A stretch of DNA of 64,000 bases from Actinomycetes bacterium. GTDB lineage: Bacteria > Actinomycetota > Acidimicrobiia > Acidimicrobiales > RAAP-2. How positions within the stretch are numbered: position 1 is the first letter of the stretch; every line of letters starts with the position of its first letter. This document shows, in pieces, positions 1 to 64,000 of the stretch. The translations under genes were made by a program, and so were the position numbers. The notes under the pieces are model-generated. The model searched no databases. It was not told the origin of the DNA and saw only the letters and a list, made by a program, of their open reading frames with translations. The stretch covers positions 62,001 through 126,000 of the forward strand of contig JAJZUS010000001.1 in NCBI GenBank assembly GCA_021848365.1, in the 5' to 3' direction.

Positions 1-1
1 C

Positions 2-277
2 GCCGCGGCGGCCGGTCGGGGCCCCGGGCCCGAGGCGAGCGTGCGCAAGGCCCTCGCCGACGAGCACGGGCAGCACGTCATGGGCCTCGCCCAGGACCTC
101 GCCGGCCCGGCCGCGATGCTGGCGGGCCGCGGACCCGGCGGGATCGACGGCGCCGAGGGCGAGGAGTGGTCCTTCGGCTTCCTCTACAGCCAGGCGCTCA
201 CCATCGGTGGCGGGACCTCGGTGGTGCAGCGCAACATCATCGCCGAGCGCGTGCTCGGGCTGCCGCGCGATCTCTAG
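2..277 (+). CDS. Acyl-CoA dehydrogenase, C-terminal fragment (5' end outside window)
   Basis: Open frame from window edge; ends SQALTIGGGTSVVQRNIIAERVLGLPRDL, typical acyl-CoA dehydrogenase C-terminus. Confidence 0.85.
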   Translation, partial: AAAAGRGPGPEASVRKALADEHGQHVMGLAQDLAGPAAMLAGRGPGGIDGAEGEEWSFGFLYSQALTIGGGTSVVQRNIIAERVLGLPRDL

Positions 278-532
278 GGCCGGTCGGTCCAGGCCGTCGC
301 GGGCGACGGTGACGGCGATCGTGCCCGGCACGCTGACGGCGAGGACGAGGAGCATGACGCTCACGGCGACGAGCACGGCGGCCACGACGGGGAGCCCCCG
401 GACCGGCACGATCTGGGTCCTCGGTCGCGTCGGCGCGATCGCCACGCCCCCCTTCGGCACCCGCTGATCGGGGAAACGACTCCGCCGCCACCCCCGACGC
501 CACGATCGCGGGGGCCGTGGGAGACTGGGCGC

Positions 533-1615
533 ATGACCGCACCCCAGCCCACCATCGTCGTCTGCGACGGCGACGAGACCGGACAGGAGCTCCTCGAGGA
601 GTCCCTGCGCGTGATGACGCCCGAGCTGCTGGGGGTCGATCTCGCCCTCGTGCACTACGACCTCTCACTCGCGAACCGTCGCGCCACGCGCAACGACGTG
701 GTCCGCGAGGCGGCGGCGGCCATGGTCGAGCACGGACTCGGCCTGAAGGCCGCCACGATCACGCCTCCGGAGATCGGGGGCGTCGGCTCTCCCAACCGAC
801 TCCTCCGCGAGGGGATCGGGGGATCGGTCATCGTCCGCACCGGTCGGCGCATCCCGGGCGTCTCGCCGGTCGTCGCGACCTCGCGACCGATCGTCGTCAT
901 CCGCATGGCCGTGGGCGACGCCTACGGCGCCGAGGAGGGGCGCGACGGCGAGGACGGGGGCTTCGGCGAGGTCGCCTGGCGGACCGAGCGCATCGACCGC
1001 TCGGTCTGCCGCTACGTGGCCGAGTACGCCTTCCAGGCGGCCGAGCAGATGGACGGCGTCGTCTACGGCGGCCCGAAGTGGACGGTCTCACCCGTCTACG
1101 AGGGGATGCTCAAGGAGGAGATGGACGCCGCCGCCGCCCGTCACCCCCACGTCGCCTACCGACCACTGCTGATCGACGCCCTCTACGCGCAGCTCCTGAC
1201 CGAGGCCCACGAGCGGGCCCTGGTCATCCCCGCCCTCAACCGCGACGGGGACTGCCTCTCCGACATGGTGCTCGCGCTCTTCGGGTCGATCGCCGGTGCC
1301 GAATCGATCCTGCTGAGCCTCAACGAGTCGCTCCACCCCGTGGTGGCCATGGCCGAGGCCCCGCACGGCACCGCGCCCACCCTGCAGGGTAAGAACGTCG
1401 CGAACCCCATGGCCATGCTGCTGGCCCAGGCGGCCCTGCTCGACCAGGCCGCCCTGCGCCTGGAGGACCCCACCTTCCACCGGGCGGCCGAGCGCCTGCG
1501 CACGGCGACCCTCGAGGGGGCGTCGGAGGGCGTGCGCACCTTCGACCTGGGCGGGGACGCCTCGACCAGCGGCGTCGTCGACGACGTCGTCGCCCGGCTG
1601 CGCGCGTCCCGCTAG
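533..1615 (+). CDS. Isocitrate/isopropylmalate dehydrogenase family protein
   Basis: 360 aa; GDETGQELLEESL, YGGPKWTVSPVYEGMLKEEMD, EAPHGTAPTLQGKNVANPMAMLLAQAALL motifs of the Icd/LeuB fold. Confidence 0.85.
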   Translation: MTAPQPTIVVCDGDETGQELLEESLRVMTPELLGVDLALVHYDLSLANRRATRNDVVREAAAAMVEHGLGLKAATITPPEIGGVGSPNRLLREGIGGSVIVRTGRRIPGVSPVVATSRPIVVIRMAVGDAYGAEEGRDGEDGGFGEVAWRTERIDRSVCRYVAEYAFQAAEQMDGVVYGGPKWTVSPVYEGMLKEEMDAAAARHPHVAYRPLLIDALYAQLLTEAHERALVIPALNRDGDCLSDMVLALFGSIAGAESILLSLNESLHPVVAMAEAPHGTAPTLQGKNVANPMAMLLAQAALLDQAALRLEDPTFHRAAERLRTATLEGASEGVRTFDLGGDASTSGVVDDVVARLRASR

Positions 1616-1644
1616 GCGGACCGGGACCTTCGACCCGGTGTGGC

Positions 1645-1666
1645 ATGATACCCCCGGGGGTATCAT
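1645..1666. promoter_or_regulatory. 22-bp perfect palindrome ATGATACCCCCGGGGGTATCAT; CsoR/CstR-like operator candidate
   Basis: Exact inverted repeat read directly, 21 bp upstream of the DUF2892 start at 1687; resembles ATACCCC..GGGGTAT operators of the CsoR/RcnR/CstR family. Confidence 0.6.
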
Positions 1667-1686
1667 GGACGACGAAGGAGGCTCAC

Positions 1687-1890
1687 ATGACGAAGAACGA
1701 AGGAACGGTCGACCGGGTCATCCGCCTGATCATCGCGGTCGTCGCGGCCATCGCGGCCATCGCGGTGGGGAGCGGGTCGGTCGGCGGCATCATCCTCTGG
1801 GTCGTCGCGGCGCTCATGGCGGTCACCAGCGCCACGGGGTTCTGCGTGCTCTACAAGCTGATCGGCGTCAACACCTGCCCTCGCCAGTAG
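1687..1890 (+). CDS. DUF2892 (YgaP-type transmembrane) family protein
   Basis: 67 aa from ATG 1687 with RBS AAGGAGG; MTKNEGTVDRVIRLIIAVVAAIAAI...TGFCVLYKLIGVNTCPR is typical of DUF2892. Confidence 0.8.
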   Translation: MTKNEGTVDRVIRLIIAVVAAIAAIAVGSGSVGGIILWVVAALMAVTSATGFCVLYKLIGVNTCPRQ

Positions 1891-1917
1891 CCTGCGCCGG
1901 GGAGACCCGGAGGTGAC

Positions 1918-2298
1918 ATGGACCAGATGAGCGTGACCCTGGACGCGCCCCTCGCCGAGACCGAGGCGAAGGTGCGCGACGCCCTCGCCGCTCAGGGGTT
2001 CGGGGTGCTGACCGAGATCGACGTGGCCGCCACCCTGCGCGCGAAGCTCGGCGTCGAGCGCCCGCCCCTCAAGGTCCTCGGCGCCTGCAACCCGACGCTC
2101 GTGAACCGGGCCCTCGAGCGCAGCCTCGACGTCGCCCTCGCGATCCCCTGCAACGTGGTCCTCGACGCCGTGTCGCCGGAGCGCACCCGGGTCTCGGTCG
2201 CCGACCCGGCGGCGCTGATGCCGGGCGAGGTCTTCGCCGAGCTCGTCGCCGACGCGCGCGAGCGCCTCTCGGCGGCCCTCACCAGCCTGCACTCGTGA
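1918..2298 (+). CDS. DUF302 domain-containing protein
   Basis: 126 aa; GFGVLTEIDVAATLRAKLG...LKVLGACNPTLVNRALE...AIPCNVVL pattern of DUF302. Confidence 0.8.
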   Translation: MDQMSVTLDAPLAETEAKVRDALAAQGFGVLTEIDVAATLRAKLGVERPPLKVLGACNPTLVNRALERSLDVALAIPCNVVLDAVSPERTRVSVADPAALMPGEVFAELVADARERLSAALTSLHS

Positions 2299-2921
2299 GC
2301 CTGGCCGACTGGTACCGCCGGCACTTGCTCGTGCGGGTGGTGCACGCCGTGTGCGCGACGCCGGGCATCGGGCGCTGGCGCGCCCTGGCGACCGAGGGCC
2401 TCGCCGGTACCGTCCTCGAGATCGGCTTCGGCACCGGCCTCAACCTGCCCTTCTACCCGGAGGGGGTCGAGAGGGTGCTCGCGATCGAGCCGAGTGACGA
2501 GGCCTGGGCCCTCGCCGCCGAGCGGATCGCCCGCGCGAGCGTCCCCGTCGAGCGGATCGGCCGCGACGCCCAGTCGATCCCCCTCCCCGACGCGAGCGTC
2601 GACGCGGTCCTCTCCACCTTCACGCTCTGCACGGTGCCCGACGAGGTCCGCGCCATCGCCGAGATCCGGCGGGTGCTGCGCCCCGGCGGTCGCCTCCACG
2701 TCGCCGAGCACGGCCTCGCCCCCGGCGGAGCGGTCGCCCGGTGGCAGTGGCGCCTCGACCGCCTCGAGCAGCGGGTCGCGGACGGGTGCCACCTGACGCG
2801 CGACCCGGTCGCCCTCCTCGCCCGGCACGGCTTCGAGGTCGAGGTGCGGGCGCAGGGCTACGAGACGGCCCCGACCCCCTGGAGCTGGGTCACGGCGGCG
2901 ACGGGGCGGGTCGCCGGCTAG
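2295..2921 (+). CDS. Class I SAM-dependent methyltransferase (METTL7/UbiE-like)
   Basis: VLEIGFGTGLNLPFYP motif I; TLCTVPDEVRAIAEIRRVLRPGGRLHVAEHG; overlaps the DUF302 stop by 4 nt. Confidence 0.85.
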   Translation: MSLADWYRRHLLVRVVHAVCATPGIGRWRALATEGLAGTVLEIGFGTGLNLPFYPEGVERVLAIEPSDEAWALAAERIARASVPVERIGRDAQSIPLPDASVDAVLSTFTLCTVPDEVRAIAEIRRVLRPGGRLHVAEHGLAPGGAVARWQWRLDRLEQRVADGCHLTRDPVALLARHGFEVEVRAQGYETAPTPWSWVTAATGRVAG

Positions 2922-2937
2922 CTGTCGTCCGGGGGAC

Positions 2938-3351
2938 CTAGTTGTCGCCCGAGGAGACGTGGTCGCCGCCCGAGCTCGAGGAGCCGCCGTCACCCCCGGC
3001 GCGAACCGTCGTCGTGGTCACCGGGTTGTCCGGTCCCTCCGCGCCGAGTGGCGAGTGGTCGAGGGTCTCGACCTCGACCTCGCGCTGGGCCGTCGCGCGC
3101 TGGATGGCCGCGCGGTAGCGGGTGCGGGCCGCGATGCGGTCGGCGGCGGTGCGGGCGCGGGCGAGCTCCCCGCGGTAGACGGCCGTCGCCCGAGCGACGA
3201 CCCGGGCGTAGGCGACGTCGATGGTGGACATCACCGAGGTGTAGGTCGCTCCCCGGGGGTAGACGACGCCGCGCGCGGCGGCGAGGCCGGGACTCGCCAG
3301 GCCGATCGCGACGGCCAGGGCCGTCGCTCCGATCACTCGCCTCGCCCCCAT
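2938..3351 (-). CDS. Putative secreted hypothetical protein
   Basis: 137 aa with signal-peptide-like N-terminus MGARRVIGATALAVAIGLASPGLAAARG; no family recognised. Confidence 0.6.
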   Translation of the reverse strand: MGARRVIGATALAVAIGLASPGLAAARGVVYPRGATYTSVMSTIDVAYARVVARATAVYRGELARARTAADRIAARTRYRAAIQRATAQREVEVETLDHSPLGAEGPDNPVTTTTVRAGGDGGSSSSGGDHVSSGDN

Positions 3352-3474
3352 GTCACCTCCGCGGGGGAGCGTACCGCGCCGCGTTGTGAAGTTTCTGTGA
3401 GAAGGCTCACGACTCCCTCAGGGCGCGGTCCCGGGCCCGATTCGGTGAGTACGCTCGCGCCCGAGGAGGTTTTC

Positions 3475-4158
3475 ATGCCGACCATCCTGGTCGTGGACGA
3501 CGAAGCGGGGGTGCGCGACCTGATCGGCGACGCGCTGCGGATCGCCGGCTACGAGACCCTGAGCGCCGGCGACGGCCTCGCGGGGCTGGCGCAGTGGCGC
3601 AGCCACCCGGTCGACCTCTGCATCGTGGACGTCAACATGCCGACCATGGACGGCTTCGAGTTCGTCCAGACGGTCCGCGAGACCGACCCCCACCTGCCGA
3701 TCCTCCTCCTCTCGGCCCGCGACAGCGCGCCCGACGTGGCCCAGGGGCTGCGCCTCGGCGCCGACGACTACGTGCGCAAGCCCTTCAGCCTCGAGGAGCT
3801 GCTGTTGCGCGTGGCCGCCGTCCTGCGTCGCGCGACGCCCACCGAGGAGGCCGACGCGCTCGCCTGCGGGCCGCTGCACATGGACGTCGAGCGCCACGAG
3901 GTGACCCTCGACGACGAGCCCGTCGAGCTCTCGGCCACTGAGTTCCGCCTCCTCGAGGCCCTGCTCGCGAAGAAGGACAAGCTCGTCACCCGCGAGCAGC
4001 TGCTGCGCGACGTGTGGGACATCACCTTCGAGTCCGAGACCTCGGTCCTCGACACCTACATCTCCTACCTGCGCAAGAAGGTCCACCGGGACGGCTTCGC
4101 CCCGATCACCACCGTGCGCGGCGTCGGCTTCAAGCTGGTCGAGCCGCCCCGCGCGTGA
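3475..4158 (+). CDS. OmpR-family DNA-binding response regulator
   Basis: MPTILVVDDEAGVRD..., VDVNMPTMDGFEF, KPF motif, winged-helix C-terminus ending TTVRGVGFKL; ATG 3475 behind GAGGAGG. Confidence 0.93.
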   Translation: MPTILVVDDEAGVRDLIGDALRIAGYETLSAGDGLAGLAQWRSHPVDLCIVDVNMPTMDGFEFVQTVRETDPHLPILLLSARDSAPDVAQGLRLGADDYVRKPFSLEELLLRVAAVLRRATPTEEADALACGPLHMDVERHEVTLDDEPVELSATEFRLLEALLAKKDKLVTREQLLRDVWDITFESETSVLDTYISYLRKKVHRDGFAPITTVRGVGFKLVEPPRA

Positions 4159-5519
4159 GGCTCTCCACCCGGCTCGCCGTCCTCCTCGGGGCGACCGCCG
4201 CGGCCGTCGCCCTCTCGACGGGCTGGTACGCCGTCTCCACCAGCTCGAACGCCCAGTACGGGCAGCTGCGCGCCTCGATCGACGCCGTCGCGGCCGCCGG
4301 CCTCGGACACCCGGTGTCGGCCCTGAGTGACGCCATCAACCTCGTCCAGCAGGACAACCTCAACCTCTCGCTCGACCTCGTCGACACCTCGGGCAAGGTC
4401 GTCCAGGTCGCCCGGGGGACGGTCCCCCTACGGGCCCAGCCCACCCTCGCCGACGTGCGCGCATCCCTGACGGCGACCCGGTCCTCCGCCGACCTGCCCG
4501 GCTTCCTCTACCGCTCGATCCCGGTGGGCGGGGGCGACTACCTCGTCATCGCCGGCTCGACCGAGGGCGTCTCCTCCGCCGTCCACGACCTGATCGGCCG
4601 CACGGCGGCGGCCGGCGCGGCGGCGGCCCTCCTCGTCTACCTCGTCGCGAGGCTCCTGCTGCGACGCGACCTGCGAACCCTCGGGGAGCTGACGCGCTAC
4701 GCGACCCGCGTCGCCCGCGGCGACCTCGGCGACCCCCCCGACGTCACGCGGGGCTCCACGGACGTGCGCGACCTGGCCGACGCGCTCGGGGTCATGGTGA
4801 CGGCGCTGCGGCGCACCATCGACACCGAGAAGCGCACCACCGAGTCGATGCAGCGCTTCATCGGCGACGCCTCGCACGAGTTGCGCACCCCGCTCACGGT
4901 CGTCGCCGGCTACACCGAGCTGCTGGCGCGCGAGGACCTCGCGCCCGACGCCCGCGAGCGGGCCCTCTCCCGCGTGCGCTCGGAGACCGACCGGATGTCG
5001 TCGCTCGTGAGCGACCTCCTCTTCCTCGCCGAAGCCCGCGAGCGGCGTGAGGTCCGCGACGAGGTCGTGGACCTGAGCGCCCTCTGCGCGCGCGCCGGCG
5101 CCGACTTCGCGAGTGACCACCCCGCCCGCGACGTCGAGGTCAGCGTGAGCCCGGAGGTGTCGATCGACGGCCGCGAGGACTGGGTGACCCGCATCCTCGC
5201 CAACGCCCTGTCGAACATCGCCCGTCACACCGGCGACGACGACCCGGTGCGCATCACCCTGCGCGCGAGCGTCGACACCGCCGTGCTCGCCGTGGAGGAC
5301 GGGGGCCCGGGGCTGCCCCCCGAGGCCTACGCCGAGCGCGACGTGCAGTTCCGGCGCTTCGACCCCTCGCGATCGCGCGACTCCGGGGGCTCGGGGCTCG
5401 GCATGAGCATCATGGCCGAGGGCGCCGTCGCCCTCGGGGGCAGCCTGGAGCGTCGCCCGAGCGAGCTCGGGGGGCTCGCCCTCGTCTTGCGCTTCCCGCG
5501 ACGCGCCGCGGGAAGCTAG
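4155..5519 (+). CDS. Two-component sensor histidine kinase
   Basis: GTG 4155 overlaps the regulator stop; HAMP-like region, FIGDASHELRTPLTVVAGYTELL H-box, GGSGLGMSIM G-box. Confidence 0.92.
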   Translation: MRLSTRLAVLLGATAAAVALSTGWYAVSTSSNAQYGQLRASIDAVAAAGLGHPVSALSDAINLVQQDNLNLSLDLVDTSGKVVQVARGTVPLRAQPTLADVRASLTATRSSADLPGFLYRSIPVGGGDYLVIAGSTEGVSSAVHDLIGRTAAAGAAAALLVYLVARLLLRRDLRTLGELTRYATRVARGDLGDPPDVTRGSTDVRDLADALGVMVTALRRTIDTEKRTTESMQRFIGDASHELRTPLTVVAGYTELLAREDLAPDARERALSRVRSETDRMSSLVSDLLFLAEARERREVRDEVVDLSALCARAGADFASDHPARDVEVSVSPEVSIDGREDWVTRILANALSNIARHTGDDDPVRITLRASVDTAVLAVEDGGPGLPPEAYAERDVQFRRFDPSRSRDSGGSGLGMSIMAEGAVALGGSLERRPSELGGLALVLRFPRRAAGS

Positions 5520-5845
5520 CGATCGTCGCCCTCGCGCAGGAGGGCGAGCCGGGCGCGGAACTCCGCCTCGTCGATCTCGCCCGCGGCGAAGCGCTGACGC
5601 AGGATGTCCTCGGCTCGGCCGTCCCCGGCCGGACCGCCCGCCCGCCAGCGGGGCCCGCCCGCGTGGTGGTGATGGTGATCGTGACGGAAGTGCCGGAGCG
5701 AGAACAGGACGCCGACGACGACCACGACCCAGAACAGGACCATGAAGAGCATCATGCCGATCCACCATCCGTGATCGCCGGGTCCGTAGCCCCAGCCCCC
5801 CGGACCGTTGTGCCAGAAGTTCGTGTGCCAGAAGTTCATGCGCAC
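5516..5845 (-). CDS. Small His-rich membrane protein with C-terminal SHOCT domain
   Basis: One TM segment, HDHHHHHAGG stretch, C-terminal AEDILRQRFAAGEIDEAEFRARLALL (SHOCT). Confidence 0.75.
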   Translation of the reverse strand: MRMNFWHTNFWHNGPGGWGYGPGDHGWWIGMMLFMVLFWVVVVVGVLFSLRHFRHDHHHHHAGGPRWRAGGPAGDGRAEDILRQRFAAGEIDEAEFRARLALLREGDDR

Positions 5846-5943
5846 CTCCTCGTACGATCCCGACGCTAGACCCGGGCGGCGACGGGCTTAGGGGCTTCTT
5901 ACCGCCGCCCCCGATTCTTACGATTCCGTCCTAGGGTGCGACT

Positions 5944-6351
5944 ATGGAGATCCGATTCCAGCTGGTGGCCCTCGACTGCCCCGACCCCGTGGCCCTCGCG
6001 CGCTTCTACGGGGCCCTCCTCGACCGCGAGCTCGTGATCGACGACGGTGACGACCCGCTCGAGCCCGAGTGGGTCGATCTCGCGAGCGACGGGGGTCCGA
6101 CGCTCGCCTTCCAGCGCGTCGACCACTACGTCGCCCCCACGTGGCCCGACGGCCCGGTGCCCCAGCAGCTCCACCTCGACTTCCTCGTCGACGACCTCCT
6201 CGACGGCGAGGCCCGGGCGATCGCCCTCGGCGCGACGCTCGCCGCCCACCAGCCCGGCAGGGACTTCCGCGTCTTCCTCGACCCCGCGGGGCACCCCTTC
6301 TGCCTGGTGCGCGCGGGCGCCGCGACCGAGGGGGCGCCACCCCACCCCTAG
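5944..6351 (+). CDS. VOC (glyoxalase/bleomycin-resistance-like) family protein
   Basis: FQLVALDCPDPVALARFYGALLDRELV...HLDFLVDDL...FRVFLDPAGHPFCLVR. Confidence 0.85.
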   Translation: MEIRFQLVALDCPDPVALARFYGALLDRELVIDDGDDPLEPEWVDLASDGGPTLAFQRVDHYVAPTWPDGPVPQQLHLDFLVDDLLDGEARAIALGATLAAHQPGRDFRVFLDPAGHPFCLVRAGAATEGAPPHP

Positions 6352-6360
6352 GGTGGCCCG

Positions 6361-6627
6361 GTGACCATTCGAATGCTCGGCACCACCTGGTGCGGTGACT
6401 GCGCGCGCTCCCGTCGGCTCCTCGACCGCCTCGAGGTCCCCTACCAGTGGATCGACATCGAGGCCGACGACGACGCGGCGGCCGAGGTCGAGCGCCTCAA
6501 CGACGGCCATCGGGTCGTCCCGACGATCCTCCTCGAGGACGGACGGGTCCTGGTGGAGCCCTCCGACGCCGACCTCAGCGCGGCATTCGGGATCCCCCCG
6601 ACGGCGGGGTCGGGCGAGCCCGTGTAG
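6361..6627 (+). CDS. Glutaredoxin/mycoredoxin-like protein
   Basis: MTIRMLGTTWCGDCARSRRLLDRLEVPYQWIDIE...VPTILLEDGRVLVEPS; CxxC WCGDC. Confidence 0.88.
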   Translation: MTIRMLGTTWCGDCARSRRLLDRLEVPYQWIDIEADDDAAAEVERLNDGHRVVPTILLEDGRVLVEPSDADLSAAFGIPPTAGSGEPV

Positions 6628-6662
6628 ACTGGCCCTCCGTGCCCGGACTCGTCCGGGTCCGT

Positions 6663-6737
6663 GGACCTGTGGTGCAGCTCGGAGTGCACGCCGCCCTGTC
6701 AAGGCGGAGGTCGCGGGTTCAAATCCCGTCAGGTCCG
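6663..6737 (+). tRNA. tRNA-Asp (GTC)
   Basis: Acceptor stem GGACCTG/CAGGTCC, anticodon loop CTGTCAA, T-arm GCGGGTTCAAATCCCGT. Confidence 0.95.
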
Positions 6738-6762
6738 CTCGACACCCTCGGGTGGCGACAGC

Positions 6763-6835
6763 GGTCGAGTAGCTCAGTTGGTAGAGCGCACGCCTGAAAA
6801 GCGTGAGGTCACCGGATCGACGCCGGTCTCGACCA
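6763..6835 (+). tRNA. tRNA-Phe (GAA)
   Basis: Acceptor stem GGTCGAG/CTCGACC, D-loop AGCTCAGTTGGTAGAGC, anticodon loop CTGAAAA. Confidence 0.95.
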
Positions 6836-6859
6836 CCCAGCACGAGACGGGGGGTCCAC

Positions 6860-7912
6860 GTGCCACTGCCCGAGATCGAGCCGCGCTACGCGCCCGCCGG
6901 CGGGTCGCGGTGGCCCGGGGTCACCTGGCCCACCGCGCCGACCCCCGCCCGCGTCGGCGCCGCGTGCGACGCCGCCTTCGGCGACGTCCCCCTCACGGAG
7001 ACCTACGCGACGGTCGTCGTCCAGGGTGGTCGGGTCCTCGCCGAGCGCTACGGGGGCGCCCTGCCCCGCTTCGACGGCCCGCCGACGCCGGTCGAGCCCG
7101 AGACGCCCCTCCTCAGCTGGTCCATGGCGAAGTCGATGATCCACGCCCTGGTCGGCCAGCTGGTCGACGAGGGCCGCCTCGACCCGTGGGCGCCCGCCCC
7201 CGTCGCCGAGTGGGGACCGGACGACCCCCGCGGCGGTATTCGCCTCGCCGACCTGCTGGCCATGCGCGACGGCCTCTCGTGGTCCGAGGTCTACTCCGTC
7301 AACGAGCCGAGCCACGTGGTCGACATGCTCTTCGGCGACGGGCGGGCCGACATGGGCGCCTACGCGGCCGCCCGCCCCGTCGCCGCGGCGCCCGACACCG
7401 TCTTCAACTACTCGAGCGGCACCACCAACATCCTCAGCCGCATCGTCGCCGACCACCTGGGGCGCCACGACGACTACCGCACCGCGATGGATCGACGCCT
7501 CTTCGCGCCCCTCGGCATGACGAGCGCCCGGCCGGGCCTCGACGAGGCCGGTGTCGTCGTCGGGTCCAGCTACGTCCACGCGACGGCCCGCGACTACGCG
7601 CGCTTCGGACTCCTCTACCTGCGCGGGGGCGAGGTCGACGGACGCTCCGTGGTGAGCCGCTCCTGGTGCGACACGGCCCAGGTCCCCCACAGCGTCGACC
7701 CCGACAGCGACCTCTACTACTCCTGGCAGTGGTGGGTGACCGGCGACCGCTACGGCACCTACTGCGCCCTCGGCTACGAGGGCCAGATGATCGCCGTGGT
7801 GCCGGCCCTCGACGCCGTCGTCGTCCGGCTCGGCCGCACGCCCGAGGAGCAGGCCGGACCGGCTCTCGCCGACTGGCGCCGCGCCGTCCTCGCGGCCCTC
7901 GACGCCGGATGA
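6860..7912 (+). CDS. Serine hydrolase (class C beta-lactamase-like)
   Basis: SWSMAKSMIHALVG (SxxK), NYSSGTTNILSRIV, YYSWQWWV. Confidence 0.85.
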   Translation: MPLPEIEPRYAPAGGSRWPGVTWPTAPTPARVGAACDAAFGDVPLTETYATVVVQGGRVLAERYGGALPRFDGPPTPVEPETPLLSWSMAKSMIHALVGQLVDEGRLDPWAPAPVAEWGPDDPRGGIRLADLLAMRDGLSWSEVYSVNEPSHVVDMLFGDGRADMGAYAAARPVAAAPDTVFNYSSGTTNILSRIVADHLGRHDDYRTAMDRRLFAPLGMTSARPGLDEAGVVVGSSYVHATARDYARFGLLYLRGGEVDGRSVVSRSWCDTAQVPHSVDPDSDLYYSWQWWVTGDRYGTYCALGYEGQMIAVVPALDAVVVRLGRTPEEQAGPALADWRRAVLAALDAG

Positions 7913-7934
7913 CCCACCCGTAGAGTGGGGGGCG

Positions 7935-8801
7935 ATGGCCCGCCGCGCGAACCGCCTGCGCTTCGTCCTCGCCCTCAACCTGGCCCTGGTGGTGGCCCTC
8001 GTGGGCGTGGGGATCGCCGCCCACTCGCTCGGCGTCCTCTCGGCCGGCGCCGAGTACCTGGCCGACGCGGCCGGCGTCGCCCTCACCCTCCTCGCCCACC
8101 GCCTCGCGCAACGCCGCCCGACGCCGCGGTGGTCCTTCGGGTACGGCCGCTCCAGCGTGCTCGCCGCCCTCGTCAACGCCGGGGTCCTCGTCGCCGTCAC
8201 CCTCGTCATCGCCGCCGAGGCGATCGCGCGCCTGGTGAGCGGCCCCCCGCCGATCCACGGCGGGCCGGTCGTCACCGTCAGCCTCGTCGCGGCCCTCGCC
8301 ATGGGCGCCGGCGCCCTCGCCCTGCGCGGCGACGGGGAGATCGGCGTGCGGGCCATCCTCCTCGACACCGTCGGCGACGCCCTCGCGGCCCTCGGCGTCG
8401 CGGGGAGCGCCGTGGTGATGACCCTCGCCCACGGCCACTACTGGCTCGACCCGGTGGTGGCCCTCGCCATCGGCGCCCTCGTGGCCGTCCACGCGCTGCG
8501 ACTCGTGCGCGAGGCCGGGGGGCTCCTCATGGAGGCGACGCCGCCCTGGATCGACCTCTCGACGGTGGCGACGACGGTCTGCGAGGACGAGCGGATCCTG
8601 TCGGTCCACGACCTCCACGTGTGGGGGCTCTCGAGCGAGGACGCGCTCCTCTCCGCCCACCTCGTGCTCCGCGAGAGCCCCTCGCTCGAGGCGGCCCAGT
8701 CGGTCGTCGCCGGCGTGAAGGGTCGCCTCGCCGAGCGCTTCGGGCTGACGCACGCGACCCTCGAGGCCGAGTGCGAGCCCTGCGCCGGCGCTCACCCCTA
8801 G
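7935..8801 (+). CDS. Cation diffusion facilitator (CDF) family transporter
   Basis: HSLGVLSAGAEYLADAAGVALTLLAHRLAQRRPTPRWSFGYGRSSVLAALVNA; YWLDPVVALAIGALV. Confidence 0.9.
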   Translation: MARRANRLRFVLALNLALVVALVGVGIAAHSLGVLSAGAEYLADAAGVALTLLAHRLAQRRPTPRWSFGYGRSSVLAALVNAGVLVAVTLVIAAEAIARLVSGPPPIHGGPVVTVSLVAALAMGAGALALRGDGEIGVRAILLDTVGDALAALGVAGSAVVMTLAHGHYWLDPVVALAIGALVAVHALRLVREAGGLLMEATPPWIDLSTVATTVCEDERILSVHDLHVWGLSSEDALLSAHLVLRESPSLEAAQSVVAGVKGRLAERFGLTHATLEAECEPCAGAHP

Positions 8802-9358
8802 CGGGGCTCCGCGCCCCCCTCGAAGGGGAACCCGAGGTCGGGGGCCTCGAAGACGGCGCGGAACGCGAAGCCCTCGGCCGCGGCCATCGCCCCGACGGTC
8901 CCGCCCCGGTCCACCAGCGCCACCAGCAGGACGGGCTCGGCGCCGGCCTCGCGTATCGCGTGGGCCGCCTCGAGCAGGCTCGTGCCGCGCGTGACGGTGT
9001 CCTCGGTGACGACGACCCGGTCCCCGGGCTGCAGCACCCCGGCGATCCGCCCCCCGGCCCCGTGGTCCTTCGTCTCCTTGCGCACCGAGAAGGCCCGCAG
9101 GCTCCGCCCGCGGGTCGCGGCCACGGCGGCCGTCACGAAGCTGAGGCCGTCGGCGCCCATGGTGAGGCCCCCGATGGCCGTCGCCTCCTGCGGGGTGCGC
9201 TCGAGCACCAGGTCGGCGACGTCGACCATCACCTCGGGGGCGAGGATCGTCTGCTTGGAGTCGATGAACCACGACGAGGTCCGCCCCGACTTCAGGGTGA
9301 AGGTCCCCCGGCGCACCGAGTGCTCGAGGAGGTGCTGGCGCACGCGCTCGTAGCTCAC
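8798..9358 (-). CDS. pyrE: Orotate phosphoribosyltransferase
   Basis: GTG 9358; FTLKSGRTSSWFIDSK, FSVRKETKDHG, RVVVTEDTVTRGTSLLEA (PRPP loop). Confidence 0.93.
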   Translation of the reverse strand: MSYERVRQHLLEHSVRRGTFTLKSGRTSSWFIDSKQTILAPEVMVDVADLVLERTPQEATAIGGLTMGADGLSFVTAAVAATRGRSLRAFSVRKETKDHGAGGRIAGVLQPGDRVVVTEDTVTRGTSLLEAAHAIREAGAEPVLLVALVDRGGTVGAMAAAEGFAFRAVFEAPDLGFPFEGGAEPR

Positions 9359-10413
9359 GTGAGCCGCACCCCCGACCCCGGCTCGAGCCCGCCGGCGACG
9401 CTCGCCCCGAGCCCGGCCGCTCGGGCCCCCTCGACGATCGCCTCGGCGGCGGTGGCGTCGACCACCAGCACCATCCCGACCCCGCAGTTGAAGACCCGCA
9501 GCATCTCGTCGCTCGCGACGCGACCCCGGCGCTGGATCTCGAGGAAGATCTCCGGCGTCTCGATCGCGGCCGTCGCGAGCACGGCGCCGAGTCCGGGCGG
9601 CAGGACCCGCGGCAGGTTGCCGACGACGCCACCGCCGGTCACGTGGGCGGCGGCGTGAAGGGCGCCCGGGTGGGCCGCCGCGAGGGCGCGCACGACGGGC
9701 GCGTAGATGACCGAGGGACGCAGGAGCTCCTCCCCGAGGCGGACCGACGCCCCCGGCCAGGCCGGCGCGTCGAGGTCGCCGTCGGGCTCGAGCAGGACGC
9801 GTCGGGCGAGGGAGTAGCCGTTCGAGCGCAGGCCCGGCGACGCCAGGGCCACCAGGCGGTCGTCCGGGCGCACCCGGTCGGGGCCCCACTGCTCGTCGCG
9901 CTCGACCACCCCGACCGCGAAGCCCGCGAGGTCGAGCTCGTCGGGCGCCATCACGCCGCCGTGCTCGGCCGTCTCGCCGCCGAGCAGCGCGGCGCCGGCG
10001 ATCCGGCACCCCTCGGCGACCCCCTCGACGAGCTCGGCGAGACGGGCCGGGACGAGGTCGCCGACGGCCACGTAGTCGAGCACGAAGAGGGGCTCGGCCC
10101 CCACGCAGACCAGGTCGTCGACGAGCATGGCCACGAGGTCGAGGCCCACGGTGCGGTAGTTCTGGGCCCGGCGGGCCACCTCGAGCTTGGTTCCGACCCC
10201 GTCGGCCGAGGCGACGAGCACCGGGTCCCGGTAGCGGGCGACGTCGAGCGCGAAGCGCCCGGCGAACCCCCCCACGCCCCCGAGGACCTCGGGCCGGCGC
10301 GTGGCGTCGACGAGGCCGGTGATCCGCTCCACGGCCTCGTCGCCCGCGGCGATGGAGACCCCCGCCGCGGCGTAGGTGAGGCCACCCGTTCCGAGGTCGG
10401 CGAGGCGCCTCAC
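9355..10413 (-). CDS. purM: Phosphoribosylformylglycinamidine cyclo-ligase
   Basis: GTG 10413; LTYAAAGVSIAAGDEAVERI, SADGVGTKLEVA, HVTGGGVVGNLPRVLP, FNCGVGMVLVV. Confidence 0.95.
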   Translation of the reverse strand: MRRLADLGTGGLTYAAAGVSIAAGDEAVERITGLVDATRRPEVLGGVGGFAGRFALDVARYRDPVLVASADGVGTKLEVARRAQNYRTVGLDLVAMLVDDLVCVGAEPLFVLDYVAVGDLVPARLAELVEGVAEGCRIAGAALLGGETAEHGGVMAPDELDLAGFAVGVVERDEQWGPDRVRPDDRLVALASPGLRSNGYSLARRVLLEPDGDLDAPAWPGASVRLGEELLRPSVIYAPVVRALAAAHPGALHAAAHVTGGGVVGNLPRVLPPGLGAVLATAAIETPEIFLEIQRRGRVASDEMLRVFNCGVGMVLVVDATAAEAIVEGARAAGLGASVAGGLEPGSGVRLT

Positions 10414-11810
10414 CAGCGGCCCCGGGCTCCGTCGAGGGTCACCGGGATCGGCGCCGGGTACTCCCCGGTGAGGCAGGCGTCGCAGCAGCCCTCCGCGAGC
10501 CCGACGGCGTCGCGCAGGTCGGCCAGCGAGATGAAGGCCAGCGAGTCGCAGCCGATGAAGTCGCGCATCCCCGCGAGGTCGTAGCGGGCGGCGAGCAGCT
10601 CGTCGCGCGTCGGGGTGTCGATCCCGTAGTAGCAGGGCCAGGCGAAGGGCGGCGAGGAGATCCGCAGGTGCACCTCGGCGGCTCCGGCCTCGCGCAGCAT
10701 GGCGACGAGGGCCCGCGTGGTCGTGCCGCGCACGATCGAGTCGTCGACGACCACCAGTCGTCGACCGGTGATCGTCTCGCGTAGGGCGTTCAGCTTCCGC
10801 CGCACCCCGGCGGCCCGCTGGGCCGGGTCCGGGGCGATGAAGGTCCGGCCGATGTAGCGGTTCTTCACCAGGCCGTGCCCGAAGGGGATCCCCGAGGCCT
10901 GGGCGTAGCCCTCGGCGGCGGGGACTCCGGAGTCCGGCACGCCCATGACGAGGTCCGCCGCGACCGGGGCGGCGTGGGCCAGCCGCTCGCCCATGCGCCG
11001 GCGCGCCGAGTGGACCTGGTGCCCGAGCAGGTAGGCGTCGGGGCGGGCGAAGTAGACGAACTCGAAGATGCAGAGGCGCTGGGGCCCGGCGGCCGGAGCG
11101 AGCAGGCGCGTCGTCGTGACGCCGCTCGCGGTGATGGTGACCATCTCCCCGGGCTCGACCTCGCGCACCAGCGTCGCGCCCACGACGTCGAGGGCCGGCG
11201 ACTCGGAGGCGGCGACCCAGCCGGTCGGCGCCTCGGGCGGGCCCAGGCGACCGAGGCAGAGGGGGCGAAAGCCGTGGGGGTCCCGCACCGCGTGGAGCGC
11301 CCCGGCCTCGAGGACGACCATCGAGAAGGCGCCCTCGGCCCGCGCGAGGACCTCGGCGAGGGCGGCGGGCAGCGTGGCCCCGCGCTCGATCTCCCGGGCC
11401 AGCAGCTCGGCCACCAGGTCCGAGTCGGACAGGTAGTGGGAGGTCTCGAGGCCCGCCGCGGCGGCGAGGGCGGCCGTGTTGGTCAGGTTCCCGTTGTGGG
11501 CGAGGGCGAACCCCGCCGACCCGGCAGAGCGGTAGACGGGCTGGGCGGCCGTCCAGTTGGCGCTGCCCGACGTCGAGTATCGGGTGTGACCGATGACCAG
11601 CTCGCCACCGAGCGCACTGAGGGCCGCGTCGGCGAAGACGTGGCTCACGAGCCCGTTGTCCTTGGTGACGGTGATCCGGCCGTCCTGGTACGCGGCCATC
11701 CCGGCCGACTCCTGGCCCCGGTGCTGGAGGGCGTAGAGGGCGTCGTAGCACGACCAGGCCGCGTCGCGCCCGGGCGTCACGACGCCGACGACCCCGCAGG
11801 CCTCCTTCAC
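10410..11810 (-). CDS. purF: Amidophosphoribosyltransferase
   Basis: CGVVGV nucleophile motif, [38 protein letters not shown]. Confidence 0.97.
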
Positions 11811-11895
11811 GGCCGCGACGTCACCGAACTGCGCACCCGGTCAGTCTCGCACACGCGGTCCGGAGGTCGCCGAGGGTTATGGCTACGCTTCCGGT

Positions 11896-12825
11896 GTGAT
11901 CGACCTGCACACCCACTCGACCTTCTCGGACGGGTCCGATCGCCCGGCGGCCCTCGCCCGCCGGGCGGCCGAGGTGGGCCTGCGGGCGATCGCCCTGACC
12001 GACCACGACACGACCGGCGGCGCCGAGGAGATGACCCTCGCCTGCGCCGAGGAGGGCGTCGAGCTGGTCATGGGCGTCGAGGTCTCCCTGCGCGACGAGT
12101 TGCTCACGAAGGCCCGGCCCGACGGGACCGTCGGGCCCCGCAACGTCCACGTCCTCGGCTACTTCGTCCCCACCGACCCCGCCCACCCGCTCCAGGAGCG
12201 CCTGGCCGAGCTGCGCTTCGACCGCGACGTGCGCAACGAGGCCCTCGTCGCGATCCTCGTCGAGCGGGGCTTCACCCGGGTCAGCCTGGACTACCTGACG
12301 GACCTCGCCGGCAACGTCCACTCGATCGGCCGCCCCCACTTCGCCCGCGCCATGTTCGAGCTCCACCCCGAGATCGTCGGCGAGCGCACCCCCGACAGCT
12401 GGAACCGGGTCTTCGCCGAGTGGCTCGGCACGGCCGGGCGGGCCTACGTCCCCAAGGCCTCGATGACGATCGAGCACTTCCTCGAGGCGACGGCCGGCTC
12501 GGGCGTCGTCGTCTCGGTGGCCCACCCCCTCGACAACTACCTCGACGAGGGCGACGACCCGACCCGCGTCCTGGCGCGGGTCTTCGCCTCGCTACGCGAG
12601 CGCGGGGTCGACGGCGTGGAGGCCTACTACGGCTCCTACGACGCCGCGACCCGCGACCGGGTCGCGGCGATGGCTCGCGACGCCGGGCTCATCCCGACGG
12701 GCGGCTCCGACTACCACGGCTCCTACAAGAGCGACGTCCAGCTCGGCCGGGGTCGCGTCGGCGACCTGGCCGTGCCCGACGAGGTCCTCGACGAGCTCCG
12801 GGCGGCCCGCCGCACGACGCCGTAG
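11896..12825 (+). CDS. PHP domain metal-dependent phosphoesterase
   Basis: [17 protein letters not shown]...[10 protein letters not shown]...GSDYHGSYK. Confidence 0.9.
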
Positions 12826-12835
12826 ACGACCGGCC

Positions 12836-15097
12836 CTAGTGGAGGGCCGGCATCCCCAGCGCGTCGGCCAGCGAGTGACGACGACGGGTGACGACCTCCT
12901 CGAGGGGCAGGTCGACCGGACCCACGACGACGCGGTCGCCCCCCACGATCCCGATCTCGATCGCCTCGACGCCGGCCGCGCGGGCCGCCGCGAGCAGGCC
13001 CTGCGGGTCGTCGGTCGCGACGACGAACCGGGCGGGCATCTCGGCGACCACCTCGCGCGGGTCGAGCACGTCGACGCGGACGCCGTGCCCGGCGGCGTGG
13101 GCCATCTCGCAGAGGGCGACGCCGAGGCCGCCGGCGGCGAGGTCGTGCACGCCGTGCAGCGCGCTCGCGCCCCCGGCGCAGACCCCGGCCACCAGATCCG
13201 CCACGAAGGCGCTGGTGCGCGCGGCGGTCTCGTAGTCGACGGGCGGGACCTGGCCGCCGCGTCGTCCGCGACGAGCGGCGAAGAGCCCACCCGCGAGGGG
13301 GAAGGGACGCCCCTCCTCGCCGCGGCGCCGTCCCACCAGGAGGACGGCGTCCCCGTCACGCCACGCCCAGGCGGGTGGTGGGGCCACCAGGTGGTCGACC
13401 AGGCCGAGGAGCCCGATGACGGGCGTCGGGTCGATGTCGCGCCCCCCGCTCTCGTTGTAGAGCGAGACGTTGCCGCCGATGACCGGGAGCCCCAGGGCCC
13501 GGCAGGCCTCGGCCATGCCGTCGATCGCCTCGGAGAGCTGCCACATCACCTCGGGGTGCTCGGGGTTGCCGAAGTTGAGGCAGTTGACGACGGCGGCCGG
13601 GGTGGCGCCGACGCAGGCCAGGTTGGCGACCCCCTCGATCACCGTGAGGGCCGTGCCGGCCCGCGGGTCGAGGGCGCACCAGCGGGGGTTGGAGTCCGTG
13701 GTGAGGGCCATCCCCCGCGACGAGGTCGGCAGGCCCGGTCCCGCGAGGCGCAGCAGCGCCGCGTCGCGCCCGGGTCCGACGACCGTGTTGAGGAAGAGCT
13801 GCGAGTCGTACTGGCGGTAGACCCAGGCCGGGTCGTAGAGCATGTCGAGCAGGTCGTGCGCGAGGTCGTCGAGCGGCTCGTCGTCGGTCGGGTCGTCGGC
13901 GAGGCGGTCGTCGAGGTCGGCCGGCCGGCGACGGGGCCGGTCGTAGAGGGGGGCGTCCTCGGCGAGCGAGACCGCGGGCATCTGCGCGAGGACCGGCCCG
14001 TCGATCCCGTCGCGCACGCGCAGGTAGCCGACCGGCTCCCCGTCCGGGCCCGGCTCGGCGGGGGTCACGCGACCGACGACGCTCGCCCGCACCTCCCAGC
14101 GCGCGCAGAGCTCGGCGACGGCCGGCCAGTTCTCCGGGGTCACGATGGCCAGCATGCGCTCCTGGCTCTCCGAGGTCATCACCTCGTAGTCGGCCATGCC
14201 CTCCTCGCGTCGCGGCACGGCCGCCACGTCGACGTCCATCCCGACCCCGCCGCGGGCGGCCGTCTCGCTCGTCGCGCAGATCAGCCCGGCGCCGCCGAGG
14301 TCCTGGATGCCGACGACCAGCCCGGCGTCGAGCAGGGCCAGGCAGGCCTCGATGAGCCGCTTCTCCTCGTAGGGATCCCCGACCTGGACGCTCGGGCGCT
14401 TCGCCTCGTCGACCGGGGCCTCCCCGCCGGCGAAGCCGGCCGAGGCGAGGACCGACACGCCGCCGATCCCGTCCCGGCCCGTCGTCGAGCCGAGCAGGAC
14501 GGCGAGGTTGCCGGGACCCGACGCGCGCCCGAGGATGAGGCGTTCCCGCGGCAGCGCGCCCACGCACAGCACGTTCACCAGAGGGTTGCCGGCGTAGGTG
14601 GGGTCGAAGGTCAGCTCGCCGCCGATCGTCGGCACGCCCACGGAGTTCCCGTAGCCCGAGATCCCGGCGACCACACCCTCGACGAGCCAGCGCTGACGGG
14701 CCTCGTCGAGCGGGCCGAAGAAGAGCGGGTCCATGACCGCGAGGGGCCGCGCGCCCATCGTGAAGACGTCCCGCAGGATGCCCCCCACGCCGGTCGCCGC
14801 CCCCTGGTAGGGCTCGATGGCCGAGGGGTGGTTGTGGCTCTCGATGCGGATCGCGACGGCGATCCCGTCGCCGGCGTCGATGACCCCGGCATTCTCGCCC
14901 GGTCCCACCAGCACGTGGGGAGCCGTCGTCGGGAGCCGGCGAAGGTGGATGCGCGACGACTTGTAGGAGCAGTGCTCGCTCCACATCACCCCGTAGCAGG
15001 CGAGCTCGAGGTGATTCGGGTCCCGGCCGAGGACGGTGCGGATGTCCTCGTACTCGCCGTCGGTCAGCCCGAGGGCCTGGTGCAGGGGTTCGCTCAC
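12836..15097 (-). CDS. purL: Phosphoribosylformylglycinamidine synthase subunit II
   Basis: 753 aa; [55 protein letters not shown]. Confidence 0.97.
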
Positions 15098-15316
15098 CTC
15101 CCCAAACTACCGAGCCGCTCCCGACCACCCCGTCCGCGACCGTGGGGACCCCGTGCCACCCGTGACGTCGCCGCGCGACCCAGCCGTCGACGCCGGAATT
15201 CCTGATCAAACGCGGCCACGGTGCGAAATCTTTTCTGTCAATGCGTCTGTGGTACATCCGTATGAAAAGCCATTAAGATACCTGGCGTAATTCAGTGATG
15301 ACGTTCGGAGAGAACC

Positions 15317-15757
15317 ATGCCCGCAACCACGAAGAAGGCCCCGGCGAAGAAGCCGGTTAAGCGCACCATGAGTGCGGACCACAAGGCCAAATTGGCGCAG
15401 GGACGCGCCGAGTCGCGCGTGGTGAGCCGCTACCTCGACGCCCTGGCGGCGGGTAAGGGCAAGCGCGGACGCAAGCGCACCCCCGAGTCGGTGAACATGC
15501 AGATCGCGCGCATCGACAAGGAGATCGCCGAGGCCGCTCCGCTGCGCCGCCTGGAGCTGGTGCAGCGTCGCATGGACCTGGTGAGCGAGCGCGATCGCCT
15601 CGCCCAGCGCGTGGACCTCGAGGGCGTGGAGCGCGAGTTCATCAAGGTCGCGAAGTCCTACGCCGAGCGCAACGCGATCTCCTACGTCGCCTTCCGCGAG
15701 CTGGGGGTGCCGGCCGAGGTGCTGAAGCGCGCGGGGATCAGCCGCGCGCAGCGCTGA
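15317..15757 (+). CDS. Uncharacterised Lys/Arg/Ala-rich protein, possible nucleoid-associated protein
   Basis: 146 aa; basic tail ATTKKAPAKKPVKRT, AT-hook-like GKGKRGRKR, coiled-coil-like centre, C-terminal FRELGVPAEVLKRAGI. Confidence 0.75.
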   Translation: MPATTKKAPAKKPVKRTMSADHKAKLAQGRAESRVVSRYLDALAAGKGKRGRKRTPESVNMQIARIDKEIAEAAPLRRLELVQRRMDLVSERDRLAQRVDLEGVEREFIKVAKSYAERNAISYVAFRELGVPAEVLKRAGISRAQR

Positions 15758-16415
15758 TCTCGAGGCCGAGGAAGCCCTCGAGGAGCACGCGCCCGTCGGC
15801 CGAGCCGACGAGCGTCGACATGGCCCGCTCCGGGTGCGGCATGAGGCCCACCACGTTGCCGCCCTCGTTCGACACGCCGGCGATGTCGTCGCGCGAGCCG
15901 TTGGGGTTCTCGCGGTAGCGCAGCACCACCTGGTCGCCCTCGAGGAGGCGCTGGAGGGTGTCGTCGTCGCAGGTGTAGGCGCCCGAGAAGTGGTTGATCG
16001 GCACGACGAGCTCCTGGCCGACCCGGGCCCGGCGGGTGAGGACCGAGCGGGTCGAGGCGACGACCAGCGTGGTCGGCTCGCTGATGAAGGTGAGGCCCCG
16101 GTTCTTCTGCAGGGCGCCCGGGAGGAGGCCGGCCTCGGTCAGGACCTGGAAGCCGTTGCAGATCCCGAGCACCGGGCCGCCGCCCGCCGCGAAGTCGGCG
16201 ATCGCCGACATGACCGGGGAGAAGCGGGCGATCGCCCCGGGGCGCAGGTAGTCGCCGTGGGCGAAGCCCCCCGGGAGCACGAGGTGGTCGTAGGCGGAGA
16301 GGTCGGTCGCCGTGTGCCAGACGAGGTCGACGTCGGCGCCGAGCTCGCGCAGGGCCGCCTGGGCGTCGTACTCGCAGTTCGACCCCGGGAAGACGACGAC
16401 GCCGACCCGGGTCAC
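15738..16415 (-). CDS. purQ: Phosphoribosylformylglycinamidine synthase subunit I (glutaminase)
   Basis: VGVVVFPGSNCEYDAQAAL, VLGICNGFQVLTEAGLLPGAL, GLMPHPERA. Confidence 0.96.
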   Translation of the reverse strand: MTRVGVVVFPGSNCEYDAQAALRELGADVDLVWHTATDLSAYDHLVLPGGFAHGDYLRPGAIARFSPVMSAIADFAAGGGPVLGICNGFQVLTEAGLLPGALQKNRGLTFISEPTTLVVASTRSVLTRRARVGQELVVPINHFSGAYTCDDDTLQRLLEGDQVVLRYRENPNGSRDDIAGVSNEGGNVVGLMPHPERAMSTLVGSADGRVLLEGFLGLEISAARG

Positions 16416-16663
16416 CGGGACTCCACCCGCACCGCCGCGTCCTCGATCACCGGGTTGGAGAGCAGCCGCTCGGCGAGCGACCGGGCGACGGCGAGGGCCC
16501 CCGTCTCGTCGTCGGCCTCCACCTCGACGCGGAACGTCTTGCCGGCCCGCACGTGGCGCACACCCGCGAAGCCGAGTGCCGGCAGCGCGCGCTCGATGGT
16601 CGCCCCCTCGGGGTCGGCGATGCCGGGCCGGAGGGTGACGTCGACGACCACGGGGTAGATCAC
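16412..16663 (-). CDS. purS: Phosphoribosylformylglycinamidine synthase subunit PurS
   Basis: VDVTLRPGIADPEGATIERALPALGFAGVRHVRAGKTFRVEVEA...LLSNPVIEDAAV. Confidence 0.93.
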   Translation of the reverse strand: MIYPVVVDVTLRPGIADPEGATIERALPALGFAGVRHVRAGKTFRVEVEADDETGALAVARSLAERLLSNPVIEDAAVRVESR

Positions 16664-17553
16664 GATCCCGAACCGTACCAGTCGCCGAGCGAGTGGCCCG
16701 TCACGCGCTCGTAGGCCTCGACGTAGCGCGCCGAGGTCGCAGCGACGACCTCCGGCGGCACGGACGGCGGCGGCGGGGTGCGGTCCCAGCCCTCGGCGTC
16801 GAGCCAGTCCCGGAAGGGCTGCTTGTCGAACGACGGGGGCGTCTCGCCCGAGCGGACCGACGCGGCCGGCCACAGGCGCGACGAGTCGGGGGTGATGACC
16901 TCGTCGCAGACGACGAGCTCCCCGTCGACGTAGCCGAGCTCGAACTTGGTGTCGGCGAGCACGATGCCCCGCTCCTCGAGGATCCCCGCGGCGCGCGCGA
17001 AGAGCGACAGGCAGATCTCCCGCGCGTGCTCGAGGACGTCGGCCCCGACGATCTCGGCCGCCTCGGCCAGCGAGACGTTGCGGTCGTGGCCGGTCGCCTC
17101 CTTCGTGGAGGGCGTGAAGCGGGGCTCGGGGAAGGGGTCCGTGAGACGCAGGCCCGCCGGGGCCGGCTCGCCGTGGACCGTCCCGCGCGCCGCGTACTCC
17201 TCGTAGGCCTGCCCGGCGAGGCGTCCGCGGACGATGCACTCGAGCGGGAGCATCGCGGCCCGGCGAGCGAGCATGGCGCGCCCGGCCCACTCGGGGCGAT
17301 CGGCCTCGGGGGCGTAGGCGGCGATCGCGGCGGGGTCGCAGGTGAGGAGCGCCCGGGGCACGTCGGGCGCCACCACCGTGAGCCAGTGGTCGGTGAGGCC
17401 GGTGAGCACGCGACCCTTCTGCGGGATCGTCTCGCGCATCACCACGTCGTAGGCGCTGAGGCGATCGGAGGCCACGAGCAGGAGGTGGTCGTCGTCGAGG
17501 ACGTAGAGGTCGCGGACCTTGCCCGCGTAGGTCGGTCGGCTCAGGTCCGCCAC
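16660..17553 (-). CDS. purC: Phosphoribosylaminoimidazole-succinocarboxamide synthase
   Basis: YAGKVRDLYVLDDDHLLLVASDRLSAYDVVM, ECIVRGRLAGQAYEEY, LADTKFELGYVDGELVVCDEVITPDSSRLW. Confidence 0.96.
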   Translation of the reverse strand: MADLSRPTYAGKVRDLYVLDDDHLLLVASDRLSAYDVVMRETIPQKGRVLTGLTDHWLTVVAPDVPRALLTCDPAAIAAYAPEADRPEWAGRAMLARRAAMLPLECIVRGRLAGQAYEEYAARGTVHGEPAPAGLRLTDPFPEPRFTPSTKEATGHDRNVSLAEAAEIVGADVLEHAREICLSLFARAAGILEERGIVLADTKFELGYVDGELVVCDEVITPDSSRLWPAASVRSGETPPSFDKQPFRDWLDAEGWDRTPPPPSVPPEVVAATSARYVEAYERVTGHSLGDWYGSGS

Positions 17554-18842
17554 GTGAGGGCCTCCAGGAAACGCTGCCGGTGGGCGAGGAGCCGCTCGGC
17601 GTCGAAGACGCGCTCGAGGCTGGCGGCGTCGAGCAGGCCGCTCTCGGCGACGACGTCGCGGAAGGTCCGGTCCTCCGCCACCGTGCGCCGGGCCGCCGAC
17701 TGGACGACGCGGTAGGCCTCGTCGCGCGCGATCCCCGACTCGACGAGGGCGAGCAGGACGGACTGGGAGAAGACGAGCCCGCGCGATCCCCGCGTCAGGT
17801 TGTCGAGGGCCCGCTCGGGGTGCAGCACCAGTCCGTCGGCGAGCCCGGTCGCGCGGCGGAGCATGTAGACGGTGAGCGTGAGGGCGTCGGGCAGGACGAC
17901 CCGCTCGACGCTCGAGTGGCTGATGTCGCGCTCGTGCCACAGGGCCACGTCCTCGAGGCCCGCCTGGAGGTAGCCACGCAGTACCCGCGCGAGGCCGCAG
18001 AGCCGCTCGGCGAGGACCGGGTTGCGCTTGTGGGGCATCGCCGACGATCCCTTGGCGCCCGGGGCGAAGGGCTCCTCGGCCTCGCCGACCTCGCTGCGCG
18101 CGAGATGGCGCACCTCGAGGGCGAAGGACTCGATGCCCGTCCCGAGCGCCGCGCAGGCGTAGAGGACCTCGGCGTGGCGGTCGCGCCCGACGACCTGGGT
18201 CGCCGGCACCGGGCGCAGGCCCAGTCGCTCGCAGACCTCGGCCTCCACGGCTGGGTCGATGTTCGAGTAGGTCCCGACCGCACCCGAGAGCTTGCCGACG
18301 GCGATCCCCTCGCGGGCGCGCCGAGCCCGCTCGAGGTCCCGCTCGACGGCCAGGGCGAAGAGGGCGAACTTCGCCCCGTAGGTCGTGGGCTCGGCGTGCA
18401 TGCCGTGGGTGCGTCCGGTGATGGGCCAGTCGATCGTCTCGACCGCGCGGCGCGTCAGCGCGTCGCGCAGCTCGGTCGCCGCCGCGATCACGAGGTCCAT
18501 CGCGCGCACCAGCACGGCGCAGAGGGCCGTGTCCACCACGTCCGACGAGGTCAGCCCGTAGTGGATCCAGGCCCCCGCCGGCATGCCGATCCGCTCCTGG
18601 ACCACGTCGACGAAGGCGGCGGTGTCGTGGTTGGTGACCGCCTCGCGCTCCCCGACCGCCGTCACGAAGTCGGCGTCGACGACGGGGCGCCGCTCGCGCA
18701 GGGCGCGCGCGTCGGCGGCGGGGACGACGCCGCGCGCCGCCAGGGCCTCGGCGGCGAGGATCTCGACCTCGAGCATCGTGTCGAACCGGGTCTCGTCGCT
18801 GAAGAGCGCGGCTACGTCACGGGGGGCGTAGCGGGGGATCAC
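17541..18842 (-). CDS. purB: Adenylosuccinate lyase
   Basis: GLTSSDVVDTALC, GRTHGMHAEPTTYGAKFALF, GSSAMPHKRNPVLAERLCGLARVLRGY. Confidence 0.96.
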   Translation of the reverse strand: MIPRYAPRDVAALFSDETRFDTMLEVEILAAEALAARGVVPAADARALRERRPVVDADFVTAVGEREAVTNHDTAAFVDVVQERIGMPAGAWIHYGLTSSDVVDTALCAVLVRAMDLVIAAATELRDALTRRAVETIDWPITGRTHGMHAEPTTYGAKFALFALAVERDLERARRAREGIAVGKLSGAVGTYSNIDPAVEAEVCERLGLRPVPATQVVGRDRHAEVLYACAALGTGIESFALEVRHLARSEVGEAEEPFAPGAKGSSAMPHKRNPVLAERLCGLARVLRGYLQAGLEDVALWHERDISHSSVERVVLPDALTLTVYMLRRATGLADGLVLHPERALDNLTRGSRGLVFSQSVLLALVESGIARDEAYRVVQSAARRTVAEDRTFRDVVAESGLLDAASLERVFDAERLLAHRQRFLEALTWRT

Positions 18843-20077
18843 GAGATCCCCGCCGCGATGTCCCGACGCCACACCATGCCGTCGAAGGCGAGGCGCGAGA
18901 CCCCGGCGTAGGCGCGCTCGCGCGCGTCGGCCACGCTCTCGCCCACGGCGCTCACCGAGAGCACCCGGCCCCCCGCCGTCTCGAAACGTCCGTCGAGACG
19001 GCGCCGCGTACCGGCGTGGTAGACGGTCACGCCCTCGACCGGGTCGGCGAGCTGGCCGTCGGACCCGAGCCCCTCGATGACGTCGCCCCGGCGGGGGAAA
19101 GAGGGGTAGCCGTGGGCGGCGAGCACCACGGTCACCGAGGCGCCCCGCGGCCGGGCGACGACGCCGGCGAGCTCGCCGGTGGCGGTGCGGGCGAGGAGGT
19201 CGCCCCAGTCGTCGTAGAGCCCGACGAGCGACTGGGCCTCGGGGTCCCCGAAGCGCACGTTGTACTCGAGGAGCATCGGACCGCGCTCGCCGATCATGAG
19301 GCCGGCGTAGAGGACGCCCCGGTAGTCGATGCCGCGGGCCCGCAGGACCTCGAGGGTAGGCCGCACGATGGTCTCGACGGCCGTCTCGCAGCTGGTCGGG
19401 TCGTACGCGTTCGGCGCGTAGGCCCCCATGCCGCCGGTGTTCGCCCCCCGATCGCCGTCGCCGACGCGCTTGAAGTCCTGGGCCGGGGCGAGGGGCACGA
19501 CGTCGCGCCCGTCGCAGAGGACGAGCAGGGAGCACTCGACGCCCGCGAGCCCCTCCTCGATCACGATGCGCCGCCCGGCGTCGCCGAAGGCCTCGCCCGA
19601 GAGCTTCGCGCGCACGTCGGCGCGAGCCTCGGCCAGGTCGTCGGTCACGAGCACGCCCTTGCCGGCGGCGAGGCCGTCGGTCTTGACCACGTAGGGCGGG
19701 CGCATCTGGGCGAGGGCCGCCTCGGCCTCGGCCTCGGTCGCGCAGACGTGGAAGCCCGCCGTCGGCACCCCGGCCTCGGCGAGGAACTCCTTCAGGAAGA
19801 CCTTCGACCCCTCGAGCCGCGCCCCGCGCCGGCCCGGGCCCACGACCGGGATGCCCTCCTCGCGCAGGGCGTCGGCCAGCCCGTCGACCAGGGGCTGCTC
19901 CGGGCCGACGACGACGAGGTCGGGGGCGAGCGAGCTCACCGAGGCGTCGGCGACCGCGAGGCCCTCGGCGGCCATGCCGTCGTTGCCGGGCACCGCGACG
20001 ACGTCGTGCTGGCGCGCGAGGGCGTGGGTGAGGGCGTGCTCGCGCGCGCCCGACCCGACGACGACGACCCGGCTCAC
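18839..20077 (-). CDS. purD: Phosphoribosylamine-glycine ligase
   Basis: [55 protein letters not shown]. Confidence 0.96.
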
Positions 20078-21351
20078 GACGGTCGCACGAACTGGTCGCG
20101 CTGCGGCCCGACGCCCACGGTGGCGATGCGCACGCCGATGACGTCGGCGAGGAAGGCCACGTAGTCGCGCGCTGCTCGGGGCAGGTCCTCGAAGGACGTC
20201 CGGGTGCTCAGGTCCTCGCCCCACCCGGGGAGGGTCTCGTAGATCGGGGTCACGTCGTGCAGGACCGACTGGTGGTAGGGCGGGTAGTCGTAGCGCTCGC
20301 CGTCCATCTCGTAGCCCACGCAGACCTTCACCTCCTCGAGGGTGTCGAGGACGTCGAGCTTGGTGAGGGCGATCTCGGTCAGCGAGTTGAGCCGTACCGC
20401 CTGACGGGCCATCACCGCGTCGAACCACCCGACGCGGCGGCGGCGCCCCGTGTTGGTCCCGAACTCGGCGCCGCGCGTGACGAGCAGGTCGCCCAGCTCG
20501 CCGTCGAGCTCGGTCGGGAAGGGCCCGGCCCCGACCCGGGTCACGTAGGCCTTGGCGATGCCGACGATGCGCGTGAGGTCGCGGGGCCCGAGGCCCGAGC
20601 CCGTCGCGGCGCCCCCGGCCACCGGGTTCGACGAGGTGACGAAGGGGTAGGTGCCGTGGTCGAGGTCGAGGAAGGTCGCCTGGGCGCCCTCGAGGAGGAT
20701 TCGCTCCCCGCGCGCCAGGGCGTCGTGGACCACGCCCACGGCGTCGACGATCATCGGGGCGAGGCGCGGGGCGTACTCGTCGAGGTAGCGCGCCGAGATC
20801 TCGGCGGCCGACATCGCGAGGCGGTTGTAGACCTTGGTGAGCACGAGGTTCTTCTCGTGCAGCACGACGTCGAGCTTCTGGCGGAAGATCTTGGGGTCGA
20901 GCAGGTCCTGGACCCGTAGCCCCACGCGGGCCGCCTTGTCGGCGTAGGCGGGGCCGATGCCGCGCTTGGTGGTGCCCAGGGCGTTCTTGCCGAGGAAGCG
21001 CTCGGTCAGCCGGTCGAGCTCCTGGTGGTAGGGCATGATCAGGTGGGCGTTGCCCGACACGAGCAGGCGGCTGACGTCGACGCCCTTCGCGCCGAGGGCG
21101 TCGAGTTCGGCCACGAGCACGCCCGGGTCGACGACGACGCCGTTGCCGATGACCGGGGTGATGTGGGAGTAGAGGACCCCCGAGGGCACGAGCTGTAGGG
21201 CGAAGGCCTCGCCACCCACGACGATGCGGTGCCCGGCGTTGTGACCGCCCTGGTAGCGCACGACCATGTCCATCTCGCCCGCGAGGAGGTCGGTCAGTTT
21301 GCCCTTGCCCTCATCCCCCCACTGCGTTCCGACGACGACGGTTGCGGGCAC
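20074..21351 (-). CDS. purA: Adenylosuccinate synthetase
   Basis: [50 protein letters not shown]. Confidence 0.97.
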
Positions 21352-21381
21352 GGCACCCCCCGGGGACTAGGCGGCTAAAGG

Positions 21382-22383
21382 TCAATGGTACCGGAGGGAC
21401 GGGTCGGGGGCCGGCTGGTCGACGGCGGCGAACCACGCCGCGACCGCGTCCCGGTCGGCGCCCGCCGAGAGGAGGAGGAGCAGGGCGACCCGGGCGTGGC
21501 GGGCGTCGAGCGACCCCGCCGCGACGAGCCCCCGGCCGAGCAGGTCGACCTCGCCCCCCGGGTAGCCGTAGGTCGCGCCGAGGACGGGCCCCGACCCCGT
21601 GCGCGACGCCAGGACGACCGGGACGCGACGGGCGAGGTCCGCGAGGACCGGCACGTGGCGGGCGGGGACGTGACCGCCGCCCGGCGCCTCGACCACGAGG
21701 CCGCCCACGCCGAGCGCGCCGAGGGCCCCGAGCGCGAGGCCGTCGTCGTCGAGGGCGACCGTGACGAGGGGCACCGGGGGGAAGGGGGGTCGCGCGTCGA
21801 TCGGCGCCAGCGCGCTGACCCGGGTGCGTAGGCGCACGCGGCCCTCGACGACGTCGCCGAGCGGGCCGGCGACGGGCGAGGCGAAGGCGGCGGGGCTCGC
21901 GGTGTGGGTCTTGCGCACGAAGCGGGCGGCGTGGACCTCGTCGTTCATGACGACGAGGGCCCCGAGGTCCCGCGTCGCGGGATGGGCCGCCACGCGCAGG
22001 GCGGCCGCCAGGTTCGCCGGTCCGTCAGCCCCGAGCGACCCCGGGTGGCGCATGGCGCCCGTCACGACGACCGGACCCGCCCCGAGCAGCTCGAGCGCGA
22101 AGGCCGCCTCCTCGAGGGTGTCGGTGCCCTGGGTCACGACGAGCCCGACCGTCCCCTCGCGACGTGCGTCACGGGCGACCCTCGCGACCTCGACGAGGTC
22201 CTCGAGGGTGACCTCGACCGAGGCCGCGCGACGCAGGTCGCGGACCTCCACCTCGGGCAGGTCCGGGGCGTCGACGAGCGGACCGAGCAGCTCGGCCGCG
22301 CCGAGCGACGGGCTCACCGCGCCCTCCCCCGTCGAGGCGATCGTGCCGCCGAGGCTGACGAGGAGGACGCGAGGACGAGTCAC
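21382..22383 (-). CDS. L-asparaginase family protein
   Basis: RVLLVSLGGTIAST, VVTQGTDTLEEAAFALEL, VVTGAMRHP...DGPANLAAALRVA. Confidence 0.9.
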   Translation of the reverse strand: MTRPRVLLVSLGGTIASTGEGAVSPSLGAAELLGPLVDAPDLPEVEVRDLRRAASVEVTLEDLVEVARVARDARREGTVGLVVTQGTDTLEEAAFALELLGAGPVVVTGAMRHPGSLGADGPANLAAALRVAAHPATRDLGALVVMNDEVHAARFVRKTHTASPAAFASPVAGPLGDVVEGRVRLRTRVSALAPIDARPPFPPVPLVTVALDDDGLALGALGALGVGGLVVEAPGGGHVPARHVPVLADLARRVPVVLASRTGSGPVLGATYGYPGGEVDLLGRGLVAAGSLDARHARVALLLLLSAGADRDAVAAWFAAVDQPAPDPSLRYH

Positions 22384-22400
22384 CGGCCCACGCTACCCAC

Positions 22401-24886
<2,486 letters not shown>

Positions 24887-24890
<4 letters not shown>

Positions 24891-25282
24891 CGGGCACCCC
24901 GGTTCCGGCGGGTCTCGTCGACGAAGAGGGCGATCGCGTTCTGGACCGGCACGAGGTCCCGCCGGTACTGGCGGTGCGCCTCGCGGACCGCCGCCTCGCG
25001 CGCGTCGAGGAGGGCGTCGCGCTCGGCGCGCAGGTGGGCGACCTCGTGCTCGAGGGCGAGGATGCGCTTCACGCCCTCGAGGTTGACGCCCTCGGTCGTC
25101 AGCTCCTGGATACGCCGCAGCGTGGCGAGGTCCTCGTCGGAGAAACGCCGGCTGCCGCCGGCGGTGCGCTGCGGGTTCAGCAGGCCGGTGCGCTCGTAGT
25201 TGCGCAGGGTCTGGGGGTGCACACCCGCCAGCTCGGCGACGACCGAGATGACGTAGACGGCGCGCGCGCGATCGGACATCAC
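24887..25282 (-). CDS. hspR: MerR-family heat-shock repressor HspR
   Basis: [67 protein letters not shown]; located between dnaJ and clpB. Confidence 0.92.
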
Positions 25283-26346
25283 TCCTCCTCGTTCAGGGTG
25301 TGGGCCAGGCGCTCGACGGCGGCGCGCTGGTCGCGGGTGAGCTCGGTGGGCAGGGCGACGGCGATCGTGACGAGCAGGTCGCCCGCCGCGTGCTTGCCGG
25401 CCGCGGGCACGCCCCGGCCGCGCACGCGCATGGTCGTGCCCGGCTGGGTGCCCGGCGGGACCTTCAGCGTGACGGGGTCGTCCAGGGTCGGCACGCTCAC
25501 CGTGGTGCCGAGGATCGCCTGGGTCACCCCGACCGACACGGTCGTGGTGAGGTGGCGTCCGCGACGGCCGAAGCGGGGGTCGGCCGCCACGTGGACGTCG
25601 ACGAAGAGGTCCCCGGCCGGGCCGCCCTGGGCGCCGGGACCCCCCTTGCCCTTCAGGCGGATGCGCTGGCCGTCGACGACGCCGGCCGGCACGCGCACGT
25701 TCACCCGTCGGGTGGAGGGCTCGCGCCCGCTGCCGTGGCAGGTCGGACAGGGCGTGACGACGCGGCTGCCCCGGCCGTGGCAGACCGGGCAGACGCTCGA
25801 CATCGCGAAGGGGCCCTGGTCGTCGTTGAGGACGCCCCGGCCCCCGCAGCGCTCGCAGGTCGCGACGCCGGTCCCGGGGGCGGCGCCCGTCCCCCGGCAG
25901 ACGCGACAGGCCTCGTCGCTCGGCAGGGTCACCGTCGTCGTCACGCCGCGCACGGCGTCGGCGAAGTTGAGGTGCAGGGCCGTCTCGAGGTCGGCGCCGC
26001 GCTGGGCCCGGGGACGCCGGCCCCCGAAGAGCCCGCCGAAGAGGTCGCCCAGGTCCCCGATGTCGCCGGTGAAGCGGAATCCGCCGGGCCCGCCGGCGCC
26101 CCCGAAGGCGCCGGCCGCCGGGCCGAGGCGACGGACCTCGTCGTACTCCTTGCGCTTGGCGGCGTCACCGAGGACGTCGTAGGCGGCCGAGACCTCCTTG
26201 AATCGCTCCTCGGACCCGGGGTTGGTGTCGGGGTGCAGCTCCTTCGCGAGCTTGCGGTAGGCGCGGGTGATCTCCTTGTCGGTGGCCGTGTCGGACAGCC
26301 CGAGGACCTTGTAGTAGTCCTTCTCGAACCACTCCCGCTCGGCCAT
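25279..26346 (-). CDS. dnaJ: Molecular chaperone DnaJ
   Basis: J-domain [31 protein letters not shown]; CxxCxGxG repeats [38 protein letters not shown]. Confidence 0.96.
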
Positions 26347-26895
26347 CTAGCCCTTCACCCTCACCATCGCCGGGCGCAGGACGGCGCCGCGCCAGCGGTA
26401 CCCCGCGCGCAGCACCTCGGCGACGATCTGCTCGTGGGCGTCGGGGTCGTCGGCCGGCTGGTGGGCCACCGCGTCGTGGACCGTCGGGTCGAAGGCGACC
26501 GCCGCCTCGTCGATCCGCTCGAGTCCCTCCTTCGCGAGGGTCGCGAGCAGCAGGCCCCGAGCCTGGCGCAGCGCGCCGCCCTCGCCCTCCTCGCCCTGGG
26601 CGAAGTGGGCGTCGGCGAGGTCGAGGGCGTCGAGGACCGGCAGGAGCGTCGCCGCCAGGGCGCCGCTCGCGCGGTCCGCCGCCTCCTCGCTCGCGCGGGT
26701 CACGCGCTTGCGGTAGTTCTCGAAGTCGGCCTGGACCCGCCGGAGCGTGTCGAGGTACTCGTCGCGCTCCCGCTCGACCTCACCGCGCTCGTCGTCCGCG
26801 TCGCCGCGGGCCGGGGCGATCACCTCGGCCAGCTCCTCGGCGATCGCGGCGTCGTCGACGACCGGCTCCTCGACGGGCCGCTCCGCGCCGCTCAC
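26347..26895 (-). CDS. grpE: Nucleotide exchange factor GrpE
   Basis: [15 protein letters not shown]...[11 protein letters not shown]...[12 protein letters not shown]...[20 protein letters not shown]. Confidence 0.94.
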
Positions 26896-28721
26896 TTCTC
26901 GTCCACGATCTCGGCGTCGACGATCTCGTCGTCGTTCGTCGCGCTCGCCCCGGGGGCCGCCCCGCCGCTCGCGGCGGCCTTCGAGGCCTCCTCGTAGAGG
27001 CGCTGGCTGAAGCTCTGCGAGACGCTGAGCAGCTTCTCGGTCGCCGCGGCGATGGCGTCGTGGTCGGTGCCGGCGAGCGCCGTCTTGAGGGCCGCCAGCT
27101 CGCGCTCGACGTCGTCGCGCTCGGTGCCCTGGAAGGACTCGGCCTGCTCCTTCAGGAGCTTCTCGGTCTGGTACACGAGACCGTCGGCGTTGTTGCGGAT
27201 CTCCGCCTCCGCGCGACGCTTCTGGTCGTCGGCGGCGTGGGCCTCGGCGTCGCGCACCATGCGATCGATCTCGTCCTTCGAGAGGCTCGAGCCCCCGGTG
27301 ATCGTCATCGACTGGGTCTTGCCCGTCGCGAGGTCCTTCGCCGAGACGTGGACGATGCCGTTCGCGTCGATGTCGAAGGTGACCTCGATCTGGGGGACGC
27401 CGCGGGGCGCGGGCGGGATGCCGACCAGCTGGAACTTGCCCAGGGTCTGGTTGTAACTCGCCATCTCGCGCTCGCCCTGGAGGACGTGGACCTCGACCGA
27501 GGGCTGGTTGTCGTCGGCCGTGGTGAACGTCTGGCTCTTCTTCGTCGGGATGGTCGTGTTGCGCTCGATGATCCGGGTCATGACGCCGCCCTTCGTCTCG
27601 ATCCCGAGGCTGAGCGGGGTCACGTCGAGCAGGAGGATGTCCTTCACCTCACCCTTCAGCACGCCGGCCTGGACCGCCGCGCCGACCGCGACGACCTCGT
27701 CGGGATTCACGCCCTTGTGGGGGTCCTTGCCGGTGAGGCCGCGCACGAGGTCCTGGACGGCCGGGATGCGCGTCGAGCCGCCCACCAGGATGACGTGGTC
27801 GAGCTGGGCGACGGTGAGCCCGGCGTCGGCGATGGCCTGGTCGAACGGCGTGCGGCACCGCTCCACCAGCGACGCGGTGAGCTCGTTGAACTTGGCGCGC
27901 GTCAGCTTGAGGTCGAGGTGCTTCGGCCCTTCGGCGGTCGCGGTGATGAAGGGCAGGTTGATCTGGGTCTCCTGGAGGGAGGAGAGCTCGATCTTCGCCT
28001 TCTCGGCCGCCTCCTTCAGGCGCTGCACGGCCATCTTGTCGCCCGAGAGGTCGACGCCCTCGGTGTCCTTGAAGGTCTTGATGAGCCACTGCATGACGGC
28101 CTCGTCCCAGTCGTCACCGCCGAGCTGGGTGTCGCCGTGGGTCGACTTCACCTCGAAGACGCCGTCGGCGATCTCGAGGACCGAGACGTCGAAGGTCCCG
28201 CCACCGAGGTCGAAGACGAGGACCGTCTGCTCGGCGGATCCCTTCTCCAGCCCGTAGGCGAGGGCCGCCGCGGTCGGCTCGTTCACGATGCGCAGCACCT
28301 CGAGACCCGCGATCTGGCCGGCCTCCTTGGTGGCGGTGCGCTGGGCGTCGTTGAAGTAGGCGGGCACCGTGATGACCGCCTGGTTGACCGTGTCGCCGAG
28401 GTAGGCCTCGGCGTCACGCTTCAGCTTCATGAGGATGCGCGCGCTGATCTCCTGGGCCGTGTACTTCGTGCCGTCGATGTCGATGCCCCAGGCGTTGTCG
28501 CCCATGTGGCGCTTCACCGAGCGGATCGTCCGGTCGGGGTTGGTGATGGCCTGGCGCTTGGCGACCTCGCCGACCAGGACCTCACCGGTCTTCGAGAACC
28601 CCACGACCGACGGGGTCGTCCGCCCGCCCTCCGCGTTGGGGATGACGATCGGTTCGCCCGCCTCGAGGACGCTCACCACCGAGTTGGTCGTCCCGAGGTC
28701 GATGCCGACTGCCTTTGCCAT
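26892..28721 (-). CDS. dnaK: Molecular chaperone DnaK
   Basis: [40 protein letters not shown]...; ATG at 28721. Confidence 0.98.
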
Positions 28722-28776
28722 GTCTCTCCTTCGAACCGCGGCTCGGGCCCGGTGGCCCTCGCCGTGAATGCCCACC

Positions 28777-28807
28777 AGTATACAAACTTGAGTGGCTTCG
28801 TATCAAG
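28777..28807 (-). promoter_or_regulatory. dnaK promoter (-35 TTGATA, 18-bp spacer, -10 TATACT) overlapped by HspR HAIR-like element
   Basis: Minus strand TTGATA-N18-TATACT; plus strand CTTGAGT-N7-TATCAAG (28787-28807) vs HAIR consensus CTTGAGT-N7-ACTCAAG. Confidence 0.8.
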
Positions 28808-28865
28808 AAAATGACTATGGCTGAACTAAGAAATTCCTATATACCGTTTGACCAGGTATAACCTC

Positions 28866-29456
28866 TCACGGGAGCCGACGGGCGAGGAGAACCCCCTTGC
28901 CGATCGGGACGGTCACGGCGTCGACCCGGGGGTCCCCGTCGACCCGGGCGACGAAGTCGGCCAGCTCTTCGGCGTGGCTCAGGACGTTGTCGGCGAGCAG
29001 CAGGGCGCCGGGCTGGAGACGGCCGATCAGGCGCTCGTAGGCGGCGAGGTAGACGTCCTTCTCCGCGTCGACGAAGGCGAACGCGACGGCGCCGGGCTCG
29101 TCGAGGAGGACGAAGTCGCCCTCGACGAGGTCGACAACGTCCTCGACCCCGGCCGCGGCGAAGGTCGCGCGGGCGAGGGCGGCCTTCGCGGGCAGGATCT
29201 CGTAGGTCGTGAGCCGCCGTCGCGAGGCCCGGCACCCGAGGGCCAGCCACAGGGCCGAGTACCCGGCGCTCGTACCGACCTCGACCGCCGGACCGGGCGG
29301 GGCCGACGCGATGGTGAGGGCGAGGAAGCGACCCGTGTCGCGGGGCACCTGGCGCAGTCGCTCGAGCCGGGGCGTGCCGTCGGCGCGGTCGCGCGCGTCG
29401 CGCCCCTCGAGGTCGGCCATGACGGTGGTGATGGAGTCGGGGATGTCGTGGAACAC
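28866..29456 (-). CDS. O-methyltransferase family 3 (SAM-dependent)
   Basis: VEVGTSAGYSALWLALG, TYEILPAKAALARATFAAAGV, FAFVDAEKDVYLAAYERLIGRLQPGALLLADNVL. Confidence 0.88.
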   Translation of the reverse strand: MFHDIPDSITTVMADLEGRDARDRADGTPRLERLRQVPRDTGRFLALTIASAPPGPAVEVGTSAGYSALWLALGCRASRRRLTTYEILPAKAALARATFAAAGVEDVVDLVEGDFVLLDEPGAVAFAFVDAEKDVYLAAYERLIGRLQPGALLLADNVLSHAEELADFVARVDGDPRVDAVTVPIGKGVLLARRLP

Positions 29457-29518
29457 GACCGCAGTCTCGCACCGGACCCGCTGGTCCGCCCGGTCGTTCC
29501 CGTCACTACAGTTGGCCC

Positions 29519-30274
29519 GTGCCCGACCTGATCCTCCTGCGCCACGGCCAGTCCGAGTGGAACCTGCGGAACCTCTTCACGGGGTGGCAGGACGTGGACC
29601 TCACCGAGACCGGCGAGACGGAGGCGGCGGCCGCCGGGCGCCTCCTCGGCGCCGAGGCCGACCTCGACCTGCGAATCGTGCACACCTCCCTCCTCACCCG
29701 CGCGATCCGCACCGCCGAGATCGCCCTGCACGAGGCCGGTCGCTCCTGGCTGCCGGTGCGGCGCAGCTGGCGGCTCAACGAGCGCCACTACGGCGACCTC
29801 ACCGGCAAGGACAAGAAGGAGACGGCCGAGCGCTTCGGACGCGAGCAGCTCCTCGCCTGGCGTCGCAGTTACGACGTGCCGCCGCCGCCCATGCCCGAGG
29901 GCGACGCGCGCGACGTCACCACCGACCCCCGCTACCGCGACGTGCCGGCGGAGTACCTGCCGCGCACCGAGTGCCTGAAGGACGTGGTCGCGCGCGCGAC
30001 CCCCTACTTCCGCGACGTGATCGCCGAGGACCTCCAGCGCGAGTCGGTGCGGGGCGGGGCCGTCCTCGTCGCCGCCCACGGCAACTCGATCCGGGCCCTA
30101 CGGATGATGCTCGAGAGCATCGGCGAGGACGAGATCGCCGAGTTGGAGATCCCGACCGGCATTCCCTACCGGGTGCGGCTCGACCACGAGCTCACCGTGG
30201 TCGAGGCCCGCTACCTCGGGGACCCCGCCGCGGCCGCCGCGGCGGCCGCGGCCGTCGCCCGCCAGGCCGGGTAG
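29519..30274 (+). CDS. gpmA: 2,3-bisphosphoglycerate-dependent phosphoglycerate mutase
   Basis: LILLRHGQSEWNLRNLFTGWQDVDLTETG, RRSWRLNERHYGDLTGKDKKETAERFG, VAAHGNSIRALR. Confidence 0.95.
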   Translation: MPDLILLRHGQSEWNLRNLFTGWQDVDLTETGETEAAAAGRLLGAEADLDLRIVHTSLLTRAIRTAEIALHEAGRSWLPVRRSWRLNERHYGDLTGKDKKETAERFGREQLLAWRRSYDVPPPPMPEGDARDVTTDPRYRDVPAEYLPRTECLKDVVARATPYFRDVIAEDLQRESVRGGAVLVAAHGNSIRALRMMLESIGEDEIAELEIPTGIPYRVRLDHELTVVEARYLGDPAAAAAAAAAVARQAG

Positions 30275-30278
30275 GTCA

Positions 30279-30302
30279 CATACCGACACGCGTGTCGGTA
30301 TG
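30279..30302. promoter_or_regulatory. 24-bp perfect palindrome CATACCGACACGCGTGTCGGTATG, candidate TetR operator
   Basis: Exact inverted repeat at the 5' end of the MFS-TetR gene pair. Confidence 0.75.
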
Positions 30303-31902
30303 CTGCGCCAGGTGACCGACCCCACCCCCCACACCAGCGCGGCGGAGCGACGTCGTTGGCTCGCGATGCCCTTCATCGCCCTCGGCGTGGCGATGATCAT
30401 CGTCGACGCGACCATCGTCAACGTCGCCGTGCCCTCGATCATCCGCACCCTCCACCTCACCGCCACGACGGCCGAGTGGCTCAACTCCATCTACGCACTG
30501 GTCTTCGCCGCCCTGCTCATCTCCGCCGGACGGCTCGGCGACCGCTGGGGCCGTCGCCGGCTCTTCCTCATCGGGACGATCGTCTTCGTCGCGGCGAGTC
30601 TGGTCGCCGCGACGGCCGGGAGCGGGTCGGTCCTCATCCTCGGGCGGCTCCTCCAGGGCATCGGGGGGCGATGGTCCTGCCGGCCACCCTCTCGAGCGTG
30701 AACGCACTCTTCACCGGCCACGAGCGGGCGATCGCCTTCGCCATCTGGGGGTCGACCATCGGGGGCGTGGCGGCCCTCGGACCGCTCGTCGGCGGCTGGC
30801 TCACCACCGACTTCTCCTGGCGCTGGGCCTTCTTCGTCAACGTCCCGGTCGGGGTCCTCATCGTGGTCGGCATCGCGCTCTTCATCCCCGAGACCTCCCA
30901 GCCGGAGGCCGCGCGCGGCACCGACCTCGCGGGCAACGCGCTCGTCACCCTCGGCTTCGCGGCCCTGGTCGCCGCCCTCATCGAGGGGGCCCGCTACGGC
31001 TGGTGGACGGCGCTCACCCCGCTGCGGCTCGGCGCCCTGCACTGGCCGAGCGGCTGGATCTCGCCGATCCCGGTCGCCACCGTCGTCGGGCTCACCAGCC
31101 TCGCGGCCTTCGTCGTCGTCGAGCGCGGTCGCCGACGGGTCGGACGACCGGTCCTCGTCGACCTCTCCCTCTTCTCCATCCGCAGCTTCTCCGCGGGCAA
31201 CCTCGCGGCCCTCGTCGTCTCGCTCGGCGAGTTCGGCGTCCTCTTCGTCCTCCCCCTCTTCCTCCAGGGAGTCCGCGGCTACAGCGCGCTCGGCACGGGG
31301 ACGATCCTCCTGGCGCTCGCGAGCGGGACCCTCGTCGCGGGCGGGCTCACGCCCCAGCTGGCCCGACGAATCTCGGCGCGCGGCGTCGCCCGCCTGGGCC
31401 TCGCCCTCGAGGCCGTCGGCCTCTCCCTCCTCGCCCTCGTGATCGGGCCGAACGTCGGGGGCTGGACCCTCGTGCCGGGCCTCCTCGTCTACGGGCTCGG
31501 CGTCGGCATGGCGACGGCCCAGCTGACCGGCGTCATCCTCGCCGACGTCCCGGTCGCCCAGAGCGGCTCGGCCTCGGGCGTCCAGAGCACCGTGCGCCAG
31601 GTGGGCTCGGCCCTCGGCATCGCCATCCTCGGCACCGTCTACGTGGTCGACATCGGGCGGCGCACCCTCGCCGGGCTCGCCCGCGTCCCGGGGCTCGCGA
31701 CTCCCGCCCGCGACGCCCTCGCGGCGGCGGTGCGCGCGAGTGGGGGCGCCGTCGTCCACACGCTCCCCCCCGGACCCGTCGCCGAGGCGGCGGCCCGGGC
31801 CGTCGCGACGACGACGCGCCTCGACGCGGCCCTCGCCGCCCTCTTCATCCTCGTGGGCCTCGCGGCCACCTTCCGCCTGCCCCGCCAGAGTCCCCCGGCC
31901 TG

Positions 31903-31903
<1 letters not shown>
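30300..31903 (+). pseudogene. MFS drug-efflux-type transporter split by a -1 frameshift
   Basis: N-terminal part in frame of 30300..30701 (VDATIVNVAVPSIIRTLHLT...LLQGIGG), remainder in frame of 30356..31903 (AMVLPATLSSVNALF...); junction at G6 run 30663-30668. Confidence 0.75.
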
Positions 31904-32785
<882 letters not shown>

Positions 32786-34201
32786 TTAGACGTTGTCGGG
32801 GTGCAGGTGGCTGGGCGTGAGGAGCGGCTCGCCGAAGGTGGGCTCCGGGAAGGCCTCCTCCTCGTGGATCGCGATGTCCCCCACGGAGAGTACCTCGTCG
32901 GTCTCGCGCAGCCCCCGGAGGAGCTTCTTCACGACGTAGAAGATGATCGCGGTCATGACCCCGGTGTAGAGGATGATCCAGAGGGCGGCGAGGAACTGCT
33001 CCCAGAGCTGGTGGAAGGAGTGGGTGTAGAACCACCCGCCGACCGAGAAGCTGCCCGACCCCTTGTAGTGGCGGCCCGTGACCCCGTACTGGACCATGCC
33101 GGGGTCGGCGAGGATCCCGACGAGGAGTCCCCCCACGAGCCCCGCGATGCCGTGGGTGTAGACGACGCCCATCGCGTCGTCGACCTTCGAGAAGGGCCGC
33201 ACCCGCGAGAGGTAGTTCCAGGCGACCCAGACGATCGAGGCCGCGATGAGGCCCACGAGCATCGCGCCGGTGCCGTTCACCCAGCCGGCCGAGGGGGTGA
33301 TCGCCACCAGCCCGCAGAGCATCCCGTTGAGCGCCCCGAGGAAGGTGGGCTTCTTCTGGCGCGAGAAGGCCATGTCGAGCAGGAGCCAGGTGAGCACCCC
33401 GACGGCCGTCGCCACGTTGGTGTTGAGGACGGCCGAGGCGGCGTCGACGCCGGCGTAGAAGGGGTCGCCCCCGTTGAAGCCGTTCCAGCCGAGCCAGAGG
33501 ATCCCCGCCCCGATCGCCACCATCATGAGGTTGCTCGGGAAGGCGTTCTCCCGGTCCTGCCAGCGCCGCGGCCCGAGGATGGCCGCGCCCACGAAGGCGG
33601 CGACCCCGGCCGAGAGGTGGATGACGTAGCCGCCCGAGTAGTCGACGGCCCCCTTCTGGGCGAAGAAGCCCCCACCCCAGAGCAGGGCCGCGTCGACGGT
33701 GTAGACGAGGGTGATCCACGCCGGCACGATGATCAGCCAGGCCCGGAACTTGAGCCGCCCGACGAGGGCCCCGAGGAAGAGCAGGGGCGTGATCGCCGCG
33801 AAGACGAACTGGAAGTAGGCGAGGGTCGCCGTCGAGTAGTGGAAGGGGATGAGGGTGTTCGCCCCCGAGACGGCCTGGCCCTGCTCGGCCCCGGCCGTCG
33901 AGAGCGGGGTGAAGTGGCCGATGAAGCCGCTCCAGAACGAGCCCGTCGGCCCGAAGTGGGCCTGGGGCCCGAAGGCCATGTTGTAGCCCCAGAGCATCCA
34001 GACGACCAGGGTCAGCGAGAAGCCGGTGAAGGTCATCAGCATCGTGTTGACGATCCACTTCTTGCGCACCAGGCCGCCGTAGAGGACGCTGAGCCCCGGC
34101 AGGCTCATCAGTCCCACCAGCGTCGCCGCCACCATCTGCCAGGTGTTGTCGGCGGGGTTCAACCAGCTCGGGTACGGGATGTTGGTCACCGCGATGAGCA
34201 C
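32786..34201 (-). CDS. amt: Ammonium transporter
   Basis: 471 aa polytopic; LSAGVAAFVGAAILGPR, WNGFNGGDPFYAG, DDAMGVVYTHGIAGLVGGLLVGI; paired with PII gene. Confidence 0.95.
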   Translation of the reverse strand: MLIAVTNIPYPSWLNPADNTWQMVAATLVGLMSLPGLSVLYGGLVRKKWIVNTMLMTFTGFSLTLVVWMLWGYNMAFGPQAHFGPTGSFWSGFIGHFTPLSTAGAEQGQAVSGANTLIPFHYSTATLAYFQFVFAAITPLLFLGALVGRLKFRAWLIIVPAWITLVYTVDAALLWGGGFFAQKGAVDYSGGYVIHLSAGVAAFVGAAILGPRRWQDRENAFPSNLMMVAIGAGILWLGWNGFNGGDPFYAGVDAASAVLNTNVATAVGVLTWLLLDMAFSRQKKPTFLGALNGMLCGLVAITPSAGWVNGTGAMLVGLIAASIVWVAWNYLSRVRPFSKVDDAMGVVYTHGIAGLVGGLLVGILADPGMVQYGVTGRHYKGSGSFSVGGWFYTHSFHQLWEQFLAALWIILYTGVMTAIIFYVVKKLLRGLRETDEVLSVGDIAIHEEEAFPEPTFGEPLLTPSHLHPDNV

Positions 34202-34266
34202 GCGCCCTCCTCACTTCCTCGGGAGGGCGACGCTGACCTCGACTGGCTCCAGTGTGGCCAGCGAGG

Positions 34267-34304
34267 ATTTCGGAGTCGTTAGCGGCGTGTTTCGGGTCTG
34301 TGAA
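34267..34304 (-). promoter_or_regulatory. Tandem GlnR-box-like site upstream of amt-glnK
   Basis: Minus strand TTCAC-N6-GAAAC-N6-CTAAC-N6-GAAAT; matches actinobacterial GlnR pattern GTnAC-n6-GAAAC with exact n6 spacing. Confidence 0.6.
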
Positions 34305-36332
34305 CTACGAATCGGCGAGCGAGCGCTCGAGGACCTGGGCGATGTCGAGCACCCGGACCTCCTCGCGGCCCTCGGCCTTCACGCCGTCGTCGAGCATGAT
34401 CATGCAGAACGGACAGGCCGTCGCCACGTACTCGGCCCCGGTCGCGAGGGCCTCGCGGGCCCGGTCGCTGTTGACGCGCGTGCCGATCTTCTCCTCCATC
34501 CACATGCGCGCCCCGCCCGCGCCGCAGCAGAAGCTGCGCTCGCGGCTGCGGTCCATCTCGAGGCGCTCGACCCCTGGCACCGCGGAGATCGCCCCGCGGG
34601 GGTCGTCGAAGACCCGGTTGTGGCGCCCGAGGTAGCAGGCGTCGTGGTAGACGACCTTTCCGGCGAAGGAGCCGCCGGGGGTGAGACGGCCCGTCGCCAC
34701 GAGGTGGTTCAGCAGCTCGGAGTGGTGCACGACCTCGTAGTCGCCGCCGAGGGCCGGGTACTCGTTCTTGATCGTGTTGAAGCAGTGGGCGCAGGTCGTC
34801 ACGATCTTGCGGGCCTTCACCTCGTTGAGGGTCGCGACGTTGGCCTTGGCCATCTCCTGGAAGAGGTACTCGTTGCCCATGCGCCGCGCCGGGTCCCCGG
34901 TGCAGGACTCGCGCTGACCGAGGATGGCGAAGCCGACGCCGGCGCGCTTCAGCAGGCGCGCGGTCGAGATCGCCTGGTTGCGGCCGCGCTCGTCCAGCGA
35001 TCCGGCGCAGCCGACCCAGTAGAGGTACTCGACGTCGTCGGGGATCTCGTCGGTGACGATGGGTACCTCGAAGTCGAGGGCGCTCAGCCAGTCGGTCCGC
35101 TTGGAGGACCCCAGTCCCCAGGGGTCGCCCTGGTTCTCCATGTTGCGCAGCAGGAGCCCCGCCTCGGTCGGGAAGCGCGACTCCATGAGGACCTCGTAGC
35201 GGCGCATGTCGATGATCGCGTCGACGTGCTCGATGTCGACCGGGCACTGCTCGACGCAACTGCCGCACGTGGTGCACGACCACAGCACGTCGGGGTCGAT
35301 CACGCCGCCGACCAGCGTGCCGGCCTCGGCGGTCCCCTCGCCGGAGAGGAGACGGTCGGCGGAGGCGAAGAGGTTGTCGCGCAGCCCCATGATGAGGAGC
35401 TTCGGGCTCAGGGGCTTGCCGGTGTTCCAGGCCGGGCAGACCGACTGGCACCGACCGCACTCGGTGCAGGTCGAGAAGTCGAGCATCTGCTTCCAGGTGA
35501 AGTCCTCCAAGTGCCCCACGCCGAAGACGGTGTCCTCGGTGACGTGCTCCATGTCCATGTCGGGGGTCTTGTCGAGCCCGCCGAGGGCCCGGGGACGGCG
35601 CGAGAAGCCGACGTTGAGCGGCGCGAGGAAGATGTGCAGGTGCTTCGAGTAGGAGACGAAGACGAGGAAGCCGGCGATCACCGCGATGTTGGCGAGGAGG
35701 AAGACCGCCTCGAGCACGCTGTTGACCCCGGTGCCGAGCGGTCGGAGCCAGACGGCGACGACGTGGCTCGCGAAGGCCCACTTCGACTGGCCGAAGGGGA
35801 AGTGCCCGGTCGCGACCTGGGCCCCGCGGTAGAGGAGGAGGGTGACGACCACCATCGCGATGAGGAAGAGCGTCAGCCACGCGGCCCCGAGGTGGCTGCC
35901 GTAGAAGCGGCTGGCCCGATCCTTGCGGGCCGGGGCGTTCTTGACGCGGATCGCGGTGAAGACGACGAGCGACACGAGGACGGCCGTCGAGAAGAAGTCC
36001 TCGACGAAGCCCAGCCAGTTGTCCGTCCCGATGAGCGGGATGTGGAAGTTGCGGCTGAAGAGGGCCCCGTAGGCCTCGACGATCGTGGCGAGCAGGATCA
36101 TGAAGCCCCACATCGTGAAGAAGTGGGCGGTGCCGGGGACGGTCCAGCGCAGCAGCTTGCGCTGGCCGGCCACCTCGGTGAGCTCGGCCTCGGCGACACG
36201 GCCCCAGCCGCCCCAGCGCCGTGGCGCCTCCTTACCGGTGCGCACGAGCCGCGACAGCCACCAGAAGCGCCGTCCGGCGATGGCGAAGCAGACGATCGAG
36301 ATCCCGAGTCCGATGATGATGCGAGCGAGCAC
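34305..36332 (-). CDS. Membrane-bound heterodisulfide-reductase-like Fe-S oxidoreductase (EtfD-like)
   Basis: N-terminal TM segments, two 4Fe-4S motifs CTECGRCQSVCP and CTTCGSCVEQCP, CCG domain CCGAGGARMWMEE. Confidence 0.88.
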   Translation of the reverse strand: MLARIIIGLGISIVCFAIAGRRFWWLSRLVRTGKEAPRRWGGWGRVAEAELTEVAGQRKLLRWTVPGTAHFFTMWGFMILLATIVEAYGALFSRNFHIPLIGTDNWLGFVEDFFSTAVLVSLVVFTAIRVKNAPARKDRASRFYGSHLGAAWLTLFLIAMVVVTLLLYRGAQVATGHFPFGQSKWAFASHVVAVWLRPLGTGVNSVLEAVFLLANIAVIAGFLVFVSYSKHLHIFLAPLNVGFSRRPRALGGLDKTPDMDMEHVTEDTVFGVGHLEDFTWKQMLDFSTCTECGRCQSVCPAWNTGKPLSPKLLIMGLRDNLFASADRLLSGEGTAEAGTLVGGVIDPDVLWSCTTCGSCVEQCPVDIEHVDAIIDMRRYEVLMESRFPTEAGLLLRNMENQGDPWGLGSSKRTDWLSALDFEVPIVTDEIPDDVEYLYWVGCAGSLDERGRNQAISTARLLKRAGVGFAILGQRESCTGDPARRMGNEYLFQEMAKANVATLNEVKARKIVTTCAHCFNTIKNEYPALGGDYEVVHHSELLNHLVATGRLTPGGSFAGKVVYHDACYLGRHNRVFDDPRGAISAVPGVERLEMDRSRERSFCCGAGGARMWMEEKIGTRVNSDRAREALATGAEYVATACPFCMIMLDDGVKAEGREEVRVLDIAQVLERSLADS

Positions 36333-36367
36333 CGCACTCCTCCCTCACGGCCCCACGGGGCCGTCTC

Positions 36368-36934
36368 TCACTTCGTGAAGTTCTCCCAGTAACGACTCGC
36401 CGTCGGTCCCCGCTGCCCGCGGTACTTGGACCCGAGTCCCGCCGATCCGTAGGGCCGGTCGGCCGGCGTCGTCATCTCGAAGAAGCTGATCTGGCCGATC
36501 TTCATGCCCGGGTAGAGCGTGATCGGCAGGTTGGCGACGTTCGACAGCTCGAGGGTGAGGTGTCCATCCCACCCCGCGTCGACGAAACCCGCGGTCGAGT
36601 GAATGAGGAGCCCCAGGCGCCCGAGCGAGGACTTCCCCTCGAGTCGCGCGACCAGGTCGTCGGGGATCACCACGCGCTCGATGGTCGACCCCAACAGGAA
36701 CTCGCCGGGGTGCAGGATCATCGGGTTGGTGGGGCCGACGTCGATCAACTCGGTGAGATCCTCCATCGGCTCGCGCACGTCGATCACTCGACGGGAGTGA
36801 TTGCGGAACGCGCGAAACAGTTGATCGACGTGGAGGTCGACCGACGACGGCTGGATGCAGTCCTCACCGAGCGGATCGATGACGATCCGACCCGAGGCCA
36901 GCGCCTCCTTGATGGACCGGTCCGAGAGCACCAT
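36368..36934 (-). CDS. dcd: dCTP deaminase
   Basis: [12 protein letters not shown]...[17 protein letters not shown]...[34 protein letters not shown]...[12 protein letters not shown]. Confidence 0.95.
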
Positions 36935-37047
36935 GACGCTCGTCACGCTACTCGCCGGAAACCCGACGGTTCGGCCCCGCACGGGCGCACCACCCCGAGA
37001 CCCGCAACTGGCCGGACCTCGAATCCCACGACTACGATGGCGGCCAC

Positions 37048-37121
37048 GCGGGTGTAGTTCAGCGGCAGAACATCAGCTTCCCAAGCTGAGAACGCGGGTT
37101 CGATTCCCGTCGCCCGCTCCA
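37048..37121 (+). tRNA. tRNA-Gly (CCC), CCA end encoded
   Basis: Acceptor stem GCGGGTG/CGCCCGC, anticodon loop TTCCCAA, T-arm CGGGTTCGATTCCCG, TCCA 3' end. Confidence 0.94.
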
Positions 37122-37134
37122 AGCCGGATTCCTC

Positions 37135-37162
37135 GGAAACCCCTTGTTGACAAGGGTTTCCG
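37135..37162 (+). terminator. Strong imperfect hairpin downstream of tRNA-Gly
   Basis: GGAAACCCCTTGT-TG-ACAAGGGTTTCC, one-base bulge; candidate terminator or recombination-site element. Confidence 0.5.
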
Positions 37163-37310
37163 GAGTTGCCACCTTCGACCAGTGATGTCCGAGGTCGTCC
37201 ATCTCTACCTGCCCACAACTTGCCCGCCGGGGAAGATCCTGCCCGGAACCTGCCCGCGGACGGTTCGTGGATGCGCTGAGGACGGGGACCTCGGTGTCAC
37301 GCATCGACGC

Positions 37311-37484
37311 TCAGTCGTGCGGTGACGTCGTGCGAGCCGCGAGGGCGTCCAGCATTTCCCCGAGTAAGTCGTCATGATCGCGGGTGGCGTGCTGGTATCG
37401 GAGTGCCGCCTGTGCCGAGGCGTGTTCCGCGCGGTGCTCGAACGCGACCATTGACGCTCCGGTCACTCGATACTCCGCGCTGAT
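37311..37484 (-). pseudogene. Tyrosine recombinase (phage integrase) C-terminal remnant
   Basis: Own translation of minus strand: ISAEYRVTGASMVAFEHRAEHASAQAALRYQHATRDHDDLLGEMLDALAARTTSPHD*; preceded by in-frame TGA; RYQHAT is the catalytic-Tyr motif of actinophage integrases. Confidence 0.75.
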
Positions 37485-37566
37485 TCAGAGAAGGATTCTC
37501 CAAGAACAGATGGGTTCGAACCATGGCACCGCCCTCCAGAGTGGCGTCTCGCTGGGAGCGGAGTGA

Positions 37567-39486
37567 ATGAACCTTCTACGTGGCACGCCGGTGCCGATGG
37601 TTACCATCGGAACGATGCTGGCGTATCTAGCCACCAAGGATGAATTCGTGCGCGACGCGCCCAGCATCGCCGACATCGTTCAAGACTCGGTCCGACAGCA
37701 CTTGGGCATCTCGATCGCGCACGGTTCGTCGGAGTACTCCTCGTGGCAGAACTCGCTGGGCAACGCCATGTTTCACGTCATGAACAGCCCCGATGTACCG
37801 GCCGACGCCGGCGTTGCCGTCGAATATCGAATCAACGGCCGACGGCAACGAATCGACTTTCTCGTTGCGGGGATGGACGAGCGGGGACAAAAGAATCTCG
37901 TCATCATCGAACTCAAGCAGTGGTCGACCGTTGACGCCTCGCCCCTCCGCGATTGCGTGCGGACATTCGTCGGTCACTCGACGCGTGACGTCATCCATCC
38001 CTCCTACCAGGCGTGGTCGTACGCTCGGCAGCTCCTGGACTTCTACGAAGTCGTCGAGGCGGACGACATCCGCGTCCATCCCTGCGCGTACGTCCACAAC
38101 TGCGACCAACCGGGTCCGTTGTTCGACAGCGGGCTGGCCCCGATCCTCACGAAGGCCCCCCTCTTCATCCAGGGTGAGCACCTCAAGCTCCGATCCCACA
38201 TCGCTAGTCGGGTCCAGACGGGACCAGGAACCACTCTCCTCGAGAGCGTTGACACGAGTGCCGTTCGGCCGGGCAAGCAGCTCGTCGAGGCACTGACCGA
38301 GATGCTCGACGGCAACGAGGAATTCACCCTCGTCGACGAACAGAAGTTGACTCTCGAGCAGATCGTCGACCTCGCGCGTCGTACCGCAGCCACGGGCAAG
38401 AGCGTGATGCTCGTGAAAGGAGGCCCGGGTACGGGCAAGTCCCTGATAGCCGTGAACAGCATGGTGCGCTTGAGCCAGGAGGGCTTGAACGTCCGCTACG
38501 TCACCAAGAACGCGGCCCCCCGTCGCGTCTACGAGCGCAAGCTCCAGGGTCGGTACCGCGCCGCCGACATCCGAGAGATGTTCGTCACCTCGGATGCCTT
38601 CCGCGAAGCAGAGCGGGACGCCTATGACGTCCTCCTCGTCGACGAAGCCCACCGGCTCCCCCTCCGCGGTGGTCTCTACGGCAACCTGGGCGAACATCAG
38701 GTGAGGGAGATCATTCGCAGTGCGCGGACGAGCGTCTTCTTCGTCGACGAGGACCAGATGGTGACCTGGCGCGACGTTGGCACCGTGGCGGAGATCGAGG
38801 AGTGTGCGACCGCGGAATCTGCCGCCCTCTCCTCGACCGAGCTCTCGAGTCAGTTTCGATGCGCGGGCGCCGAGGAGTACATGGACTGGCTTGACGCCAC
38901 CCTCGGGCTCAATGATCAGCAGCCGAGCCCCCTGCCGGTTTCGTCTTTCGACTTCCGAGTTCTCGACGACCCAGAGGAACTCCGCGAATTGATCGTGGAG
39001 AAGAACCGATCCAACAATCGATCTCGTCTCGTAGCGGGCTATTGCTGGAATTGGGTGAGCCGACGTGATCCCCGCGCCTACGACATCGAGATTCCCGGCA
39101 CTCGATTCAAGATGAAGTGGAACCTGGAGACCGACGGGTCGACCTGGATGATCGAGCCGCACTCGGTCGACCAAGTGGGCTGCATTCACACGGCGCAAGG
39201 CCTCGAGTGCGAGTACGTAGGCGTCATCATCGGACCGGATCTCATCGAGAGAGACGGCGACCTCGTCACCGATCCCTTCGCACGAGCGAGGACCGATCAG
39301 TCCCTCAAGGGATTCAAGCGGGACCTCGATCGGGATCGCGACGGGGCACTTCGTCGTGCCGATCGATTGATTAGGAACACCTACATGACACTCATGTCGC
39401 GCGGCATGAGTGGTTGCTACGTCTACTGCACTGACGACGGCGCGCGCGACTACTTTCGGCGAGCAACTCGTACTCACTCAAACTGA
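37567..39486 (+). CDS. DUF2075-family ATPase/helicase with PD-(D/E)XK-like N-terminal domain
   Basis: RIDFLVAGMDERGQKNLVIIELKQW nuclease-like core; Walker A VKGGPGTGKSLIAV; Walker B DVLLVDEAHRL; ELSSQFRCAGAEEYMDWLD. Confidence 0.85.
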   Translation: MNLLRGTPVPMVTIGTMLAYLATKDEFVRDAPSIADIVQDSVRQHLGISIAHGSSEYSSWQNSLGNAMFHVMNSPDVPADAGVAVEYRINGRRQRIDFLVAGMDERGQKNLVIIELKQWSTVDASPLRDCVRTFVGHSTRDVIHPSYQAWSYARQLLDFYEVVEADDIRVHPCAYVHNCDQPGPLFDSGLAPILTKAPLFIQGEHLKLRSHIASRVQTGPGTTLLESVDTSAVRPGKQLVEALTEMLDGNEEFTLVDEQKLTLEQIVDLARRTAATGKSVMLVKGGPGTGKSLIAVNSMVRLSQEGLNVRYVTKNAAPRRVYERKLQGRYRAADIREMFVTSDAFREAERDAYDVLLVDEAHRLPLRGGLYGNLGEHQVREIIRSARTSVFFVDEDQMVTWRDVGTVAEIEECATAESAALSSTELSSQFRCAGAEEYMDWLDATLGLNDQQPSPLPVSSFDFRVLDDPEELRELIVEKNRSNNRSRLVAGYCWNWVSRRDPRAYDIEIPGTRFKMKWNLETDGSTWMIEPHSVDQVGCIHTAQGLECEYVGVIIGPDLIERDGDLVTDPFARARTDQSLKGFKRDLDRDRDGALRRADRLIRNTYMTLMSRGMSGCYVYCTDDGARDYFRRATRTHSN

Positions 39487-39574
39487 CGTGAGGGTCTGCC
39501 CTCGGATCAGACCCCAACACCTTTGCGCGTACCCGAATCGGTACGTCAACTCGTACACAGGCAACGTGCGGCGG

Positions 39575-40531
39575 TCACCCCTGAAAGACGAGGTCGCGGT
39601 GGTACTCGAGATACGGACGCTGTTCCGCGGAGAAGGGTCGAGTTACCGCGAGGGATCCCAGATGCCACTTGTTCACCACCTCGACGTCAACCGCGGACGC
39701 GAAGACGATCGCACCGGCGTTCGTGAAGGTCACGAGACCACGATCGAAGAGGTGGTCCACATGGGGGGAGAGCAGGAGACCATTCGCGCCGTCTAGGCGT
39801 TCGAGACTAGATCCGTCGCGCCACGGCTTCATATGGCTCGCGATGAGGTGCTGCTGGACCGCGAGTCCCGTAACTCGACACAGGGGTTCACGTTCGGCAA
39901 CCCGTCGCCGGAAGATACCTTGCCCTACCCGTGACAGAGCCAGTTGTCGACGCTCCGTCCTCGTCATGTTCTCTTCGCCGAGAAGCTCCTCGGCACCCTT
40001 GAGGACGTCATCCCACTCCCGGTCGTGATCTGAACAGCCCAGTGTGGTACCCGCACGGTTCTGACACTCCTGGAGTAGCCGTGACCCGAACGCCGGTGAG
40101 AGTTCGAACAGGTATGACTGATTCACGCGCCCCGCCTCATTCATGGGTCCGTGCGCACGCTGATCGGCGTTGTAGAGGTCGAGCAGGAGACGGGGGTCAA
40201 CACCCGAGTCCAAATACTCGAAGTCAACCAACACCTCCCACCCATCATCACTCCAGTAGGTTCCCGCTGATCCGAACTCAGGCTTCGGGCTCGACGACGC
40301 ACTTGCGACCGCAACCCCTACCGCACTGATTGCACCGCGGAAGTAGCTGAAGACAACATCGCCGACCTCGACACGAAGCATGTTGTCGTAGAAGGTACTG
40401 CGACGTCCGTTCGCATTGGTCTTCGGCGCCCACATGAACCCGCCGTCTACCTCGTAACGCCAGGTCTGACCTTGGTTGACCCACCAAAATGCCACTGAGC
40501 CGGAGCTTACCGAGAGGGTGATTGCTGTCAC
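39575..40531 (-). CDS. HNH endonuclease with EVE/PUA-like N-terminal domain (start uncertain; ORF reaches 40669)
   Basis: N-term FWWVNQGQTWRYEVDGGFMWAPK...VEVGDVVFSYFRGAISAVGVA (EVE-like); C-term CRVTGL...LIASHMKPWRDGSSLERLDGANGLLLSPHVDHLFDRGLVTF (HNH_2). Confidence 0.8.
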   Translation of the reverse strand: MTAITLSVSSGSVAFWWVNQGQTWRYEVDGGFMWAPKTNANGRRSTFYDNMLRVEVGDVVFSYFRGAISAVGVAVASASSSPKPEFGSAGTYWSDDGWEVLVDFEYLDSGVDPRLLLDLYNADQRAHGPMNEAGRVNQSYLFELSPAFGSRLLQECQNRAGTTLGCSDHDREWDDVLKGAEELLGEENMTRTERRQLALSRVGQGIFRRRVAEREPLCRVTGLAVQQHLIASHMKPWRDGSSLERLDGANGLLLSPHVDHLFDRGLVTFTNAGAIVFASAVDVEVVNKWHLGSLAVTRPFSAEQRPYLEYHRDLVFQG

Positions 40532-40810
40532 AATCCTCTCTTCAGGAATTCGTGCAGCAAACCGCTGCCCCTTTTGCGGCAGCGACTCACGCACCTCACG
40601 ATCGATTCTGCCTCTGGGATCTAATCCAGAGTCCCGGCTAAGGACGATCCTGCTGCGTGTTCCTCTCACGGCTTGCCTTTAGCCTTCCCGTTGGAGTCTT
40701 TTACTCGGCGCCTACTACTTGCTCCGCAGTGATGGGCTCGTCACCAATCGCCGAAATGGTCCTTTTGCCCGTCAACGGCAGAGCTAACACGCATCCGGTA
40801 GACCCTTGAT

Positions 40811-43549
40811 ATGAAAGTACGTGAGTGGTCGTGTTCCACCTTTGGTGTCAAGGTCGCCCCAGACGATCTCGTCGTAACGACACCGCGGGCCACGTGGCAT
40901 CTCGATCGCCGCGAAGAACTTGTCCCGCATGTCCGCCGACGGCTTCTCCGGTATCGGGTCTACGTCGGAAAGTCACAGGTTCTCGCACTGGGACGCTGCA
41001 GCAAAGCTGACGCCGCTGAGCTGACCGCGTGGGTCCTCCTTTGGCGTCTAGTCCCGCAACTTGATGAGACGATTGATTGGGCCGCTCGCACGAAGGCATT
41101 CCTCAAACTCCGGCTCGACGAGCGCCGGTGGGTCACACGGGAGGACGTTGACTCACTTCGCTCCGAGATAGCGCCTCGGGAACTACTTCAGCAATGTCGG
41201 GAATACAACTGCACACACCTGCTCTCTTCGGACGAGCTCGCTGACACGGAACTTGCCGCTGGCGGCCTTCTCACTCTCGTCGATGCCACAAACGAGCAGA
41301 TCACCGAGTTCGAGCTCGAGGACCGCCAGTCGTTCTTTAACAGCATCGAGAAGTCGCCGCTCAGCGAGGAACAAGCGCGGGCGGTCATCTGCTTTGACAA
41401 CCGCGTGCAGGTCCTGGCAGCGGCCGGTTCTGGCAAGACGTCGACAATGGTGGCAAAGGCGGCCTATGCCGTCACTCGAGACTTGGTACCACCTGATCGC
41501 ATCCTCCTGCTCGCCTTCAACAAGGCGGCGGCAGCAGAGCTCCAGCAGCGGATCGAGGCACGCTTCGCAGCAGCGGGAATTCCGGCTAAAGGAGTGAAGG
41601 CTGCCACCTTCCACTCATTCGGCCTGGAAGTCATCGGGAGGGCCACCGGTCGCAAGCCCAGGTTGGCGCGATGGCTCGAGCAGGATAGGGAACTCGAGAT
41701 GGTCATGACCATCGTGGACGACCTTCGAGATCGGCTTCCAACTTTCCGATACAACTGGGACCTCTACCGACTCCTCTTCGCGAGCGCCTCGACCTCGCTC
41801 GAGAGTGCGCAGCCCGATGGCTACGACTCGGCGACAGGGTCGACTGGGTATCGCACGGCGTCCGGCGTGCTCGTCAAAAGCGAGGGCGAACGACTCGTCG
41901 CAGACTTCCTGTTCTTCAATGGCGTCGAGTTCGAGTACGAGCGCCCGTATGCGCACGACGTGGCTGACGCTACGCACTCCCAGTACCAACCGGACTTCTA
42001 CTACCCCAGCATCGACACGTGGCACGAACATTGGGCACTTGACCGCAATGGCAAGCCGCCCTCGGAGTTCATCGGATACGAGCGAGACATGGCTTGGAAG
42101 CGGGAGCTACATCGCACTCGCGGGACGTCACTGATCGAGACCACGTGGGCCGACGTAGTCTTCGGCGACGGCCTTCAAGCATTCGGTGACGAGATGACCC
42201 GCCGAGGGGAACACCTCGACTGGAATCCAGATCGACCGCTCAGGGACAGTTGGCACCAGACCCTCAAGCACGAGGACCTCGCTCGTCTTGTACGTACCTT
42301 CATGTGCCACGTGAAGTCGAATTCTTCGTCGCCGGTTGACATCGAACGTCGACTGGCGAACGAACTCAACTCAGCAGAAGGCTACAGGACTCGTCTATTC
42401 CTCTCTATCTACTGGCCCATCCACGACGAGTGGGAACGACGGCTAGTCGAGGACGGCAGCGTGGACTTCGAAGACATGCTCGTTCGTGCGGGTGAACTCC
42501 TTGAGTCCGGCGCTCTCAATCCGGCCTACGACCTGATCTTGGTCGACGAGTTTCAGGATTCGAGCCAGGCGAGAGCACGTTTGGTGCGTGGCCTAGCCAA
42601 GGGAGCAGGTCGTCACCTCGTCACCGTCGGTGACGACTGGCAATCGATCAATCGTTTTGCTGGCGCAGACCTTTCAGTGATGACGGGTTTCGAGAAGTGG
42701 TTCGGAGTCGGCTCGCAATTGTCGTTGACCACAACGTTCCGGTGCGCGCAGCCAATCTGCGACGTTGCCCGAGCGTTTATCATCAAGAACCCCGAGCAGT
42801 TCGACAAGCCTATGAGATCGTGGCAGCCCAACTCAATGGCGGCCATCACTGTCATCTTCACTAGCAACGAACGCACATCAATTGCGGACCTTGTGAAGCG
42901 ACTGGGCAACGACGTTGATAGCGATACAAGAGGCGAGAGAAGGTCAATTAATGTCCTTGGTCGATACGGATTTCAGCGAGACAACATGCCCCGGTCAGTG
43001 CCGGACGGTCTCGACCTCACATTCCGAACAATCCATGGCTCCAAAGGGCTAGAAGCCGACTACATCATCATCCCCGGAATGACCACCGGGACATATGGGT
43101 TTCCCTCCAATGTCGTGGACGACCCGGTACTCGAATTAGCGATGCCAAGACCTGAGACATTCGCACACGCTGAGGAGCGCCGTCTCTTCTATGTCGCGCT
43201 CACCCGAGCCCGCCACGGCGTCTTCCTCTTAGCGCCTGTAGATCGACCATCACCGTTCGTGGTTGAGTTGATGGCGGACCCACATGTATCTGTCGAAAGT
43301 GACGATGGGCCGTCGGTGAGCATCTGTCCTAAGTGCCACCAGGGGACGCTCGTACAGCGTTCCGGCCGATACGGAGCATTTTCGGGGTGCAGTCGCTTCC
43401 CGGCCTGCGACTACAGAGTTGCTGCGAAGTGCCCTGCGTGCGGCACCGGAAGGCTCGTATCTCGCCGGGGCCCATACAGCGAGTTCATCGGTTGCTCCAA
43501 CTATCCACAGTGCCACCACACTCAGAGACGTGGGCAATCTCTCCCTTGA
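40811..43549 (+). CDS. UvrD/HelD-like superfamily 1 helicase with nuclease-like insertion and C-terminal topoisomerase-type C4 zinc fingers
   Basis: 912 aa; VLAAAGSGKTSTMVAKAAYA, LILVDEFQDSSQARARLV, FRTIHGSKGLEADYIII; YQPDFYYPSIDTWHEHWAL; two CPxC-x17-C-x5-C fingers near the C-terminus. Confidence 0.88.
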   Translation: MKVREWSCSTFGVKVAPDDLVVTTPRATWHLDRREELVPHVRRRLLRYRVYVGKSQVLALGRCSKADAAELTAWVLLWRLVPQLDETIDWAARTKAFLKLRLDERRWVTREDVDSLRSEIAPRELLQQCREYNCTHLLSSDELADTELAAGGLLTLVDATNEQITEFELEDRQSFFNSIEKSPLSEEQARAVICFDNRVQVLAAAGSGKTSTMVAKAAYAVTRDLVPPDRILLLAFNKAAAAELQQRIEARFAAAGIPAKGVKAATFHSFGLEVIGRATGRKPRLARWLEQDRELEMVMTIVDDLRDRLPTFRYNWDLYRLLFASASTSLESAQPDGYDSATGSTGYRTASGVLVKSEGERLVADFLFFNGVEFEYERPYAHDVADATHSQYQPDFYYPSIDTWHEHWALDRNGKPPSEFIGYERDMAWKRELHRTRGTSLIETTWADVVFGDGLQAFGDEMTRRGEHLDWNPDRPLRDSWHQTLKHEDLARLVRTFMCHVKSNSSSPVDIERRLANELNSAEGYRTRLFLSIYWPIHDEWERRLVEDGSVDFEDMLVRAGELLESGALNPAYDLILVDEFQDSSQARARLVRGLAKGAGRHLVTVGDDWQSINRFAGADLSVMTGFEKWFGVGSQLSLTTTFRCAQPICDVARAFIIKNPEQFDKPMRSWQPNSMAAITVIFTSNERTSIADLVKRLGNDVDSDTRGERRSINVLGRYGFQRDNMPRSVPDGLDLTFRTIHGSKGLEADYIIIPGMTTGTYGFPSNVVDDPVLELAMPRPETFAHAEERRLFYVALTRARHGVFLLAPVDRPSPFVVELMADPHVSVESDDGPSVSICPKCHQGTLVQRSGRYGAFSGCSRFPACDYRVAAKCPACGTGRLVSRRGPYSEFIGCSNYPQCHHTQRRGQSLP

Positions 43550-43926
43550 TTCATTTGACTGACGACTACTTCGCTTGACGCTGGGGTTCGCGAGCTCAAT
43601 AGGGGGCGACTCGGGAAGTGGACGCCCCCAAGGATTGGCCACCAGGGTGACGAGAGGTGAGAAGTCGCCGCCTTCAAGGTCGGCACGCCCTTCTCGTCGT
43701 TGACGGTCGCGAGGGGAATGATCCAGACGTCGGTTCCGTAGCGCTTCGAGCAGGAAGGGCGGCCGCAGATCGGCGTTCCTCGCCGGCGCCCCGCGTTCGG
43801 TCGGATCGATCGCCAACCTCGAGATTCGCCGCTACCCCGAGAACCTCACGGCGTGATGAAGACACTTGACAAGACCACCTGGCATTCATATCCTCTTAGG
43901 ATTACAGGTTTACCCGGGGGGGCAAC

Positions 43927-45348
43927 ATGGATGATCTGACCGAACACTCGTCGCGTACGGATGAGGGTTCCCAGAAGAGGGCCCGCGACATCGAGCGCCA
44001 CGGCATCAATCTCATCCCGGAGTCCGACCGCAAGATGAGCCTGAGTCAGCTCTTCTGGGTGTGGTTCGGCGCCAACGTGATCTACGTCTACATCATCGAC
44101 GGTGCTCTCATCGTGGGATTCGGACTGAGCTTCTGGCCGGCGATGGCCGTCGTCCTCCTCGGGAATCTCTTCTACGTCCTGCTCGGTCTCACGTCCGTAG
44201 CGGGCTCACGGGCCGGCACGGCCATGCTCGTGGTATCACGAGCGGCCTTCGGCCTGGTCGGCAATCGCGTCGTCGCCTTCCTGAGCTGGCTGACCGCCGT
44301 CGGCTGGGAAGCGGTGAACATCGTCATCGGCACCCTCTCTCTCGTCGAACTCGTGCAGTTGACCGGCGTGAACGGAGGAGCGGGGCTCAAGCTCGCGTGC
44401 CTCGTCGCGATCATCGCCCTGACCTTCAGCGTCACGATCTTCGGTCACGCGATGATCACTCTCGTCAACCGCTTCTTGTCCTACGTACTAGGACTCGGAA
44501 CCCTCGTCCTGGGCATCTACGTGGTTCCCAAGATCCACCTCGGCTTCCGACCCCACCCCCTGCCGGGCATCTCCGGGACGGGAGCCTTCCTGTTGGCCCT
44601 CCTCGTCATGACCGCCGCACCCGTCTCCTGGTACAACTGCGGCTCGGACTACTCGCGCTATCTCCCCACGAAGACTCGGGGTTCACGCATCGCGGTGGCG
44701 ACGGCACTCGGCGGCTTCATTCCGAGCGTCCTCATCACCTTCGTCGGTGTCGCCGCGTCCACCGCGACCGACATGTCGAACCCCATCAGTGGGCTGCAGC
44801 ACCTAGTCCCCTCCTGGTTCTTCGCCGTCTACCTCGCGGTCATCGTCGGTGGGACGATCACCAACAACTTCCTCAACACGTACTCGTCCTCGATGAGTCT
44901 GCTGACTCTGGGTCTGCGCATGAAGCGCTACAAGGCGGTCTTCATCGACGCCAGCCTCGGGACCGCGATGTCGGCGTACGCGCTCTTCGTCAGTGACTTC
45001 ACCAACTCCTTCATCAACTTCCTCAACCTGATGGTGCTGTGGCTGGCCCCCTGGTGCGGCGTCTACCTGGCCGATGCGTGGCTGAGGAGGGGTCGGTACG
45101 AGGCACCGGCCCTTCACACGGTGGGCGGTCGATACTGGTACACGAAGGGGTGGAACGTCCCCGCGATCGCCTGGCTGGCCATCGGGGGACTCGCCGCCTC
45201 GCTCTTCTCGGCGAACGCCGAATGGCAAGGGCCATTCGTGAACAGCCTCGGTGGTGGCGACCTCTCGATCTTCGTCGGCCTGTTCGTCGCGGGACTGGGT
45301 TACTACGCCACTCAGCGCAATCGAGTGGACCGCGAACTGACGGCGTGA
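43927..45348 (+). CDS. NCS1 family (cytosine/purine-type) permease
   Basis: SLSQLFWVWFGANVIYVYIIDGAL...GSRAGTAMLVVSRAAFGLVGNRVVAFLSWLTAVGWEAVN; polytopic. Confidence 0.85.
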   Translation: MDDLTEHSSRTDEGSQKRARDIERHGINLIPESDRKMSLSQLFWVWFGANVIYVYIIDGALIVGFGLSFWPAMAVVLLGNLFYVLLGLTSVAGSRAGTAMLVVSRAAFGLVGNRVVAFLSWLTAVGWEAVNIVIGTLSLVELVQLTGVNGGAGLKLACLVAIIALTFSVTIFGHAMITLVNRFLSYVLGLGTLVLGIYVVPKIHLGFRPHPLPGISGTGAFLLALLVMTAAPVSWYNCGSDYSRYLPTKTRGSRIAVATALGGFIPSVLITFVGVAASTATDMSNPISGLQHLVPSWFFAVYLAVIVGGTITNNFLNTYSSSMSLLTLGLRMKRYKAVFIDASLGTAMSAYALFVSDFTNSFINFLNLMVLWLAPWCGVYLADAWLRRGRYEAPALHTVGGRYWYTKGWNVPAIAWLAIGGLAASLFSANAEWQGPFVNSLGGGDLSIFVGLFVAGLGYYATQRNRVDRELTA

Positions 45349-45441
45349 TCCGGGGGATCGAATGGGCACGCGCGCGGTCGAGGTCCCCGCTCCTCGCGTT
45401 CGTGACCGGGAGCTCTAACGTCTCGAACAGGAGGGGTGACG

Positions 45442-46386
45442 ATGTCCGCATCGATTGAGAACCAGCACTACCCGGACACCGAGTGGGGTGACCCCCATCC
45501 CCGTCGTGAGTGGTTCCACGTGCGCCAGCTCGATCCGGGCGTGCACCTGATCTCCGAGCCCGGTCACGTCAACTCGTACCTCGTCGAAGGCTCCGACGTC
45601 GCCTATCTGCTCGACACGGGACTGGGCGTCGCCAACATTCGCCGGGTGGCGGAGAGCCTCTCCGGCAAGCCCCTCGAGGTCATCAACACCCACTACCACT
45701 TCGACCACACAGGGGGGAATCGACTCTTCGAGAGGATCTCGATCCACGAGAGCGGCGCCGAGCTGCTGCAGCGTCCGGCGTCCCCGGAGACGGCGTCGGC
45801 GTACATGGAGTACACCCAGCGACTTCTGGAGGCGTGGGTCAACTACAAGGAGTCGGACGACGTGTACTTCCACCTTCTGACGGCCGAGCGGCTGCTGCGC
45901 CCCCTGCCCGAGGGCTTCGATCCGTCCGACTACCAGATCGTCCCCACGGTGCCCACGCGGCTGCTCCACGACGACGACGTCCTCGACCTCGGGGGGCGCC
46001 AGCTTCGCGTCCTCCACACCCCCGGCCACTCTCCCGACAGCATCTGCCTCTTCGACGAGAAGAACGGCCTGCTGTTTGGCGGCGACACGATCAACACGGG
46101 GCCCATCTACGCCCAGACGGACGAGTCCGATCTCGAGGCCTTCGCCCGCTCGACGGCTCGACTCGCCGATCTGGCTTCGTCCGTCAGCCGCGTCTTCGTC
46201 TGCCACTTCATGCGGATGGAGAACCCGCCCGTCCTGCTTCGAGAGGTCGCCGACGGATTCCAACGGATTCTGGACGGGAGCGCGACGTACCGCCGCAACG
46301 TGGACACGTACAACTCGCCGGTGCGGGAGGCGTGCTTCGACAACTTCTCGGTCTTCATCAGCGAGAGCGCCGAGCTCGGCGACTGA
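45442..46386 (+). CDS. MBL-fold metallohydrolase
   Basis: VINTHYHFDHTGGNRLF (HxHxDH), HTPGHSPDSICLFDEKNGLLFGGDTI. Confidence 0.9.
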   Translation: MSASIENQHYPDTEWGDPHPRREWFHVRQLDPGVHLISEPGHVNSYLVEGSDVAYLLDTGLGVANIRRVAESLSGKPLEVINTHYHFDHTGGNRLFERISIHESGAELLQRPASPETASAYMEYTQRLLEAWVNYKESDDVYFHLLTAERLLRPLPEGFDPSDYQIVPTVPTRLLHDDDVLDLGGRQLRVLHTPGHSPDSICLFDEKNGLLFGGDTINTGPIYAQTDESDLEAFARSTARLADLASSVSRVFVCHFMRMENPPVLLREVADGFQRILDGSATYRRNVDTYNSPVREACFDNFSVFISESAELGD

Positions 46387-46730
46387 CGTCGGCGCCGTGC
46401 GGCGACGGGTCGGTGCTCGGCTGTTCGGATGCAATGAACGGGTCGCGCCGCCGTGGGTGGGACGACCCATTCTCGCGACCGCGTCACCTCGAACGAACGA
46501 CGCGTCCACCCCGATTCGCCGCCGCCGGCCGCGATCCGCGCCCCACCGGGACCGATGTGGCCGAGGTCGACGACTCGGCGGTGGCGTCGTTCCCACCCTC
46601 GAGGTCGAGTACCGCGGGACGCGATCCAACGACGACGTTCGATGGTGTCCCCCGTTCGGAGTCCGTTATTCTGACGTTGCCCCTCGTCCCACGGTGGAGC
46701 GAGTGCTCACACGAAGGGCAAGTGAGCGTC

Positions 46731-47534
46731 ATGCGTAAGAGTGGAGTCTCCGACAACCAGAAGGTCTTGGACCGGATGCGTCGGATCGACACCCTCAGTC
46801 CGGTCCCCTACTACTACCAGCTCCAAGAGGCACTCAAGCAGGAGATCGATGCGGGTTCGTGGCGACCCGGGGATCGGCTTCCCTCGGAGTCGGAGCTCTC
46901 GACGGAGTTCGGGATCAGCCGCACGGTGATCCGTCAGGCCCTCGACGTCCTCGAGGCTGACGCCCAGGTGAGGCGAATCAAGGGGAAGGGGGCATTCGTC
47001 TCCGAGCCCAAGCTCCTCTACCAGATACCGCCGACCGGGGACGAGATCTCCACGGGGGGCGGTGACGTCTCGGCCAAGGTCATACGCGTCATCGACGCAT
47101 CACGGACGACGGTGAACGACAGTCTCCTCCAGATCCTCGAACTGACGACGAGATCCGAGGTCTTCGAGTTGACCGTGCTCCAAGCGGTCCATGACACGCC
47201 CGCGTCCCTCAGCCACCTGTACCTCCGCGTCGACGCGTCGCCGGCGCTGCTGACACTCGCCGAGACCGACCAGCTACCCGAGGTGCGCGCCGATGAGGAC
47301 GACGCCCTCGTCCAGCTGTCCCGCCGATACCACATCGATGCGGCGTACTCGGAGGTCACCGTCGAGGCCACGTCGGCGAACAAGTTCGAAGCCGATACCC
47401 TCCTGATCGAAGTCGGCCGCCCGATGTTCCTGCTGAGCAGCAGGGTCAAGCGGACCGACGGCCTCACGCTCGGCTTCATGCGCTCCGTCGTGCGAACCGA
47501 CTACTTCCGGTTCTCCATCCGCATCGACCACTGA
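46731..47534 (+). CDS. GntR family transcriptional regulator (UTRA type)
   Basis: YYYQLQEALKQEIDAGSWRPGDRLPSESELSTEFGISRTVIRQALDVLEADAQVRRIKGKGAFV. Confidence 0.9.
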   Translation: MRKSGVSDNQKVLDRMRRIDTLSPVPYYYQLQEALKQEIDAGSWRPGDRLPSESELSTEFGISRTVIRQALDVLEADAQVRRIKGKGAFVSEPKLLYQIPPTGDEISTGGGDVSAKVIRVIDASRTTVNDSLLQILELTTRSEVFELTVLQAVHDTPASLSHLYLRVDASPALLTLAETDQLPEVRADEDDALVQLSRRYHIDAAYSEVTVEATSANKFEADTLLIEVGRPMFLLSSRVKRTDGLTLGFMRSVVRTDYFRFSIRIDH

Positions 47535-47749
47535 GGCTCTCTCGCATCCGAGCGACTTCCCCGGGTCCTCGAGTGATCCGCGCACCACCACGTCGACACG
47601 AGCCACTCACGGAGATGTCCGACGATGGTCCCGACCCGGAGCCGTGGACCCCCTATCTGGCCGCTCCTCGCCTTCGTCAGCGGAGGCGACAGTGCCCCCG
47701 TCGCAACCCCGTGTCCCCGCTCGAGGGGACGACGGACCGATGGGATCGG

Positions 47750-48400
47750 TCAGTTACCCGTGACGAGCTCGTTACCCCTCAGGAGTCGGGTCGCCATGTC
47801 GGCGTAGAGCTCGGCGATCTGGTCCAGCGTCAAGGAGCCGTCGGGTCGATACCACTGCGCCACGCCGATCCCCATCTCCAAAATCGCGTAGACCGCCACC
47901 CGGGGTGACGGTATCGAGAACTCCCCGCTGTCGAGACCCTCTTGGATGAGCTGGCGCCACTTGTTCTCGTAAGCGCTGCGCAGGCTCACGACCACGTCGC
48001 GCGCCGGTCGCTCGAGGCTCGGGATCTCCCGATTGCCGATGCGGACCTCGCGAGGATGCACCGCGTGGTAGCGGACGTGGGCCTCCATGGCCTGGCACAC
48101 GCGCCGGGAGGGGCTGCCCGTCGTCGTCGCCCGGTCGAACTCCTCGTTGAGCTCGCGCATGGTCGTCACCATGATGTCGACGAGGATCTCGTGCTTGGAC
48201 TTCAGATGGTTGTAGAGGCTGGGCCCTCGGACGCCCACGAGCCGGCCGATGTCTTCCATGCTCGTCGCGTGATACCCGCGCTCGGCGAACAGCGTTAGCG
48301 CGGCTTCACGAATGTCGACGAGGCGATCCCCTCGGGAGACGGGACGCCCCGAGACCCGGCCGCCATTCGTGGTCTCCGCGCTCGATTGGCCTTCAGTCAT
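47750..48400 (-). CDS. TetR family transcriptional regulator
   Basis: RLVDIREAALTLFAERGYHATSMEDIGRLVGVRGPSLYNHLKSKHEILVDIM. Confidence 0.92.
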   Translation of the reverse strand: MTEGQSSAETTNGGRVSGRPVSRGDRLVDIREAALTLFAERGYHATSMEDIGRLVGVRGPSLYNHLKSKHEILVDIMVTTMRELNEEFDRATTTGSPSRRVCQAMEAHVRYHAVHPREVRIGNREIPSLERPARDVVVSLRSAYENKWRQLIQEGLDSGEFSIPSPRVAVYAILEMGIGVAQWYRPDGSLTLDQIAELYADMATRLLRGNELVTGN

Positions 48401-48865
48401 GTTCCGATCCGCCGCATGCCGCGCCAGCCAGGGTCGATCGATCGTCCCCGTCTGTCGCCTCGGTGGGCCGCTGATGGCCAACCGGGTTCGCCCGGGCCCT
48501 CGTTGATGGCCGGAGCTCTCTGCTGGAAGACGGTACACCGACCCTCGCCGGTGAGCGCTGATGATACGCGCCGGTCGCGGCGAGTGGTCGTCGGATCTCG
48601 CAGAGGCCCGGAGGTGTCGCGCCCGACCACGGCTTCCGGCCGATCCCCCGGGGTCACCGCTCTCAGTGTCGACGGTCAGCGACCGAATGGGTGGGACGCG
48701 TACGGTCGGGCCGCTCCGCTCGTGGTCGGCGTCTCGCCACCCGGCTTCCGGCCCGAGGCCGACCACAGACGGGAGCTGCGCCCGACGGGCGGACGCCGCA
48801 CCCCCTCGATCAGCACCTTCGGGTGGCCGAGGACATTCTTCGCACGGGTGACGTCGCTGCACTAA

Positions 48866-48889
48866 GGTAACTAATGAGTATTAGTTACC
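48866..48889. promoter_or_regulatory. Inverted repeat GGTAACTAAT-GAGT-ATTAGTTACC, candidate TetR operator
   Basis: Perfect 10-bp arms in the intergenic region between divergent TetR and dehydratase genes. Confidence 0.75.
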
Positions 48890-48929
48890 CACGAGTGGGC
48901 GCCAACGCCGCCTACGGGAAGGGAGCGCA

Positions 48930-50435
48930 GTGGCCCTCAAGACCCCCCTGGAGTACGTCGACAGCCTCCGTCGACTGAAGATCCGCGCCTACGTCGGCGG
49001 CGAGATGGTGGACAACGTCGTGGACCACCCGCTCGTCGCCCCGCACATCAACACGGTCGCGAAGACCTACGAACTGGCCCACGACCCCGAGCACCGCGAC
49101 GTGATGACGGCGATCAGTCACCTGTCCGGAGAGCGGATCCACCGCTACACCCACATCTTCCAGAATCCCGACGACCTGGTGAAGAAGATCCAGATGCTGC
49201 GCTTACTCGGCCAGACGACCGGGACCTGCTTCCAGCGCTGCGTCGGCCTCGACGCGCTCAACGCCGCCTACGCCGTCTCCTACGAGATCGACCAGGCCAA
49301 GGGCACCGACTACCACCAGCGCTTCACGAAGTACCTCGAGTACGTCCAGCGCGAGGACCTGATGCTGGCCGGCGCGATGACGGACCCGAAGGGCCACCGA
49401 GCGAAGAAGCCGTCGCAGCAGGCCGACCCCGACCAGTTCGTCCACGTGGTGGAGCAGCGGCCCGACGGCGTCGTCATCCGAGGGGCCAAGGTGCACAACA
49501 CCGGCGGCATCAACTCCCACGAGGTCCTCGTCCTGCCCGGAACGGGACTCGCGCCCGGCGAGGAGGAGTTCGCGATCGCGTGCGCCGTCCCCGCGGACGC
49601 GGAGGGAGTCCTCTTCGTGTTCGGACGCCAGTCCAACGACTCGCGCAAGCTCGAGGGTTCGTGGGACATCGGGAACACCCGTTTCGGGGTCGTCGGCGGC
49701 GAGGCGATGGTCGTCTTCGACGACGTCTTCGTGCCCAACGAGCGCGTCTTCATGAACGGCGAGGTCGAGCACTGCGGGACACTGGTGAACTACTTCGCCA
49801 CGTGGCACCGAGCGAACTACGGCGGCTGTAAGGGTGGGAACGCCGACGTGCTCATCGGCGCGACGGCCAAGATGACCCGGATCCTCGGGACCGATCGCAA
49901 CGCCATCGTGAAGGACAAGCTCATCGAGATGATCCACCGGAACGAGACCACTTACGCGTCGGCCATCGGGTCGAGTGCGCTGGGGTACCAGTTGCCGTGC
50001 GGCTCGTACATGGTCGACCCCATCCTGGCGAACACCGTCAAGCAGAACATCACGAGGAACGTCTACGAGATCGGGCGGATCAGCCACGACCTCGCCGGAG
50101 GGTTCCTCGCCACGATGCCGGACGCCGCCTCGTTCGAGCACCCCGAGGTCGCCCAGTGGGTCCGCAAGTACTACGGGGCCAATCCCGAGTACGACGTCAC
50201 CGAACGCATCCGTGTGGGCCGCTACATCGAGAACATGACCAGCGTCACCACCATGGTCGAGGCCATGCACGGAGCGGGGTCACCCCAAGCCCAGCGGATC
50301 GTCATGCTCGGCCTGGCCGACCTCGAGGGGAAGGTCAAGCTGGCCGACGAGGTGATCTACGGCACCGACGACGTGCCCGGCCTGGCCCTGCCCCCGGTCA
50401 ACGAGCCACCGTCGAGCGACGGATCCGATCTCTAG
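48930..50435 (+). CDS. 4-hydroxybutyryl-CoA dehydratase-like (4-hydroxyphenylacetate 3-hydroxylase superfamily) flavoprotein
   Basis: TGTCFQRCVGLDALNA (CxxxC) and WHRANYGGCKGG (H-x6-C) correspond to the Fe-S ligands of AbfD; start GTG 48930. Confidence 0.85.
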   Translation: MALKTPLEYVDSLRRLKIRAYVGGEMVDNVVDHPLVAPHINTVAKTYELAHDPEHRDVMTAISHLSGERIHRYTHIFQNPDDLVKKIQMLRLLGQTTGTCFQRCVGLDALNAAYAVSYEIDQAKGTDYHQRFTKYLEYVQREDLMLAGAMTDPKGHRAKKPSQQADPDQFVHVVEQRPDGVVIRGAKVHNTGGINSHEVLVLPGTGLAPGEEEFAIACAVPADAEGVLFVFGRQSNDSRKLEGSWDIGNTRFGVVGGEAMVVFDDVFVPNERVFMNGEVEHCGTLVNYFATWHRANYGGCKGGNADVLIGATAKMTRILGTDRNAIVKDKLIEMIHRNETTYASAIGSSALGYQLPCGSYMVDPILANTVKQNITRNVYEIGRISHDLAGGFLATMPDAASFEHPEVAQWVRKYYGANPEYDVTERIRVGRYIENMTSVTTMVEAMHGAGSPQAQRIVMLGLADLEGKVKLADEVIYGTDDVPGLALPPVNEPPSSDGSDL

Positions 50436-50508
50436 TCACCCCGTACCCGTTCCCCCCGCCCCGGTGGGGAGCACGGGTCCCGCGTCCGCAACACAGTTAA
50501 GGAGTGTC

Positions 50509-51687
50509 ATGCCCACGAGCGTCATCATCGCCGGATCCCGAACGCCCATCGGGAAGTTCTCCGGCGCCCTGTCAGCCCTGAGCGCGCAGGACCTCGGTGG
50601 CGTCGCCATCGCGGGGGCGTTGGCGACGGCCGGGGTCGCGCCGGACATGGTCGACGCCGTCCTCATGGGACAGGTGATCCAGGCCGGTGGCGGTCAGGTC
50701 ACGGCCCGCCAGGCCGCCGCTAAGGCGGGCATCCCCATGACCGCGCACGCCTCCACCGTCAACAAGGCCTGCCTCTCGAGCCTGCAGGCGCTCCGCATGG
50801 CCGACCTCATGATCCAGGCGGGGGACGCCGAGATCGTGGTGGCGGGAGGCATGGAATCGATGACCAACGCGCCCTACCTCGTGGCGAACGGACGCTCGGG
50901 CTTCCGTATCGGCGACCAGACACTCCACGACTCGCTCTTCCACGACGGCCTGACGTGCGCCTTCGACCACTGCGCCATGGGCTACGCGACCGACTCCTAC
51001 AACGGGGGCCGCATCAGCCGCGCCCGTCAGGACGAGTTCTCGGCGCGGAGCCACCAGCTCGCCGCCGCGGCCATCGCCTCGGGCGTGTTCGCCGAGGAGA
51101 TCACTCCCGTGTCGGTCCCCACCCGCAAGGGGGGCCCCGTCCTCGTCGATACCGACGAGGGAGTACGGTCCGAGACCACGACGGACTCGCTCGGACAGCT
51201 GCGCGCCGCGTTCATCGAGGACGGCACCATCACCGCCGGCAACGCGTCGCAGATCTCGGATGGTGCGTCCGCGATCGTGATCATGTCCGCCGACCGCGCG
51301 CGCGAACTGGGCCTATCGGGAATCGGCGAGATCGTCAGCTACGGGCAGGTCGCCGGGCCCGATACGTCGCTGCTCCTGCAGCCGGCCCGAGCCATCGCCC
51401 TCGCGGCCGCCAGGGCCGACCTTGACGTCACGTCACTCGACCTCTACGAGATCAACGAAGCCTTCGCCGCAGTGGCGCTCACGTCTCGCGACGACCTCGG
51501 CATCGACGAGGAGCGGCTCAACGTCCACGGCGGGGCCATCGCGCTGGGCCACCCGGTCGGGATGTCGGGGGCCCGTCTGGCGTTGACGGCCCTCCTGGAG
51601 CTGCAGCGCCGCGGCGGCGGTATCGCAGCCGTCGGGCTCTGCGGTGGTGGTGGACAGGGCGACGCCGCCATCCTTCGCGCGCTGTGA
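50509..51687 (+). CDS. Acetyl-CoA C-acetyltransferase (thiolase)
   Basis: VIIAGSRTPIGKFSGAL, STVNKACLSSLQALRMAD, VVAGGMESMTNAPYL, NVHGGAIALGHPVGMSGARL, GLCGGGGQGDA. Confidence 0.95.
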   Translation: MPTSVIIAGSRTPIGKFSGALSALSAQDLGGVAIAGALATAGVAPDMVDAVLMGQVIQAGGGQVTARQAAAKAGIPMTAHASTVNKACLSSLQALRMADLMIQAGDAEIVVAGGMESMTNAPYLVANGRSGFRIGDQTLHDSLFHDGLTCAFDHCAMGYATDSYNGGRISRARQDEFSARSHQLAAAAIASGVFAEEITPVSVPTRKGGPVLVDTDEGVRSETTTDSLGQLRAAFIEDGTITAGNASQISDGASAIVIMSADRARELGLSGIGEIVSYGQVAGPDTSLLLQPARAIALAAARADLDVTSLDLYEINEAFAAVALTSRDDLGIDEERLNVHGGAIALGHPVGMSGARLALTALLELQRRGGGIAAVGLCGGGGQGDAAILRAL

Positions 51688-51724
51688 TCGACGTCGCCGG
51701 GGCGTCCGCCTCCCGGCGACGTCG

Positions 51725-53167
51725 TCAGCTGTAGTCGCGTAGGTCCCACGACTCGAGGAGTCGACCGACCTGGACCACGTAGCGAGTCGCGTAGGCCCCG
51801 TCGATGGCTCGGTGGTCGAACGTCACCGCGAGGCGAAGGATCGGACGAATGGCCACGGCCTCGCCTCCCTCGGCCGAGGTCACGACCCACGGTCGTCGCA
51901 CGATCACCGGGATGCCCAAGATGGCCACCTGCGGCTGATTGATGATCGCCGGTCCCGCGACGCCGCCCACGGAGCCCGGGTTCGACACGGTGAACGTCCC
52001 GGCGCGCAGGTCGTCGGGAGAGAGCCGCCGGGCCCGGGCTCGCTCGGCGAGGCGAGCGATCGAGTCCGCGATCCCCTCGACGGTCATCGTGTCGGCGTGG
52101 CGGATCACCGGGACGATCAGCCCCTCCGGCGTGTCCACCGCGATGCCCACGTTGACCTCGTTCCAGTGGATGATCCGCTCGTGCTGGAACGTCGCGTTCA
52201 TGTCGGGATAGTCCGCGAGGGCCGCAATCGCGGCCTTGGTGATGAAGGACAGGTAGGAGATCCGCCCCTGACCCGCCCCCGCGCGAGCCGCGTTCATCAT
52301 CTCGCGCACCTTCGCCACCTGGAACATGTCGACGTCGACCTCCGTCGTCATGTGCGCCGCCGTCTGACGTGAGCGGATCATGTGCTCGGAGATGGCGCGA
52401 CGGTGGGGACTGGTCTTCGCGATGGCGAACGGGACGTCCTCGTACCCGAGGGGGAGCCCCGCCTCGCCGACGACGATCGTCGGTGTGACCGGGGTGGCCG
52501 TGACGGCGGTCGCGGGTGCGACCGAGGTAGCGCTCACGGACGTGGTCCGGCCGGCCGCCAGGACGTCCTGCACGCAGATGCGTCCTCGACGCCCAGTTCC
52601 CCGGACCTCGCCCAGGTCGATGTTGCGCTCCTTGGCGCGCCGCTGAGCGAGGGGGGACGCCAGCGGCCGTCCGTCGCTGGGGCGGTGATCGAGGACCGCG
52701 TCGGCCGCCGCCGTCGGGTCGATGCGGGCGCCCGCCAGCATCTCGGCGACCGAGCGGTGGCTCGTACGCAGCTGATCCGTCACGGGCGCTACGAGGGGAG
52801 CCGGCACGACGTCGCTCGGGCGACTCGCGGGCGGCTCGGGGGAGTGCGGGGGCGTCACCGGGGTCGCGGCGACGGACGTCGCGGGCGCGACGGCGGGGCC
52901 GGACCCCCCGGCGCCCTCCGACGAGGACAGTCGGGCGACCGCGCCGCCAATGGCGACCTCCTCACCCTCGGACACGATGATCTCGGTGATGACGCCGTCG
53001 GCCGGTGCGAGGATCTCCGTATCGGTCTTGTCGGTCGAGACCTCGCACACGATCTGATCGCTCACCACGCGGTCTCCGACCGCGACGTGCCACCTCGCGA
53101 TGACGCCTTCGGTCACGGAGACGCCCATCTGCGGCATCACGACGTCAATGAACTCCGATGTGGTCAC
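51725..53167 (-). CDS. 2-oxoacid dehydrogenase dihydrolipoamide acyltransferase (E2)
   Basis: Lipoyl domain VCEVSTDKTDTEILAPADGVITEI, subunit-binding domain, catalytic VTFDHRAIDGAYATRYV. Confidence 0.92.
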   Translation of the reverse strand: MTTSEFIDVVMPQMGVSVTEGVIARWHVAVGDRVVSDQIVCEVSTDKTDTEILAPADGVITEIIVSEGEEVAIGGAVARLSSSEGAGGSGPAVAPATSVAATPVTPPHSPEPPASRPSDVVPAPLVAPVTDQLRTSHRSVAEMLAGARIDPTAAADAVLDHRPSDGRPLASPLAQRRAKERNIDLGEVRGTGRRGRICVQDVLAAGRTTSVSATSVAPATAVTATPVTPTIVVGEAGLPLGYEDVPFAIAKTSPHRRAISEHMIRSRQTAAHMTTEVDVDMFQVAKVREMMNAARAGAGQGRISYLSFITKAAIAALADYPDMNATFQHERIIHWNEVNVGIAVDTPEGLIVPVIRHADTMTVEGIADSIARLAERARARRLSPDDLRAGTFTVSNPGSVGGVAGPAIINQPQVAILGIPVIVRRPWVVTSAEGGEAVAIRPILRLAVTFDHRAIDGAYATRYVVQVGRLLESWDLRDYS

Positions 53168-53336
53168 GGCCGCACCCCTCCACACTCCCGAATGAGAGGA
53201 CCCCTCACCAACGACGTCCACGACGCGACTCGACTCCGCGGTTCACGCATGCTTCCTCACCCCTTCGCCTCGATGTCGCACGACGACCTCCTCGCGGCCA
53301 CCGCCCGGACCTCATCGGTGACGTGACCTGCATCCC

Positions 53337-54110
53337 TCATCCAACGCCTCCCGACGGCTGGTTCGACGTGCCCCCGTCCACCACGACGGTCTGCCCCGTG
53401 ATCCACGAGCCGGCGTTGGAGAGGAGCAGGAGCGCGATCGGAGCGATGTCCTCGACCTCGCCGATGCGCCCGAGGGGGATGTGCGACGCCACCTGATCCT
53501 CGTTGTCCTCCCAGATGGCACGCGCCAGCTCCGTGCGAATGATCCCGGGAGCGATGCCGTTCACGCGCACCGTCGGTGCCAACTCCCACGAGAGCTGGCG
53601 GGTCAGGTGGATGACGGCCGCCTTGGTGACGTTGTACCACCCGATTCCGGGCTCCACACTGAGCCCCCCGATCGACGCGACGTTCAGGATCGCCCCGCCG
53701 TGATCGCGCATCCACCGCGACCACACCGCCCGGGACCACACGAGCACGCTCGACTGGTTCACCTCGACCGTCTTCGCCATGCGCCGGTCATCGATCTCGA
53801 TCAGCGGGCCCATGTACGGATTCGTCCCCGCGTTGTTCACCAGCGCGTCGACGGAGCCGAACCGCTTGATGGTCGCCTCCACCGCGGCGCTCGCGTCGTC
53901 GGGCCTGCCCACGTGCGCCACGGTCCAGGCGACCTCCCCACCGGCGCCACCGAAGGTCGCGGCCGCGTCGCGGAGGTTCTCCGCGCTACGCGACACCAGC
54001 ATCACGTTGCCGCCCGCTTCCTGGAACTGCTTCGCGATCGCCAGGCCGATCCCCCGACTTCCGCCCGTCACGAGTGCGGTCTGGCCCGCGACGCTCCACA
54101 TCATCGCCAT
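53337..54110 (-). CDS. SDR family oxidoreductase
   Basis: TALVTGGSRGIGLAIAKQF, LVNNAGTNPYMG, GWYNVTKAAVIHLTRQLSWELAP. Confidence 0.92.
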   Translation of the reverse strand: MAMMWSVAGQTALVTGGSRGIGLAIAKQFQEAGGNVMLVSRSAENLRDAAATFGGAGGEVAWTVAHVGRPDDASAAVEATIKRFGSVDALVNNAGTNPYMGPLIEIDDRRMAKTVEVNQSSVLVWSRAVWSRWMRDHGGAILNVASIGGLSVEPGIGWYNVTKAAVIHLTRQLSWELAPTVRVNGIAPGIIRTELARAIWEDNEDQVASHIPLGRIGEVEDIAPIALLLLSNAGSWITGQTVVVDGGTSNQPSGGVG

Positions 54111-54236
54111 CCTCCCGTCGGAGCGATCTGGTCGGTGTCCCGTAACGTCCGAGATCGGCGCGCGGTTCCCGAATGCGCCCTCGCCCCGCGATCGACCAAC
54201 GACCGACTCCGCTGCACTACTCGCGCGACGCGCCGT

Positions 54237-55244
54237 TCACCGATCGGCATCGGACGCCTCGGGAATCACGACGGCCTTCACGGCCGTCTCGTCGAGCGTC
54301 GCGACGCCGAGCGCGGCGGCAGTCTGCTCGAGTGAGAAGCGATGGGTGACGAAGCGACCCAGCCGAACCCGGCCCGACACGATGAGATCGACCGCCCGCC
54401 GAAACTCCTCGTCCGTGTAGGCGAAGGAGCCGGTGAGCTGAACACCGCCAACGGGCCAGGGGACGCGGCCGTCCCCGAGGCCGAGCAGGGCCACCGTCCC
54501 TCCAGGACGGACCCTCTCCGCGGCGTTGCTGATCACCTGGGGGATGCCCGAGGTGTCGACCGCGCCACCAACCGCCTCGTTCGGATCGAGATCCCCCGGA
54601 GCGAGGGCTCGGGTGCCGAGCGCCGCCGCCGCGTCGCGACGGTGCTCTCTCGGCTCGAGCACCACGACGTCGTCGATCCCCATCGCCAGGGCGGCGGCCG
54701 TCACGCACAGGCCGACGGAGCCGGCCCCCACGACGAGCAACGACTCCACCGGTCGACGAGTGACCAGCCCGATGGCGTGCACCGCGACCGCGAGCGGCTC
54801 GGCCCACACGAGCTCCGTCGGCGGCACGTGGACCTCGACCGGGACGACGTCGCGACCGACTTCGACGTCGCTCAGCAGGATCTCCTCGGCGAACCCTCCG
54901 GGCAGGCCGTACCCCAGGGACCTCCCCTGCGTCGATCCACACAAGTTGGACGCGCCCGCCCGGCAGTATCCGCAGACCCCGCAGGTCCCCATCGGGCGTA
55001 CCGCGACCTGGACACCCGGTTCCAGGCCGCGTACGTCCCGTCCCACCGCGACGACTCGCGCCGAGATCTCGTGACCCATCACCTGACCGGTCGTCACGTA
55101 GTGCCCGTGCTCGTAGCTGGCGAGGTCCGACCCGCAGACCCCGCAAGCCTCGACGGCAAGCAGGACGTCACGAGTCCCGACCGAGCCAGCCGGCACGTCA
55201 GCGACGTCGATCCGCTTCGCCCCCTGAAAGATCGCCGCCCTCAT
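54237..55244 (-). CDS. Zinc-dependent medium-chain alcohol dehydrogenase
   Basis: VEACGVCGSDLASYEHGHYVTTGQVMGHEISARVVAVG, CGVCGYCRAGASNLC, LLVVGAGSVGLCVTAAALA. Confidence 0.92.
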   Translation of the reverse strand: MRAAIFQGAKRIDVADVPAGSVGTRDVLLAVEACGVCGSDLASYEHGHYVTTGQVMGHEISARVVAVGRDVRGLEPGVQVAVRPMGTCGVCGYCRAGASNLCGSTQGRSLGYGLPGGFAEEILLSDVEVGRDVVPVEVHVPPTELVWAEPLAVAVHAIGLVTRRPVESLLVVGAGSVGLCVTAAALAMGIDDVVVLEPREHRRDAAAALGTRALAPGDLDPNEAVGGAVDTSGIPQVISNAAERVRPGGTVALLGLGDGRVPWPVGGVQLTGSFAYTDEEFRRAVDLIVSGRVRLGRFVTHRFSLEQTAAALGVATLDETAVKAVVIPEASDADR

Positions 55245-55246
55245 GA

Positions 55247-56107
55247 TCAGTGGACTTCCTGTCCGCCCGTGACGTTCAGGGCTTCGCCCGTCACGAAGGA
55301 CGCGTGGGGTGAGACCAGGTACGCCACGGCACTCGCCACGTCATCGGGGGTGCCGAATCTGCGTAGCGGGATCTGCTTCGCGAGCCGTTGACGATAGTCG
55401 TCGGGAGAACGTCCCGCGAGGGAGGAGAAGGCCTCCACGACGCCCCCCTTCACGGTGAGCAGCGGTGTATCGATGGTTCCCGGGCAGACGGCGTTCACCG
55501 TGATGCCCTCGGGCCCTAACTCCGCCGCAAGGCTCTGGGTCAGGCCGATCACGGCGAACTTCGCCGCGCTGTAGGCGGCGAGCAGGGGCATCCCGGTCTT
55601 TCCCGCCTGCGAGGAGATCGTCACGATCCGCCCACCCGACCCCTGACTCACTAGGACCCGCGCGGCCTCGCGCGCGAAGAGGAAGGCGCCCGTCGCCATC
55701 ACGTCGAGATTGACGTTCCAATCCCGCAACGTCAGCTCGGTCACGGGAGTCAAGCCGATTCCCAGACCCGCGCAGTTGACGGCGACGTCCAGGCGTCCGA
55801 ACGCCTCACGCGTCCTCGCGAACAGTGCGATCACGTCGTCCTCCTGGGTGACGTCGCACGGGTGGCTCTGAAGCCGCGTGGCGTCATCGACGGCGCGCAC
55901 CAACTCCGACAGGTCCCCGGGTGGGGCCACTTCGTAGTCGGGGTGCGAGGTGAGCGCGCGACCGACGTCCGACGCCATCACGCGATAGCCGTCGGCGAGC
56001 AGCCTCGTCACGACCGCGTGCCCGATGCCACCCGCCCGACCCGCGCCGGCGACCAACGCGACGGGGACGTCGCGGGCGCTTGACGAGTCCACGGTGACCT
56101 CCGTCAC
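55247..56107 (-). CDS. SDR family oxidoreductase
   Basis: ALVAGAGRAGGIGHAVVTRLLADGYRV, AVNCAGLGIGLTPVTEL, LAAYSAAKFAVIGLTQSLAAELGPEGITVNAVCPGTIDTP. Confidence 0.92.
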   Translation of the reverse strand: MTEVTVDSSSARDVPVALVAGAGRAGGIGHAVVTRLLADGYRVMASDVGRALTSHPDYEVAPPGDLSELVRAVDDATRLQSHPCDVTQEDDVIALFARTREAFGRLDVAVNCAGLGIGLTPVTELTLRDWNVNLDVMATGAFLFAREAARVLVSQGSGGRIVTISSQAGKTGMPLLAAYSAAKFAVIGLTQSLAAELGPEGITVNAVCPGTIDTPLLTVKGGVVEAFSSLAGRSPDDYRQRLAKQIPLRRFGTPDDVASAVAYLVSPHASFVTGEALNVTGGQEVH

Positions 56108-57681
56108 GGGCGTGCACTCCTCGACGAGGAGAACATCTCCTTGAGACGCGCCTTCACGACCTTCCCGCCCGCGTTGCGCGGAAGTTCGTCGACGACCTCG
56201 ACGAAGCTCGGCACCTTGAACGGCGCGAGGCGCGAGCGGCAGAAGGCCTGGATGTCGCCCGCTTCGGCCTCCGCGCCGGGCTTCACCACCACCGCCGCCA
56301 GAACCCGCTCGCCGTAGACGTCATCCGGGACGCCGATGACCGCAGCCTCGAGGATGGCGGGGTGCTGATACAGGGCCTCCTCCACCTCGATCGAGAAGAT
56401 GGACTCTCCCCCGCGCTTGATGACGTCCTTCACGCGATCCGCCAAGACCACGAAGCCGTCGATCACGCGGGCCACGTCCCCGGTTCGCACCCACCCGTCG
56501 CTGCCCGTCAACGGGCTCACGTCACCGTTGACCCAATAGCCGATGGCCACTTGCGGACCCCGAACGGTCACCTCGCCGACCTGTCCGCTCTCGACCTCGT
56601 CGGGTGAGGACAGGTCGAGGAGTCGCATCTGGGTGATGGGCAGCGGCGCACCGACCGACTCCGAGTGACGCACGGCGTCCTCCCCACCGAGATAGGTCAC
56701 CATGGAGCAGGTCTCGGTCATTCCGTACCCGTTCCCGAACGTGGCGGACCCGAGGGCCGTCGTCATCCGGTCGAGCAGTGCCGTGGGCATCGGGGCCCCG
56801 CCGTACAGCGCGAGCCGCAGGCCGGGCAGGCCCTCAGCCCCCGCGCTCTCGAGGATCCGCCACCACATGGTCGGTGCACCCACCGTGCTCGTCACCCCAT
56901 GGGTCCGGGCCAGATCGACGGCTCGATCCGCGCTGAAGCCATCGAGCAGGACGCCGGTCATGCCGAGATGAACGATGGGGATGGTCTGGGAGCAGAGTCC
57001 CGTGACGTTGAACTGGGGCACCATGATCAGTTCGGTGTCGTCGGAACGGCGACCGATCACCGAGGTACAGGTGACGGAGTTCTGCACGGCGTTGCCGTGC
57101 GAGATCACCACGCCCTTCGCACGGCCCGTCGTCCCCGAGGTGAACAGGATGGCGGCCGGGGTGAACTCACCGAGCGGCGGAGTCGAGTACCCCGCTCCGT
57201 CCGACGACGAGAAGAAGAACTCGTCATCCTCCTGGAGTACGACCGTGCTCTCCGATCCCACGGCGGCGGCCCGACCCAACTCTTCCTTGCCGCGCCCGAC
57301 GAGCAGGAGGCGGGGCGACGCCGCCTCGAGCTGCCGCGCGAGGTCATCGGACGTCAGTCGGTGATTCAGCGGCACCGCGATGGCGCCGACCTTCCAGATC
57401 GCCCAGTAGGCAGCGGTCAACGGAATGCCGTTTCCCGCCACCACGGCGACGCGGTCGCCAGCCCGCACGCCGTGACCGGCGAGCCCTCGGGCCGTCGCTT
57501 CGACGATCTCCGCGAACTCGGACCACGTGACGTCGCCATCGCCATCGACGAAGGCGCGAGAGTCGGCGTGTCGCCTCACCGTGTCGTCGAGCATGTCGAC
57601 CAAGTTCAACGGAACCTCGACGTCGTAGCGGAGAAGCCCGTCCGGGCTCTCGCGCGTCCCGACGACGGGGTGAGATCTCAC
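56104..57681 (-). CDS. AMP-binding acyl-CoA synthetase
   Basis: ILFTSGTTGRAKGVVISHGNAVQ, GNGYGMTETCSMVTYLG, GWVRTGDVARV, PRNAGGKVVKARLKE. Confidence 0.93.
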   Translation of the reverse strand: MRSHPVVGTRESPDGLLRYDVEVPLNLVDMLDDTVRRHADSRAFVDGDGDVTWSEFAEIVEATARGLAGHGVRAGDRVAVVAGNGIPLTAAYWAIWKVGAIAVPLNHRLTSDDLARQLEAASPRLLLVGRGKEELGRAAAVGSESTVVLQEDDEFFFSSSDGAGYSTPPLGEFTPAAILFTSGTTGRAKGVVISHGNAVQNSVTCTSVIGRRSDDTELIMVPQFNVTGLCSQTIPIVHLGMTGVLLDGFSADRAVDLARTHGVTSTVGAPTMWWRILESAGAEGLPGLRLALYGGAPMPTALLDRMTTALGSATFGNGYGMTETCSMVTYLGGEDAVRHSESVGAPLPITQMRLLDLSSPDEVESGQVGEVTVRGPQVAIGYWVNGDVSPLTGSDGWVRTGDVARVIDGFVVLADRVKDVIKRGGESIFSIEVEEALYQHPAILEAAVIGVPDDVYGERVLAAVVVKPGAEAEAGDIQAFCRSRLAPFKVPSFVEVVDELPRNAGGKVVKARLKEMFSSSRSARP

Positions 57682-59261
57682 GACGATGCTCCGGTGAAGC
57701 GCTCGGAGAACTCGTCGCGCAACTGCCGACGCAGGACCTTCCCGGCCGCGTTGCGTGGCAGTGCATCGACGAAGACGACGCCACTGGGCTTCTTGTAGGA
57801 GGCGATCTTCTCCTTCGCGTAGGAGATCAACTCCTCCTCGGTCGGTCGCTCGCCCGAGGGCACGACGACGGCGAGAGGGGTCGCCACCCACTTGGGGTGG
57901 GGAACGCCCACGACGGTGACCTCGGCCACGCCGGGGTGAGTCGCGAGGGCCTGCTCGATCTCGGCGGGGTAGATGTTCTCGCCCCCGCTGATGATCATGT
58001 CCTTCTTGCGATCCACCACCGTGATGAACCCCTCGTCGTCGACCTTGACGAGGTCGCCGCTGTGGAACCACCCGCCCTCGAACGCCTCGCGCGTAGCGTC
58101 GTCGTTTCGGTAGTAGCCCTTCATGACGGTCGGGCCCCGATAGACGATCTCGCCGATCTCGCCCACGGCAACGTCATTCATGTCGTCGTCGACGACTCGA
58201 ACCTCGACGTTCACGGCGGCCTTGCCGACCGACCCCATCTTGCGAACGGCGTCGTCGGGCTTCAGGAAGCACGTGTTCGACGACATCTCCGTCTGGCCGA
58301 ACGCGTTCACGATCCCCACCGAGGGGAACGTGCCCGTCAGCAGCTCCAGGGTGCTGACGGGTGCCTGCGAGGCACCCCAGAGCGCCTTGCGCAGTCTGGA
58401 CGTGTCGACGTGGGCCACCTCGGGCAACGTGCAGATCTGCTGCCACTGCGTGGGGACGAAGTAGCAGATCGTGACGTCGTGCTTCTGGATGAGGGCCAGT
58501 GACTCCGCCGGGTCGAAACCCGTCGAGGTCGTGACCACGCAGGTTCCTCCCAGGTAGATGAACGGAAGGATCCCGTTCACGCCGCCGATGTGGAAGAGGG
58601 GCAGGCCGGACAACCACACGTCATCGTGACGTGCCTCGATCTCCATGATCCAGTTCACCGTGTTCGCCACGAGGTTGCGGTGGGTCAGCATCGCCCCCTT
58701 CGGCAGCCCCGTCGTGCCGGAGGTGTACATCAGGAACGCCAGGTCGTCCTCGTTGACCACGACATCGGGCTCGGTGTCGGCCTCCACGGAGAGCGCCTGC
58801 TCGTAGGAGTCGGCCCCGGGCTCGGGTGTCGGGTTCAACGCCAGCACGAAGCTCGACGTTCCCTCGGTCGACTCCCGAGCCAGCTGCTCCAGGGGCTCGT
58901 CGACGATCACCCCGACGGCGTCGGCGTTGTTCAGGATGTACCGGACCTCGTTCGGTACCAGTCGGAAGTTGATCGGCACCGGGCACGCGCCCAGCTTCTG
59001 GCAGGCGAAGTAACTCTCCAACACCTCCAACCGGTTGAACATCAGCACGGCGACCTTGTCGCCGCGGCTGACGCCGCGGCGAGCCAAGGCCGCCGAGAGA
59101 CGATTCACTCGTGAGTTGAACTCACGAAAGGTCAGGGCCCGATCTTCGAAGACGAGGGCTGTCTTGTCGGGATACTTGCGACTGACACGCGCCAGGATCT
59201 CGCCCAGCGCGAGAAAGCGGCTCCGATCCAGTGCGTTGTTGTTGTCGTTGCTCGTCGTCAC
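57678..59261 (-). CDS. AMP-binding acyl-CoA synthetase
   Basis: LMYTSGTTGLPKGAMLTHRNLVAN, NAFGQTEMSSNTCFL, GWFHSGDLVKVDDEGF, PRNAAGKVLRRQLRDEF. Confidence 0.95.
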   Translation of the reverse strand: MTTSNDNNNALDRSRFLALGEILARVSRKYPDKTALVFEDRALTFREFNSRVNRLSAALARRGVSRGDKVAVLMFNRLEVLESYFACQKLGACPVPINFRLVPNEVRYILNNADAVGVIVDEPLEQLARESTEGTSSFVLALNPTPEPGADSYEQALSVEADTEPDVVVNEDDLAFLMYTSGTTGLPKGAMLTHRNLVANTVNWIMEIEARHDDVWLSGLPLFHIGGVNGILPFIYLGGTCVVTTSTGFDPAESLALIQKHDVTICYFVPTQWQQICTLPEVAHVDTSRLRKALWGASQAPVSTLELLTGTFPSVGIVNAFGQTEMSSNTCFLKPDDAVRKMGSVGKAAVNVEVRVVDDDMNDVAVGEIGEIVYRGPTVMKGYYRNDDATREAFEGGWFHSGDLVKVDDEGFITVVDRKKDMIISGGENIYPAEIEQALATHPGVAEVTVVGVPHPKWVATPLAVVVPSGERPTEEELISYAKEKIASYKKPSGVVFVDALPRNAAGKVLRRQLRDEFSERFTGASS

Positions 59262-59316
59262 TCTCTACCTCCGACGCGTTCCTTCGATTCCGATTGCCCA
59301 CTCGTGCGAGCGTGGG

Positions 59317-60339
59317 CTACTTCACCACGATGGGGTTGACCGGCGAGCCGGACGCGTTCGTCACGTTGAGCGGCGGGGCCGAGATGAAGAACTCGTACCG
59401 ACCGTCGGCCGCGCAGGCGTCCGCCAACTCCTCGAGCCACCAGACCTCACCGAGCGTCAGGCCCAAGTCTCGGATCAGACGCGCGTGCAGGGGGTAGACG
59501 TGCTCGTAGGGAGCCTCGAAGGGTTCCACTTCGATGGCGATGTTGTCCATCGCCAGTGCCGCGATGTCCTTGTCCGCTACCCACTGGACGCAGTCACTGT
59601 TGATGCCGGGAGCCCCGCCCACCCAGAAGGAGGCGCGATCCTCGAGCGAGTAGAAGTAGGGCACGTGCCCGGTCCGGATGATGAGGATGTCCCCCTGGCG
59701 CACCTCGACACCCTGGGCGGCGCAGGCGTCATCCAGGTCCTTGGGGGTGATGCCGTAGCCCTTCTCGAGGCGGTCAACGCCCTTCAGTCGGGGGATGTCC
59801 AGGAGAACGCCCCGTCCGACCAGGGTGTCCTTCATGTTGTGGATAGACCCCTTACGCGCACCGGCGAAGGACTCCACGTTGCCGATCCAGAAGCCGTTGT
59901 ACATCGTGTCCTTGTAGAAGAAGTGCGCGATCCCGTCCCACTGCGTGCTGCCCTGCAGCGGCATGAAGATGTAGTCATCGGTTCCCTGGAAGTTCGGGTA
60001 GATCTTCCCGGCGACCGACCCCGCCACGAAGTCGGACCCGGTGTAGCCGTACATGTGGACGACTCCGGTCCGAGTCGGGTGGACGGGCCCCGAGCTGTCG
60101 AGGGGAATGGCGAGGCTGATCACCTGACCCGTTCGAATCAGCGAAGCGGCCTCGGCGATCTTCTCGGGCGTGAGCAGGTTAACGGTGCCTCGCTCGTCGA
60201 GCTCGCCCCAGCGGCCCCAGTTGTTGGGCTGGCGATCGTTGACGTAACCGACGACCTTCCCATTGCGGTCAACCGTGAAGGTTGGCGGGACCCACTCCTC
60301 TGCCCATGAGCCATCGGCGTTCCGACCCATTGTGACCAC
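59317..60339 (-). CDS. Cyclase family protein (KynB/isatin-hydrolase-like)
   Basis: WGRWGELDERGTVNLLTPEKIAEAASLIRTGQVISLAIPLD; GSTQWDGIAHFFY; GVLLDIPRLKGVDRLEKGYGITPKDLD; GDILIIRTGH. Confidence 0.9.
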   Translation of the reverse strand: MVTMGRNADGSWAEEWVPPTFTVDRNGKVVGYVNDRQPNNWGRWGELDERGTVNLLTPEKIAEAASLIRTGQVISLAIPLDSSGPVHPTRTGVVHMYGYTGSDFVAGSVAGKIYPNFQGTDDYIFMPLQGSTQWDGIAHFFYKDTMYNGFWIGNVESFAGARKGSIHNMKDTLVGRGVLLDIPRLKGVDRLEKGYGITPKDLDDACAAQGVEVRQGDILIIRTGHVPYFYSLEDRASFWVGGAPGINSDCVQWVADKDIAALAMDNIAIEVEPFEAPYEHVYPLHARLIRDLGLTLGEVWWLEELADACAADGRYEFFISAPPLNVTNASGSPVNPIVVK

Positions 60340-60384
60340 TTCCTTTCCATATTCCCCTTGCGGGGCCTTAACGTTTCACTTCAC

Positions 60385-60999
60385 CTACTGCGGTGTTCGA
60401 TGTGCGAACCCGAACGCCTCTTCAACTTGCCTTCTCCCGATACCGTCGACTACTGCGGAGAGATCGCGTGGACCAAGAACACGGACCTCTCTTTGCGCGA
60501 GTTCAGTCACGCTCGGCATGTCGTCTATAGACTCAGCGAGGCACACGATCCCGCCTCGCTTGACGGCCATTACGGCATCACGACCGCTCGATACGGTCAC
60601 AATTGCGTCCGGTCGTCCAGTCGCTGACGTCTCTCCCAGGTAGGACTTGAACTGGGGATCACGCAGGTCCGACGTCGCCACAATTGGCCCGCGATGTACC
60701 AGCTGCGCGAGGCGTGAGAGAACCTCGTGTCCGGGCGGTGTACAGACGGCGACGATGGCCGATCCGTCAAGGTCTGCCGTCATCAGTGCACTCGTCGCCA
60801 TGAGCACGGCGGTCGCGAACGACACCGATACCTGCTTCGGTATCGAGCAGAGCGCGCGACCCTCTCCCGGCTGCTCGCACCAGGCACTCCATCCCAGCTG
60901 ACACACGCCGCAGTGACCGCAGGACCGGTCGAATAGCAGGGCCGTTCCGACGTCATCGAGGCCGACTGCCTCCCGATGCGGTGGCCCAACTCCGATCAC
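60385..60999 (-). CDS. Short, divergent medium-chain dehydrogenase-like protein (possibly degenerate)
   Basis: 204 aa; FDRSCGHCGVCQLGWSAWCEQPGEG resembles MDR structural-Zn lobe; canonical Rossmann GxGxxG not seen. Confidence 0.5.
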   Translation of the reverse strand: MIGVGPPHREAVGLDDVGTALLFDRSCGHCGVCQLGWSAWCEQPGEGRALCSIPKQVSVSFATAVLMATSALMTADLDGSAIVAVCTPPGHEVLSRLAQLVHRGPIVATSDLRDPQFKSYLGETSATGRPDAIVTVSSGRDAVMAVKRGGIVCLAESIDDMPSVTELAQREVRVLGPRDLSAVVDGIGRRQVEEAFGFAHRTPQ

Positions 61000-61561
61000 G
61001 GTTCCCCCCGAAAATCCTTCTCGACTGACTAGTCGACTTTCTGAACCTTAGATTGTCGTGGTTCGGATGTCAAGCCGCGGAGCTCGACGACTCATCGTGG
61101 AGGTCTACCGATCTGTCGGCCGGTTGACCTGGTCTTTTGGGGTCGCATGCCGTGATGTGACGCGATGTCGCGGTCGACTCGCCACATCGAACTCACTGGT
61201 CGACTTCATCATTCTTGGCACCTCGGTGTGCGGGGCGTGACGCCCCGTCATCCGGCCCTCCCGAGGGACTCCCGGCTCACGCGCGATCCCCGACGACTCC
61301 GTCGCGTCACGAGTCCGGGATCGGCCGTTCGCGAGCAGGGAGACGGCACCCACCGTCGCGACTTCCGGACGTCTGACGCGGAGGGTGGCGGGTCGGTTCG
61401 ACACGGCGAACTCGTGGGTCGGGACCCTCGTGGGTCCGAACTTCGTCCGTGACGTCCGATCTCACGTGGCGTCGAAAGAGTGACGAGGGGCGAGGGAGAG
61501 GCAAGTAGGGTGATGCCTGACGCCACGTGCGCTATTCGTTCGTAGAAATGCCAGCGGGAAG

Positions 61562-62215
61562 ATGATTAAGGAACCACCGACACCGAGTGATGCTGCCGTC
61601 CCGCGAAAGCGAACCCCGATCGATGTCCGTCGCCGTGAAATCGCCGTGACCGCCGCGCACCTGTTCGACGGGGCGGGCTATTCGAAGACCACGATGGACG
61701 ACATTGCTCGCGCCGTGGGCATGGGGAAGTCGACCCTCTATCACTACTTTACGAGTAAGGACGAGATCCTTTTCTGGATCCATGAGGAGTTCATCGATCA
61801 TCTCATCGAGCAGCACCAACGACGCCTCGAAGCGCGTCTCCCCGCCGGGGTACTCCTGCTCGAGGTGATGGCGGACATTCTCGAGCTCATGGAGACCCAT
61901 CGAGGACACGTTCGCGTGTTCTTCGAGCACCACCGGGAGTTGCCCCCGGACCGTCGAGAGACCATCAGGGCGAAGCGGAACCTGTACGAGCTGATGATCG
62001 AGGACATCTTCATCACGGGAATAGCGTCCGGTGAGTTTCGCGGAACCGATCCGAAGTTGGCGTCCTTGGCCATGTTCGGGATGTGCAACTGGGCGTATCA
62101 GTGGTACCGATCCAGTGGCTCACTGCGCACCCGGGACATCGCCTACCAGTTCTGGGGCTACCTGGTCCACGGCGTGAGCAGCACCGGGGTGCTCCCGACG
62201 ACACCCGTCGTGTAG
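61562..62215 (+). CDS. TetR family transcriptional regulator
   Basis: RRREIAVTAAHLFDGAGYSKTTMDDIARAVGMGKSTLYHYFTSKDEILFWIHEEFID. Confidence 0.93.
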   Translation: MIKEPPTPSDAAVPRKRTPIDVRRREIAVTAAHLFDGAGYSKTTMDDIARAVGMGKSTLYHYFTSKDEILFWIHEEFIDHLIEQHQRRLEARLPAGVLLLEVMADILELMETHRGHVRVFFEHHRELPPDRRETIRAKRNLYELMIEDIFITGIASGEFRGTDPKLASLAMFGMCNWAYQWYRSSGSLRTRDIAYQFWGYLVHGVSSTGVLPTTPVV

Positions 62216-62277
62216 AGGCGGTCTCGGTACCACGAGATCCTCGCCCCGGTGAGTCGATCCCGATGCGACGGGCTCGT

Positions 62278-62988
62278 TTAGAAGAGCTCCCAGAGTTCGT
62301 GCACGCTCTCGATCTCGGATGGCGCGAACTCACGCAGGAACTCGCCGTTCTTCAAGACCACGATGCGGTCCGCCACCCGCAGAGCGGCCTGCACGTTCTG
62401 CTCCACGAGGAGGACGCCGATCCCGAAGGTGTCCACCACGTTGCGAAGAGCGGACATCGCGTCCTTCACCAACAGAGGAGCCAAGCCGACGGATGGCTCG
62501 TCGAGCAGGAGGTACTTCGGCTCGCGCAAGAGGGACATCGCGATGGCGAGCATCTGTCGCTCGCCACCGGAGAGGTCCCCGGCCGCGTTCTCCAGGTGCT
62601 CGAAGAGGGGAGGGAACAGGCCCTGCACTTCCTCGTAGGTGACCTTGATCCCGCCCGTCGCGAGGTCCTGGGCGATACGCAGGTTCTCGCGAACCGTCAA
62701 GGGTGCGAACGCCGCACCCCGCCCGGCGTCGGGGACCATCCCCAGGCCGTGACGGGCCCGACGGGAGGGTGACAGACCCCGCAGGTCCTCCCCGTTCATC
62801 GTCAGGGTCCCGTCGCTCGCGCTGACCAGGCCCGAGATCGCTCGCAGCATCGTCGTCTTGCCGGCGCCGTTGTGGCCGACGAGGGCGACCAACTCCCCGG
62901 GCGTCACCTCGAGCGAGCAATCCTGCAGGACCGTGCGGTCTCCGTACCGGACCGTGACGTGTCGCGCCTCGAGCGAGTCGGCTGTCAT
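62278..62988 (-). CDS. livF: Branched-chain amino acid-type ABC transporter ATP-binding protein (LivF-like)
   Basis: LVALVGHNGAGKTTMLRAISGL, LSGGERQMLAIAMSLLREPKYLLLDEPSVGLAPLLV. Confidence 0.92.
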   Translation of the reverse strand: MTADSLEARHVTVRYGDRTVLQDCSLEVTPGELVALVGHNGAGKTTMLRAISGLVSASDGTLTMNGEDLRGLSPSRRARHGLGMVPDAGRGAAFAPLTVRENLRIAQDLATGGIKVTYEEVQGLFPPLFEHLENAAGDLSGGERQMLAIAMSLLREPKYLLLDEPSVGLAPLLVKDAMSALRNVVDTFGIGVLLVEQNVQAALRVADRIVVLKNGEFLREFAPSEIESVHELWELF

Positions 62989-62992
62989 CTCA

Positions 62993-63820
62993 TCACGCTC
63001 CAAAGTAGAGTTCGGCCAGTTCGGTGCGGGCGAACACGTCGTCCGGCGTCCCCTCGGCGAGGACACGACCCCGGTCGAGGAACAGCACCTTCTGACACAT
63101 CTCACGAACGACGTCCAGGTTGTGCTCGATGAGCAGGATGGTCCGCCCCTCGTCCCGCAGACGACGGATGACCTCCATCAGCTTCTCGACGCCTCGACGA
63201 TCGAGACCGGACGCGGGCTCGTCGAGCAGCAGCGTCGTCGCGCCGATGGCGAGGAGTCGGGCGATGGCGAGGAGTTTCTGGTCGGCGTAGGAGAGGGAGC
63301 CCGCGAGGTTGTCCTTCTTCGATCCCAACCCGACGAACTCGACCGCCTCGGTGGCGACCTGGCGCGAGACCCCGGACAGTCGGGCGGTGCTCCGTGGCAT
63401 GAGCAAGGTCCTCACGAGCGAGGTCTCTCGCACCGTCTGGGCGTAGAGCGCGCAGTTGTCGAGGCAGTCCAGCGCTGGGAAGACTCTCACGTCCTGGAAC
63501 GAGCGACCGAGTCCCATTCGACTCACCACGTGCATCGGCCTTCCCGTGACGTCCTGATCGGCGAAGGTGACCGTACCGGAGTCCGGCTTCAACCCGCCGG
63601 AGAGCAGGTTGAAGATCGTCGTCTTGCCGGCGCCGTTCGGACCGACCAAGCCCGTAACCACGCCGGGCTCCAGGTCGTGATCGAAGCCGGCGATGACCTC
63701 CTGCGAGCCGAAGCGCTTGAAGAGCCCTCGGGCCACGAGTCGGCTCGAGCCCCCGTCGCGACCCGTCGAATGGCTTACGTGCCCTGCCCGGCTGAAGACC
63801 AGGGCCTTCTCCGCCGTCAT
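62993..63820 (-). CDS. livG: Branched-chain amino acid-type ABC transporter ATP-binding protein (LivG-like)
   Basis: VTGLVGPNGAGKTTIFNLLSGGLKPDSG, AGSLSYADQKLLAIARLLAIGATTLLLDEPASGLDRRGV. Confidence 0.92.
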   Translation of the reverse strand: MTAEKALVFSRAGHVSHSTGRDGGSSRLVARGLFKRFGSQEVIAGFDHDLEPGVVTGLVGPNGAGKTTIFNLLSGGLKPDSGTVTFADQDVTGRPMHVVSRMGLGRSFQDVRVFPALDCLDNCALYAQTVRETSLVRTLLMPRSTARLSGVSRQVATEAVEFVGLGSKKDNLAGSLSYADQKLLAIARLLAIGATTLLLDEPASGLDRRGVEKLMEVIRRLRDEGRTILLIEHNLDVVREMCQKVLFLDRGRVLAEGTPDDVFARTELAELYFGA

Positions 63821-64000
63821 GATTGACCCCCCAGACTCGGCTCCACACTCGACGCCTGCCGGCTCTGCTCGTGCATCCGCCGGCGGTGCACCCACGACGT
63901 GGCGAGGCCGGCCACCCCGTCCGGTAGGAAGAAGGCCACGAGCAAGAGGAGCACGCCCGTCACTACTCCCGTCATGTAGACCGACCAGTTAACGAGGTTC
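63817..64000 (-). CDS. Branched-chain amino acid-type ABC transporter permease, C-terminal end (continues past window)
   Basis: Own translation: NLVNWSVYMTGVVTGVLLLLVAFFLPDGVAGLATSWVHRRRMHEQSRQASSVEPSLGGQS*; overlaps livG ATG by ATGA. Confidence 0.75.
   Translation of the reverse strand, partial: NLVNWSVYMTGVVTGVLLLLVAFFLPDGVAGLATSWVHRRRMHEQSRQASSVEPSLGGQS

Follow-up and report, generated by a model that had tools for sequence, protein, structure and literature searches.

Three predicted defence-type nuclease genes behind tRNA-Gly(CCC) at an integration hotspot in an actinobacterial genome

Modification-dependent restriction endonucleases in which an EVE domain is joined to an HNH nuclease have been characterized biochemically in VcaM4I and TspA15I (PMC7897488); VcaM4I and its relatives cleave DNA containing 5-methylcytosine or 5-hydroxymethylcytosine and restrict T4gt, and crystal structures exist for the family (PMC7897488). 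Other described proteins relevant to the present locus are the single-gene defence proteins Nhi (SERP2475) and AbiO, the Schlafen group 3 helicases and Dna2, DNA helicase IV of Escherichia coli, and T7 endonuclease I, a PD-(D/E)XK enzyme. In addition, MutT homologues have been found beside homologues of SauUSI (PMC7641849), and MazG has been catalogued as a predicted but untested defence domain (PMC13092281). Here we compare with these systems three consecutive genes, A, B and C, lying within the window, by which we mean the whole 64 000-nucleotide stretch of actinobacterial DNA that was analysed. The reading that we favour, with a probability of roughly three in four, is that an integrative element has left its remains at tRNA-Gly(CCC), alongside three mutually independent, defence-type cargo genes, B serving in type IV restriction and A and C being DNA-degrading nuclease-helicases (Table 1).

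Table 1. Features of the tRNA-Gly(CCC) region in window coordinates, and loci in which a MazG-like gene adjoins a homologue of gene A.
Feature	Position	Strand	Basis
dcd (dCTP deaminase), left border of hotspot	36368-36946	-	TIGR02274, 213 bits; sister genomes have it beside the FeS gene and tRNA-Gly
tRNA-Gly(CCC), integration target	37048-37121	+	ARAGORN; in sister genomes beside dcd and followed by variable DNA
Scar: 45 C-terminal residues of a tyrosine integrase	37448-37314	-	Match to sister integrase C-termini
Gene A, predicted fusion of a PD-(D/E)XK nuclease and a Schlafen-group-3 (DUF2075) helicase, 639 aa	37567-39486	+	
Putative nuclease domain of A, residues 55-176 (E86, D97, E115, K117, Q148, Y152)	37729-38094	+	Alignment of homologues and model
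Helicase domain of A, residues 278-623 (Walker A GGPGTGK, Walker B DEAH)	38398-39435	+	PF09848, E=1.4e-92
Gene B, predicted EVE-HNH modification-dependent restriction endonuclease, about 306 aa	39575-40495	-	
Gene C, UvrD helicase resembling helicase IV, with nuclease-like insertion and two zinc ribbons, 912 aa	40811-43549	+	
Inserted endonuclease-I-like domain of C, residues 345-465 (E360, D395, E406, K430)	41843-42205	+	Conservation; weak Phage_endo_I match
Two topoisomerase-type C4 zinc ribbons of C, residues 838-905	43322-43525	+	Zn_ribbon_Top1, 85 bits, cut-off 32
Loci with MazG ≤500 bp from A homologue: L052, L053, L055, L056, L057, L058, L081, L083, L084, L098			
Further such loci: L114, L115, L118, L126, L128, L129, L130, L232, L233			

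All three genes are intact open reading frames with the boundaries given in the first-pass annotation. The product of gene B has 306 residues if, as is probable, the GTG at VAFWWVNQ is its start, the open frame itself extending to position 40669. Genes A and B are convergent, with 88 bases separating their ends, and B and C are divergent, so the three do not share a common operon; the strands (A and C forward, B reverse) agree with the earlier remark that they are not co-directional. Their GC contents of 61.8% (A), 60.4% (B) and 59.3% (C), against 69.8% for the window, and GC3 values of 0.78, 0.69 and 0.68, respectively, against 0.86-0.99 in the flanking genes, mark all three as foreign in composition. 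To the right of C (window positions 43927-49000), the GC content is still 62-67%, and this segment encodes a nucleobase permease, an MBL hydrolase and regulators of the GntR and TetR types.

The setting of the genes was studied by comparing the dcd/tRNA-Gly locus across sister genomes of the same genus. The DNA behind the tRNA varies among them, and the scar is 55-64% identical to the C-termini of integrases found at the same locus in five sister genomes (L066, L068, L069, L076 and L077), two of which have full-length integrase open frames, of 370 residues in L068 and 371 in L077. The L068 protein was recognized as Phage_integrase by Pfam; the scar alone gave no Pfam match. Moreover, one sister genome (G165, locus L060) has an EVE-HNH homologue, 37% identical to B, at the same spot directly behind the tRNA, the contig stopping inside that gene. 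From the varying DNA, the sister integrases and the EVE-HNH homologue together, we conclude that the tRNA-Gly/dcd site is an integration and cargo hotspot and that the window carries a decayed element there. The first-pass annotation had described three large nucleic-acid enzyme genes lying consecutively in lower-GC DNA beside a tRNA and an integrase scar, and this description is borne out. In locus L068 (15509-18211), a gene resembling a replication initiator accompanies the intact tyrosine integrase at the tRNA-Gly site, an arrangement like that of an integrative element. We rejected dcd as a member of the cargo, it being a conserved gene of the genus, and likewise an intact element bounded by attachment repeats, because neither the window nor the genome yielded another copy of the tRNA 3' end. 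Given that no right-hand attachment repeat was found, the cargo may stem from several events; an integrative element would have entered the chromosome at tRNA-Gly(CCC) and either left behind, or then been joined by, the three genes.

Gene B is, with high confidence, a type IV, modification-dependent restriction enzyme of the VcaM4I type, as judged from its sequence. Pfam recognized the HNH_2 domain (38 bits) and gave no match to the EVE part, but a phmmer search of solved structures matched residues 15-317 of the open frame to residues 3-307 of VcaM4I (PDB code 6yex) along the full length, with E=1.1e-72, and B thus has the same two-domain architecture as VcaM4I and TspA15I. All 13 of the pocket and active-site residues that we checked are identical to those of VcaM4I, namely Q10, T11, E15, W22, P24, W82, Q128 and Y130 of the binding pocket and H224, N241, D250, H251 and D254 of the HNH domain. 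The EVE pocket would most likely flip out 5-methylcytosine or 5-hydroxymethylcytosine in incoming phage or other foreign DNA, and the HNH domain would cut the DNA. The earlier identification of B as an EVE-like reader fused to HNH_2, an architecture of modification-dependent restriction enzymes, was therefore correct; an undescribed function, proposed for the combination, does not apply to B, as crystal structures and experimentally tested phage restriction are already on record for its family (PMC7897488). What sets B apart from VcaM4I and TspA15I is a new host lineage and a specificity that is, for B, a prediction. A domain resembling the EVE part of B (38% identity) also occurs within a 1427-residue open frame in loci L107 and L125 (G324:C7:38067-38477).

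The helicase of gene A matches SLFN-g3_helicase, as the DUF2075 family is now called in Pfam, with 311 bits against a cut-off of 24. Its N-terminus alone gave no Pfam match. The elements of a nuclease core (E86, RxD97, E115-L-K117-Q-W and Q148xxxY152) are invariant in 19 homologues from bacteria and archaea, and the helicase motifs are also kept across the 19 aligned sequences. The predicted structure of this region, with pLDDT values mostly of 80-93, has a PD-(D/E)XK alpha-beta core. Sequence and model together indicate that A joins a PD-(D/E)XK nuclease bearing a QxxxY motif to a Schlafen-group-3/DUF2075 helicase, which upholds its first-pass assignment as a DUF2075 ATPase with a PD-(D/E)XK-like core. 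Homologues occur in bacteria and archaea, on plasmids and in viral contigs, and their neighbours include restriction-modification genes, McrBC, GmrSD, a YhcG-type nuclease, NERD and GIY-YIG proteins, which is a defence-like setting. No account of DUF2075 in defence was found in a literature coverage that was partial and very sparse on this family.

Among described proteins, Nhi and AbiO have a motor related to the SF1/DUF2075 motor of A, with PADLOC scores of 40-44 bits over about 180 residues. However, A matches only about 150 of the 470 positions of these models, leaving its N-terminal nuclease uncovered, and its family is, unlike Nhi and AbiO, often paired with MazG (see below). We therefore rejected A as an AbiO or Nhi protein, the match being to the motor and not to the whole model. 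The PADLOC candidate PDC-S41, to which no function is assigned, matches parts of both the nuclease and the helicase of A, weakly in A itself (28 bits) and with 58-67 bits in some of its homologues. A fold search with the model of A returned RecD2, Dna2 and human SLFN11 and SLFN14 at low TM-scores, and A differs from the Schlafen proteins in that its nuclease is an N-terminal PD-(D/E)XK domain with QxxxY, as against the Schlafen core RNase fold. Much like Dna2 or Nhi, the protein would most likely load onto a DNA end or gap and move by means of its SF1/Schlafen-type motor, with degradation of the DNA by its Cas4/RecB-like nuclease.

Gene C was matched by Pfam to UvrD-helicase (140 bits) and to two copies of Zn_ribbon_Top1. 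Its closest described relative is DNA helicase IV (NCBIfam NF008276), at 366 bits, below the equivalog cut-off of 543, and C differs from the E. coli enzyme in its inserted nuclease-like domain and zinc ribbons. Against the model for HelD of Bacillus subtilis (NF041464), a factor in RNA polymerase recycling, it scored 32 bits with a cut-off of 419, and we rejected that identity. The first-pass view of C as a UvrD/HelD-like helicase with a nuclease-like insertion and C4 fingers accordingly stands for the UvrD core, the insertion and the ribbons, while the likeness to HelD gives way to one to DNA helicase IV. The predicted structure (pLDDT 87.8) matches the folds of UvrD, Rep, AddA and RecB. We also rejected C as GajB of the Gabija system: GajB models match its UvrD core, but the island has no GajA-like (OLD-family nuclease) gene.

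The insertion in C lies between helicase motifs, and its residues E360, YxPDF, E406-H, K430 and H434 are kept in 13 homologues and mostly kept in 31; E360, D395, E406 and K430 are invariant in both sets. Residues 355-399, spanning E360 and D395, show a weak match to Phage_endo_I (E=0.025), the best to any family and the basis of the likeness to T7 endonuclease I, although the usual E-x-K spacing is replaced by E406-H-W with a later invariant lysine, K430. Weak scores and conservation thus suggest homology, and it is likely, but not certain, that the insertion is an active nuclease. Most likely, C would unwind DNA in the 3'-5' direction as a UvrD/helicase-IV motor, the endonuclease-I-like domain would nick or cut it and the zinc ribbons would hold single-stranded DNA. 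Homologues were found in 100 plasmid records and also in viral contigs, several at prophage edges, and no conserved neighbour emerged over about 50 loci; C is a solitary cargo gene. In a set of related prophage-like contigs (L154, L156-L159, L163, L183, L185 and L186), the homologues adjoin tail and peptidase genes at one end, in a cargo-like position. One Acinetobacter plasmid (L091:282-10202) encodes, close to its C homologue, another UvrD-like helicase together with a multiubiquitin-domain protein and a ThiF-family protein.

The adjacency of the three genes in one island might suggest a single anti-phage system of several components, with the EVE-HNH reader marking modified DNA for destruction by the two nuclease-helicases, and reader-HNH proteins do lie near some A homologues (a DUF3578-HNH protein in Priestia, and reader-like HNH proteins in Nocardiopsis and in viral contig L130). 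We consider such a system highly improbable. The strands are mixed, C lacks a conserved neighbour, and in the sister genome G165 the B homologue follows the tRNA directly, although on a contig that ends within it. In a sample of 296 genomes of the class, A was found in 8, B in 6 and C in 3, and in 296 genomes of the phylum the counts were 14, 7 and 2, respectively, several of the B hits in these samples spanning only one of its two domains. The families are therefore rare and patchy in the class, and the only genome in either sample with more than one of them was the window's own; another genome, G540, combines A with an HNH-only match. Single-sequence scans of viral contigs for A, B and C found nothing; profile scans found relatives of A and C. 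We rejected the three genes as one system on their co-occurrence, and since the window's genome alone has more than one family, the combination is most simply explained by chance accumulation at a hotspot. Of the first-pass proposal of an anti-phage candidate island, what survives is a mobile hotspot with defence-type nucleases and a restriction role for B; the three genes as a unit do not.

A more serious alternative, which we nevertheless think unlikely, is that only B serves in defence and that A and C are DNA repair, recombination or element-maintenance enzymes of mobile elements, through Dna2-like end processing and helicase-IV-like recombination, respectively. Both could be repair or maintenance enzymes, and neither has a tested close relative; C is closest to a host repair helicase, the fold matches of A include RecD2 and Dna2, and many C homologues are on plasmids and prophage-like contigs that themselves need repair functions. 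On the other hand, A and C are, unlike repair genes, rare and patchy in the class (8/296 and 3/296), A homologues lie beside restriction genes, and C occupies a cargo position at the edges of prophages, at a distance from replication genes. Both are intact members of little-studied nuclease-helicase families that are found on plasmids and in viral contigs, in defence-like settings. Independent defence-type cargo, with putative anti-phage activity of A and C, is the reading that we retain.

The neighbours of the A homologues provide the more novel lead and the part most worth following. Among 35 A loci other than the window (18 genomes, 12 plasmids and five viral contigs), a MazG-like nucleotide pyrophosphohydrolase gene lies within 500 bp of the A homologue in 19 and within 4 kb in 21, on either side of it and often overlapping; all three of the products tested were MazG-like by Pfam. 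At the same threshold, no MazG hit was found in 175 other loci (1.87 Mb), a non-random control sample with which the contrast is nonetheless large. The literature, as partially covered, yielded no description of a MazG-DUF2075 system. On the tree of A proteins, the presence of MazG changes eight times in 22 rows without clustering, and one pair of proteins 90% identical differs in it. We therefore rejected MazG as an obligate partner; it is a frequent but optional one.

No MazG-like gene was found near A in the window, nor, with one distant query, elsewhere in its genome. A might be the orphan of a MazG-A module, weakened here or using another partner, and the frequency of MazG in the other A loci, its absence from the controls and its presence in three members of the clade of five to which the window's A belongs would be in keeping with this. 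We find the idea doubtful, because MazG has often been gained or lost, even between nearly identical proteins, and because A in the window retains every invariant residue.

Nucleotide-cleaning enzymes also appear elsewhere in the material. In two of the six plasmid loci inspected (from Sphingomonas and Priestia), a B-type EVE-HNH gene adjoins a gene for a MutT-like pyrophosphohydrolase, and such (d)NTP pyrophosphohydrolases lie beside EVE-HNH or DUF3578-HNH genes at L238:4573-4983, L242:4330-4716 and L084:3960-4334. They are possibly sanitation companions of modification-dependent restriction genes. Near A homologues we observed genes directed against modified DNA, namely DUF3578-HNH, accompanied by MutT (Priestia), and, in other loci, McrBC and GmrSD. 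At L085:11597-12957 and L130:6574-7925, the A homologue has MazG and a reader-like HNH protein nearby, possibly as a three-gene set; the HNH proteins of the two loci share 44% identity. A tentative proposal, to which we give about one chance in three, is that MazG and A form a widespread, undescribed anti-phage module and, more generally, that nucleotide-cleaning enzymes (MazG with A, and MutT-like enzymes beside EVE-HNH or DUF3578-HNH) accompany nucleases attacking modified DNA, where they may prevent the incorporation of modified dNTPs into host DNA or detect nucleotide pools altered by phage.

In this locus, unrelated nucleases of defence type have accumulated at a tRNA integration site of an actinobacterium with a small genome. 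Among them is a confidently assigned EVE-HNH enzyme whose 5mC/5hmC pocket is intact. The locus also draws attention to two understudied families, the MazG-associated nuclease-helicase represented by A and the helicase-IV/endonuclease fusion represented by C. The pairing of A with MazG extends across bacteria, archaea and viral contigs and, if the proposal is true, would tie the control of nucleotide pools to DNA-targeting defence.
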